DNA of 34,503 nt from an uncultured Candidatus Saccharibacteria bacterium (GTDB lineage Bacteria > Patescibacteriota > Saccharimonadia > Saccharimonadales > Saccharimonadaceae). Numbering within the stretch: the stretch's first letter is position 1; every line of letters begins with the position of its first letter. Shown one piece after another: positions 1 to 34,503 of this stretch. Location of the stretch: assembly GCA_947425245.1 (NCBI GenBank), contig CANDYU010000009.1, forward strand, positions 1 to 34,503, in the 5' to 3' direction. The notes beneath the pieces were generated by a model. The model was given only the letters and a program-made list of their open reading frames with translations, ran no database searches and was not told the DNA's origin. A program made the position numbers and the translations under genes.

Positions 1-52
1 TTAGGCACGCCGCCAGCATTCATCCTGAGCCAGGATCAAACTCTCCATTAAA
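1..52 (-). rRNA. rrs: 16S ribosomal RNA, 5' end (partial)
   Basis: The reverse complement reads GAGAGTTTGATCCTGGCTCA followed by GGATGAATGCTGGCGGCGTG, the universal start of bacterial 16S rRNA (the 27F primer site). Only the first ~50 nucleotides are present; the gene runs off the left edge of the window. The exact mature 5' end is estimated by comparison with known 16S genes. About 240 nt of leader separates it from a strong promoter. Confidence 0.96.
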
Positions 53-291
53 GTGTAAGCTTTCAGATAAATCTTACTCCCTTACGGTCTTACCCTGCAA
101 AAAGCTCAGCAAAACCATAGAAAATGAACCTTGTTCATAAAATAACTGACGATGATAAGTTTGTAACCATGCCAGATTGCTCCGACACACTATACAAACC
201 ATAATTGCACAACTAAATTGTTAAACTTCACTCCCTAAGAAACTTATCAGATGTTCTCTTTGTCATCTCCATCAGCTCTTAGGCTATCCCT
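53..291 (-). other. 16S rRNA leader region
   Basis: This gene-free stretch lies between the rRNA promoter and the start of 16S. It is presumably the transcribed leader that is cleaved off during rRNA processing. No open reading frame or clear terminator was seen. Boundaries are inferred from the promoter position and the 16S start. Confidence 0.6.
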
Positions 292-320
292 ATCTTACTT
301 CAGCTCATAAAAAAAGTCAA
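292..320 (-). promoter_or_regulatory. rRNA operon promoter
   Basis: On the minus strand a -35 box TTGACT (315-320) and a -10 box TAAGAT (292-297) are separated by exactly 17 bp. The match to the sigma-70 consensus and the position upstream of 16S make this the likely rRNA promoter. It sits in a T- and A-rich tract. Confidence 0.75.
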
Positions 321-381
321 CACTTTTTTTCGACTTTTTTCACTTTTTTGAGATTTTTTATCCCCACGATCGCCACTTCTA

Positions 382-837
382 TTATTTCAACATCAATCTC
401 GCCAGGACAAACACTCCCCACCCTACTATCAAACCGATTGTCGCTCCCACTACTACCTGCACCACAGTATGTCCTTCCACAACCGGCAATTCAGGCTCTC
501 CAGCCTCTTTCAACAACCGATTTAAGGCCCTTCCCTGTTCACCAACGGCATATCTCACATGCGTCGCATCGTATACAATAACCATCCACATGCAAACAGC
601 CAAAACAAACAAACCTGATCCCCACCCAAACGCTAACCCTAAGAACACAGCCACCGCCGTAAAACTCGCTGTGTGGCCAGAAGGCATCCCACCCGACCGC
701 GTAAAGCAATCAATCATCACCCCAAAGCTCATCTTCTCTCCGCTCTTCACTCCTGACATTAACCTAGCTACAACCTTACTAACCTGTGCTATCAACCACG
801 CCACAGTAAAAGCAACTAAACCACACCAACCTTCCAT
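382..837 (-). CDS. Divergent PAP2 family membrane protein (DUF212-like)
   Basis: A 151-aa membrane protein. The motif RSGGMPSGHTA (about residues 47-57), the segment YDATHVRYAVGEQ (about 89-101) and a late GHTVVQVVVGA (about 122-132) match the divergent PAP2 (DUF212) family, which is related to acid phosphatases and phosphatidic-acid phosphatases. Four or so hydrophobic segments suggest an integral membrane protein. The substrate is unknown. The ATG at 835-837 has no Shine-Dalgarno site; instead an extended -10 (TGCTATAAT, hexamer 844-849) ends 6 nt before it, predicting a leaderless mRNA. The gene stands alone between the rRNA promoter and the surface-protein gene. Confidence 0.85.
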   Translation of the reverse strand: MEGWCGLVAFTVAWLIAQVSKVVARLMSGVKSGEKMSFGVMIDCFTRSGGMPSGHTASFTAVAVFLGLAFGWGSGLFVLAVCMWMVIVYDATHVRYAVGEQGRALNRLLKEAGEPELPVVEGHTVVQVVVGATIGLIVGWGVFVLARLMLK

Positions 838-886
838 ACCACAATTATAGCATAATTAGTTTCATACTCACGCATTTATTGTTATT

Positions 887-2431
887 TTATCGTTTTTTCT
901 TCGTACAAAACGCCCTCTTGAGCCAAAGCCCCAAACTACCCAAACATACGAGAATCGGAATTAACAGCCACCACCACGCCCTAAAGCTCCTTTCGCCTAA
1001 TTTTGGCAATTCTACATCCGTTTCAGTTGGCAAAAAATCTTCACTTTTTGCCCCATTACCCCCTAGCTGCCCCTCTACGGCATTTTGTTCATTTTCGGCG
1101 ATGCTACCTACATTTTGCCCCAGAAGCCCCTCAGAGACCTCGCTAGACCCCTCTGAAGCCACATTTGAAGTACTTACGGTTATATCGGTCACATCTTGCT
1201 TCAAAGCTGTTCCATTCCCCGCACCATTATTCGTACCATTATCATCCATACTTCCTCCAGCCTCATCATTATCCCCCATCGTCCCATTATCTCCACTATT
1301 ACTACAATTTCCAATTCCCTGTTCCAATTCCTTCTTTTCTGCTCTCAAACGCTCTATTTCAGAATGTAATGCCTCATTTTCGTCTTTTGACTGAGACAAC
1401 TCCATCTTAACCATATTGAGCTCTTTTTCCCTATTTTCCTGCTCTAATACTAGCTGTGTCTTCAAAGATTCCTTCTCCGTCTCTAATTCCCTAATCTTTG
1501 CTTCTAATTCTTGTTGAGTCTTCTTGAACTCACTAGCATTTAAGTTGTTATAATAATCTCTCAAATATGCCACCATCTGCTCCACCTGTTGTAGCTGACT
1601 CATTGTCATCTCATCCGCCCATTCTGTATTCGGCAACGTCTTTCTTAACCCCTCTAAAGTACTATCCGCCATATCCATCATATATACCGCCATCGTCAAA
1701 TAACGCTCTAAGTTACCCATATCATTCCTCGTATCGCCCAATCTCTTCTCTTGAATCCCCCGCCATTCTTCCGCCCAACTTCTTATCTGTTCATCTTTCT
1801 CAAACTGCACTGTTTCGCCAGTAGCAGTCAAACGCGGTACATAAGTCGGCGTACTCTGGTGTGCCGCCACATTTGAACAATACATAGTATCACTGTTAAA
1901 AACTGACAAAGCGGCACATGAGCGGTAGTCTAATTTACCTCTTAGCCAAACTTCCTCCTCTCCCCATTCCACATCCGTACCATTTTGTACACCACTACCC
2001 ACTAATACCGCATAGTACAATACTCCAGTTTTATTTGCACTAAAACCGCCATTGCGTAGCGGTAGCAGAATGTTCGGTGACCCCTCAGCATTAAAATCAG
2101 CAAATCTCAGTTCCCAATCTGCCTTTTCACTATTTATACTACTCCACCCCGCCTCCGCATCAGCTTCTGTAAAACCATTCTCATAATCCAAACCAGATAT
2201 CACTACCCTCTTCGTGAACCAGCCACTCTTCAACCATGTTTGAATATTGACCTGTCGTCGAGATACATAAACCCCTTCCGAATGAACATAACCAACATCC
2301 TCCGCCAATGTCAACATGCTAATGTCACTATCTGCCGCGGAATCTAAAGCTACCACACCAGGCATTAATAGTTGCGTTCCCAAACCAGCTACTACGGTCA
2401 CAGTTGATAAAAACATAGGTATCTTTTTCAT
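887..2431 (-). CDS. Predicted surface-anchored coiled-coil protein
   Basis: A 514-aa protein that I do not recognise as a named family. It has an N-terminal signal peptide (MKK, then a hydrophobic stretch to about residue 28), a globular region to about 220, a long coiled coil rich in E, K, L and Q (about 300-375), a low-complexity linker rich in G, N, D, S and E (about 375-475), and a C-terminal transmembrane helix (about 485-505) followed by a basic tail (KRAFCTKKKR). This architecture fits a secreted protein anchored in the membrane by its C terminus, with the coiled coil as a stalk. The start has GAGG five bases upstream of the ATG. Upstream lie AT-rich palindromes and a lectin-like cassette, which may or may not be related. 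Function is unknown. Confidence 0.75.
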   Translation of the reverse strand: MKKIPMFLSTVTVVAGLGTQLLMPGVVALDSAADSDISMLTLAEDVGYVHSEGVYVSRRQVNIQTWLKSGWFTKRVVISGLDYENGFTEADAEAGWSSINSEKADWELRFADFNAEGSPNILLPLRNGGFSANKTGVLYYAVLVGSGVQNGTDVEWGEEEVWLRGKLDYRSCAALSVFNSDTMYCSNVAAHQSTPTYVPRLTATGETVQFEKDEQIRSWAEEWRGIQEKRLGDTRNDMGNLERYLTMAVYMMDMADSTLEGLRKTLPNTEWADEMTMSQLQQVEQMVAYLRDYYNNLNASEFKKTQQELEAKIRELETEKESLKTQLVLEQENREKELNMVKMELSQSKDENEALHSEIERLRAEKKELEQGIGNCSNSGDNGTMGDNDEAGGSMDDNGTNNGAGNGTALKQDVTDITVSTSNVASEGSSEVSEGLLGQNVGSIAENEQNAVEGQLGGNGAKSEDFLPTETDVELPKLGERSFRAWWWLLIPILVCLGSLGLWLKRAFCTKKKR

Positions 2432-2539
2432 AGAATCCTCACAATTAATTATTTATAACCGCGAGTCTAACAAAAAAGTTCTACCATTTACAACCATAAG
2501 AGTCACTAAAAGGTATCTGTCTGCCGCTACCACTGTCAG

Positions 2540-2630
2540 TGTATAAAAATATTATACAGTAAGCCACTCCAAAATCCCTCCAGCAATACCCCACCATACT
2601 GTATAAATATTTTATACAGTTTATACAGTA
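2540..2630. repeat. AT-rich palindrome cluster (ACTGTATAAA / TTTATACAGT)
   Basis: A palindrome with perfect 10-bp arms, ACTGTATAAA-TAT-TTTATACAGT, occupies 2598-2620. It is followed at once by another half-site TTATACAGTA (2621-2630) and preceded by a related imperfect inverted repeat at 2540-2560. The cluster lies between the surface-protein gene start and cassette 1. It could be an operator for the surface-protein gene. The half-site resembles the outer part of a LexA box, but the spacing between CTGT and ACAG is 13 bp rather than 8. Confidence 0.5.
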
Positions 2631-2643
2631 CTCCATTCGCTAC

Positions 2644-2848
2644 TTCGTCCGTAGCGGATTTATAGATATTAACCGTGGCACACTGTGGCGATTTGGAGAA
2701 AGTCTATACGCACAAACCGGTACCAATTATGATCCTAAAGCCAGCTATTATCTATACATTCACGAGCTTCATCTAGTCGTCACTTCAGAATACAGTAATC
2801 ACTGGCGTGCTTACTCCATCCGTTGTCTGGCGTACTAGGTTAGATAAG
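2644..2848 (+). repeat. Lectin-domain cassette 1 (silent, 64 codons)
   Basis: The plus strand begins with TTCGTCCGTAGCGG (FVRSG), stays open for 64 codons and ends with YSIRCLAY and a TAG stop (2836-2838), followed by the shared tail GTTAGATAAG. The ending resembles the C terminus of FISUMP-type domains, which have a C-type-lectin-like fold (family knowledge). There is no start codon or ribosome binding site. It is the most diverged cassette and lacks the GYxW and SGVxPS motifs of the others. The tail overlaps the last codons of gyrA, which is read from the opposite strand. Confidence 0.75.
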
Positions 2849-5377
2849 AGTATTCTCTTCCTCATCTGGCAAAACAATACCCAGGCTTGCCACCGAATCA
2901 CCATCATTCATCTTCATAATCCTTACCCCCTGTGCAGCCCTACCCAAGGTCGGGATCTCCTTCACTGCTACCCTAATCGCCTGCCCCTTAGTCGACATCA
3001 TAATCACTTCTTTCGCCAAAGGATCCAATGTATGTACTGCTACAATCGGCCCTGTTTTTGTCGTTACACTCGCCACCTTGATCCCTACCCCACCTCGCTT
3101 ATGAGCTGGGAAGTTCTCTGCCAAAGTCGCTTTCCCATAACCATTCGCCGACATTACCAATAATTTCTGTTTCTCGTCTCGAATCACATCCATTCCTACG
3201 ATCTCATCCTTCGGTCGCAGCCTGATTCCTCGCACACCCCTTGCACTACGTCCCATTGCTCGCACATCCTGTTCATTAAACCGCATCGCTTGTCCAGCCG
3301 ATGTTGAAATCACTACGTCATTATTGCCAGTAGTCTCTTGAATCCATTTCAATTCATCGCCAGCATCCAGCTTAATCGTAATTAATCCATTAGCCCGAAT
3401 ATTCAAATATTCTTTCACGGCCGTTTTCTTTATCGTGCCCTTCTTCGTCGCCATAAACAAGAAACCTTCTAGGTTTTCACCTTGCTTAATAATCGAAGTC
3501 ACCTTCTCATCTGGATGCATATTCAACAGATTCACCGCCGCAGTACCCTTTGCCACCATTGAAGCTTGCGGTACTTCATAAGCCTTTAGCCTAAAAATTC
3601 GCCCTTGGTTCGTAAAGAAGAGCAAAAAATCATGCGAATTTGTCGTCACGATCTGAGAGATTACATCCTCTTCCTTCGTCGTCATGCCCCTGCGACCTTT
3701 ACCACCTCTATTCTGACGCTTAAAATCATCCTGCAGAACTCGTTTCAGATAGTTCTCAGCCGTCAACAGAATCACACTCTCCTCGTCCGGAATCAACTCT
3801 TCCTCCGAGAACTTCCCCACCTCGTGATTGAAAATCTTTGACTTTCGCTCATCGCCATACTTCTCTTTCATTGCGATCAGCTCTTCCTTTACCACTCTTA
3901 GGACCTCCGCTTCGCTCGCCAAAATCCCTTCTAGTTTCTCGATCAATTCATGTAGCTGCTTCAATTCATCTTCAATCTTGTCTCGTTCGAGTCCTTGCAA
4001 CCGACGCAACTGCATGGCCAAAATCGCCGCCGCCTGAATCTCACTCAGTCCGAACCGCTCCATCAACCGCTTATCTGCATCATCGTAACTCTCACGAATC
4101 GTACGAATCACCTCATCAATGTTGTCCAGTGCAATCTTCAAACCTTCAAGGATATGTGCACGCTCTTTCGCCTTCCTTAGCTCAAACTCCGTTCTACGAC
4201 GAATCACCTTCTGCCGATGTTTTACAAATTCCGACAAGATTTCCTTCAAGCCCAAGATCCTCGGCTGCACGCCATCAACTAATGCCAACATATTATAATG
4301 GAACGTCGTCTGTAATCCCGTCATTCGATACAGCTGATTCAAAATCTTCTTCGGAAACGCATCCTTCTTTAGCTCAACCACTACCCGAATCTTTCCTCGT
4401 GCCGACTCATCCCGTGCATCCGCGATATGATCCAGCTTCTTCGCCAGTACTAGTTCACGCACCTTCTCAATGAAGCCCTCTTTACTCATTCCATAAGGCA
4501 CTTCCGTAATTACAATCGCATACCGGCCATTCTTCTTTTCCTCGATGTTCGTCACTGCCCGAATCGTCACCGACCCCTTACCTGTCGCATAGGCTTGCTT
4601 CATCGGTGTACCGCCATACACTTCGGCCCCCGTCGGAAAATCTGGCCCTTTCACATGTTGCATCAACCCATCCAAACTAATATCTGGCTGTTCGATCAGT
4701 GCCACCGTCGCATCAATCACCTCCGACAAGTTATGTGGCGGAATATTCGTTGCCATACCAACCGCAATCCCCATCTGTCCATTCAGCAAAATATTTGGCA
4801 CCGCCGCCGGCAGCACTACTGGCTCTTGCTCGCTACCGTCAAAGTTGTCCCGAAAATCAACCGTTTCCTTCTCAATATCCGTTAGTAGCTCCGCCCCCAC
4901 CTTATCCATACGAGCCTCAGTATACCTTGACGCCGCCGGATCATCCCCATCCATCGAGCCAAAGTTCCCCTGCCCCTCCACCAAGGTGTATCGCATCTTC
5001 CAAGGCTGTGCCAAATTCACCATTGCATCATAAATCGACGAATCGCCATGCGGATGGTACTTACCCATCACCTCACCCACAATACGTGCCGATTTCACTG
5101 TCGCATGCGGAGCCTTCCAGCCATTTTTATTCATAGCATATAGAATACGCCTGTTCACTGGCTTCAGGCCATCTCTTACATCCGGCAAGGCCCGGTCAAT
5201 AATCACCGACATCGAATACCTTAGGAAATAACTCTCCATGGTACTCTCTACTGCCTTTTGCTCAATGCCGTCGCGTACAACGCTACCTTCTACAACCTCA
5301 GTCCCCTCCGCACCCCCATTTTCCGCCTTAAGATCCTTCTCGTCCCCCTTTACGCCGTCTCCCTCGTCAGTCGCCAT
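2840..5377 (-). CDS. gyrA: DNA gyrase subunit A
   Basis: An 845-aa breakage-reunion and DNA-wrapping subunit of gyrase, which introduces negative supercoils with GyrB. The motif AASRYTEAR holds the catalytic tyrosine (Tyr152). The quinolone region reads [13 protein letters not shown] with Ser113 and Asp117 at the places of E. coli Ser83 and Asp87, so it looks quinolone-sensitive. The GyrA box appears as [11 protein letters not shown], and the rest is the C-terminal beta-pinwheel. The N terminus carries an acidic, low-complexity extension of about 45 residues before the core. It follows gyrB by 18 bp, so the two are probably co-transcribed. Its stop codon (TTA on the plus strand at 2840-2842) lies inside the conserved tail of cassette 1. 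Confidence 0.97.
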
Positions 5378-5395
5378 CTTTCCCTATTCCTTTCC

Positions 5396-7393
5396 TTAAA
5401 AATCCAAATCATCCAAATTAACAGACGCTGCACCCGCCTGAATAAAGTTCTTACGCAAATCTACCTGATCACCCATCAACTTCGTAAACACCGCGTCTGC
5501 CTTCTCTGCATCATCAATATGCACTTGCACCAAAATCCGGTTCTCCGGATCCATCGTTGTCTCCCAGAGTTGCTTCGCATCCATCTCACCAAGACCTTTA
5601 AAACGATTCTGTGCTGTATAACCCGCTTGTTTAAACCTCTCCTGTGTCGGATCAATTTTTGTACCTGCCGCCTTCCGTTCTTCGATCTTTTCTGCCAATT
5701 TCTTCTCTAAAGCCACCTCATCATAAATATAATCAATCTTCCTATTCGCCCCTGTTCCTTTTGTCAAGCCAAACAGTGGCGGCTTCGCCAAATACACATG
5801 CCCAGCCTTAATCACCTCCGGCATATATCGAAAGAAGAATGTCATCAACAGCGTCGCAATATGCAAACCATCGACATCGGCATCTGTCATAAAAATCACT
5901 TTGTGATATCGCAAACCGTTAATATCAAACTGTTCGCCAATCCCCACTCCAAGCCCCTTAATCAAGCTCACCAGCTCTTGGTTCGCCAGCATCTTATCCA
6001 ACCTTGCTCGCTCCGTATTCAATACCTTACCCCGAAGCGGCAAAATCGCCTGAATCTTCGGATTACGCCCTTCTTTTGCCGATCCCGCCGCCGAGTTACC
6101 CTCAACGATAAACAACTCGCACTCGCTCCGGTCCCTAGAACTGCAATCTGCCAGCTTGCTTGGCAAATTCAACCCCTCAAATGCCCCCTTCCGAATCACA
6201 TTGTCTCGAGCCGCCCGTGCCGCTTTTCGTGCCCGTGCCGCCAAAGTAGCCTTGTTAATAATCTTCTTCGCAACTGCTGGATTCTCTTCAAGATAATAGC
6301 CGAAATACTCAGTCATCACCTTATCAACATAACCACGCACTTCAGGATTGCCCAGCTTATTCTTCGTCTGACCTTCAAACTGCGGATCCGGCAGTTTTAC
6401 CAAGATCACCGCCGTCAATCCTTCTTTGATATCATCACCAGTCAAATTCGGCTCTTTCTCCTTCAAAAGTCCGTTCTTCCTAGCATAATCATTAATTACC
6501 CGGTTCATCGCTGTCCTAAAGCCTACTACATGCATACCACCATCCGGCGTTAAAACATTATTCGCAAACGGCTTAATCGTCTCCGCATAGGTATCATTAT
6601 ATTGCAAAGCCACTTCCACCCCTGTGTCTTCAATATTCTTCTCTACATAGAAAATATCATCCGAAACCACCTCTTTCCCCTCATTCAACTTTCGAACATA
6701 ACTCCTAATTCCCCCATCAAAGTAAAAACTTTCCCGTGCCCCATCACGCTCATCCTTTACCGAAATTAAAATTCCCTTCGTAAGATATGCCTGATGCCGA
6801 GCATAATTTGACACCCATTCATAATCAAAAGTCGTCGTTTCCTTAAAAATCGACTGGTCTGGGTAAAAAGTAATTGAAGTCCCCGTCCCTTTCGTCTCCC
6901 CCACAATCTCCAACCCCTTACCAATAGTCTTTCCCCCGTTCTCAAACTCTACTCGATGGGTCTTCCCATTCTTTCGCACTTCGGCAATCATCTTCGTCGA
7001 CAGTGCATTCACTACACTCGAACCCACGCCATGTAAACCTGAACTTACCTTATATCCCCCACCGCCGAACTTACCACCGGCATTCAGAACCGTCAAAACC
7101 GTCTCTAAAGTGCTCTTACCCGTCTTAGGATGAATATCTACCGGAATACCACGACCATTGTCCACCACTCGAACGCCACCATCCTCCAATAGTGTAATCT
7201 CTACCCTTGTACAAAAACCCGCAATCGCCTCATCAATCGAGTTATCCGCAATCTCCTTCAAAAGATGATGAAGCCCATCAAACCCCGTCGATCCAATGTA
7301 CATGCCTGGACGAATCCGCACATGCTCCAACCCCTCTAAAACCTGAATCTGCGAACTATCATATTCCTGTCCCCCTGTTTGTTTTTCAGCCAT
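5396..7393 (-). CDS. gyrB: DNA gyrase subunit B
   Basis: A 665-aa ATPase subunit of DNA gyrase. GHKL motifs are clear: EIADNSIDEA (about residues 47-56), DNGRGIPV (about 98-105) and GGKFGGGGYKVSSGLHGVGS. The TOPRIM domain has EGNSAAGSAKEGR and DADVDGLHI, and the C-terminal gyrase B motif reads QNRFKGLGEMD. Asn replaces the common Asp in the EGDSA motif. The ATG is preceded by GAGG (spacing about 8), and a promoter with a -35/-10 pair lies about 36-64 bp upstream. GyrA follows after 18 bp. Confidence 0.97.
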   Translation of the reverse strand: MAEKQTGGQEYDSSQIQVLEGLEHVRIRPGMYIGSTGFDGLHHLLKEIADNSIDEAIAGFCTRVEITLLEDGGVRVVDNGRGIPVDIHPKTGKSTLETVLTVLNAGGKFGGGGYKVSSGLHGVGSSVVNALSTKMIAEVRKNGKTHRVEFENGGKTIGKGLEIVGETKGTGTSITFYPDQSIFKETTTFDYEWVSNYARHQAYLTKGILISVKDERDGARESFYFDGGIRSYVRKLNEGKEVVSDDIFYVEKNIEDTGVEVALQYNDTYAETIKPFANNVLTPDGGMHVVGFRTAMNRVINDYARKNGLLKEKEPNLTGDDIKEGLTAVILVKLPDPQFEGQTKNKLGNPEVRGYVDKVMTEYFGYYLEENPAVAKKIINKATLAARARKAARAARDNVIRKGAFEGLNLPSKLADCSSRDRSECELFIVEGNSAAGSAKEGRNPKIQAILPLRGKVLNTERARLDKMLANQELVSLIKGLGVGIGEQFDINGLRYHKVIFMTDADVDGLHIATLLMTFFFRYMPEVIKAGHVYLAKPPLFGLTKGTGANRKIDYIYDEVALEKKLAEKIEERKAAGTKIDPTQERFKQAGYTAQNRFKGLGEMDAKQLWETTMDPENRILVQVHIDDAEKADAVFTKLMGDQVDLRKNFIQAGAASVNLDDLDF

Positions 7394-7428
7394 ACGGATA
7401 CCTCAACTTACTACAATTTTATATCTAT

Positions 7429-7457
7429 ATTCTACCTCATCTTCTCAATAAAATCAA
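7429..7457 (-). promoter_or_regulatory. gyrBA promoter
   Basis: On the minus strand TTGATT (7452-7457) and TAGAAT (7429-7434) are separated by 17 bp. They lie about 35 bp upstream of the gyrB start, leaving room for a short leader with a GAGG ribosome binding site. An inverted repeat with arms AAACTGC and GCAGTTT lies a little further upstream and may end transcription from the broken gene. Confidence 0.6.
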
Positions 7458-7515
7458 CCCCATAAGCAAAATCAGAAAACCCACCAAACTGCCGTTCTAT
7501 CAGCAGTTTCCCTGT

Positions 7516-8257
7516 TTACCTCACTTCGCTCATCTCGCCCCCCTCCATACACTTTTCACCCTCATACGCTTTCTTAAAATCATCTGTATTATACGGAAAA
7601 TTCTTGCTGTTTTTGATACTCAAATTATCTGGATTCAAGCTCAAAATCTGCCCCTCTGGAAATCCCGACCCCAACGCCACCTGATTCGAAAACTCCGCCT
7701 TCTCCGCATCAAACCACGTCATCCACGAACAGCTAATCTGCGGGGGCCGAATACAACGCTACCACCCCGCAAATCATCCCCTCATCGTTCATGAATGTAT
7801 TCCCATATTCATCATACTGCCGAAACCCTCGTGCTTTCAGCCAATTCCGCATCCGATCCGGCAAATCCGACACAATCACATCGATAAATTCATTCGCCTG
7901 TTCCACATCAGAATAATCCCAAGTATTCGGGCCCACACTCAAACCATAGTATCGTTCCAACGGCACACTAATCTTCATTCCCTCTGGATAGTACACCAAT
8001 GGGGATCCATCCACCATATCATAGACTTTCATCACACTCGGAGGCAACTCTGTCCCGTAACTACTCCAAATCCCATTCCAGCCAGCACCAATACTGCTAA
8101 TGCTACAATCGCCACCATATACGGCCTTCTGCACATCAATTTTGGATGATTTTTGGGCCGGCTCCCATCAACACACTCACCCACTGCTTCCCCCGCACTG
8201 CTGACGCCACTCTTACCCTCATCCCCCATCCTCACCTGTTCCTTTGTATTTTTCCAT
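7516..8257 (-). pseudogene. Broken membrane-anchored protein gene
   Basis: Three overlapping reading-frame pieces read as one protein broken by frameshifts. The first (8235 down to about 8060) carries a transmembrane segment (MVAIVALAVLVLAGMGFGVV). The second (about 8060-7745) continues with LPPSVMKVYDMVDGSPLVYY and a soluble domain. The third (about 7745-7516) ends the protein. The switches fall near a GGG run (about 8060) and a five-C run (minus strand; GGGGG on plus at 7742-7746). A well-placed AAGGAG site precedes an ATG at 8257 that joins the first piece only if one base is removed from a GGGGG run (plus strand CCCCC at 8223-8227). Real decay and assembly errors in G/C runs are both possible. 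Function unknown; single-pass membrane protein with an extracellular domain is inferred. Confidence 0.6.
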
Positions 8258-8307
8258 TTTTCTCCTTTTTTGTTTTAAAATCACACTAAGCGTCTTACAT
8301 CCGCACT

Positions 8308-11004
8308 CTACTGCCTCACCTTAAACACTGTTTCTTCTCCCTTATTGGCCTCCGCTTCTGACTTCGCTGGCTGCAAAACCTCTATTTCGTCCTCTCCGAC
8401 CACCTCAGCAGCCTCCTGAACCCCTTCCGCACTCTGAGAGGCCAATTTCTCACGTTTCTTTTTCCAAGACTCTAGGAAGCCTCCTGTGGTCTTCTGAGCA
8501 GCATTTTCAGCCGCTTTTTTCTCTTCCTCACCATTTTTACGCGGCGTATTCCACCGAGCCTTAATCTCTTGCTCTACTTCCGCCCTAGTCCGCCCATACT
8601 TCGCCGCCACATACATCTTCATACTTTCCATCAACTCCGCACTCGGCTCGCCCATCGGCGGCAACAAACTCATTGTAAACGGTGACGACGGCAAATTAAA
8701 CATCATCACTGTTGCAATTGCCCGATAATTCCCCTGTTTATGCAAATCTTCAGCGTTAAACACCGGCATAAACGCTTTTTCCATCAATTCTGCATCCGTC
8801 ACCCCTAAACGACCCGCCATAATCGTACCACAGTTGCCCAAAATCGCCTCTCTAATCTTATCTGTTAACTGCGTCATAAACTGATTAGCCAAAACCAAGT
8901 TTAGACGATATTTCCTTGCCTCCGACAGAATACTCTCAAAACTGTCCGTCGCAAAGTTCTGGAACTCATCCACAAACAGACAGAAATCCTTCCTCTCGTC
9001 CTCATCGATATCTGCCCGACTCATCGCTGCTTGCTGGAACTTCATCACCAAAATCATACCTAACAGATTACTATTAATATCCCCGAGCTTACCCTTTGAT
9101 AAGTTCACCAAGAAAATCTTCTTCTCGTCCATAATCTGACGGATATTGAAGCCGCTCTTCGTTTGACCAAGGATATTTCGCATTGTCGTATTACTTAAGA
9201 ATGGTCCCCACTTTGATGCAAACCATGTAATCACTTCACCCGCATCGTTACTCTTCTGGCTCGCTGGAAACTCCTTCGTCCAATAATCATACACTGCTTT
9301 ATCCTTCACATACTGCAGCTTACTCTTTACGAACTCCGGATCCGTAAAACACTGCGGAATATCAATAAATGTCGCCCCATTCGGGTCGCTCATTAAAAGC
9401 AACGCCGCATTCCGGAACATATGTTGACCCCTTGGACCAAAGAATCCCTGGTTCGACGGATCAAACAAACTCTGCAACATTGAAATCCCCTCTTGAACGA
9501 TAAAGTCTTTCTGATCCTCCGTCTGATATTCAAACATATTCATTCCGATCGGATGTTCAATATCTGACGGATCAAAATACACCACATCATCAATCCTATC
9601 CTGTGGCACCTTGCTCAATAATAGCTCCGCCGCATCTCCATGCGGATCAATAAACGCAAAACCCCTTCCCGCCACCATATCTTGATAAGCGATATTTGTC
9701 AAAAGCACCGATTTACCCATACCAGTAGCACCAATCACATAAGTGTGCCGCCGCCTATCATTCTCGCTCAACCGGATTTCTTTCTTCACTCCTCGAAACT
9801 CATTCACCCCTAAAAGCACCCCATCTGTCACCAGCTTCGCCGGCCCATCCACTTGTTTCGTCGCTTGACGCTCAACCTGCGAAGTCGGAATCGCATTCTG
9901 TGCCGGCAAATGAAAAATCGAAGCCAACTCTACACTGTTCAAAATATTTGTTCGCTCATCTCGCGAGAAAAATCGAAAAACATAATCTATTGCTAACTTT
10001 TTTACATCCTTCGCCGCATTATACTTGAAACCATTATAATTTTGCGAATCAAACTGTGAAAATGCAGCCACCAAACCCGACAACATCGCCTCCGACCGTT
10101 CCTTCGATGCACTACTTGCAACCACCCGAATCAGCACCTCAAACCCTGGAAATTTCGTTTTGTTCTCTATCGCCGCAATCTCCTCTTGTTGCAAATTCGA
10201 CAACGGCTCATTCTTATCCTCCGATTTCTCGTGCTCATCTGGCGTATGCCAAAACGCCTGTATAAAATCTTTAATCAAAAGCACAATCTCATAAAAAACT
10301 TGGCTCACTCCGCTTCCACGATGCTTCTTTTTTCCATCCTTCACATTTTTTGCATACTCACTTGATTCCTTCGTCCACGCCCCATCCGTCGGCCTGAACA
10401 AAATCTGTAACGCCATTCCTTCATCTTGTTTCGTTACCGACATCGCATTCAAAATCGCTAAACTTGCATCCCTTTGCGTATCCTCATAAGTATTAATCGG
10501 ATAAACAAACTCCTTCTTCAGTGTCATCTCACCCCCCGCGACCTGATCCGTCGTTACCTCCTCCGTAAAGATACTCTCCTGTTCAATCTCCTCCAGCCTT
10601 GCCGACGGATACGCCGAAAGCACTGCCTGCTTCACTGTCTCCGAAATTACTGCTGGCACCACCGTATAATATCTAATCAGCCCATTCGTCGCCACCACCT
10701 CAAAAGCAATATGCCTCTGCCCAAACATCTTTGTCTTAAACCCCTTAGTTAACGTCGAAGCAATAATCGAATACATCACCTGAGCCTGCGATAATGCTTC
10801 CATCGTCACGTCCCGCTCATCCCTTCCCCCTCCCTGAATATCATCTGTCGATGGCGGCAAATGAATCAACATCGGTATCATCTTTAGCCCCCGTTCATAA
10901 TTTTTCACTTGCCTCTGTTTATTAATATGTAAGCTCCAAATCACCGCAGCCAGCAAAACTACCACCCCAACCACTATCAAAACCCACATCCAACTAGGCA
11001 GCAT
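8308..11004 (-). CDS. VirD4/TraG-like type IV secretion or DNA-transfer ATPase
   Basis: An 898-aa P-loop ATPase. A transmembrane helix lies at the N terminus (MLPSWMWVLIVVGVVVLLAA), Walker A GATGMGKS near residue 425, FIDPHGDAAELLL just after, and Walker B FCLFVDEFQNF near residue 678. This order and the conserved DPHGD and ANQFMTQL segments match the VirD4/TraG/TrwB coupling-protein group, which feeds DNA or protein into type IV systems. In Patescibacteria such genes often occur with incomplete secretion sets, and no other clear T4SS gene is in this window. I chose the ATG at 11002-11004, preceded by GGAG and AGGA, over an upstream in-frame start at 11049 that overlaps the preceding gene more. 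The last ~100 residues are charged and low-complexity. Confidence 0.8.
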   Translation of the reverse strand: MLPSWMWVLIVVGVVVLLAAVIWSLHINKQRQVKNYERGLKMIPMLIHLPPSTDDIQGGGRDERDVTMEALSQAQVMYSIIASTLTKGFKTKMFGQRHIAFEVVATNGLIRYYTVVPAVISETVKQAVLSAYPSARLEEIEQESIFTEEVTTDQVAGGEMTLKKEFVYPINTYEDTQRDASLAILNAMSVTKQDEGMALQILFRPTDGAWTKESSEYAKNVKDGKKKHRGSGVSQVFYEIVLLIKDFIQAFWHTPDEHEKSEDKNEPLSNLQQEEIAAIENKTKFPGFEVLIRVVASSASKERSEAMLSGLVAAFSQFDSQNYNGFKYNAAKDVKKLAIDYVFRFFSRDERTNILNSVELASIFHLPAQNAIPTSQVERQATKQVDGPAKLVTDGVLLGVNEFRGVKKEIRLSENDRRRHTYVIGATGMGKSVLLTNIAYQDMVAGRGFAFIDPHGDAAELLLSKVPQDRIDDVVYFDPSDIEHPIGMNMFEYQTEDQKDFIVQEGISMLQSLFDPSNQGFFGPRGQHMFRNAALLLMSDPNGATFIDIPQCFTDPEFVKSKLQYVKDKAVYDYWTKEFPASQKSNDAGEVITWFASKWGPFLSNTTMRNILGQTKSGFNIRQIMDEKKIFLVNLSKGKLGDINSNLLGMILVMKFQQAAMSRADIDEDERKDFCLFVDEFQNFATDSFESILSEARKYRLNLVLANQFMTQLTDKIREAILGNCGTIMAGRLGVTDAELMEKAFMPVFNAEDLHKQGNYRAIATVMMFNLPSSPFTMSLLPPMGEPSAELMESMKMYVAAKYGRTRAEVEQEIKARWNTPRKNGEEEKKAAENAAQKTTGGFLESWKKKREKLASQSAEGVQEAAEVVGEDEIEVLQPAKSEAEANKGEETVFKVRQ

Positions 11005-11599
11005 CGTTCCTATCTCCAATCCGCCTGTTAAACACCCTGAGTAGCTCATTCGTAAACCAATTTCGACTCCTCTCCAATTCCGCTGGCGAAAAACTCTTCC
11101 CCTTCGTAATCTCCTTAATCTGTGGCATCGCCAACTCCGCCACCTTCTCCTGGCTATTAGCCATAATCCTCACCTCAAACGACCGCCCCTGCCCCTCCTC
11201 AGTCTCCAAATTCTCCCGATCAGCCCGCAAACGCTCTTCTTCCTGCAACTTCGTCTCTTCTCCCGCAAATTCTTCCGGCCGCATAATCTCTTGCTCATCT
11301 CGCACCAATTCCGCCACTCCCTCCGCCAAATTGTGCGACATTACCTCATTCCCCGCCAAGCCACCTCCTATACCCCCCGACGTATTTTCAGCACCAAGCC
11401 CATACTGCTCTCGCCCCACCCTTAGAGCTACCCCACCCACTTGTCGTTGCATCTGTCCATTCGCTATGTCCCCTCCTCGCTCGCTCGCCACCCCTGACCC
11501 ACCAGCTCCCTTCTCCTGGACCTGCGATAGCCACTGATCACGCTCCAGATTCGTCGCCCGTTCGATCTCTTCTGTCATTTGCTTCGCGTGATTATTCAT
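10994..11599 (-). CDS. Hypothetical hydrophilic protein upstream of the VirD4-like ATPase
   Basis: A 201-aa protein I do not recognise. It is highly charged, with no signal peptide or membrane segment. A Gly-rich stretch (about residues 30-85) precedes a Glu/Arg-rich part (about 90-140) and a more ordered C terminus (about 150-195). It overlaps the VirD4-like gene by 11 bp, which suggests translational coupling and a shared role. The ATG (11597-11599) has no Shine-Dalgarno site; an extended -10 (TGGTAGAAT) ends 6 nt upstream, so the operon mRNA is probably leaderless. Confidence 0.65.
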   Translation of the reverse strand: MNNHAKQMTEEIERATNLERDQWLSQVQEKGAGGSGVASERGGDIANGQMQRQVGGVALRVGREQYGLGAENTSGGIGGGLAGNEVMSHNLAEGVAELVRDEQEIMRPEEFAGEETKLQEEERLRADRENLETEEGQGRSFEVRIMANSQEKVAELAMPQIKEITKGKSFSPAELERSRNWFTNELLRVFNRRIGDRNDAA

Positions 11600-11778
11600 A
11601 AGCTTATTCTACCATATAGCCCCCATTTTGTTCAATTTTTTTGTCCAACTACACCCCAACCTTACATACAACATAGACCAGCCATTATTAATTGCTCTAA
11701 CCCCGCGACGAAACCCAATTATTGACAATCGACCTAGACTCACACAAAAAGTCTGGTTATCAATAAACAATCCAACAC

Positions 11779-11800
11779 AAAAAAACACAGCTCTCGCTGT
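11779..11800 (-). terminator. Rho-independent terminator downstream of the small membrane protein
   Basis: On the minus strand ACAGC-GAGA-GCTGT is followed by G and seven T (plus strand A-run at 11779-11785). It lies 15 bp past the stop of the gene at 11815, so it probably ends that transcript. The stretch 11600-11778 has no credible gene. Confidence 0.75.
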
Positions 11801-11814
11801 TCTCATTCCCAAAA

Positions 11815-12153
11815 CTACGCTGTATGCTTGCTCACCAAAAAACAAGTCAAGAAGACGAACACCGCCATCAAAGCCACCGTCATCACATTCATCGTTCCCA
11901 CCAAAATCAGCATCACCGGCCCAAAAGCAATCACCGCCCCATACAAGTACTCCTTCTTCCGCATCTGTTTCCCTGCCATTTTTACCCACATTTTCACCAA
12001 GCCTACTGCAACACAAAACATCAGAACATAAAATGTTGTAAAAAATAACAGAGCACCCCACGGGCCAACACTAATCGGCGTCGTAAAATTCATCAACACC
12101 AACAGAATCATTGCTGCTACCAAACCTAAAACCGGAACCAAACGCCTAGACAT
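11815..12153 (-). CDS. Small multi-pass membrane protein
   Basis: A 112-aa protein with about four hydrophobic helices (roughly residues 6-22, 33-52, 66-84 and 88-106). I do not recognise a family. I chose the ATG at 12151-12153 rather than an upstream GTG start, because an extended -10 (TGCTATAAT, hexamer 12160-12165) ends 6 nt before it and no ribosome binding site is present. The same AAGCTT spacer between the -10 and the ATG also occurs at the gene starting at 11599, so the two promoters may be duplicates. Confidence 0.6.
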   Translation of the reverse strand: MSRRLVPVLGLVAAMILLVLMNFTTPISVGPWGALLFFTTFYVLMFCVAVGLVKMWVKMAGKQMRKKEYLYGAVIAFGPVMLILVGTMNVMTVALMAVFVFLTCFLVSKHTA

Positions 12154-12289
12154 AAGCTTATTATAGCACACCCCACCCCAAAACCTACTAACGCTCAGCT
12201 CAAAAAGAATATCGATAGATCCCCATAAAACCTGACTTCCCGTCAAAAACCAACTAGTTTCCCTCGTCACTACTGAAATCCATCTTAGT

Positions 12290-12889
12290 GAGAATGGGTG
12301 AGTTATCTGGCATTATACATCGTTACTTTGGGCCACAACTCATCCCATCCTCTATTGACCGCTCCACTTATCGTGGGGCACACGTCCTTATTGAGTTTCT
12401 TCATCTGTTTTCTCCTATCACAATGTGCTAACAGAATCGAACCTCAACATTCCTGCAAGTTACTTCCAGGAATCTTTCAGCCTCTCCTACTACTATGACA
12501 TATTCAAAGCCTTATCTATTCCCTTCCGCCATCATCTCGTGCTCAACCCTTAAATATCATAAGGGCGATCGTACAAAGCAAATCCTCAAAAGCTAACAAG
12601 CAAGGTGTACCCGAAGGTCAACCTCCAAGCCAGCCCCTGTTCTTGCGGGCTACGCAATAGGATGACTCGACAATCGCCCAATTGAAGTTCATGGGGGTTG
12701 ACCCATTTCCTTCTCAGATCGCCTGTCAGTTGCATCGATATGATGTTTCCGCAAGCTTCAGGTAATTCCTAAGAGTGTAATTTATGGCTAGAAATTACCT
12801 TCCAGCTCGCTGAAGGAGCCGAAGCAAACTTGCACACATATATTTGTTAAAATACATTTTTGTTGTCCGTGTTTGTCTTGTTTTGGACT
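12290..12889 (-). ncRNA. Candidate large structured RNA, unidentified
   Basis: This gene-free region has a good minus-strand promoter just upstream. Near its 5' end three nested stems can be drawn: GCAAG/CTTGC, CTTCA/TGAAG and GGTAATT/AATTACC. Further on, GGTTGACC/GGTCAACC and ATCGCCC/GGGCGAT interleave and could form a pseudoknot, and ATTCCTG/CAGGAAT forms another hairpin. Near the 3' end GATGGG-TGAGTT pairs with AACTCA-CCCATT. I could not match it to tmRNA, RNase P, SRP RNA, 6S RNA or group I introns. A group II intron or retroelement remnant is possible: it starts near GTGTG and has a short ORF far downstream. The 3' end is a guess. Confidence 0.45.
12303..12404 (-). CDS. Candidate 33-codon ORF inside the unidentified RNA
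   Basis: An ATG at 12402-12404 is preceded by AGGAG at a 7-nt spacing, a strong Shine-Dalgarno site. The 33-aa product begins MKKLNKDVCPTISG and ends WPKVTMYNAR. The latter part weakly resembles the N terminus of some bacterial reverse transcriptases, where an LxxxI...NL pattern precedes the catalytic domain; this could be chance. Its last codons lie in the hairpin at 12300-12350. It could be a regulatory peptide, a remnant of a longer gene, or spurious. Confidence 0.3.
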   Translation of the reverse strand: MKKLNKDVCPTISGAVNRGWDELWPKVTMYNAR

Positions 12890-12895
12890 GTCTTC

Positions 12896-12924
12896 ATCAT
12901 AGCACGCTTACGCTAATATTTCAA
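12896..12924 (-). promoter_or_regulatory. Promoter of the unidentified RNA
   Basis: TTGAAA (12919-12924) and TATGAT (12896-12901) are separated by 17 bp, and TGC precedes the -10 hexamer (extended -10). No gene starts downstream for nearly 500 bp, so it most likely drives a non-coding transcript from about 12889. The palindrome array begins 18 bp upstream. Confidence 0.6.
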
Positions 12925-12942
12925 TACTTTTTGCCAAAAATA

Positions 12943-13134
12943 TGTTGTGTTTCTTACAACAAATAGCATTTTCAATCTGTTATTTTCATCATTTCGCATG
13001 TTGTAAACTTCACAACATATACCATTCCGCCCATGCTTTCCTGTTGTAGTTTTTACAACAATTCCAATGCATTCATGTCATAATTACAACACTCACCAAA
13101 CCTTCCATGCTTTTCTGTTGTGTTTTTCACAATA
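12943..13134. repeat. Array of four 19-bp palindromes, TGTTGT-N7-ACAACA
   Basis: Four copies with an identical 7-bp spacer lie at 12943-12961, 12999-13017, 13042-13060 and 13116-13134; the last has ACAATA as its right arm. Extra half-sites ACAACA occur at 13086 and 13165. The fixed 19-bp geometry suggests binding sites for a dimeric DNA-binding protein. They lie upstream of the orphan RNA promoter, and further matches occur before and inside comM and before the gene at 32674. Confidence 0.7.
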
Positions 13135-13283
13135 ATTGACTGAATATCTATTCATATATTTTTTACAACACAATACTTCCCATAATTCCCTTCACTAGTA
13201 ACCCTTCCCCGATTTATAACTCGCCCCCCAATCATCCTACCACCCCTCCAACAACGCATCCATCTGCCCGACCGACACTAAAC

Positions 13284-13425
13284 AAAAAGGAACTCCTCTT
13301 CCAAGAAGTCCCAAAAAAGTAGAAAGACCGGTAACTGCGAGGAAAACCGGTCTTTCGTAGAGTGTGGAGTTATTTTGGCTATAATGTTTATTTTTGGTTC
13401 TGAATAATTTTTTTATTCAAGAACT
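13284..13425 (-). ncRNA. Candidate small RNA with three hairpins
   Basis: A complete small transcription unit with no gene. From a strong promoter the RNA would start near 13425, form a hairpin with arms GTTCTTGAATAA and TTATTCAGAAC, then a perfect 10-bp hairpin AAAGACCGGT/ACCGGTCTTT (13323-13355) with a pyrimidine-rich loop containing TTTTCCTC, and end at a terminator hairpin (13289-13312) followed by TTTTT. T-runs follow both of the latter hairpins. The loop CCTC could pair with Shine-Dalgarno sequences. Not recognised as a known RNA family. Confidence 0.6.
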
Positions 13426-13431
13426 ATCCCT

Positions 13432-13460
13432 ATTATATGTCCGAAAAATGCTTAAGTCAA
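13432..13460 (-). promoter_or_regulatory. Promoter of the candidate small RNA
   Basis: TTGACT (13455-13460) and a perfect TATAAT (13432-13437) are separated by 17 bp on the minus strand. This is among the best promoter matches in the window. Confidence 0.75.
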
Positions 13461-13576
13461 CAACTTTTTGAATACTTTTTTTATAATTTTTTTCGAGTTT
13501 TCCACAGGCATTTCGTGCAACAAAATCGTCCATTTTTATACCCACGAAGAACCACCCAACATTCCCCACCGACCAC

Positions 13577-13596
13577 AAAAAACAGCCACTAGGCCG
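13577..13596 (-). terminator. tmRNA terminator
   Basis: On the minus strand CGGCC-TAGT-GGCTG is followed by six T. It lies 16 bp past the encoded CCA end of tmRNA. Confidence 0.65.
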
Positions 13597-13611
13597 TTTC
13601 TGAAACAAGTG

Positions 13612-13965
13612 TGGTGGAGCTGCCGGATACTGCCTCCGGGTCCGAAAAATCTCCATAATACCATTCTACATGCATAGTCATTTGTTTCGTCGGCGAACTC
13701 CCATAGCTGCAAATGACAAAACTATGGGCACCCTGATTATAATTGTCAGGATCAGGGTAATCACTCCCGTCACCTTATCACCGTAATATAATAATCTTCA
13801 GTCTACGGAGACTCAACCTCAGACCAGCTTAGTATATATTTCTAAGCAAAAGCAGGTGCGTAAAGCACATGCTTAGTAGTGTTTTTTGCACTTATTTATA
13901 ATACTTACGGTATCAATCGACATGCCTGGTATCTGTTAATAATTCGTCTAAGCTTTGTCAGCCCC
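13612..13965 (-). ncRNA. ssrA: Transfer-messenger RNA (tmRNA)
   Basis: A 354-nt RNA that rescues stalled ribosomes by trans-translation. The 5' end GGGGCTG pairs with CAGCTCC before the encoded ACCA at the 3' end. The T-arm is CCGGA-GGCAGTA-TCCGG, with the unusual loop also seen in two-piece tmRNAs of Alphaproteobacteria. The tag frame (13842-13889) starts with the resume codon GCA and reads AKNTTKHVLYAPAFA and TAG. A clear H-type pseudoknot is formed by CCCATAG/CTATGGG interleaved with GTCATTTG/CAAATGAC. The tag lacks the usual LAA end. A promoter lies upstream and a terminator downstream. The RNA overlaps no gene once comM is started at 14108. Confidence 0.93.
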
Positions 13966-13975
13966 AACTGACCCC

Positions 13976-14004
13976 AATATACCACAGCCTTTTTCCATTT
14001 ACAA
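13976..14004 (-). promoter_or_regulatory. tmRNA promoter
   Basis: TTGTAA (13999-14004) and TATATT (13976-13981) on the minus strand are separated by 17 bp. They end about 10 nt upstream of the tmRNA 5' end, so little or no 5' trimming may be needed. Confidence 0.6.
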
Positions 14005-14070
14005 CCCCATATCCTCAAAAACGTTGTACAAAATACTTCAACATCGATTTTCATCCTATGTGAGCCGCGG

Positions 14071-14089
14071 GGTTGTAATTTTCACAAAA
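14071..14089. promoter_or_regulatory. 19-bp palindrome-like site before comM
   Basis: GGTTGT-N7-ACAAAA lies 18 bp upstream of the chosen comM start and has the same 6-7-6 geometry as the array at 12943-13134. A weaker match, CGTTGT-N7-ACTTCA, lies at 14022-14040. They may regulate comM and the divergent tmRNA. Confidence 0.4.
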
Positions 14090-14107
14090 ACAGAGTTAGC
14101 TATCTAC

Positions 14108-15889
14108 ATGATTGCAAAAATATATTCTGCCCTTCCTCAGGGCTTCAGTGGTAAATTAGTTGAAGTAGAAGGAGATTCTAACCGCGGCCTCCCTACCTTT
14201 AATATTGTCGGAATGGCTGCTAAAACCGTCTCTGAGGCCCGTGAACGCGTCCGAGCGGCTATTACTAACTCTGGCTTCCAATTCCCCGCTAAAAAGGTCA
14301 CTATTAACCTCGCACCAGCCGATCTACCAAAAGATAGCCCAGGTCTAGATTTACCCATTGCCATTAGTGTTCTCGCCCTCTCCAGTCAACTTCAGCACCC
14401 CAGTCTATCGAAAGCCCTCTTTGCCGGAGAGCTATCTTTAGATGGAGGTATTCGCCCCATTAAAGGCATCATTAACATCGTTGAAATAGCCCGAGACCAA
14501 AACTTCACCAAAGCAATCATTCCTACCGCCAACCTACCTCAAGCCTCGCTTGTTCCTGGCATTAAAGTTATAGGTGTTAGCTCTCTAATTGAGTTATTTT
14601 TACAACTCCATGGTCAAAATTCCTCGATTCTGTTGAACACTAAAAATAACGATTTTCATAACTTTATTACTCAAAGACCTCTAACCCCTATTGTAAAAAT
14701 TACTTGTTCAGACAATGACCCCTATTCTCGTAATCATCACAACGAGTTCATCAACCCGCCTTCTTCCAAAACGACCAGTGCTCAAACTCCTCGATCCTCT
14801 ACTGTTGTTAAAAATACAAATATAGGAGTAACACCGCACTACCCTCCTACCATTGTAAAAAAGACAAATATAGATAAACACATTGTTGTAAAAAATAATC
14901 AAACATCGTTCATCGATCATACCTATCCTCTACTTGACCATATTTACGGACAAGAGTTAGCAAAACGTGCTCTCACTATCGCCGTTGCCGGACATCATAA
15001 TATCCTCTTCAGTGGACCTCCAGGTGCTGGCAAAACTCTTCTCGCCCAAGTTGCCAGGAATCTTCTTCCTGATCCCACCCCAGAAGAAATTTTAGAAATC
15101 ACCAAGGTGTATTCTCTCTTAGACAGTAATTTTTACAACATAAAGACTCGACCTTTTCGTTCACCGCATCATACCGCCAGTCCTTCCTCTATCATCGGCG
15201 GTGGGTCTCAAGCTCTACCAGGAGAAATTACCCTTGCTCATAAAGGCATTCTCTTCCTTGATGAACTCCCCGAATTCTCTAGAAATGTCATCGAAGCCCT
15301 CAGACAACCACTCGAAAGCCGCCAAGTCACCATCACTCGTACCGGAAATCGCAGCACCTACCCCGCTGATTTCATGCTCATTGCTACCATGAACCCTTGC
15401 CCTTGTGGTCATCTTAGCGACCCCAGACAATCTTGTACATGCACCCCTCAACAAATCTCCCTCTACCAAAAGAAACTCTCTGGCCCCATCCTTGATCGCT
15501 TCGATCTCATTATCCACGTTAAGCCCGTCAAAAGTACCGATCTTCTCCCTCCTTCTGGCAAAACTGTTGCAAAAAATACTAAATCATCGAAACAGCCATC
15601 ACCCCCACTTCAACATAGTGTTGTAAAAAATAATATTTCAGAAGCAATAAACCGTCAATTCACCCGTTACCACTCACCTGGTCACTTTAATAGCCTACTC
15701 ACCCCAAGCGAGATAGAAACTTTAACCTCACCAGTTCATCAACTCCTCGAAGCTGCCATCGAAAAATTACACCTTTCAGCTCGTAGCTATTTTAAAATCC
15801 TTAAGGTAGCTCGTACCATCGCCGATCTCGACGACTCACCCGTCATCAACATATCACACCTGTCTGAAGCTCTCAGCTACCGCTCATAA
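14108..15889 (+). CDS. comM: ComM/YifB family AAA+ ATPase (Mg-chelatase-like)
   Basis: A 593-aa protein of the ComM/YifB family; ComM is a helicase that promotes branch migration during natural transformation in other bacteria. The N-terminal domain has the family hallmark GLPTFNIVGMAAKTVSEARERVRA and ITNSGFQFPAKKVTINLAPADL. Walker A is GPPGAGKT, Walker B is ILFLDELPEF, and MNPCPCGHLSD with later cysteines is the usual metal-binding-like segment. I chose the ATG at 14108 because the family starts with a MIxKIYS-like sequence; an upstream ATG at 13955 would overlap tmRNA. Two linkers (about residues 215-275 and 530-560) are poorly conserved and encode repeats such as VVKNTNI and VVKNNIS. Confidence 0.92.
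   Translation: MIAKIYSALPQGFSGKLVEVEGDSNRGLPTFNIVGMAAKTVSEARERVRAAITNSGFQFPAKKVTINLAPADLPKDSPGLDLPIAISVLALSSQLQHPSLSKALFAGELSLDGGIRPIKGIINIVEIARDQNFTKAIIPTANLPQASLVPGIKVIGVSSLIELFLQLHGQNSSILLNTKNNDFHNFITQRPLTPIVKITCSDNDPYSRNHHNEFINPPSSKTTSAQTPRSSTVVKNTNIGVTPHYPPTIVKKTNIDKHIVVKNNQTSFIDHTYPLLDHIYGQELAKRALTIAVAGHHNILFSGPPGAGKTLLAQVARNLLPDPTPEEILEITKVYSLLDSNFYNIKTRPFRSPHHTASPSSIIGGGSQALPGEITLAHKGILFLDELPEFSRNVIEALRQPLESRQVTITRTGNRSTYPADFMLIATMNPCPCGHLSDPRQSCTCTPQQISLYQKKLSGPILDRFDLIIHVKPVKSTDLLPPSGKTVAKNTKSSKQPSPPLQHSVVKNNISEAINRQFTRYHSPGHFNSLLTPSEIETLTSPVHQLLEAAIEKLHLSARSYFKILKVARTIADLDDSPVINISHLSEALSYRS
14803..15637. repeat. Palindrome-like motifs inside comM
   Basis: Sites with the geometry of the 19-bp palindrome occur in the comM linkers: TGTTGT-N7-ACAAAT (14803-14821), CATTGT-N7-ACAAAT (14851-14869), and weaker or half matches at 14884-14902, 15565-15583 and 15619-15637. 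They encode recurring VVKN-like peptides. Repeats placed within coding linkers suggest spread of the motif or selection for the DNA sites. Confidence 0.45.
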
Positions 15890-15909
15890 GCAAAACTCCT
15901 AAACCACCC

Positions 15910-15938
15910 TTGTTTTTTCTCTTAACCTTTGATACAAT
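15910..15938 (+). promoter_or_regulatory. Promoter of the infC-rpmI-rplT-rpmB operon
   Basis: TTGTTT (15910-15915) and TACAAT (15933-15938) are separated by 17 bp, leaving a leader of about 28 nt before the infC start. Confidence 0.6.
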
Positions 15939-15972
15939 AAAAACAGTTCAAATAAGCGAAAGGAAGTCAGCC

Positions 15973-16497
15973 ATTAGTAAAACATCACGCACAAAACTCA
16001 ACGGAGAAATTCGTTATCCTTCTGTACGCGTTATAGGCACTAATGGAGAACAGCTTGGCATCATGTCGAGCCGTGACGCACAGATGCTCGCTCGAGAACA
16101 GGGAGTAGATTTAGTCGAAATTGCCGCCAATGCGGATCCTCCCGTCGTTAAAATCATCGACTGGGGCAAGTTCCAGTATCAAAAGATGAAAGAGGACGCC
16201 AAGAATCGCAAAAAAGCTCGTGAAAAACAATCCGAGCTAAAGACTATGAAAATTGGTCTCAAAATTAGCGACAACGACCTTGGAATTAAAGTTCGCAAGA
16301 TTAAAAGCTTCCTCGACGATGGAGATCGCGTCAAAATCATGGTCATCTTTCGTGGCCGCGAAATGGCTCACAAAGAACTCGGTCAAGAAATGGTAAATAA
16401 AGTCATCCAACGTATTTCAGACGAAACCGAAATTATCGTTGAAGGTAAACCTCAATTTGCCGGCCGCAATCTCTCCATTAGTATTCGTCGCAAATAG
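15973..16497 (+). CDS. infC: Translation initiation factor IF-3
   Basis: A 174-aa IF-3, which binds the 30S subunit and checks start codon and initiator tRNA pairing. The N-terminal domain begins LNGEIRYPSVRVIG and includes DLVEIAANADPPVVKIIDWGKF; the C-terminal domain has KIMVIFRGREMAH. I start it at ATT (15973-15975), not at an in-frame ATG at 15910. An AAAGGA site lies 8 nt upstream, the N terminus is then of usual length, and AUU starts are known for infC in other bacteria, where IF-3 represses its own rare-start mRNA. The ATG at 15910 would overlap the promoter. It leads an operon with rpmI, rplT and rpmB. Confidence 0.93.
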   Translation: MSKTSRTKLNGEIRYPSVRVIGTNGEQLGIMSSRDAQMLAREQGVDLVEIAANADPPVVKIIDWGKFQYQKMKEDAKNRKKAREKQSELKTMKIGLKISDNDLGIKVRKIKSFLDDGDRVKIMVIFRGREMAHKELGQEMVNKVIQRISDETEIIVEGKPQFAGRNLSISIRRK

Positions 16498-16655
16498 TTT
16501 ATCGAATACTATAAGGTAGCCAAAAGCTCCAAACTTTATCGACTAGGATAAAACACGGAAAAAGTAATTTCCTACTTTCAAGGTTCCCTAGTAGCACATT
16601 TCCCAATATTAACCTGTTCAGCCCGAAGTCTGAACCTAACTAAAGGAAAACCTAT
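16498..16655 (+). promoter_or_regulatory. infC-rpmI intergenic leader
   Basis: This 158-bp gap contains inverted repeats, including GTTCAG/CTGAAC (about 16616-16635) and AAAGTA/TACTTT (about 16564-16580). In many bacteria this position holds an RNA bound by ribosomal protein L20 that represses rpmI-rplT. The stems make such a leader possible, but no specific match was established. Confidence 0.35.
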
Positions 16656-16850
16656 ATGCCGAAGTTAAAAACGCATAAAGGCACCGCGAAACGCGTCAAA
16701 ATTACCGGTTCCGGCAAAATTGCCCGCGAACGTGCCTATGGCAACCATATCCTTGCCAAAAAATCCAAAGCTCGCAAACGCAACATGAAAACTGCTGCCT
16801 TTGTTAAGGGCAAAATCGCAAAAAACGTTAAAACTGCATTAGGAGTTTAA
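16656..16850 (+). CDS. rpmI: 50S ribosomal protein L35
   Basis: A 64-aa basic protein of normal length, starting [20 protein letters not shown], the standard L35 start. It lies between infC and rplT as in most bacteria. An AAAGGA site lies 8-9 nt upstream of the ATG. It is a structural component of the large ribosomal subunit. Confidence 0.96.
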
Positions 16851-16851
16851 T

Positions 16852-17202
16852 ATGAGAGTAAAACGTGGCGTGCCAGCTCGAGCAAAACACAAGAAGATCT
16901 TAAATGCTGCCAAGGGAATGCAACACTATCGCACCCGCAGCTACCGTCTAGCCAAGCAAGGTGTTATTAAATCCCTCCGCTACAGCTATCGTGATCGCCG
17001 TAACCGCAAACGCGACTTACGTTCACTATGGATTACCCGTATCAATAATGCATCACGCGACCTAGGCCTTTCTTATTCGCAACTCATGGCCAACCTCAAA
17101 AAAGCCAACATTAATATCGATCGTAAAATGCTTGCCGAACTCGCCGTGAACCAACCAAAAGCCTTCGAAGCGATTATTAACACTGTAAAGGAGACCAAGT
17201 AA
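16852..17202 (+). CDS. rplT: 50S ribosomal protein L20
   Basis: A 116-aa protein with the L20 signatures MRVKRGVPARAKHKKILNAA, SYRDRRNRKRDLRSLWITRI and GLSYSQLMANLKKANI. L20 binds 23S rRNA early in assembly and often represses its own operon. It begins one base after the rpmI stop, with AGGAG upstream, so it is translationally linked. Its stop overlaps the rpmB start (TAATG). Confidence 0.97.
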   Translation: MRVKRGVPARAKHKKILNAAKGMQHYRTRSYRLAKQGVIKSLRYSYRDRRNRKRDLRSLWITRINNASRDLGLSYSQLMANLKKANINIDRKMLAELAVNQPKAFEAIINTVKETK

Positions 17203-17393
17203 TGGCTGTCTGTGAAATTAGCGGCAAGGGCAAGATGTACGGTCATAACGTATCATTCTCCCAACGCAAAACCCGCAAAGTCTTCAAACCCAATGTGCAA
17301 AAGAAAACCCTCATTGTCGATGATAAAAAAATCAAAGTCAACGTCGCCACTTCTACACTTCGCACACTGAAGAAAAAGGGGTTAATCAAATAA
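17202..17393 (+). CDS. rpmB: 50S ribosomal protein L28
   Basis: A 63-aa protein starting MAVCEISGKGKMYGHNVSFS, the L28 signature, with a KRxFKPNVQKK-like middle (TRKVFKPNVQKK). It overlaps the rplT stop by one base. L28 is a late-assembling large-subunit protein. In many bacteria rpmB sits with rpmG, so the position at the end of the infC operon is unusual. Confidence 0.95.
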   Translation: MAVCEISGKGKMYGHNVSFSQRKTRKVFKPNVQKKTLIVDDKKIKVNVATSTLRTLKKKGLIK

Positions 17394-17400
17394 TCACAAA

Positions 17401-17426
17401 AAAGGCCACTAAAAGTGGTCTTTTTT
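17401..17426. terminator. Bidirectional terminator between rpmB and RNase P RNA
   Basis: GGCCACT-AAA-AGTGGTC (17404-17420) is flanked by an A-run on the left and six T on the right. It ends the plus-strand operon, and in the other direction the RNase P RNA. Confidence 0.88.
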
Positions 17427-17794
17427 GAGTCCTCAATAAGCCGGGTTTTGTAACTCCTTCGCTAGAAGGAGTTGGCAGCCATCTATCTAGTCCCAAAATT
17501 ACTTCTAGGCTCCAGCGGTGAACGTGCATCCTCGGGCCGAGGTTCTTAGCACTCCTTGCAGCCAGTAGGGTTTGCCCCCAACCCATGTCACCATGGGTTG
17601 CTGTGAGCTCTTACCTCACTCTTTTCACCCTTACTGCAACCAGAACCACCAAATCAGCAGCTCCAAGTCACAGCGGTTTAAGTTTCTGTGGTACTTTCCC
17701 TATCCTCACGGACGGTCGCCGTTAGCGACTACCGTGCCCTACGCTGCCCGGACTTTCCTCTTGATAAATCAAGCGACTGCCTTTCAGACTCACC
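17426..17794 (-). ncRNA. rnpB: RNase P RNA, type A-like
   Basis: The RNA subunit of RNase P, which trims tRNA 5' leaders. On the minus strand it has GAGGAAAGTCCGGGC, AGGATAGGGAAAGT, CCACAGAAAC and the conserved ACAAAACCCGGCTTA near the 3' end. TGAGTC near the 5' end pairs with GACTCA at the 3' end to close P1. About 369 nt long. An extended -10 promoter lies just upstream and a bidirectional terminator overlaps the end. Confidence 0.95.
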
Positions 17795-17797
17795 ACC

Positions 17798-17806
17798 ATT
17801 ATATCA
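17798..17806 (-). promoter_or_regulatory. RNase P RNA promoter (extended -10)
   Basis: TGATATAAT on the minus strand is an extended -10 with a perfect TATAAT hexamer (17798-17803), about 4-7 nt before the predicted RNA start. No good -35 box is seen. Confidence 0.55.
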
Positions 17807-17852
17807 CAAAACCCCACTCAAACATAATGCTTTTTGTTATTATCGACTCACT

Positions 17853-18704
17853 CTATGCAAATTGACGGTCAATTGCCAGCTTGGCCTGCTTATCGGCCGC
17901 CGTATTTTGTTCTCTCGCCACATGCATAAACGCACAAGCGTCAAACCGCTTCAGCATCTCCTGAATATCATCATAAATCGGCAACAAATCCCGATTCTTC
18001 ACTTTATAAACACCTTTCATCTGGTTCACCATCATCAGATTATCACTAACAAATCTCACCGACCTCAGTCCCAGCTCCAAAGCTTGCTCACAACCTTCCT
18101 TCAAAGCATAATACTCCGCCACCCTCGAAGTCGCAAACCCGATAAACGCCCCTCCTTCAACCAAAATCTGCCCATTTTCCCCGACAATCCGATAACCGAT
18201 CCCCGACGGACCTGGATTCCCCCGACTGCTACCATCCACATACACCGTCGCACTATTCGCCACCTCTTTATAATTAACCTGACCATTCGTCCTCCCCTCC
18301 ATCTCCAGAACGATCACGCTCGCTTCATCTAAGTGGTAATTCCCCATCTCCTCCGGTCTAATATATTTAAAAGCCGTATATCGCTCTTTGGCATTAATTT
18401 TCGTCTCAGCATACAAATCAATCTTATATACAATATATAAATTACTCAGCTGACTAGACCCCAAACTCGGATTCTGTGCCATAAACGTCACCACATCGTG
18501 CAAAGCTGTCTTTTTCGTCACCTCAACCCCAAGATACTCCTCCAGCATCCTGTCCATAGCCTCTTCTGGCTGCTCTCCGAACTTGATTTTCCCAGTTGGC
18601 AGCTCCCAAAGTGGCTCACCATCAACCCGTCCCTGGCTTTTCTTCGCTACCAATACGCCTTTCTCGCCCTGAATCATCCCCACCACCCGAATTCTTTGTT
18701 TCAT
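17853..18704 (-). CDS. Nudix-like domain fused to RNase HI-like domain
   Basis: A 283-aa two-domain protein. The N-terminal part (about residues 1-135) is a Nudix fold with GKIKFGEQPEEAMDRMLEEY. The C-terminal part (about 150-283) is RNase HI-like, with VDGSSRGNPGPSGIGY, SRVAEYYALKEG, SDN and HVAREQNTAAD, covering the D, E, D, D catalytic set. RNase HI cuts RNA in RNA-DNA hybrids. The Nudix box departs from GX5EX7REUXEEXGU: the R is followed by Met and the second Glu of the EE pair is Tyr, so hydrolase activity is doubtful. GGAGGT precedes the ATG. The stop lies 58 bp upstream of the rnpB 5' end, and both are read on the minus strand. I do not know a named gene for this fusion. Confidence 0.8.
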   Translation of the reverse strand: MKQRIRVVGMIQGEKGVLVAKKSQGRVDGEPLWELPTGKIKFGEQPEEAMDRMLEEYLGVEVTKKTALHDVVTFMAQNPSLGSSQLSNLYIVYKIDLYAETKINAKERYTAFKYIRPEEMGNYHLDEASVIVLEMEGRTNGQVNYKEVANSATVYVDGSSRGNPGPSGIGYRIVGENGQILVEGGAFIGFATSRVAEYYALKEGCEQALELGLRSVRFVSDNLMMVNQMKGVYKVKNRDLLPIYDDIQEMLKRFDACAFMHVAREQNTAADKQAKLAIDRQFA

Positions 18705-19115
18705 ACCTCCACCTTTGTAATTTATGATGTACCGACCATAGATGTTCTCTACAAAGAGATTTCCAGCACCAATACTACACTAGAAATGTCTTTATAGAGA
18801 CCCAAACGCTATTCTAAACCCTATCCATATCAAATATAAGGTAGAACAGCCATCTACTTTTAAACCGCCTCCACGCTGTCTCTAAACCCCCAGCAACGCT
18901 ATTTTCCCGTAATATACACTACGGTGGGTAAAATCTTATGCGACATTTCCACGGAAATGAGCCACGAAATCCCTAAACATGATTATTCAGGAAAATCATG
19001 CCGCCACTGGGGATACTTCCATTATAACATATAATATCTGCCCACTCACACACTTCACTAATTCACTCAACTTATCCCATCTAGCTCAGCACGCTACTCA
19101 AAAAAGACCTATATA
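18705..19115 (-). other. Gene-free region with hairpins upstream of the Nudix-RNase H gene
   Basis: No credible ORF. Hairpins occur at 18907-18924 (CCGTA/TACGG), 18944-18959 (CATTTCC-AC-GGAAATG, perfect) and 18978-19000 (CATGATT/AATCATG). A minus-strand TATAAT at 19021-19026 sits just upstream, so a transcript from there could carry a structured leader into the Nudix-RNase H gene, or form a small RNA. No known riboswitch class was recognised. Confidence 0.35.
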
Positions 19116-19214
19116 GAGCGAGCCTCCATTATCCAACCTAGTCCACCAACTGAGAGACTCTCAAAAAATCGCATTTTCGGAAGAGCAAGCTTCTATTATC
19201 TAACCTAGTACGCC
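19116..19214. repeat. Duplicated, decayed cassette end
   Basis: The segment 19116-19147 (GAGCGAGCCTCCATTATCC and on) repeats 19183-19214 (GAGCAAGCTTCTATTATC and on) with scattered substitutions. The second copy is the real 3' end of cassette 2. The first reads as a decayed cassette end without the cassette body, as if an older cassette had been lost. Confidence 0.5.
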
Positions 19215-19414
19215 AGACAACGGATGGGGAAACCATAATAGCGATTCCATGGACCACTAGAAGGATTTAAGGTATCAGCAGAATATAATCCAAAAACCGA
19301 CGAAAGTTCCTGTTGAGTTTGCGGATTAATAGCCGCCATACTAGAACGCAGATAGCCTTCTGACAGACTACGCACATGCTCGCCAGGCTGATCTACGACA
19401 CCGCTACGGACGAA
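19205..19414 (-). repeat. Lectin-domain cassette 2 (silent, 69 codons)
   Basis: On the minus strand it begins FVRSG, stays open for 69 codons and ends with GFPIRCLAY, a TAG stop and GTTAGATAA. The tail NPSSGPWNRYYGFPIRCLAY fits a FISUMP-type C terminus. In-frame codons upstream lead only to a TTG without a ribosome binding site. It is the only cassette on the minus strand. A palindrome spans its 5' boundary. Confidence 0.75.
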
Positions 19415-19436
19415 CCCGTATAGCCTATACGGGTTC
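19412..19436. repeat. Palindrome at the 5' boundary of cassette 2
   Basis: A perfect inverted repeat with 12-bp arms GAACCCGTATAG and CTATACGGGTTC around a single base. The last TTC of the minus-strand arm is the first codon of the cassette. A partly decayed copy sits in the same place before cassette 4 (33303-33327). Confidence 0.75.
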
Positions 19437-19561
19437 AATTTAGTATTACCCCTGTTATTTTGGATAGATTTTGGGCTAATTAACTGAAAATTACCCTAAA
19501 AGCATGTTAAAAATGCTTCAACATGGTCTCGAGTTGCTATCTTAAATTCGCTAATATAAAC

Positions 19562-19777
19562 TTCGTCCATAGCGGTAGAATCATATTTACACATGGCGAC
19601 ATTCGGGAAGCTGGTCAAATTGGCGATTACTGGACACTTACCAGTGCTAATCGCCTTCGCTTAGACGAAGAAGATTTAGGGTCATATAATCTATGCTTTA
19701 ATGCTACTGGCGGATCCGGCTCTTGTGGACCAGACGGTCGCCATAACGCTTACCCCATCCGTTGTCTGGCGTACTAG
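19562..19777 (+). repeat. Lectin-domain cassette 3 (silent, 71 codons)
   Basis: Begins TTCGTCCATAGCGG (FVHSG), open for 71 codons, ends AYPIRCLAY and TAG, then GTTAGATAAG. The 216-bp length equals that of cassettes 4-7. It has GDYWTLTSA, matching GYxW in FISUMP-type domains. An in-frame ATG lies 39 bp upstream but has no ribosome binding site, so expression from here is doubtful. Two Cys residues (C55, C61) are unusual in this family here. A tail and the structured element A follow. Confidence 0.75.
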
Positions 19778-19866
19778 GTTAGATAAGTTTAGATATTAGG
19801 ATATCCCACAACTTATCGTAGTGTAAGTATATCCCCCACATATTTAGGAATATAGATAATATATCT

Positions 19867-19992
19867 CTTTCACCGCGTCGAAGGTGTGGTTGGGTTTTCT
19901 AGTCTTGATTATTCTAGGCTGACGCGGGTCTGAGTCTTCAGACGAAGAGAGCGTCACCAGACTAGAAAACCAACCACCCTCGCAGGTGAAAG
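19867..19992 (+). ncRNA. 126-bp structured element, copy A
   Basis: Closing stems CTTTCACC/GGTGAAAG enclose a long stem of about 20 bp (GGTTGG-GTTTTCTAGTCT with AGACTAGAAAAC-CAACC) and an inner hairpin GACGC/GCGTC holding GTCTGA-GTCT-TCAGAC. Copy B at 34371-34496 differs at one base, which turns a pair in the innermost stem into a G-U wobble. It lies between cassette 3 and the M50 gene. It could be an RNA, a MITE-like mobile element with terminal inverted repeats, or an array-end signal. Strand is inferred from the neighbouring cassettes. Confidence 0.7.
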
Positions 19993-20002
19993 GAATATAA
20001 TA

Positions 20003-20641
20003 CTATCTTCTTCCTACTATCCAATAAAACCCCTCAATAATTCCCTCCATCGCCCCCGACATAATTGCCGAAATCACCCCAGGCATCAGAATCACAATCA
20101 GCATCACAACTACAATCCCCCATGTTTCCATCTTCTCCATTGCCTCTCGTACTCCATCCGGAGCAATCGCATATAGCACTCTTGATCCATCCAGTGGCGG
20201 AATCGGAATCAGATTAAACACCCCAAAACCCAAATTAATATACATTAAATCCAAAAATATCTCACCCAGAACACCCCCAACATACATCCATCCCGTAAAA
20301 TGACCGATAGTAAAAGCAAAAAACGCCAACACGAAATTCGTCAACGGCCCCGCAATCGCCACCATCGCCATCCCCCAAACTCCATGCTTCAACTTCTTTG
20401 GATCAATCGGCACCGGCTTCGCACCACCAAAAATCGGCCCACCAGACAAAAACAACAATAATGGCATCGCCACCGACAAAACCGGATCAAGATGTTTAAA
20501 AGGATTAAGCGTTAGCCTCCCTTCATCTTTCGCTGTTTCATCCCCCAAAAGATATGCCACATAGCCATGTGCCAGCTCGTGTAGCATCATCGACAACAAA
20601 ATTACCCCAAAAGCTATCAAGATTCCAATTAAATAACCCAT
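20003..20641 (-). CDS. M50 family site-2-type intramembrane protease
   Basis: A 212-aa membrane metalloprotease. HELAH (about residues 21-25) supplies two zinc ligands and the catalytic Glu; NLIPIPPLDGS (about 142-152) supplies the third ligand, an Asp. Several transmembrane segments surround them. Site-2 proteases cut membrane-bound substrates such as anti-sigma factors. An AGGAGG site precedes the ATG. It is the last gene of a probable operon with miaA, the winged-helix gene and the UlaG-like gene; the gap to its neighbour is 7 bp. Confidence 0.92.
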   Translation of the reverse strand: MGYLIGILIAFGVILLSMMLHELAHGYVAYLLGDETAKDEGRLTLNPFKHLDPVLSVAMPLLLFLSGGPIFGGAKPVPIDPKKLKHGVWGMAMVAIAGPLTNFVLAFFAFTIGHFTGWMYVGGVLGEIFLDLMYINLGFGVFNLIPIPPLDGSRVLYAIAPDGVREAMEKMETWGIVVVMLIVILMPGVISAIMSGAMEGIIEGFYWIVGRR

Positions 20642-20648
20642 CTTCCTC

Positions 20649-21104
20649 CTAGGTCAAAACAACTACTTCCAGCGTCGACGGCAAAGCTTCCTTATTTTTC
20701 ACCTTCAGCTTCTTCTCCGTCCGTGCCGTCAACTTCAAATCCATCACCATCCCATCAACATTCCCCATCGCAACCACCAGCTTCGGCTCAATTTCGCGTA
20801 CTGCTCGCACTGAACTAGTACACAAAATATCTGCCACCCCCAGTTCATCCAACTTCGTTGCTTCCTCAAATCCGCCAATAATTCCTACATGCACTCCAGA
20901 AATTGAGACATCATAAATCGTCTTTTCTATGCCCAACGCAATCCCCCGAATCGCAACATTCTCAATCTCAAACTCCCCCGGCCCCTTAATCTTCCCTACT
21001 GGCAAATCCGCACTAATCGTCTCATCCGCCAAATTGAACTTAATCGAACGCCCTTTACTCGTAATCACAATCTCATCCGGACTTTTACTTTCAATCTCAA
21101 ACAT
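20649..21104 (-). CDS. Degenerate UlaG-like metallo-beta-lactamase-fold protein
   Basis: A 151-aa protein. The order GPGEFEIENVAIRGIALG, YDVSISGVHVGIIGG and LDELGVADILCTSS, then EPKLVVAMGN, follows the UlaG-like MBL fold seen in many bacteria. The HxHxDH zinc motif and most other ligands are absent, and it is shorter than active members, so hydrolysis is unlikely. It may bind nucleotide or act as a scaffold; this is inference. It lies between the winged-helix gene (10 bp gap) and the M50 gene, with AAAGGAG upstream. Confidence 0.6.
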   Translation of the reverse strand: MFEIESKSPDEIVITSKGRSIKFNLADETISADLPVGKIKGPGEFEIENVAIRGIALGIEKTIYDVSISGVHVGIIGGFEEATKLDELGVADILCTSSVRAVREIEPKLVVAMGNVDGMVMDLKLTARTEKKLKVKNKEALPSTLEVVVLT

Positions 21105-21114
21105 TATTTCTCCT

Positions 21115-21759
21115 TTACTTATCCCTTACAATTCCTTCTGGATCATAAACCTCGGTCATTTCCATTTCCATTACTTCCAAAATAAACTTATCCCGCACGC
21201 TCTTTCGATACAGAAAATCATCCCTACTCATAATCGCATAGTTCATCGGCCGCCCTTGACGCTTCTCTACCACCTCTGCCCACCTAGTCAACTTTTTCGT
21301 CTGGTCATCGCCCACAATCAGCATATCAATCCCCTCTTGCCCCGGCAACCGATTCGTCACAATCAACGCCTTCAAGTATTTCTGCACCGGTCGAATATTA
21401 TCTTCCCAATTATTCCGTCGCACAATCCTCTGCACATCCACAGCCACCACACTATTCCCGTTCGCCGCCGGCTTCCTTGGTGCAAAAATCTCCTGAAATG
21501 CATGAGCATACGGACTCTTCATGTTTGCCGAATAATACACCTTATTATCATAAGTCTCGCTCTTCACGATACCTATACTCTCCAGATTAATCAGCTCCCT
21601 TCGTACCGAGTTAATCTGCTCCTCAATCACCCTTGTCATCTCCCGCACATAATAAGACTTCGATACGTTAGAAAAAAACAACTCCAACAGCTTCGCCCGA
21701 GTCTTCGATCCGAACAATTTTTCAATCGGATTGCTTTCTTCTTTGCTCATCTTGTACAT
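21115..21759 (-). CDS. Winged-helix protein with nucleotidyltransferase-like tail
   Basis: A 214-aa protein. Residues about 10-90 form a winged-helix DNA-binding domain (LFGSKTRAKLLELFFSN, VREMTRVIEEQINSVRRELI, LESIGIVKSE). The C-terminal part (about 125-205) resembles the MNT nucleotidyltransferase fold, but the usual GSxxxG and DxD motifs are not clear. It is probably a transcription regulator. It overlaps the miaA 3' end by 38 bp from the first ATG (29 bp if started at 21750), so it is likely translated by coupling. Confidence 0.6.
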   Translation of the reverse strand: MYKMSKEESNPIEKLFGSKTRAKLLELFFSNVSKSYYVREMTRVIEEQINSVRRELINLESIGIVKSETYDNKVYYSANMKSPYAHAFQEIFAPRKPAANGNSVVAVDVQRIVRRNNWEDNIRPVQKYLKALIVTNRLPGQEGIDMLIVGDDQTKKLTRWAEVVEKRQGRPMNYAIMSRDDFLYRKSVRDKFILEVMEMEMTEVYDPEGIVRDK

Positions 21760-22471
21760 ATTTTATCACAAAATCCCTCACCTCCGCAAGGGGAAGCCAT
21801 CGAATCTCCCTATCACGCTTGAACCATGTCATCTGTCGTTTCGCCAAATGCCAGTCATCATAAAACGCCAATTCTTTAGCTTTTTCTAAGCCATACTCAC
21901 CCTGAAGATACCCCCACACAAACTGATAAATATCGCTTTTCATCGCCTGCGACCCCCACCCATACCGTTCAACCAACCCTCTCGTCTCCCCAAACAGCTC
22001 CTGAGTAAACATTTTATCCACCCGCCTCCGCAATCTCTCCCTTAGTTCTTCAGCCTCCGTCTTTATCCCCACAATCAAAAGCCCCTCACCCACCTTCCGC
22101 CGGTCTTCCTGGCTCCGTTTTGCTGTTTCTGTAAACTGGTAATCATAAATTAACGCATCAATATACAACCCCGTCCCGCCTACGACAATCGGTATCTTCC
22201 CTCGATCTGAAATCTCCGCTATCTTCTTCTCAGCATATTGTTTCCAATCCGCCACCGTAAACCGCTCCCCCGGTTCTACTAAATCAAACCCCCAATGTGA
22301 CACCCCCGCTTGCTCTTCTCCGTCCGGCTTTGCCGTACCAATATCCATCCCCTTATAAATCGTTCGTGAATCTGCCGCAATAATCTCCCCGCCAAGTTCT
22401 CTAGCAATCTCAATCCCCACCCCAGTTTTACCACTCCCCGTCGGCCCTAATATTACAATTGCTTTTATCAT
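21722..22471 (-). CDS. miaA: tRNA dimethylallyltransferase
   Basis: A 249-aa enzyme that adds dimethylallyl to A37 of tRNAs reading U-starting codons. The P-loop is GPTGSGKT, with ADSRTIYKGMDIGTAKPD and VVGGTGLYIDALI, all MiaA hallmarks, and RQMTWFKRDREIRWL at the C terminus. I chose the ATG at 22471 because the family starts a few residues before the P-loop; the frame runs 18 codons further upstream. An extended -10 (TGGTATGAT) ends 7 nt before the ATG, suggesting a leaderless mRNA. It leads the operon ending in the M50 gene. Confidence 0.94.
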   Translation of the reverse strand: MIKAIVILGPTGSGKTGVGIEIARELGGEIIAADSRTIYKGMDIGTAKPDGEEQAGVSHWGFDLVEPGERFTVADWKQYAEKKIAEISDRGKIPIVVGGTGLYIDALIYDYQFTETAKRSQEDRRKVGEGLLIVGIKTEAEELRERLRRRVDKMFTQELFGETRGLVERYGWGSQAMKSDIYQFVWGYLQGEYGLEKAKELAFYDDWHLAKRQMTWFKRDREIRWLPLAEVRDFVIKYVQDEQRRKQSD

Positions 22472-22525
22472 TCCCCAAATCATACCATAAAAAGCCTCAG
22501 CCACAAAGCCACCAGCCAAAAACAC

Positions 22526-22551
22526 AAAAAAGCGACCAAACAGCCGCCTTT
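22526..22551 (-). terminator. thrS terminator
   Basis: On the minus strand AAAGGCGGC-TGTTTG-GTCGCTTTTTT forms a stem with a T-tract, 21 bp past the thrS stop. Confidence 0.75.
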
Positions 22552-22572
22552 CTGTATCAACCCGCCCCTATC

Positions 22573-24336
22573 TTAATCTTTGCGTTCCAGCCACCCCCTG
22601 AGTTCATCCAGCTTCACTTTTTCTTCCCCTTCCCTCGTTCTAACGCTGACAACTCTCTCCGCCGCATCCTTTTCACCTATAATTAAGACTACCGGAATCT
22701 TCATCTCCGTTGCTCGCTTAATCTTCTTCCCTAGGCTGTCGTCCGACCGATCAATCTCATATCTCAACTCATTCCCTTGTACTGGCTCGTTCAATACCAC
22801 TCCCCTTAGCACCTCTTCAACTTCCCCCACATACTCCTCAGTCTTGTCATTCACAGTCAACACCCTCACCATCTCTGGAGCACACCATAGCGGAAACCAT
22901 CCTCCTGTATGCTCAATAAACACACTAAGGAATCGCTCAATCGAACCAAGTGTTGCATGATGAATCATCACCGGCCGTTCCTTTTCGCCCTTCTCGTTCA
23001 CAAATTCCAGTCCAAACCGTTCTGGCTGTACAAAATCAATCTGCACAGTTGCCACTTGATGCTCCCTACCTAACGCATCCTCAGCCATAAAGTCAATCTT
23101 TGGTCCATAAAACGCTGCTTCCCCCTCTTGTTCAAAGTAATCCAGTCCATTATCCATAGCAGCCTGCTTAATTTGTTCTTGTGCCATCCGCCACAACTCT
23201 GGATCACCCAAATATTTGTCTGAATCATCTCGATAGCTTAACCTTGCCCGTAACTTATCCATCCCCACCGTCGAGTACAGCTTCCGCACAATCTCCACCA
23301 ATTGTCGAATCTCATCCTTAATCTGTTCTTTGCGGCAAAACACGTGTGAATCATCTTGCGTCAACGACCGCACCCTCGACAACCCCCCCAACTCTCCTGT
23401 CTTTTCATCTCGATAATCTGTCGTCGCTTCCATATATCTTACTGGCATCTCTCGGTAAGTGCGTGGCTTCGAAGCGAAAATCTGTGCATGATGTGGACAG
23501 TTCATCGGTTTCATCGCAAACTCTTCCCCATTCACCTGCGAATGCACCATGAACAGTTCTTCCCCAAACTTCGAATAGTGACCCGACTTTTTATACAAGT
23601 CTACCTTCGTAATATGTGGCGTCCATACCTTCTTAAACCCTGCCTTCCCCCTTAGCCCCAGCGACAATTCGCTCATTTCTTCACGCAAAATCGTCCCTCT
23701 TGGTGTAAACAGCGGCAACCCCGCCCCCACCAGTTCCGAGAAGCAGAACAAATCCAATTCCTTCCCTAATTTCCGGTGATCACGCTTCTTCGCTTCTTCT
23801 TGTCGTGCCAGATAAGCCTCCAACTCCTCTTCTGTCTCAAACGCCACCCCATAAATCCGCGTCAACATCTCCCGCTTCTCATCCCCCCGCCAATACGCCC
23901 CCGAAGTCCGCATAAGCTGGAACGCCTTCACCTCCCCTAAGTCCTTTACATGTGGACCCTTACACAAGTCCGCAAACAACACTTCCCCGCTCCTCGGATC
24001 CTTCAGGTCATAAAACGTAATCGTTTCTTCTTCTGGCAGTTCTTCAATTAGTTCAACTTTATACTTCTGTCCATTCTGTTTCGCCCACTCCAACGCCTCT
24101 TCTCGAGCAACCTCTCGCTTCGCCATCTCGCACTTCCGTGCGACAATCCCTCGCATTTTCTTCTCTATTTTCTTCAAGTCCGCATCCGATACTTTTGTAT
24201 CACCGAAATCAATATCATAATAAAAACCATCCTCAATTGCCGGACCCACCCCAAATGTTGTTGTTGGATAAAGCTCCTGTACCGCCGCTGCCAGAACATG
24301 GCTCAGTGTATGCCGCATTTTCTCTACTTGCTCCAT
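22573..24336 (-). CDS. thrS: Threonine-tRNA ligase lacking the TGS domain
   Basis: A 587-aa class II aminoacyl-tRNA synthetase. It starts directly at the editing domain (RHTLSHVLAAAVQELYP), so the ~60-aa N-terminal TGS domain of many ThrRS is missing. The editing domain keeps the HTLSH pair and a CKGPHV motif near residue 167. The catalytic domain has MKPMNCPHHAQIF (zinc ligands) and LSRVRSLTQDDSHVFC, and the C terminus the anticodon-binding domain. I chose the ATG at 24336 with AAAGGA 7-8 nt upstream; a TTG 33 bp upstream is possible. A TATAAT promoter and a terminator of the upstream gene lie just before it. Confidence 0.94.
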   Translation of the reverse strand: MEQVEKMRHTLSHVLAAAVQELYPTTTFGVGPAIEDGFYYDIDFGDTKVSDADLKKIEKKMRGIVARKCEMAKREVAREEALEWAKQNGQKYKVELIEELPEEETITFYDLKDPRSGEVLFADLCKGPHVKDLGEVKAFQLMRTSGAYWRGDEKREMLTRIYGVAFETEEELEAYLARQEEAKKRDHRKLGKELDLFCFSELVGAGLPLFTPRGTILREEMSELSLGLRGKAGFKKVWTPHITKVDLYKKSGHYSKFGEELFMVHSQVNGEEFAMKPMNCPHHAQIFASKPRTYREMPVRYMEATTDYRDEKTGELGGLSRVRSLTQDDSHVFCRKEQIKDEIRQLVEIVRKLYSTVGMDKLRARLSYRDDSDKYLGDPELWRMAQEQIKQAAMDNGLDYFEQEGEAAFYGPKIDFMAEDALGREHQVATVQIDFVQPERFGLEFVNEKGEKERPVMIHHATLGSIERFLSVFIEHTGGWFPLWCAPEMVRVLTVNDKTEEYVGEVEEVLRGVVLNEPVQGNELRYEIDRSDDSLGKKIKRATEMKIPVVLIIGEKDAAERVVSVRTREGEEKVKLDELRGWLERKD

Positions 24337-24390
24337 GGCTTTATCCTTTCTGTCGGTTTTCCCGAACAATTATTTTATACACTATATTAT

Positions 24391-24422
24391 ACCACAGAAA
24401 AAGCCACCTGTCTCCAGGTGGC
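24391..24422 (-). terminator. Terminator between the HD-domain gene and thrS
   Basis: GCCACCTG-TCTC-CAGGTGGC forms an 8-bp stem, followed on the minus strand by TTTTT. It lies immediately after the HD-domain gene's stop. The thrS -10 TATAAT lies just downstream. Confidence 0.85.
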
Positions 24423-24427
24423 AACTC

Positions 24428-25204
24428 TCACTTCGACTCAGTTAACAAATAGGAATAATCTTTTGCATCCGCTACATTCACAAAGTTCTTATCCGTCAGC
24501 ATCACGCCATACATTATAGCCAACATATTATTCATTCTGCGGATATCTCGCTTTAGCCCCTGGAACAAACTCCCCGCTTCCGGCCACTTCCCTTTCGCCG
24601 CCCTCAGCATCGGCAGAGTTAATAAATCAACCTCGACCACATTTTTCCGAATCCGATTTGGATCATCCCGAAACGCTCCTACCATAGTCGACAGATTATC
24701 CGATTTATCAAATCCCTTCGCCAAAGCCGAATGCATATCCATCGGCAACTCGTTGTAATACCGCTTCTTTAGCTCATACTTTGTTTCGTTGTGGAATCGC
24801 GTCAAAGTCATATATTCCACGCCTCTTGAAATTACATCATTATAGCCCATTTCACGTACGGAGACATTAATACTGCTCGTCACATCCTCCACTACATCAT
24901 GCAAAAGCAGAATTGCAAAGAAATCATCCGTCAGGTTCGTATCCCCTGGACGCCAATATTCAATCGCATGACAGGACATTCGCATCGGATGAATTATATA
25001 TGGCAAACCCCCTTTTCGACACTGCCCGTTATGCCACTTCCGCATATCTCCTAACGCCCTCAAACTAAGCCGCATCCCCGCTCCTTCAAAAAATCCTCGA
25101 AGGTACGTATAAGTCTTCTCTACATCGTGTACCTGACCGATAAAATCCGAACTCAGCCCATATTCTCGCCGCATTGCCGCATTTCCCTCTTTGTCCTTAC
25201 TCAT
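24428..25204 (-). CDS. HD-domain hydrolase, RelA/SpoT-like
   Basis: A 258-aa protein. The HD-type residues are seen in GLPYIIHPMRMSCHAI (first His), LLLHDVVEDV (HD pair, about residues 98-107) and FDKSDNL (second Asp). This order resembles the hydrolase domain of RelA/SpoT and small alarmone hydrolases, which remove pyrophosphate from (p)ppGpp; a different nucleotide substrate is possible. No synthetase domain is present. GAGGAGG lies upstream of the ATG at 25204, supporting this start over one 30 bp upstream. Confidence 0.75.
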   Translation of the reverse strand: MSKDKEGNAAMRREYGLSSDFIGQVHDVEKTYTYLRGFFEGAGMRLSLRALGDMRKWHNGQCRKGGLPYIIHPMRMSCHAIEYWRPGDTNLTDDFFAILLLHDVVEDVTSSINVSVREMGYNDVISRGVEYMTLTRFHNETKYELKKRYYNELPMDMHSALAKGFDKSDNLSTMVGAFRDDPNRIRKNVVEVDLLTLPMLRAAKGKWPEAGSLFQGLKRDIRRMNNMLAIMYGVMLTDKNFVNVADAKDYSYLLTESK

Positions 25205-25371
25205 ACTAATCCTCCTCGCAATCCATACCATCAACTGCTAACTGTGCCAATTTCCTAAAGTACCAAAAGCCACCCCCTTTCTAACTTCAATATATCATAT
25301 GTGATATAAATATATAGTCTATTTTTTTCCATTTTCTTGTGCTATTATAGAAATAAGTGGCAAAACGCCTT

Positions 25372-25448
25372 GGGTCGCTAACTCAGTTGGCTAGAGTGTC
25401 TCGTTTACACCGAGGAAGTCGGGGGTTCGAATCCCTCGCGACCCACCA
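25372..25448 (+). tRNA. tRNA-Val (anticodon TAC)
   Basis: Acceptor arms GGGTCGC/GCGACCC, D-arm with AGTTGGCTAG, anticodon loop TTTACAC (TAC) and T-arm GGGGGTTCGAATCCCTC all pair. The discriminator is A, and CCA is encoded (25446-25448). The CCA is the first part of a 17-bp hairpin downstream. Confidence 0.97.
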
Positions 25449-25487
25449 ATACAATAAGTCCTGCGAAAGTAGGACTTATTGTATTGG
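25446..25487 (+). terminator. Hairpin directly after tRNA-Val
   Basis: A perfect 17-bp stem, CCAATACAATAAGTCCT with its complement, loop GCGAAAGT. It begins at the tRNA CCA itself. The T-rich lower arm may act as the U-tract of a terminator, or the stem may direct 3' processing. Confidence 0.65.
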
Positions 25488-25622
25488 TTCATACCAGCTC
25501 TGTTATTGATCCTCAATTATCGCCCCTTATTTCTCTCTATTTTCCCTCTTTACTTTTTAGAAAAAATCCATTATAATCGATAGAAGTTATAGAATAAAAT
25601 ATTAATTCCAAGGAAGATATCA

Positions 25623-25868
25623 ATGCCGATTATCAAATCCGCCAAAAAGGCCGCTCGCCAAGCCGCAAAGCGTACCTCCCATAACCAAGAAATCAAGAAG
25701 GACATCAAAAACGCCCTGAAAGCCTTCAAGGCTAGCCCAATCGCCGAAAATATGGCAAAAGTCCAATCTGAGTACGACAAAGCTGTCAAAAAGGGCCTCA
25801 TGAAGAAAAACACCGCTTCTCGCCGCAAAGCTTCTTTGGCCAAAATCGCAAAAGCAGCCAAAGCTTAA
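25623..25868 (+). CDS. rpsT: 30S ribosomal protein S20
   Basis: An 81-aa basic protein starting MPIIKSAKKAARQAAKRTSH, the S20 signature, with KNALKAFKASP in the middle and MKKNTASRRKASLAKIAKAA at the end. It binds 16S rRNA in the body of the small subunit. AAGGAA lies 7 nt before the ATG. A terminator follows after 26 bp. Confidence 0.97.
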   Translation: MPIIKSAKKAARQAAKRTSHNQEIKKDIKNALKAFKASPIAENMAKVQSEYDKAVKKGLMKKNTASRRKASLAKIAKAAKA

Positions 25869-25894
25869 CCCAATTTTAACTACATCAACTATAC

Positions 25895-25920
25895 AAAATA
25901 CGCCCAAGAGGCGTATTTTT
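25895..25920. terminator. Terminator between rpsT and holA
   Basis: AAAATACGCC-CAAGA-GGCGTATTTTT. The stem is flanked by A and T runs, so it can stop transcripts from both sides. Confidence 0.88.
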
Positions 25921-25927
25921 CTTCTTT

Positions 25928-26539
25928 TTACCAACTCCCCATCCGCACCAAAAACATCTTCACTAAAATCCAAGGCTCCATCCCCGAAGTCTTCATCCGA
26001 ACATCCAACTCCGCCAATTCCTTTAAAATCTTCCGTTCCCTCACCCCCTGCCGAACTCCAAACTTCTTCAACGCCTGCGTTACCATTAACCCAAAAAACA
26101 TATACGGATCCTGTGTTAACTCAATTTGTTCACACATCCTCACCGCCCGTTCACCGTCCCGCATCGCCATCTCAAAAATCTCAAACACCAGCTTCACCTC
26201 TGGACCCTTTTTCTCTGCAAACTCCACAATTTCCACCCCCGCCGCCTTCAAAGCTTTATACCCCGCCGACCGCTTATCAATCTTCGTCTCCCAAATCGCT
26301 ACAACATGCTCAGTCTGCAAATATTCTGGCACTCTCGCCCACACACTGCTATTCTCCCCCAAATCTTTCAACAAAATCCGTCGCGTCTCACCCCCAAACA
26401 GCGATGTTCCCTGAAAAATACTCGGCAAGTCCTCTGGCGTCAATTTATACCCCTCAAACACCTCATAATTCGTGCCCAGAAGCCCTCTAACTGCCTCCTG
26501 GATTCGCACCCGATCCTCACCCGTATAAAAAGTTACCAT
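25928..26539 (-). CDS. holA: DNA polymerase III delta subunit-like protein
   Basis: A 203-aa protein, shorter than typical delta (about 340 aa), as is common in small genomes. It starts MVTFYTGEDR and has LTPEDLPSIFQGTSLFGG, EKKGPEVKLVFEIF and a C-terminal YMFFGLMVTQALKKF, matching the delta order of domains. Delta opens the sliding clamp in the clamp loader. The ATPase Walker motifs are absent, as expected. I chose the ATG at 26539, which follows the mutM stop by 4 bp; earlier in-frame ATGs overlap mutM. Confidence 0.75.
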   Translation of the reverse strand: MVTFYTGEDRVRIQEAVRGLLGTNYEVFEGYKLTPEDLPSIFQGTSLFGGETRRILLKDLGENSSVWARVPEYLQTEHVVAIWETKIDKRSAGYKALKAAGVEIVEFAEKKGPEVKLVFEIFEMAMRDGERAVRMCEQIELTQDPYMFFGLMVTQALKKFGVRQGVRERKILKELAELDVRMKTSGMEPWILVKMFLVRMGSW

Positions 26540-26543
26540 AGCC

Positions 26544-27515
26544 TTAAACGCCTTCTCCATGCGTCTGACAGGCCGGACAAACATGCGTCCCTCTGCCCGC
26601 CACCCGTATTTTTACAATTGTCTCCCCACATCGCGGACAAGGCGTCCCTTCTTTACGAAATACTTGAGCAAATTTCTCCAAATAGTCCCCTGTCGTCCCA
26701 TCCGGTCGCACATAAGTCGCCATCGTCGATCCGCCCGATTCAATCGACGCCGTCATCACCTTACACGCCCCCTCAAGCACTTTTTGCACCTCCTCCTCAC
26801 TCAAACTCCCCGCCCGCCGCATCGGATGCACACCAGCATAAAATAGCGACTCATCAGCATAGATATTCCCCAACCCCGCAATCACCTTTTGATCCAACAA
26901 TACCGCCTTAATCAATGCACTCTTATGCCGCTGACATTTCTCATATAATTCCGCCCCTGTCATCTCCCAAGGCTCCTTCCCTAGCTCAGCAATAAACTTC
27001 TCCTGCTCGACCGCCTCCGTCTCTAGTACCTTCATAAACCCAAACTTCCGCTGGTCATTAAAGAACAATCTTCCGCCTGCGAACTCAAAAATTACTCTCG
27101 TCTGAGTATTTGGCAAGTTTTCCATAAAGTTTTTACTCGGATGCCCCGCCGCAAATTGATGCTCCATCAATTCATTATAAGTCGCCGTACGTTCCCCCTC
27201 AGGTGCCTTTCCAGCAATACCCACAACCCCCAGTGTATCCATCCGCCCTGAAAGCAAATCCTCCGACAATACATCCTCGCGGTATATTAACTGCCCAGTC
27301 ATCCTTAGATGTATCATTACCGTTTTTTCATTGTCAAGATCAACCAGCAAAGCCTTACCACGCCTTCTCAGCCCTACCACCTTCGCCCCCTCAACCTCCT
27401 CGACTTTCCCTATAAAAGCCCTTGCAAAATCCACCCCCACCCGTTCAATTTTTTTATTCAAAATAAACTTCCCCAACCCCCGCCGAATCGTCTCTACCTC
27501 TGGTAACTCTGGCAT
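26544..27515 (-). CDS. mutM: Formamidopyrimidine-DNA glycosylase
   Basis: A 323-aa base-excision repair enzyme that removes 8-oxoguanine. After the initiator Met, Pro2 and Glu3 (MPELPEVET) are the catalytic residues. LIYRED and GAGLGNIYADESLF-like segments (here IAGLGNIYADESLF) follow, and the C-terminal zinc finger is CPRCGET...HVCPACQ. It is about 50 residues longer than typical MutM, because of an insertion around residues 80-130. An extended -10 (TGGTATAAT) ends 9 nt before the ATG, and no ribosome binding site is seen. The first 20 codons of the longer frame (to 27575) are rejected as a start. Confidence 0.95.
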   Translation of the reverse strand: MPELPEVETIRRGLGKFILNKKIERVGVDFARAFIGKVEEVEGAKVVGLRRRGKALLVDLDNEKTVMIHLRMTGQLIYREDVLSEDLLSGRMDTLGVVGIAGKAPEGERTATYNELMEHQFAAGHPSKNFMENLPNTQTRVIFEFAGGRLFFNDQRKFGFMKVLETEAVEQEKFIAELGKEPWEMTGAELYEKCQRHKSALIKAVLLDQKVIAGLGNIYADESLFYAGVHPMRRAGSLSEEEVQKVLEGACKVMTASIESGGSTMATYVRPDGTTGDYLEKFAQVFRKEGTPCPRCGETIVKIRVAGRGTHVCPACQTHGEGV

Positions 27516-27563
27516 AATACCCCTATTATACCACCCAGCCATCGCGTATGATATACTTAAACT

Positions 27564-28487
27564 ATGAAATCTCAAATCCGGAAGCCTATTCTAATCTCTG
27601 CTATCATTCTTCTTGCCGTCGCCAGCATCATTAGCGGTTTAATATTCCTCCTCCATAACAATAACCTCCCTCAAGACAACACGCCCGTAAATAGCACCCC
27701 TATCAATTCCGAACCGCCTTACAACTTCGACTACAGCTGGGCCAACGCCAACCATTATATAGCCCGCGCCTTCGGTGGCATCCTCGGCGACTCCTACACC
27801 AACTCTTACGAAGCCTTCCTTCTTAACTATCAACTCGGTCACCGCGTCTTCGAAGTCGACTTCTCAATTACCGATGATGGATACACTGTCGCTACTCACG
27901 ACACCGACACCTGGAGCAGCAGTACAACCATCCCTCCCGACGCCGAGATTAAAACCTACCCCATAGAAGACAAACAATTTACTTATGATAATTTCATGTC
28001 CTCCTTATCCCACGACAAATATCACACTGTCGACCTCGACATACTCTTTAGTCTCCTCCAAAAATACCCCGACATCTACATCGTAACCGATACAAAATAC
28101 GCCGACGAAACGAACGTCCGTAAACAATTTTCCGCCTTCGTTGCCACCGCCAATACTATCAACCCCGAGTTGCTTGACCGTTTCATTGTCCAGATTTATC
28201 AACCCGAAATGCTAGACTGGGTCATGGATATTTACCCTTGGAAATCCGTCATCTACACCCTTTACCAAAACACCGATTGGACCCCAGAAAATATCCTCGC
28301 TTTCTCTAAAACATCTGGCGTAAAGTTCATTACTATGTGGGATACTTGGCTCACCGCCGAAATCTCCCACCTCTGGAAACCTACCGGTATCAAAATCGCC
28401 ACCCACACTCTTAACAGTCTTGCCCGTGTCCAAGACTCCCAATCTCGCGGTGCTGACGTCATCTACACCGACTTCCTCCTACCTTAA
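27564..28487 (+). CDS. Membrane-anchored GDPD-like phosphodiesterase, catalytic His replaced
   Basis: A 307-aa protein with an N-terminal membrane anchor (residues about 9-30) and an external GDPD-like domain. FEVDFSITDDGYTVATHDTD (about 95-115) matches the family's ExD...HD motif. The usual AHxGG start of the domain reads IARAFGG; the codon CGC for Arg68 differs by one base from a His codon. This His normally acts in catalysis, so activity may be lost or changed. The likely role is cleavage of glycerophosphodiesters at the cell surface, or binding only. The -10 TATGAT lies 11 nt before the ATG. It is divergent from mutM. Confidence 0.75.
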   Translation: MKSQIRKPILISAIILLAVASIISGLIFLLHNNNLPQDNTPVNSTPINSEPPYNFDYSWANANHYIARAFGGILGDSYTNSYEAFLLNYQLGHRVFEVDFSITDDGYTVATHDTDTWSSSTTIPPDAEIKTYPIEDKQFTYDNFMSSLSHDKYHTVDLDILFSLLQKYPDIYIVTDTKYADETNVRKQFSAFVATANTINPELLDRFIVQIYQPEMLDWVMDIYPWKSVIYTLYQNTDWTPENILAFSKTSGVKFITMWDTWLTAEISHLWKPTGIKIATHTLNSLARVQDSQSRGADVIYTDFLLP

Positions 28488-28493
28488 ACCTAT

Positions 28494-30995
28494 CTATAGC
28501 TCTCCCCAATTCCTACCCACCGTCACCTCAACCGCCAGCCTCACTGGCAACTCCGGAGCCACCCCTTCCATTTCTTTCTTCAACACTTCCCCCGCTCGTT
28601 CCGCCTCTTTTTCGTCACACTCCACAATCAAAGAATCATGAACTTGCATCACCATCCCCACCCCCGGCAGCTCCTCCAGCCTCTTATCCAGCTTAATCAT
28701 CGCCCGCTTCATCAAATCCGCCTCCGTCCCCTGAATCGGCATATTCTGTGCCGCCCGCTCTGCACCAGTTCTAACAATAAAATTCGCCGACAAAACATCC
28801 GGCGTCGGTCGTCTCCGCCCAAAAAAGGTCTCAACATACCCCTGTTCTCGTGCCTGAACAAGAATCTTATCCAAATATTCTTTAATCGCCTTCCTTAGCT
28901 CAAAATAGTGCTCAATAAACTCCTTAGCCTCATAAAACTTCATCCCCGCCGCGTCCGCCAACCCCTTCACACTCATTCCGTACAAAATCCCAAAATTAAT
29001 CACCTTCGCAGCCCGCCGTTGAGATTTCGTTACCTCCCCCATCAGCACCCCAAAAGCCTCCGCCGCTGTCTTTGTATGAATATCCACCCCCTCATTAAAA
29101 TCTCGCACCAGGTCCCAATCCCCCGCCAGAGCCGCCGCTAGACGTAGCTCAAACTGTGAATAGTCCGCACTGACCAAAACCTTCCCCGGTGCCGCAACAA
29201 ACCCCTCCCGAATCCGTTTCCCAACTTCCGTCCGCACCGGAATATTCTGTAAATTCGGAGCCGTCGACGACAACCTCCCTGTCGCCGTCACATTCTGATT
29301 AAACGTCGTATGAATCCGCCCTTGCAAATCTGCCAACTCCGGCAACGGCTCAATATACGTCGTTAGTAGTTTCGCTGCCTCGCGATATTCCTTAATCAGC
29401 CCAATAATCGGATGTAATTCCCGCAACTTATCCAGCTCCTTCACCCCAGTCGAATACCCCCTTGCCGTCTTTTTAATCCCCTTCGTCGGCAACCCTAAAT
29501 CTTTAAACAGAACTTCCGCAAGCTGGACCGGCGAGTTAACATTAAACTCTTTCCCCGCCATCTTCCAAATTTTCGCCTCCAATGCCCTTACTTCCGCCCC
29601 AAACTCACGCTTCAACCCCGCAAAATATTCCCGGTCAATCAACATTCCCCGCACTTCCATCTTATACAAGATCGGAATCAACGGCAAATCCAATTCCTCA
29701 TAGACAGTGTCCAAATCTGGACGCTGTCCAAATTCACGCTGCTGCCGCTCATACTCCGCCATCTCCTCCCCCTTCTCAATCCCCCTCCCTAACGGATTCA
29801 GTAAAAACGCTCCCTGCCCAAGGTCCCAGTATCTCTGCCCCGCCAGAACCTTCTCTGCCACTTTCTCATTTTTATGCATCAAGTCCTTCACATTCCAAGA
29901 CACTAAAACCCCATCCCCCGTTTCCTGTACTACCTCTAAAGTCTGCTGTCCAAACCCGCTGAGTTCAGCATTGGCCGCCTTCTTCGCCCTCCTATGCCCC
30001 GCAGCAGCTCCTTCTACCCCATTCTCTTTCGCTACCGCCGTCTTACCGCTCTTTTCCTCTATCTCCCCTCCTAGAGCCCCCTGAGTGCCAAAAACCCGCT
30101 CTTTCTTTGCACCACCTTTAATACCTCCGCCATTCTTCGGAAAAAAACGCCGGACCAGCGACCGAAACTCCAGCTTCTCCAAAGCCTCCGTAATTCTCCC
30201 CTCGTCAATCTCAAAATCCGGCAAATCCTCCAACTTCACCGGTGCCGTCGTCATAATCTTCGCCAGTTTATACGACATCTCCGCACTCTCTCGCCCCGCC
30301 TCCAGCTTCTTCCTCGTCGCCCCTTGAATCTCATCCAGATGCCCGTACACCCCCTCCAGCGAGCCATATTGATTCAACAACTTCACCGCCGTCTTCTCTC
30401 CCACCCCTGGAACACCCGGAATATTATCCGACGCATCCCCCTTTAACGCCTTCAAATCAAGAAACTGCCTCTTCTCAATCCCATACTTCGCCTCCACCGC
30501 CGCAACATCCAACTCCTCCAGCTGCGAAAACCCCTTCAAAATCCGGTACATCCGCGTGTTCTCGTCCACGATCTGCAACATATCTAAATCCGACGAAACA
30601 ATAAAAGTCTCCCAACCTTCCAAGTCTCTATCCGCCTGCAAAGCTAATGTCCCAATAATATCATCCGCCTCATACTCATCACACTCTACAAAACTCCACC
30701 CCAAAGCCAAAATCAACTCCTTCAAATACGGAATCTGTGTATAAAAATCATCATCCGGCTTCTTCCGCCCCGCCTTATAATCCGCAAACAGCTCCTTTCG
30801 TTTCTTCGTCGAAGTCTTCGAATCCCAAGCCACCACTACTTTCGTCGGATTGAGTTTCTTCACAATCTCCATCGCAATCGCCGCAAACCCATAAATCCCC
30901 CCTGTCGGCACCCCTTCGCTCGTCGAAAGTGCCCCCATCGCATAATATCCCCGATAAAACACCGATTTTCCGTCAATAATCACCAGCCGTTTCAT
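28494..30995 (-). CDS. polA: DNA polymerase I without recognisable proofreading domain
   Basis: An 833-aa enzyme. The 5' nuclease domain is clear (LVIIDGKSVFYRGYYAM, VVVAWDSK, YEADDIIGTLA, GDASDNIPGVPGVGEKTA). The polymerase domain has SADYSQFELRLAAALAGD, RRAAKVINFGILYGMS, AAQNMPIQGTEADLMK and MQVHDSLIVE. Between them (about residues 290-420) lies a low-complexity stretch and only a remnant of the 3'-5' exonuclease fold, with no DxE motif seen. I chose the ATG at 30995; a GTG at 31019 fits the leaderless promoter (TGGTACAAT) better and adds 8 residues. It replicates and repairs DNA, removing RNA primers. Confidence 0.93.
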   Translation of the reverse strand: MKRLVIIDGKSVFYRGYYAMGALSTSEGVPTGGIYGFAAIAMEIVKKLNPTKVVVAWDSKTSTKKRKELFADYKAGRKKPDDDFYTQIPYLKELILALGWSFVECDEYEADDIIGTLALQADRDLEGWETFIVSSDLDMLQIVDENTRMYRILKGFSQLEELDVAAVEAKYGIEKRQFLDLKALKGDASDNIPGVPGVGEKTAVKLLNQYGSLEGVYGHLDEIQGATRKKLEAGRESAEMSYKLAKIMTTAPVKLEDLPDFEIDEGRITEALEKLEFRSLVRRFFPKNGGGIKGGAKKERVFGTQGALGGEIEEKSGKTAVAKENGVEGAAAGHRRAKKAANAELSGFGQQTLEVVQETGDGVLVSWNVKDLMHKNEKVAEKVLAGQRYWDLGQGAFLLNPLGRGIEKGEEMAEYERQQREFGQRPDLDTVYEELDLPLIPILYKMEVRGMLIDREYFAGLKREFGAEVRALEAKIWKMAGKEFNVNSPVQLAEVLFKDLGLPTKGIKKTARGYSTGVKELDKLRELHPIIGLIKEYREAAKLLTTYIEPLPELADLQGRIHTTFNQNVTATGRLSSTAPNLQNIPVRTEVGKRIREGFVAAPGKVLVSADYSQFELRLAAALAGDWDLVRDFNEGVDIHTKTAAEAFGVLMGEVTKSQRRAAKVINFGILYGMSVKGLADAAGMKFYEAKEFIEHYFELRKAIKEYLDKILVQAREQGYVETFFGRRRPTPDVLSANFIVRTGAERAAQNMPIQGTEADLMKRAMIKLDKRLEELPGVGMVMQVHDSLIVECDEKEAERAGEVLKKEMEGVAPELPVRLAVEVTVGRNWGEL

Positions 30996-31045
30996 TTCCT
31001 CCACTTTCTCCTTTGCCACACTTTTCTTTATTGTACCATACTAGA

Positions 31046-31345
31046 TTAAGCCAGCGTAATCTGCAACCCCTTATACACTCCCACCATCGTCTCCCCAATC
31101 TCCCTCTTTACATTCCGAAACACTATCTCTCTGTACGCCACCTCGCCATACTGCTCAGCCGCCAGTGCCACCAACTGATAGAAAAACCCTTGCCCCATCG
31201 CCTCTATCCCCCTAAAATCCACTATTACCCTCTTTCCCGCCTGCAATTTCGGCAAGATCTCCTCCTGGCAAATCTCCCTCGCTAGAGCCTTATCTTCCGC
31301 AAACTCCCCCACCCCTAATTCTCTTAGTCGTACAATCCGTTTCAT
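31046..31345 (-). CDS. STAS-like domain protein (DUF4325 type)
   Basis: A 99-aa protein resembling DUF4325, a STAS-like domain. VIVDFRGIEAMGQGFFYQLV (about residues 39-58) is the typical core. The start overlaps the stop of the GHKL ATPase gene by 4 bp (ATGA), so they are co-translated. STAS-like proteins beside GHKL ATPases often form switch pairs similar to anti-sigma and anti-anti-sigma factors; the target is not known here. Confidence 0.7.
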   Translation of the reverse strand: MKRIVRLRELGVGEFAEDKALAREICQEEILPKLQAGKRVIVDFRGIEAMGQGFFYQLVALAAEQYGEVAYREIVFRNVKREIGETMVGVYKGLQITLA

Positions 31346-32304
31346 ACATTCCTCCCCATAATCTTCGGAATATAAGTCTGTTGTTCGTCCGCCTCCACCA
31401 ACGCCCCCACATACATCCGCGTCACCTCGTTCATCATCCCCTGAAAACTCCCCACCTCATCCACCGATACGTCCATCGCCACCAAAGTCCCCAAAAACGG
31501 CGGCAAATCGTTCGTCGCAAAATGCCTATCCAATATCGGATCCGCCCGTAGCTTCCTTTTGAGCCTCCGATCCCCTCTCATCAGCTCATACATCCCCGCC
31601 CCACTATAAACTAGAAAATAATTCCTCATCAGCTTCGCCATCCCCCGCACCGCAAACAGCCCCATCCCCGCCGCCACATTCGCACCGCCCAGCCCCTCAC
31701 TCGCCCCCGTCACTCCCGGCCTCAACGCCATTCTGATCGCCTCCAAATCATTCCTCGGTCGCCACACCTCGTCCAAACTCCCCCACACCCCCTTCCCCGC
31801 ATCACACACTGCAATCCCCACTTTCCGCGTTTTTGGATAATATTTTACCGCCACCACCGGAGCCACCCCGCTCCACCCCAAGGCATTATCCACCAAGCAC
31901 CCCACCACATACTGCACCATTCGTCTCTGCTCCACCCCTATCATCAGACGCCCTATCCTCCTCATCAACTCCGCCCGCTCCCCCTCGTCTCGTACCATCA
32001 TCAGCGGCACCATCGCCCCCTCATCCCTTACTTCCGCCCCAAATGTCGCCTTATTCCGCACGAACTCATACAGCCCCATCTCCGCTAAGATTTTACCCGA
32101 CTCTGGCATCTTCTCGTCAATTTCCGACTCCCATTTCCCCGCTTGAAGGGCCAAGCTCGCCGTAATCGCCAACTGTGCCGGATGTGCTGCCACCCATCCC
32201 CCCGCCGCCCGCACTTCCAACCTTCCAGGCTCCGACAAGTCAATTTTTTCAAAAAACTTTCGCACATTTCGCAAGTTGCCCTGATTCGAGAAAATCACCT
32301 TCAT
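31342..32304 (-). CDS. GHKL (HATPase) domain protein, partner of the STAS-like protein
   Basis: A 320-aa protein. GHKL motifs are YVVGCLVDNAL (N box), VCDAGKGV (G1) and GLGGANVAAGMGLFAVRGM (G2-like). The N-terminal 100 residues are of unknown type. The pairing with a STAS-like gene suggests a regulatory kinase or ATP switch. The ATG at 32302-32304 is preceded by a complete promoter, TTGACT-N17-TAATAT, whose -10 ends 7 nt upstream, so the mRNA is probably leaderless. Four related motifs in and above the promoter may be operators. Confidence 0.7.
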   Translation of the reverse strand: MKVIFSNQGNLRNVRKFFEKIDLSEPGRLEVRAAGGWVAAHPAQLAITASLALQAGKWESEIDEKMPESGKILAEMGLYEFVRNKATFGAEVRDEGAMVPLMMVRDEGERAELMRRIGRLMIGVEQRRMVQYVVGCLVDNALGWSGVAPVVAVKYYPKTRKVGIAVCDAGKGVWGSLDEVWRPRNDLEAIRMALRPGVTGASEGLGGANVAAGMGLFAVRGMAKLMRNYFLVYSGAGMYELMRGDRRLKRKLRADPILDRHFATNDLPPFLGTLVAMDVSVDEVGSFQGMMNEVTRMYVGALVEADEQQTYIPKIMGRNV

Positions 32305-32311
32305 ATCTATG

Positions 32312-32340
32312 ATATTACCAGTCCATCGTAAAATAGTCAA
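32312..32340 (-). promoter_or_regulatory. Promoter of the GHKL-STAS operon
   Basis: TTGACT (32335-32340) and TAATAT (32312-32317), 17 bp apart, with TG one base before the -10. It is among the best promoter matches in the window. Confidence 0.75.
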
Positions 32341-32402
32341 TTTACTACCTACTGGACTTTTTACCAGTCAGTAGTAAAACCCAAAAACTACTATCTACTG
32401 GA
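32318..32402. promoter_or_regulatory. Operator-like repeats at the GHKL-STAS promoter
   Basis: Four related sites alternate in direction at about 22-24 bp steps: CCAGTCCATCGTAA (32318-32331, within the promoter spacer), TTACTACCTACTGG (32342-32355), CCAGTCAGTAGTAA (32364-32377) and ACTACTATCTACTGG (32388-32402). The second and third form an inverted repeat matching at 12 of 14 positions. Spacing near two helical turns suggests cooperative binding by a repressor. Confidence 0.55.
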
Positions 32403-32559
32403 AAACCACCCCAAATAGCTCAAAGTTCGAACACATTTTTATCTAACAGAGAAGGCAACTTTTTCCTCTATAAAATCTACCATTTCTTCCCCATCTTTTT
32501 GACATACTTATCACCAAATGGTTTAAAAAATCAGTCCATTTTACCGCTAATTTTTCCCA

Positions 32560-32613
32560 TGTTGTAAAAAACACAACACATTTTTCAGCCCTTTCGTTGT
32601 AAGACTCACAACA
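32560..32613. promoter_or_regulatory. Two 19-bp palindromes before the P-loop kinase gene
   Basis: TGTTGT-N7-ACAACA (32560-32578) and CGTTGT-N7-ACAACA (32595-32613) match the array at 12943-13134 with the same spacer. They lie about 50-85 bp upstream of the -10 of the gene at 32674. Confidence 0.6.
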
Positions 32614-32661
32614 TTTCACTCCGCCCACTTCGCTTTCATTCCCCTATACTCCCCAATATGC

Positions 32662-32667
32662 TATAAT
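32662..32667 (+). promoter_or_regulatory. Extended -10 of the P-loop kinase gene
   Basis: TGCTATAAT, with the hexamer TATAAT ending 6 nt before the ATG at 32674. No ribosome binding site is present, so the mRNA is predicted to be leaderless. No convincing -35 box. Confidence 0.6.
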
Positions 32668-32673
32668 CAAGAC

Positions 32674-33243
32674 ATGAAAGACACTCGAGACGTAAAAATC
32701 ATCGCCATCGTCGGCATGAGCGGCAGCGGCAAATCAGTAGCAGTTGACTACCTCACTGAACAAGGTATCCCCAAGGTTTATCTTGGCGGCATGATCCTCA
32801 AAGAAATGACTAAGCGAGGCATAGACCTTACCCCCGATAATGAACGCGAGTTCCGAGAATACATCCGTGCCACCGAAGGTAACGATTGGGTCGTTCGTCA
32901 GGCCATCGCCGAAGTTAAGGACCTCATCGAAGCCGGCCAAAAACGCATCGTGCTTGACGGTGTTTATTCTTGGACCGAATATAAGACCTTGAAACATGAG
33001 TTCCCTGGCGAACTAACATTTATCGCCATGATTACCTCGAAACCGCTCCGCTACGAGCGTGTTGCTAAACGCCCCGAACGACCCTTCGACGCCCAAAAAA
33101 TCCGCGAACGCGACCAAAGTGAAATCGAAAACCTCGAAAAAGGTGGCCCCATCGTTGCTGCCGACTATTTCATTATTAATGACGGTACCATCCCCGAGAT
33201 GTACGAACAGCTAAAGCACATTCTTCGCAAAATCGATTCCTAA
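32674..33243 (+). CDS. P-loop nucleotide kinase-like protein
   Basis: A 189-aa P-loop protein with GMSGSGKS (about residues 14-21), LGGMILKEMTKRGI (lid and NMP-binding-like region) and RPERPFDAQKIRERDQSEI. It resembles dephospho-CoA kinase and UPF0200-type kinases. The exact substrate is unsure: dephospho-CoA or a nucleoside monophosphate. A leaderless promoter and two 19-bp palindromes lie upstream. A cassette island follows after about 80 bp. Confidence 0.7.
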   Translation: MKDTRDVKIIAIVGMSGSGKSVAVDYLTEQGIPKVYLGGMILKEMTKRGIDLTPDNEREFREYIRATEGNDWVVRQAIAEVKDLIEAGQKRIVLDGVYSWTEYKTLKHEFPGELTFIAMITSKPLRYERVAKRPERPFDAQKIRERDQSEIENLEKGGPIVAADYFIINDGTIPEMYEQLKHILRKIDS

Positions 33244-33302
33244 CTCAGTTTCCGCTCAATTAACCCAAAACCTGACCAAAATAACAGAAGTGATTTCAAT
33301 TT

Positions 33303-33327
33303 GAACCCGTATAGCCTATACTAGTTC
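33303..33327. repeat. Palindrome before cassette 4
   Basis: GAACCCGTATAG, one base, then CTATACTAGTTC, a partly decayed copy of the palindrome at 19412-19436. A TAG stop (33322-33324) lies directly before the first cassette codon. Confidence 0.65.
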
Positions 33328-33540
33328 GTCCGTAGCGGATACGCCCATCGTGCCAACGGCTCTGCCCGGTATCTTGGCCTCTATGGCTACAATTGGCCTA
33401 CTACGGCTTCACCCGTTCACGGCGATGGATCAGCTGGTTGGACAGGTTACTACCTCTATTTCGGTGCTAGTGGCGTCAACCCGTCGGGCGGTCCAGACAG
33501 TCGTTGGCATGGTTTCCCCATCCGTTGTCTGGCGTACTAG
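33325..33540 (+). repeat. Lectin-domain cassette 4 (silent, 71 codons)
   Basis: Begins TTCGTCCGTAGCGG (FVRSG), 216 bp including TAG, then GTTAGATAAG. It has GSARYLG, GYNWPTTASPV, TGYYLYF and SGVNPSGGPD, ending GFPIRCLAY, which fits a FISUMP-type domain end. A TAG stop right before the first codon rules out translation from upstream in this frame. No start codon. Confidence 0.8.
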
Positions 33541-33578
33541 GTTAGATAAGAGAAGCCAGCAAATAGTGTCAATCAAAA

Positions 33579-33794
33579 AACGTCCGTAGCGGATATGTCG
33601 ATCGCAGCGACGGATCTGCCCATCCTCTTGGCCTCAATGGCTACAATTGGTCGTCTACGGCTTCGCCCGTCTACAGCCTTGGGTCTGCTGGTTTGACAGG
33701 TTACTACCTCGATTTTAATGCTAGTGGCGTCTTCCCGTCGGGCGGCCCGGACCATCGTTGGGACGGTTTCCCCATCCGTTGTCTGGCGTACTAG
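33579..33794 (+). repeat. Lectin-domain cassette 5 (silent, 71 codons)
   Basis: Same length and ends as cassette 4, but its first codon is AAC (NVRSG). Has GYNWSSTASPV, TGYYLDF and SGVFPSGGPDHRWDGFPIRCLAY. It is one of three most alike copies (4, 5 and 7). The next cassette begins 6 bp after its stop. Confidence 0.8.
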
Positions 33795-33800
33795 GTTAGA

Positions 33801-34016
33801 TTCGTCCGTAGCGACGTTCTTGATCATTACGGTGGCACATTACGCAATACTGGCGTTAATAGTTACATTTGGACTACCACTACCTCTACTGTCTACTATA
33901 ATGGAACAAATGGCATAACAGGCTACTATCTCGGTCTCTATACCAGCAGTGTTAATTCTTCGGGTGGACCAGATGTGCGTTGGCTCGCTTTCCCCATCCG
34001 TTGTCTGGCGTACTAG
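33801..34016 (+). repeat. Lectin-domain cassette 6 (silent, 71 codons)
   Basis: 216 bp, starts FVRSDV and ends AFPIRCLAY. It is more diverged: SYIWTTTTSTVYYNG replaces the GYxW segment of its neighbours, and YTSSVNSSGG replaces SGVxPSxG. It directly follows cassette 5 in the same frame; only TAG-GTT-AGA separates the two. Confidence 0.8.
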
Positions 34017-34069
34017 GTTAGATAAGATCCGAACTTAATATCGCATATAATATACCGTCACAAAACGAC

Positions 34070-34285
34070 TTCGTCCGTAGCGGGGTCGTCCGTCGCGACA
34101 ACGGCTCTGCCCGGTATCTTGGCGTCAATGGCTACTATTGGTCGACTACGGCTTCGCCCGTTTACAACGATGGGTCTGCTAGTTTGGCAGGTTACAGCCT
34201 CGGTTTCGATGCTAGTGGCGTCAGCCCGTCGAACGGCCCGTACCGTCGTTGGTACGCTTTCCCCATCCGTTGTCTGGCGTACTAG
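34070..34285 (+). repeat. Lectin-domain cassette 7 (silent, 71 codons)
   Basis: 216 bp, starts FVRSGVVRRDNG and ends AFPIRCLAY. GYYWSTTASPVYNDG and SGVSPSNGPYRRWYA match FISUMP-type domains. After the stop comes the same tail (GTTAGATAAGTTTAG) as after cassette 3, then structured element B. CGTCCGT occurs twice near the start, as if the end were partly duplicated. Confidence 0.8.
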
Positions 34286-34370
34286 GTTAGATAAGTTTAG
34301 GTATTATACTTTTGCAGCTACAATACAGTATTAGGATATCCCCAAAGTTAGGAGTATAAATAATATATCT

Positions 34371-34496
34371 CTTTCACCGCGTCGAAGGTGTGGTTGGGTT
34401 TTCTAGTCTTGATTATTCTAGGCTGACGCGGGTCTGAGTCTTTAGACGAAGAGAGCGTCACCAGACTAGAAAACCAACCACCCTCGCAGGTGAAAG
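34371..34496 (+). ncRNA. 126-bp structured element, copy B
   Basis: Differs from copy A (19867-19992) at one base, T for C in the innermost stem, where G-U pairing keeps the helix. About 20 bp upstream of the element (AATATATCTC and more) are also shared. It follows cassette 7 as copy A follows cassette 3. The window ends a few bases later. Confidence 0.7.
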
Positions 34497-34503
34497 GAAT
34501 ATA

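Follow-up and report, generated by a model that had tools for sequence, protein, structure and literature searches.

What is encoded by the roughly 600 nt of a Saccharibacteria chromosome that a first-pass annotation described as an unidentified structured RNA with its own promoter? We examined this locus within its window, the whole stretch of 34,503 nt analysed here, which comes from contig 9 of an 882-kb genome that is 95.7% complete. The description was right: the RNA shows strong covariation, is conserved class-wide and has no match in Rfam. Positions 12888 to 12290 of the minus strand almost certainly encode a structured RNA of a family that is absent from Rfam and present across the class Saccharimonadia. 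Class-wide conserved bacterial RNAs are rare, the usual examples being tmRNA, RNase P RNA, signal recognition particle (SRP) RNA and 6S RNA.

A structured RNA gene and its form in the home genus

The RNA strand folds with an energy of -195.7 kcal/mol (z = -5.5), and none of 100 shuffled sequences folded equally well. The nested stems noted previously could be resolved into a promoter-proximal hairpin (P1), four further stem modules (H1 to H4) and a middle insert (Table 1), and the boundaries given for the region, 12290 to 12889, fall almost to the base where H4 ends and P1 starts. The middle region has stems of its own, in which 12679-12668 pairs with 12571-12563 and 12703-12696 with 12623-12616. 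The latter is a putative long-range pair (GGTCAACC with GGTTGACC), which is present in the window copy and lies in a region that is missing from most relatives. The promoter claimed for the RNA was also found. Taken alone, TTGAAA-N17-TATGAT is at chance level (1 site, with 2.6 expected in shuffles); of the related loci listed, most have a promoter-like sequence at the matching position.

Table 1. Features of the RNA locus, in window coordinates
Feature	Positions	Strand	Remarks
Four 15-bp palindromes, TTGTR-N5-YACAA	12945..13132	.	Possible operators, ahead of the RNA promoter
Promoter of the RNA, TTGAAA-N17-TATGAT, extended -10	12896..12924	-	Transcription start at about 12888
P1, 5'-terminal hairpin GTCC / GGAC with A-rich loop (AAAACAAGACAAACAC)	12865..12888	-	
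H1, hairpin with nearly invariant AATTTCTAGCCATAAATTACA	12748..12817	-	Module shared by the home genus and one related genus
Middle region, about 310 nt, containing stems of its own	12435..12747	-	
H2, CTGTTAGCACATT...AACAG hairpin with conserved TAG(C/T)AC(C/A)T	12405..12434	-	7 of 8 pairs changed on both sides
H3, GGAC..GCCCCAC-loop-GTGGAGC-GGTC, then near-invariant GGUCA strand	12357..12387	-	
H4, long rod in which a G.U pair and a GA bulge are conserved (GUUG-YGGC / GCCR-GA-UAAC), with AU-rich terminal loop	12290..12352	-	
33-codon ORF (MKKLNKDVCPTISGAVNRGWDELWPKVTMYNAR) with AGGAG site	12303..12404	-	Overlaps H3 and H4; judged not to be a gene
TATAAT box, about 10 nt ahead of the neighbour gene's ATG (TGTGCTATAATAAGCTTATG)	12151..12170	-	Read as that gene's own leaderless promoter
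Neighbour gene, 112-aa basic protein with 4 predicted transmembrane helices	11815..12153	-	Conserved gene, candidate partner

Conservation in relatives and covariation of the stems had been proposed as checks on the RNA, the former also as a refuting test, which the RNA passed. A blastn search found the RNA in 32 of the 35 other genomes of the genus, and the three genomes without a match are only 59 to 84% complete. Most genus copies are about 310 nt in length, shorter than the window copy because the long middle region is absent; long middle regions occur also in the two closest species. An exact 20-base motif of H1 was found in at least 118 stretches of a species-level genome collection. Among the 80 matches listed, all are titled Saccharibacteria apart from one titled only "bacterium", and the source names of many point to the ruminant gut.

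In an alignment of H2 to H4 from 21 genus loci, compensatory changes were observed at 17 of the 25 predicted pairs. Paired cells made up 96.6% of the total, compared with 84.4% after shuffling and 38 to 51% when the partners were slid, and the covariation score was 0.486 versus 0.233. This alignment was produced with MAFFT and not fitted to its own model, and the structure was taken from RNAalifold. The lower stem of H1 likewise varies in a compensatory manner among species (GGCGG/CCGCC, TTAGTGA/TCACTAA and TTGGAGAG/CTCTCCAA), while AATTTCTAGCCATAAATTACA is nearly frozen.

The RNA had also been credited with a 33-codon open reading frame (ORF) preceded by a strong AGGAG site. The ORF and its site exist in the window, but a coding role was rejected since the frame is not conserved: an ATG frame crossing H3 and H4 is present in only 12 of 89 genus-type loci and the peptides are unrelated. 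The ORF is therefore best read as chance. Between P1 and H1, 90 of 130 genus-type loci contain a micro-ORF, with an ATG, a ribosome-binding site and an early stop, compared with 28.3 in shuffles. In 63 of those 90 it begins with MK; MKYK followed by the stop is the commonest form, and MK...ARNKP before the stop also occurs (for example, in L016, L023 and L026). No clear micro-ORF was detected between P1 and H1 in the window copy, nor in most of the compact forms examined.

A compact form across the class

To follow the family beyond the genus, we used covariance models built from the genus (R1), from compact forms found via R1 (R2) and from 41 R2 hits (R3), with E-values that are per genome and roughly calibrated. 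With R1, related forms came to light in other genera and, though weakly, in other families. At E <= 0.1, R2 matched 156 of the order's 246 genomes, in nearly every case with a single hit and with E-values down to 1e-25, and almost all of the sampled families of the order other than the home family contained the compact form. The genomes of the order without an R2 match belong, as far as listed, to the home family, where the RNA was located by R1 or by position; the home-family form is divergent and needs a model of its own. R3 found four genomes of other orders, with weaker forms (E-values of 2.7e-5 to 7e-4). The H4 of these forms (for example, GGGGCGACAAGCGCU...GGGCGGAUUUGUCGUC) follows the same design, and in all three matches with available flanking sequence the same neighbour gene comes next. 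Three loci of family f41 (L283, L284 and L288) have, upstream of the H4-like rod, a second hairpin that is conserved (GCTGGAAGC...GCTTCCAGC, followed by GGAAGTA or a similar sequence) and may be another RNA domain in that order.

The compact form measures about 185 nt (core about 110 to 190 nt) and consists of P1, H3, H4 and an intrinsic terminator. Its H3, a short CGCUC...GAGCG hairpin, precedes the near-invariant strand GGUCAGUC; its H4 carries the G.U pair and GA bulge beside conserved pairs, together with the AU-rich loop. One example of this form folds with z = -6.3. In the class-wide alignment, 11 of 20 pairs had changed on both sides and 96.7% of cells were paired, compared with 90.1% after shuffling and 28 to 49% with partners slid; because this alignment was fitted to its own model, these counts lean towards structure. 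A-rich 5' hairpins with differing stems occur in relatives (GTAAG/CTTAC in many, TTCAG/CTGAA and AGTC/GACT). By a lax script criterion a P1-type hairpin was found in 39 of 56 loci, with 27 expected, which supports P1 only moderately as a family-wide feature; many of the stems are nevertheless perfect and differ between families. H1 and H2 are home-genus additions to the compact form, and the middle region was added by the species group of the window organism.

Outside the class, only two marginal and partial matches were obtained in 379 genomes of the phylum (E = 5.5e-4 and 4.3e-3). Matches at this level are expected by chance, given per-genome E-values over 379 genomes, and neither has the usual neighbours; therefore, we rejected them as homologues. 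A phage collection gave no match to the RNA.

Could the RNA be a known one? The Rfam covariance search proposed for it was run with all families of Rfam 15, at gathering and relaxed thresholds, and neither the RNA in the window nor its compact relatives matched any family. The genes for tmRNA (13612-13965) and RNase P RNA (17422-17792), noted before as lying elsewhere in the window, were confirmed by Rfam. These two (RF00023 and RF00010) resemble the new RNA in being stable single-copy RNAs of the same chromosomal block, but they are separate genes and the RNA matches neither model. The tmRNA, on the minus strand, was found by Rfam and not by ARAGORN; it adjoins the RNA in the home family, and neither program found a tmRNA in the same gap of other families. 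In size class and in the near-universality of the compact form, the RNA is comparable to SRP RNA (RF00169) and 6S RNA (RF00013). However, neither model has a match in the genome, and the three separate hairpins are unlike the single rod of 6S RNA. SRP RNA was rejected also for want of a partner: the Ffh M domain (PF02978) was found in none of 31 Saccharimonadales genomes, while the same search succeeded in 14 of 14 control genomes. Since RF00169 was found in none of 40 genomes either, the order Saccharimonadales seems, by these searches, to lack the signal recognition particle. The RNA is similarly not OLE RNA, with no match to that covariance model. With raiA-motif RNA (ModT) it shares the status of a conserved structured noncoding RNA whose function was long unknown (PMC11706538), but there is no sequence or model match and the taxa differ.

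A decayed group II intron or retroelement, perhaps linked to DGR-like cassettes, had been suggested as another origin. This suggestion found no support: no Rfam intron model matched, a Pfam scan of 30 window ORFs detected no reverse transcriptase (RVT_1), and the RNA is a single gene at one syntenic place, which argues against a mobile element. In the same window, a 514-aa ORF (887-2431, minus strand) had no Pfam match.

Our search of the openly available literature on noncoding RNA in Saccharibacteria and Patescibacteria returned no description of the RNA. It is not mentioned in the portions covered by the search of a survey of type IV secretion in Patescibacteria (PMC12102498) or of a genetic study of Southlakia (PMC10633639).

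The downstream membrane-protein gene and the transcripts of the locus

A gene for a small membrane protein (about 115 aa) lies downstream of the RNA on the same strand, at a median distance of 88 nt, in 56 of 56 genomes, a count that covers only genomes in which RNA and protein both passed thresholds and were listed. The protein profile, some of whose source proteins had initially been chosen for lying next to the RNA, matches 277 of 294 genomes of the class, mostly in single copy. Four helices are predicted for the protein (model mean pLDDT of 77), with an excess of positive charge, and no convincing relative was found in Pfam, NCBIfam, PDB sequences or folds. There is one outlier: in lineage f46, 1,353 nt separate the RNA from the membrane-protein gene and another gene intervenes, so strict adjacency of the two is not needed.

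The wider neighbourhood is less constant. In an initial comparison of 20 families, all had an ATPase gene downstream of the RNA, a homologue of the TraG/VirD4-like gene of the window, and in most of them rplT, infC and comM lie upstream. In other orders, neither comM nor the type IV secretion genes adjoin the RNA; genes read by eye as trpS and rmuC are found upstream, and as pheS-pheT downstream. The membrane-protein gene stays beside the RNA in these orders although the remaining neighbours have been replaced. A role as leader of the type IV secretion operon was weakened by f39 and f46, in which other genes adjoin the RNA.

Several observations bear on whether RNA and gene share a transcript. 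An intrinsic terminator was found within 115 nt after H4 in 18 of 30 loci, with 3.5 expected; none was detected in the window copy. A script that accepted TTGAC[AT] with one mismatch, a spacing of 16 to 19 nt and TAnnnT, and that had no shuffle control, found a promoter-like sequence before the compact form in 38 of the 40 loci listed, one of them doubtful. By eye, a TATAAT-like box is present in many loci, typically 5 to 10 nt before the ATG of the membrane-protein gene; a script pattern caught only some of these. The position of this box suggests that the gene has a leaderless transcript of its own. The promoter before the RNA and, in most families, a terminator followed by a promoter-like box before the next gene argue that the RNA is its own transcription unit. 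These data suggest, at the level of sequence, that RNA and membrane-protein gene are separate transcripts.

Possible functions of the RNA

Comparison of the genomes thus reveals, from sequence, an RNA structure under selection, at a conserved place and with a neighbour gene that is conserved as well. Because an RNA is present class-wide at a constant place, it probably does a basic job across the class. For what this job might be, the closest parallel comes from Bacillota, in which the commonest immediate downstream neighbour of OLE RNA is oapA, and OapA is a four-helix, positively charged membrane protein that binds OLE RNA and brings it to the membrane (PMC12265935). As with OLE RNA and OapA, the Saccharibacteria locus combines a structured noncoding RNA with the gene of a four-helix basic membrane protein immediately downstream, and the window copy happens to be of about 600 nt. 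In contrast to OLE RNA, the RNA has no Rfam family and a core of only about 110 to 190 nt, and it belongs not mainly to Bacillota but to a class of reduced epibionts, where nearly every genome sampled has it. The small protein, unlike OapA, has no detectable kinship to a known family, so that the likeness is one of helix number and charge.

By analogy, we propose that the RNA gene would act as its own unit giving a stable RNA, whose conserved unpaired elements may bind protein. One partner would be the small four-helix membrane protein encoded directly downstream, a candidate named from gene order alone, and the RNA would work with it at the cell membrane, as OLE RNA does with OapA. We put this statement forward as a whole only tentatively. 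Almost as likely is a trans-acting or housekeeping RNA that has no tie to the membrane protein and binds RNA polymerase, the ribosome or mRNAs, for instance through GGUCAGUC, the neighbourhood being kept merely through conserved gene order. A copy number of nearly one per genome and, in most of the loci listed, a promoter close to consensus, as in stable RNAs, are consistent with such a role, as are the near-invariance of the GGUCAGUC strand, the separate terminators and the separation of RNA and membrane-protein gene in f46. However, conserved gene order does not readily account for orders in which upstream and downstream neighbours are swapped and the membrane-protein gene stays. Pairing of GGUCAGUC with nearby genes was rejected, as no recurrent complement was found in the loci examined, and the failure of the 6S and SRP models to match anything in the genome also argues against a trans-acting role of those kinds.

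Less likely than either, and in our view improbable, is a cis-acting leader of the attenuator or riboswitch type for the membrane-protein gene, and in Saccharimonadales for the type IV secretion genes behind it, in which folding of the RNA would decide whether transcription passes the terminator. The constant position directly upstream on the same strand (56/56) and the terminator between RNA and gene in many families fit a leader. They have to be set against the promoter-like box that usually stands directly before the downstream ATG, as if the gene were leaderless (by eye), and against the intervening gene of f46; moreover, no alternative pairing between H4 and the terminator was noticed and no terminator was found in the window. 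In the home genus, ribosomes loaded at the P1-H1 micro-ORF might remodel H1 or protect the RNA. The excess of micro-ORFs with a ribosome-binding site and their recurrent MK start speak for translation coupling, but with no micro-ORF seen in most of the compact forms examined and none evident in the window copy, translation coupling would explain a later addition and not the RNA family, and as an account of the locus we consider it very improbable. The same low probability applies to an element acting as DNA (a replication, partition or recombination site), or to the intron or retroelement dismissed above: inverted repeats and upstream palindromes are typical of DNA sites too, but the stems are asymmetric and change in a compensatory manner, and the element has a promoter at its 5' end and a terminator at its 3' end.

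Taken further, the membrane-partner proposal would make the locus a class-wide particle of RNA and membrane protein, independent of OLE and with a basic and perhaps essential role in Saccharibacteria, an apparently SRP-less lineage. We regard this extension as doubtful. If it were true, the particle could have a part in envelope or secretion functions that underlie the epibiont lifestyle, and a true link to the membrane would provide a second, independent case of the role of OLE RNA. For ultrasmall parasites with a biology that is still mostly unexplained, a class-wide RNA outside Rfam with a constant small membrane-protein neighbour is also a concrete target for genetics, which could ask what function fails when the RNA gene is removed or tagged. 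Natural transformation and transposon screens now work in Saccharibacteria, according to the Southlakia study (PMC10633639). The covariance models obtained here could also help to add the missing RNA gene to the annotation of Saccharibacteria genomes.

The palindromes upstream of the RNA promoter are common in the home genus and not evident in other families; we therefore rejected them as a feature of the RNA family. TTGTR-N5-YACAA has 24 sites in the genome, compared with 4 for the reversed control, and further window sites are at 14073, 32562 and 32597. Others lie near comM, an hsp20-like/comF-like divergent pair, the rpsM operon and a ribonucleotide-reductase-like gene (names assigned by eye), so that the set looks like the regulon of some repressor or activator.

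Follow-up and report, generated by a model that had tools for sequence, protein, structure and literature searches.

Dispersed, apparently silent VR copies of a diversity-generating retroelement in a Candidatus Saccharibacteria genome: a probable archive for one surface gene

The DNA analyzed here, hereafter the window, is a complete contig of 34,503 nucleotides (C9) from the draft genome G000 of an uncultured Candidatus Saccharibacteria bacterium (882,450 bases, 22 contigs, 95.7% complete, 0.05% contamination). It contains seven short open segments, which we call cassettes and which we compared with a template repeat (TR) found on another contig of the same genome. By sequence, they appear to be silent copies of the variable region (VR) of a diversity-generating retroelement (DGR).

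2644-2838, plus strand: silent VR cassette, 64 codons plus TAG, body among the most divergent from the TR
13612-13965, minus strand: tmRNA, ordinary
17422-17792, minus strand: RNase P RNA class A, ordinary
19205-19414, minus strand: silent VR cassette, 69 codons plus stop, head-to-head with the cassette at 19562
19562-19777, plus strand: silent VR cassette, 71 codons plus stop, TR-divergent body
25372-25445, plus strand: tRNA, ordinary
33325-33540, plus strand: silent VR cassette, 20/45 adenines and 14/153 other bases changed versus the TR
33579-33794, plus strand: silent VR cassette, 21/45 adenines and 11/153 other bases changed versus the TR
33801-34016, plus strand: silent VR cassette, diverged body, 57/153 non-adenine bases changed
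34070-34285, plus strand: silent VR cassette, young, 20/45 adenines and 4/153 other bases changed versus the TR

The 5' motif TTCGTCCGTAGCGG marks the start of each cassette with 0-2 mismatches, i.e., at 2644 (+), 19414 (-), 19562 (+), 33325, 33579, 33801 and 34070 (+); at up to three mismatches the window holds ten matches versus a chance expectation of 1.5. The second cassette of the array, at 33579, starts with AACGTCCG, which deviates from the motif at bases one and two, so that its first codon is AAC for TTC. A first-pass annotation of the window had described seven segments with common start and end codons, and we found all of them where it had placed them, open to IRCLAY and the stop codon and followed by GTTAGAT(AAG). 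The lengths that it gave, 195, 210 and five times 216 bp including the stop, were likewise correct and the frames are open. It had further noted a stop right before the fourth cassette, seen as a TAG directly 5' of 33325, and a lack of convincing start signals, which holds genome-wide for the 56 of 83 cassettes that have no in-frame start codon before the upstream stop. Cassette 33801 starts within the GTTAGAT end of its predecessor. GTTAGAT also fits GTTRRRY and resembles an attC core; integron-like cassettes were set aside solely on finding adenine-biased copies of the TR.

Palindromic sequences lie beside many cassettes. An intergenic palindromic repeat (CAGAGGTAATTTCAA..GAACCCGTATAGCCTATACGGGTTC), present at 33265-33324, at 19415-19460 and at about 15 other sites, is interrupted near its center by cassettes, and cassette 33325 is preceded by one half of it (..GAACCCGTATAGCCTATACTAG). 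At the joint, TTC is common to repeat and cassette, and a target-site duplication is not established. On the 3' side of the last cassette, 34360-34503 forms a large imperfect palindrome (TTTCACC...GGTGAAA; z -4.9 as folded DNA), and related repeats are found 3' of many other cassettes.

Further copies, which the first-pass annotation had advised looking for, occur across the genome. Searches of G000 gave 66 DNA matches and 88 protein matches, and about 81 cassettes remained after excluding the template, the expressed gene and contig-end fragments. Every one of them starts with (C)TTCGTCCGTAGCGG or a near variant. The 3' end is CCCCATCCGTTGTCTGGCGTACTAGGTTAGATAAG or close to it in nearly all, and CCGTTGTCCACGCTCCTGACGTCGCTGACAG in five, namely C5:65105, C16:15769, C2:86890, C1:74614 and C1:126571; these five end in IRCPRS and the stop codon and have downstream sequence in common. 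ORFs of at least 150 aa take up no more than 1.6% of cassette bases, compared with 74% of the examined sequence, and a start with a Shine-Dalgarno (SD)-like motif was found in only one of the 83 cassettes. Because of this placement and the missing start codons, we regard the cassettes as almost all intergenic and, as far as sequence tells, silent, rather than as tails of separately expressed genes. The 3' end gave no match in viral contigs, and we saw no phage carriage.

A reverse transcriptase (RT) near another copy, which the first-pass annotation had suggested looking for, is present on contig C11. It is the sole RT gene found in G000, encodes 394 aa with the motifs IGNLTSQ and YVDD, and matches PF00078. 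Its best solved relatives are 8ub7 and eight further entries (E 6e-23), which we take to be the BPP-1 DGR RT. We assign it to the DGR type by motif, TR/VR pattern and sequence matches. An upstream ORF of 358 aa overlaps the RT start, and relatives have a conserved counterpart next to their RT (27-74% identity); we looked for an Avd-type accessory protein and obtained no family match for this ORF in Pfam, NCBIfam or PHROG. The TR lies at C11:25702, 350 bp downstream of the RT, and carries asparagine (AAY) codons at its variable positions. Its 3' end is distinct, CCCCGTCCGTTGTCTGAGTTTATCTCGCGG versus CCCCATCCGTTGTCTGGCGTACTAG in the VR, a putative IMH*/IMH pair. The cassettes have the VR-type end, i.e., the stop codon and GTTAGATAAG, and the TR has neither. 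In young cassettes 18-53% of the TR adenines are changed versus mostly about 1-5% of the other bases. Over the whole set, adenine change reaches a plateau near one half, and non-adenine change spans 1% to 58%.

Exactly one long gene is attached to a cassette start, on contig C20. It encodes 572 aa up to the contig end, with a signal-peptide-like N terminus and a FISUMP-like region, a candidate C-type-lectin-like domain (matches below cut-off: TIGR02145, E 1e-6; PF09603, E 0.02), and runs into the VR start motif, which places the VR at the 3' end of the target gene, i.e., at the C terminus of the protein. The contig breaks off within the VR; in the 86 visible bases there are four differences from the TR, 4/4 at TR adenines. 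The first-pass annotation had advised a search for full-length genes with the ends of the cassettes, and TTCGTCCGTAGCGG is indeed common to C20 and the cassettes, which have their 3' boundary in common with a second gene copy on contig C6. In G000 as a whole PF09603 matched weakly at five loci, of which those on C10 and C1 are paralogues without a VR. Given the RT and TR on C11, the adenine-biased differences and the C20 VR, the cassettes are almost certainly VR copies of a DGR.

The cassette ends are conserved irrespective of the age of the body. Mismatches per site amount to 0.7% (5') and 1.1% (3') in old cassettes, compared with 0.3% and 1.0% in young ones, and the mean body divergence of old cassettes is 44% at non-A sites. 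Divergence in place would have changed the ends as well, unless these are under strong selection. Moreover, internal stops occur in 0 of 66 cassettes, whereas 34 of 66 would be expected if non-adenine changes were neutral (at least 24 in every one of 1000 simulations); C4:70220, a copy outside these 66, is cut off by a stop at its end. Since the ends are conserved and stops are absent, the old bodies evolved under coding constraint and were probably copied recently. Direct signs of copying come from exact twins whose sites are unrelated and differently flanked: C9:34070 and C1:122904 are identical over 236 nt, and C13:9584 and C4:55150, which have an old body, over 228 nt. At TR position 113 the present TR has C, but the cassettes have G in 54/66 and C in 3/66, so that most of them were made from an earlier template.

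On contig C6 we found a 5'-truncated copy of the surface gene end, in which about 270 nt match C20 and the VR, fused to the gene's constant region, is the exact body of cassette 2644-2838. The identity extends over 212 nt, beginning with the AC that precedes the start motif and ending with GTTAGATAAGAGTAT; it is lost abruptly at either end and is compatible with copying in either direction. This exact recurrence of one body in surface-gene sequence context speaks against decayed copies without exchange, a possibility that the first-pass annotation had named. Upstream of the C6 gene copy lie a leader and a strong hairpin, which together with the copy make up a hairpin-led unit (C6:59230-59863), and related genomes carry comparable units.

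L226:1700-2364 (G000:C6): leader, strong hairpin and 5'-truncated surface-gene fragment
L254:1480-1639 (G096:C15): leader, strong hairpin and 5'-truncated surface-gene fragment
L246:4100-4306 (G040:C6): leader, strong hairpin and 5'-truncated surface-gene fragment
L163, about 6200-6700, minus strand (G024:C9): hairpin-like leader and surface-gene fragment

The leader core GCGTCTYTATTCCSCTTATGS occurs once each in G000, G096 and G040 and is absent in nine other genomes searched. In G096 and G040 it is followed by a hairpin and a fragment of the genome's own surface gene, truncated differently. In the analogous unit of G024, a promoter close to the consensus (11/12) is accompanied by a hairpin-like leader and by a gene fragment that includes the VR and its end; a sigma-70 promoter scan of the C6 unit gave no site on the unit's strand. 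There is one such unit per genome, and the VR with its end is present where the contig extends far enough. The obvious idea is that the unit could be transcribed and serve as donor or intermediate. The full-length surface gene of G024 (C27) itself has an old-type VR, 34% off all compared TRs at non-adenine sites. Together with the C6 copy this means that old-type bodies do occur in gene context.

Of the 99 genomes that the genus comprises in the collection, 57 have RT homologues. Large dispersed cassette sets were seen in the three whose RTs are closest (72-73% identity), with 80 matches in G040, 80 in G096 and 128 in G024; all relatives are represented by draft MAGs, and for G024 a contamination of 7% is flagged. 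In G096 51% of the adenines are changed between TR and cassettes versus 4.7% of other bases (p 4e-103), and in G024 32% versus 6.4% (p 3e-36). The cassette ends differ by species. Genomes with RTs of 53-57% identity gave 2-9 matches each, where checked mostly TRs or long genes. G014, G041 and G057 (RT 66-68%) gave 10-26 cassette matches, but 16-22 for the surface gene's constant region, and possibly represent an ancestral, many-target state. The site after gene 32674-33243 is occupied in three species by cassettes whose bodies are unrelated and whose ends are those of the respective species, and G014, G041 and G040 have none there; a second compared site is empty in G001, G027 and G034.

TR-type copies number one in G000, one in G096, five in G024 and 11 in G040. 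The TR-type 3' flank (GGTGCCGATCTTT) of those in G040 (11) and G024 (5) lies mostly away from a close RT, i.e., there are several templates per DGR. In G024 and G040, TR bodies could not be told from VR bodies by their A content, and we therefore do not claim that mutated bodies move into TRs.

We propose, with a probability of roughly 0.6, that the DGR is coupled to an archive of silent VR copies, with sequence exchange between this archive and one expressed gene. The RT would copy TR RNA into adenine-randomized cDNA, which would replace the VR of the surface gene. VR bodies would then be copied out with fixed boundaries to intergenic sites and pile up there as an archive of earlier VRs, from which they could return by recombination at the shared ends, either to the surface gene or to the second unit of leader, hairpin, gene fragment and VR. 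A cell could thus both mutate its tips and re-use past ones. That the cassettes act as archive or donor at all is, on the sequence evidence, about as probable as the whole. A more specific version, in which the archive is heritable, the DGR rewrites the tip while old tips are stored, and the hairpin-led unit reloads the expressed gene, perhaps via RNA and the same RT, is put forward tentatively. The first-pass annotation had proposed a reservoir of domain pieces for the end of a surface protein; silent pieces with fixed ends and one full-length gene agree with this, and it had missed the DGR as engine and the leader-hairpin-VR unit.

Scattered intergenic sites, fixed ends and exact twins at unrelated places would equally be expected of selfish copies, i.e., a 215-bp non-autonomous retroelement that uses the DGR RT and has neither a return path nor a use to the cell. 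Several palindromic repeats sit in the same intergenic sites, and, as the variable-site codons of the TR are mostly AAY, stops cannot arise by adenine changes alone. Nevertheless, we consider this reading unlikely: up to 58% of non-A sites are changed and yet neither stops nor frameshifts arose, which requires coding constraint, and old bodies are seen in surface-gene context (C6, the G024 VR). Moreover, the ends correspond to the surface gene's own, including the stop codon, and vary by species, and same-genus genomes with RTs of about 55% identity give only the 2-9 matches mentioned.

The cassettes could also be DGR targets, each rewritten in place by retrohoming, with the age of a body marking its last rewrite and the set as a by-product of spreading homing sites. 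Every cassette has a TR-homologous start and a VR-type end; some bodies are patchworks, e.g., C1:75486, where the 3' half has 96 nt exact to the TR; and three species have unrelated bodies with their own ends at the site after 32674-33243. However, the exact twins, old bodies included, need copying of finished bodies rather than new mutagenesis, and with the TR's C at position 113 in only 3/66 full-length cassettes most do not stem from the present TR. We hence judge rewriting in place to be improbable, more so than selfish copying.

An inflation of copy number by assembly artefact or contamination, which contig breaks at cassettes (ends of C5, C7, C8, C10, C15 and C20) and the contamination of G024 might suggest, is very improbable, as most cassettes are internal to their contigs and have flanks of their own, the pattern is repeated in G040, G096 and G024, and G000 is itself nearly complete and clean. 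Small expressed genes, finally, would agree with the open, stop-free frames but are scarcely credible, as in-frame starts are missing in 56/83, an SD-like start occurs once, and the start FVRSG is internal to the frame that encodes the full-length protein.

DGRs are thought to be memoryless, every homing event erasing the prior variant. If the archive reading is true, about 80 old variants would be kept silent, in several Saccharibacteria species, and targeted mutagenesis would be joined to cassette switching, the other of the two great ways of varying a surface. The archive would sit in genomes that are reduced and for which such DNA is a cost; cultivated members of the group live on host cells. 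The cassettes also keep a series of past template sequences, from which the history of a DGR can be read directly.

DGRs are common in Patescibacteria, and CPR bacteria are rich in them (Roux et al. 2021, PMC8144416). The system described here resembles BPP-1-type DGRs and Patescibacteria DGR clade 2 (PMC8144416) in its GxxxSQ RT, the ORF overlapping the RT start and the downstream TR, as well as in adenine-specific TR-to-VR differences and a C-terminal VR in a surface-type protein. It differs from the published DGRs that we consulted, where extra VRs lie in coding genes, by its roughly 81 silent intergenic copies with VR-type ends, by the 5-11 TR copies in two relatives (G024, G040) and by the 358-aa partner ORF without a family match. 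One DGR acting on VRs distant from its RT is known from cyanobacteria, with 76 remote targets in 21 genomes in CLec-encoding genes (PMC7517822), and from Treponema denticola (PMC4891356); those remote targets are genes and no archive was described, whereas the cassettes here have no start signals. In the open-access literature that we searched, we found no DGR with silent VR copies or joined to silent cassettes. One expression site, many silent partial copies, short shared boundaries and mosaic bodies are features that the system shares with vlsE of Borrelia and pilE/pilS of Neisseria. The vls cassettes form a contiguous set and share about 90% identity with vlsE (PMC11499132); in contrast, those described here are dispersed genome-wide, divergence among their bodies reaches about 50%, and reverse transcription would be the source of new variants.
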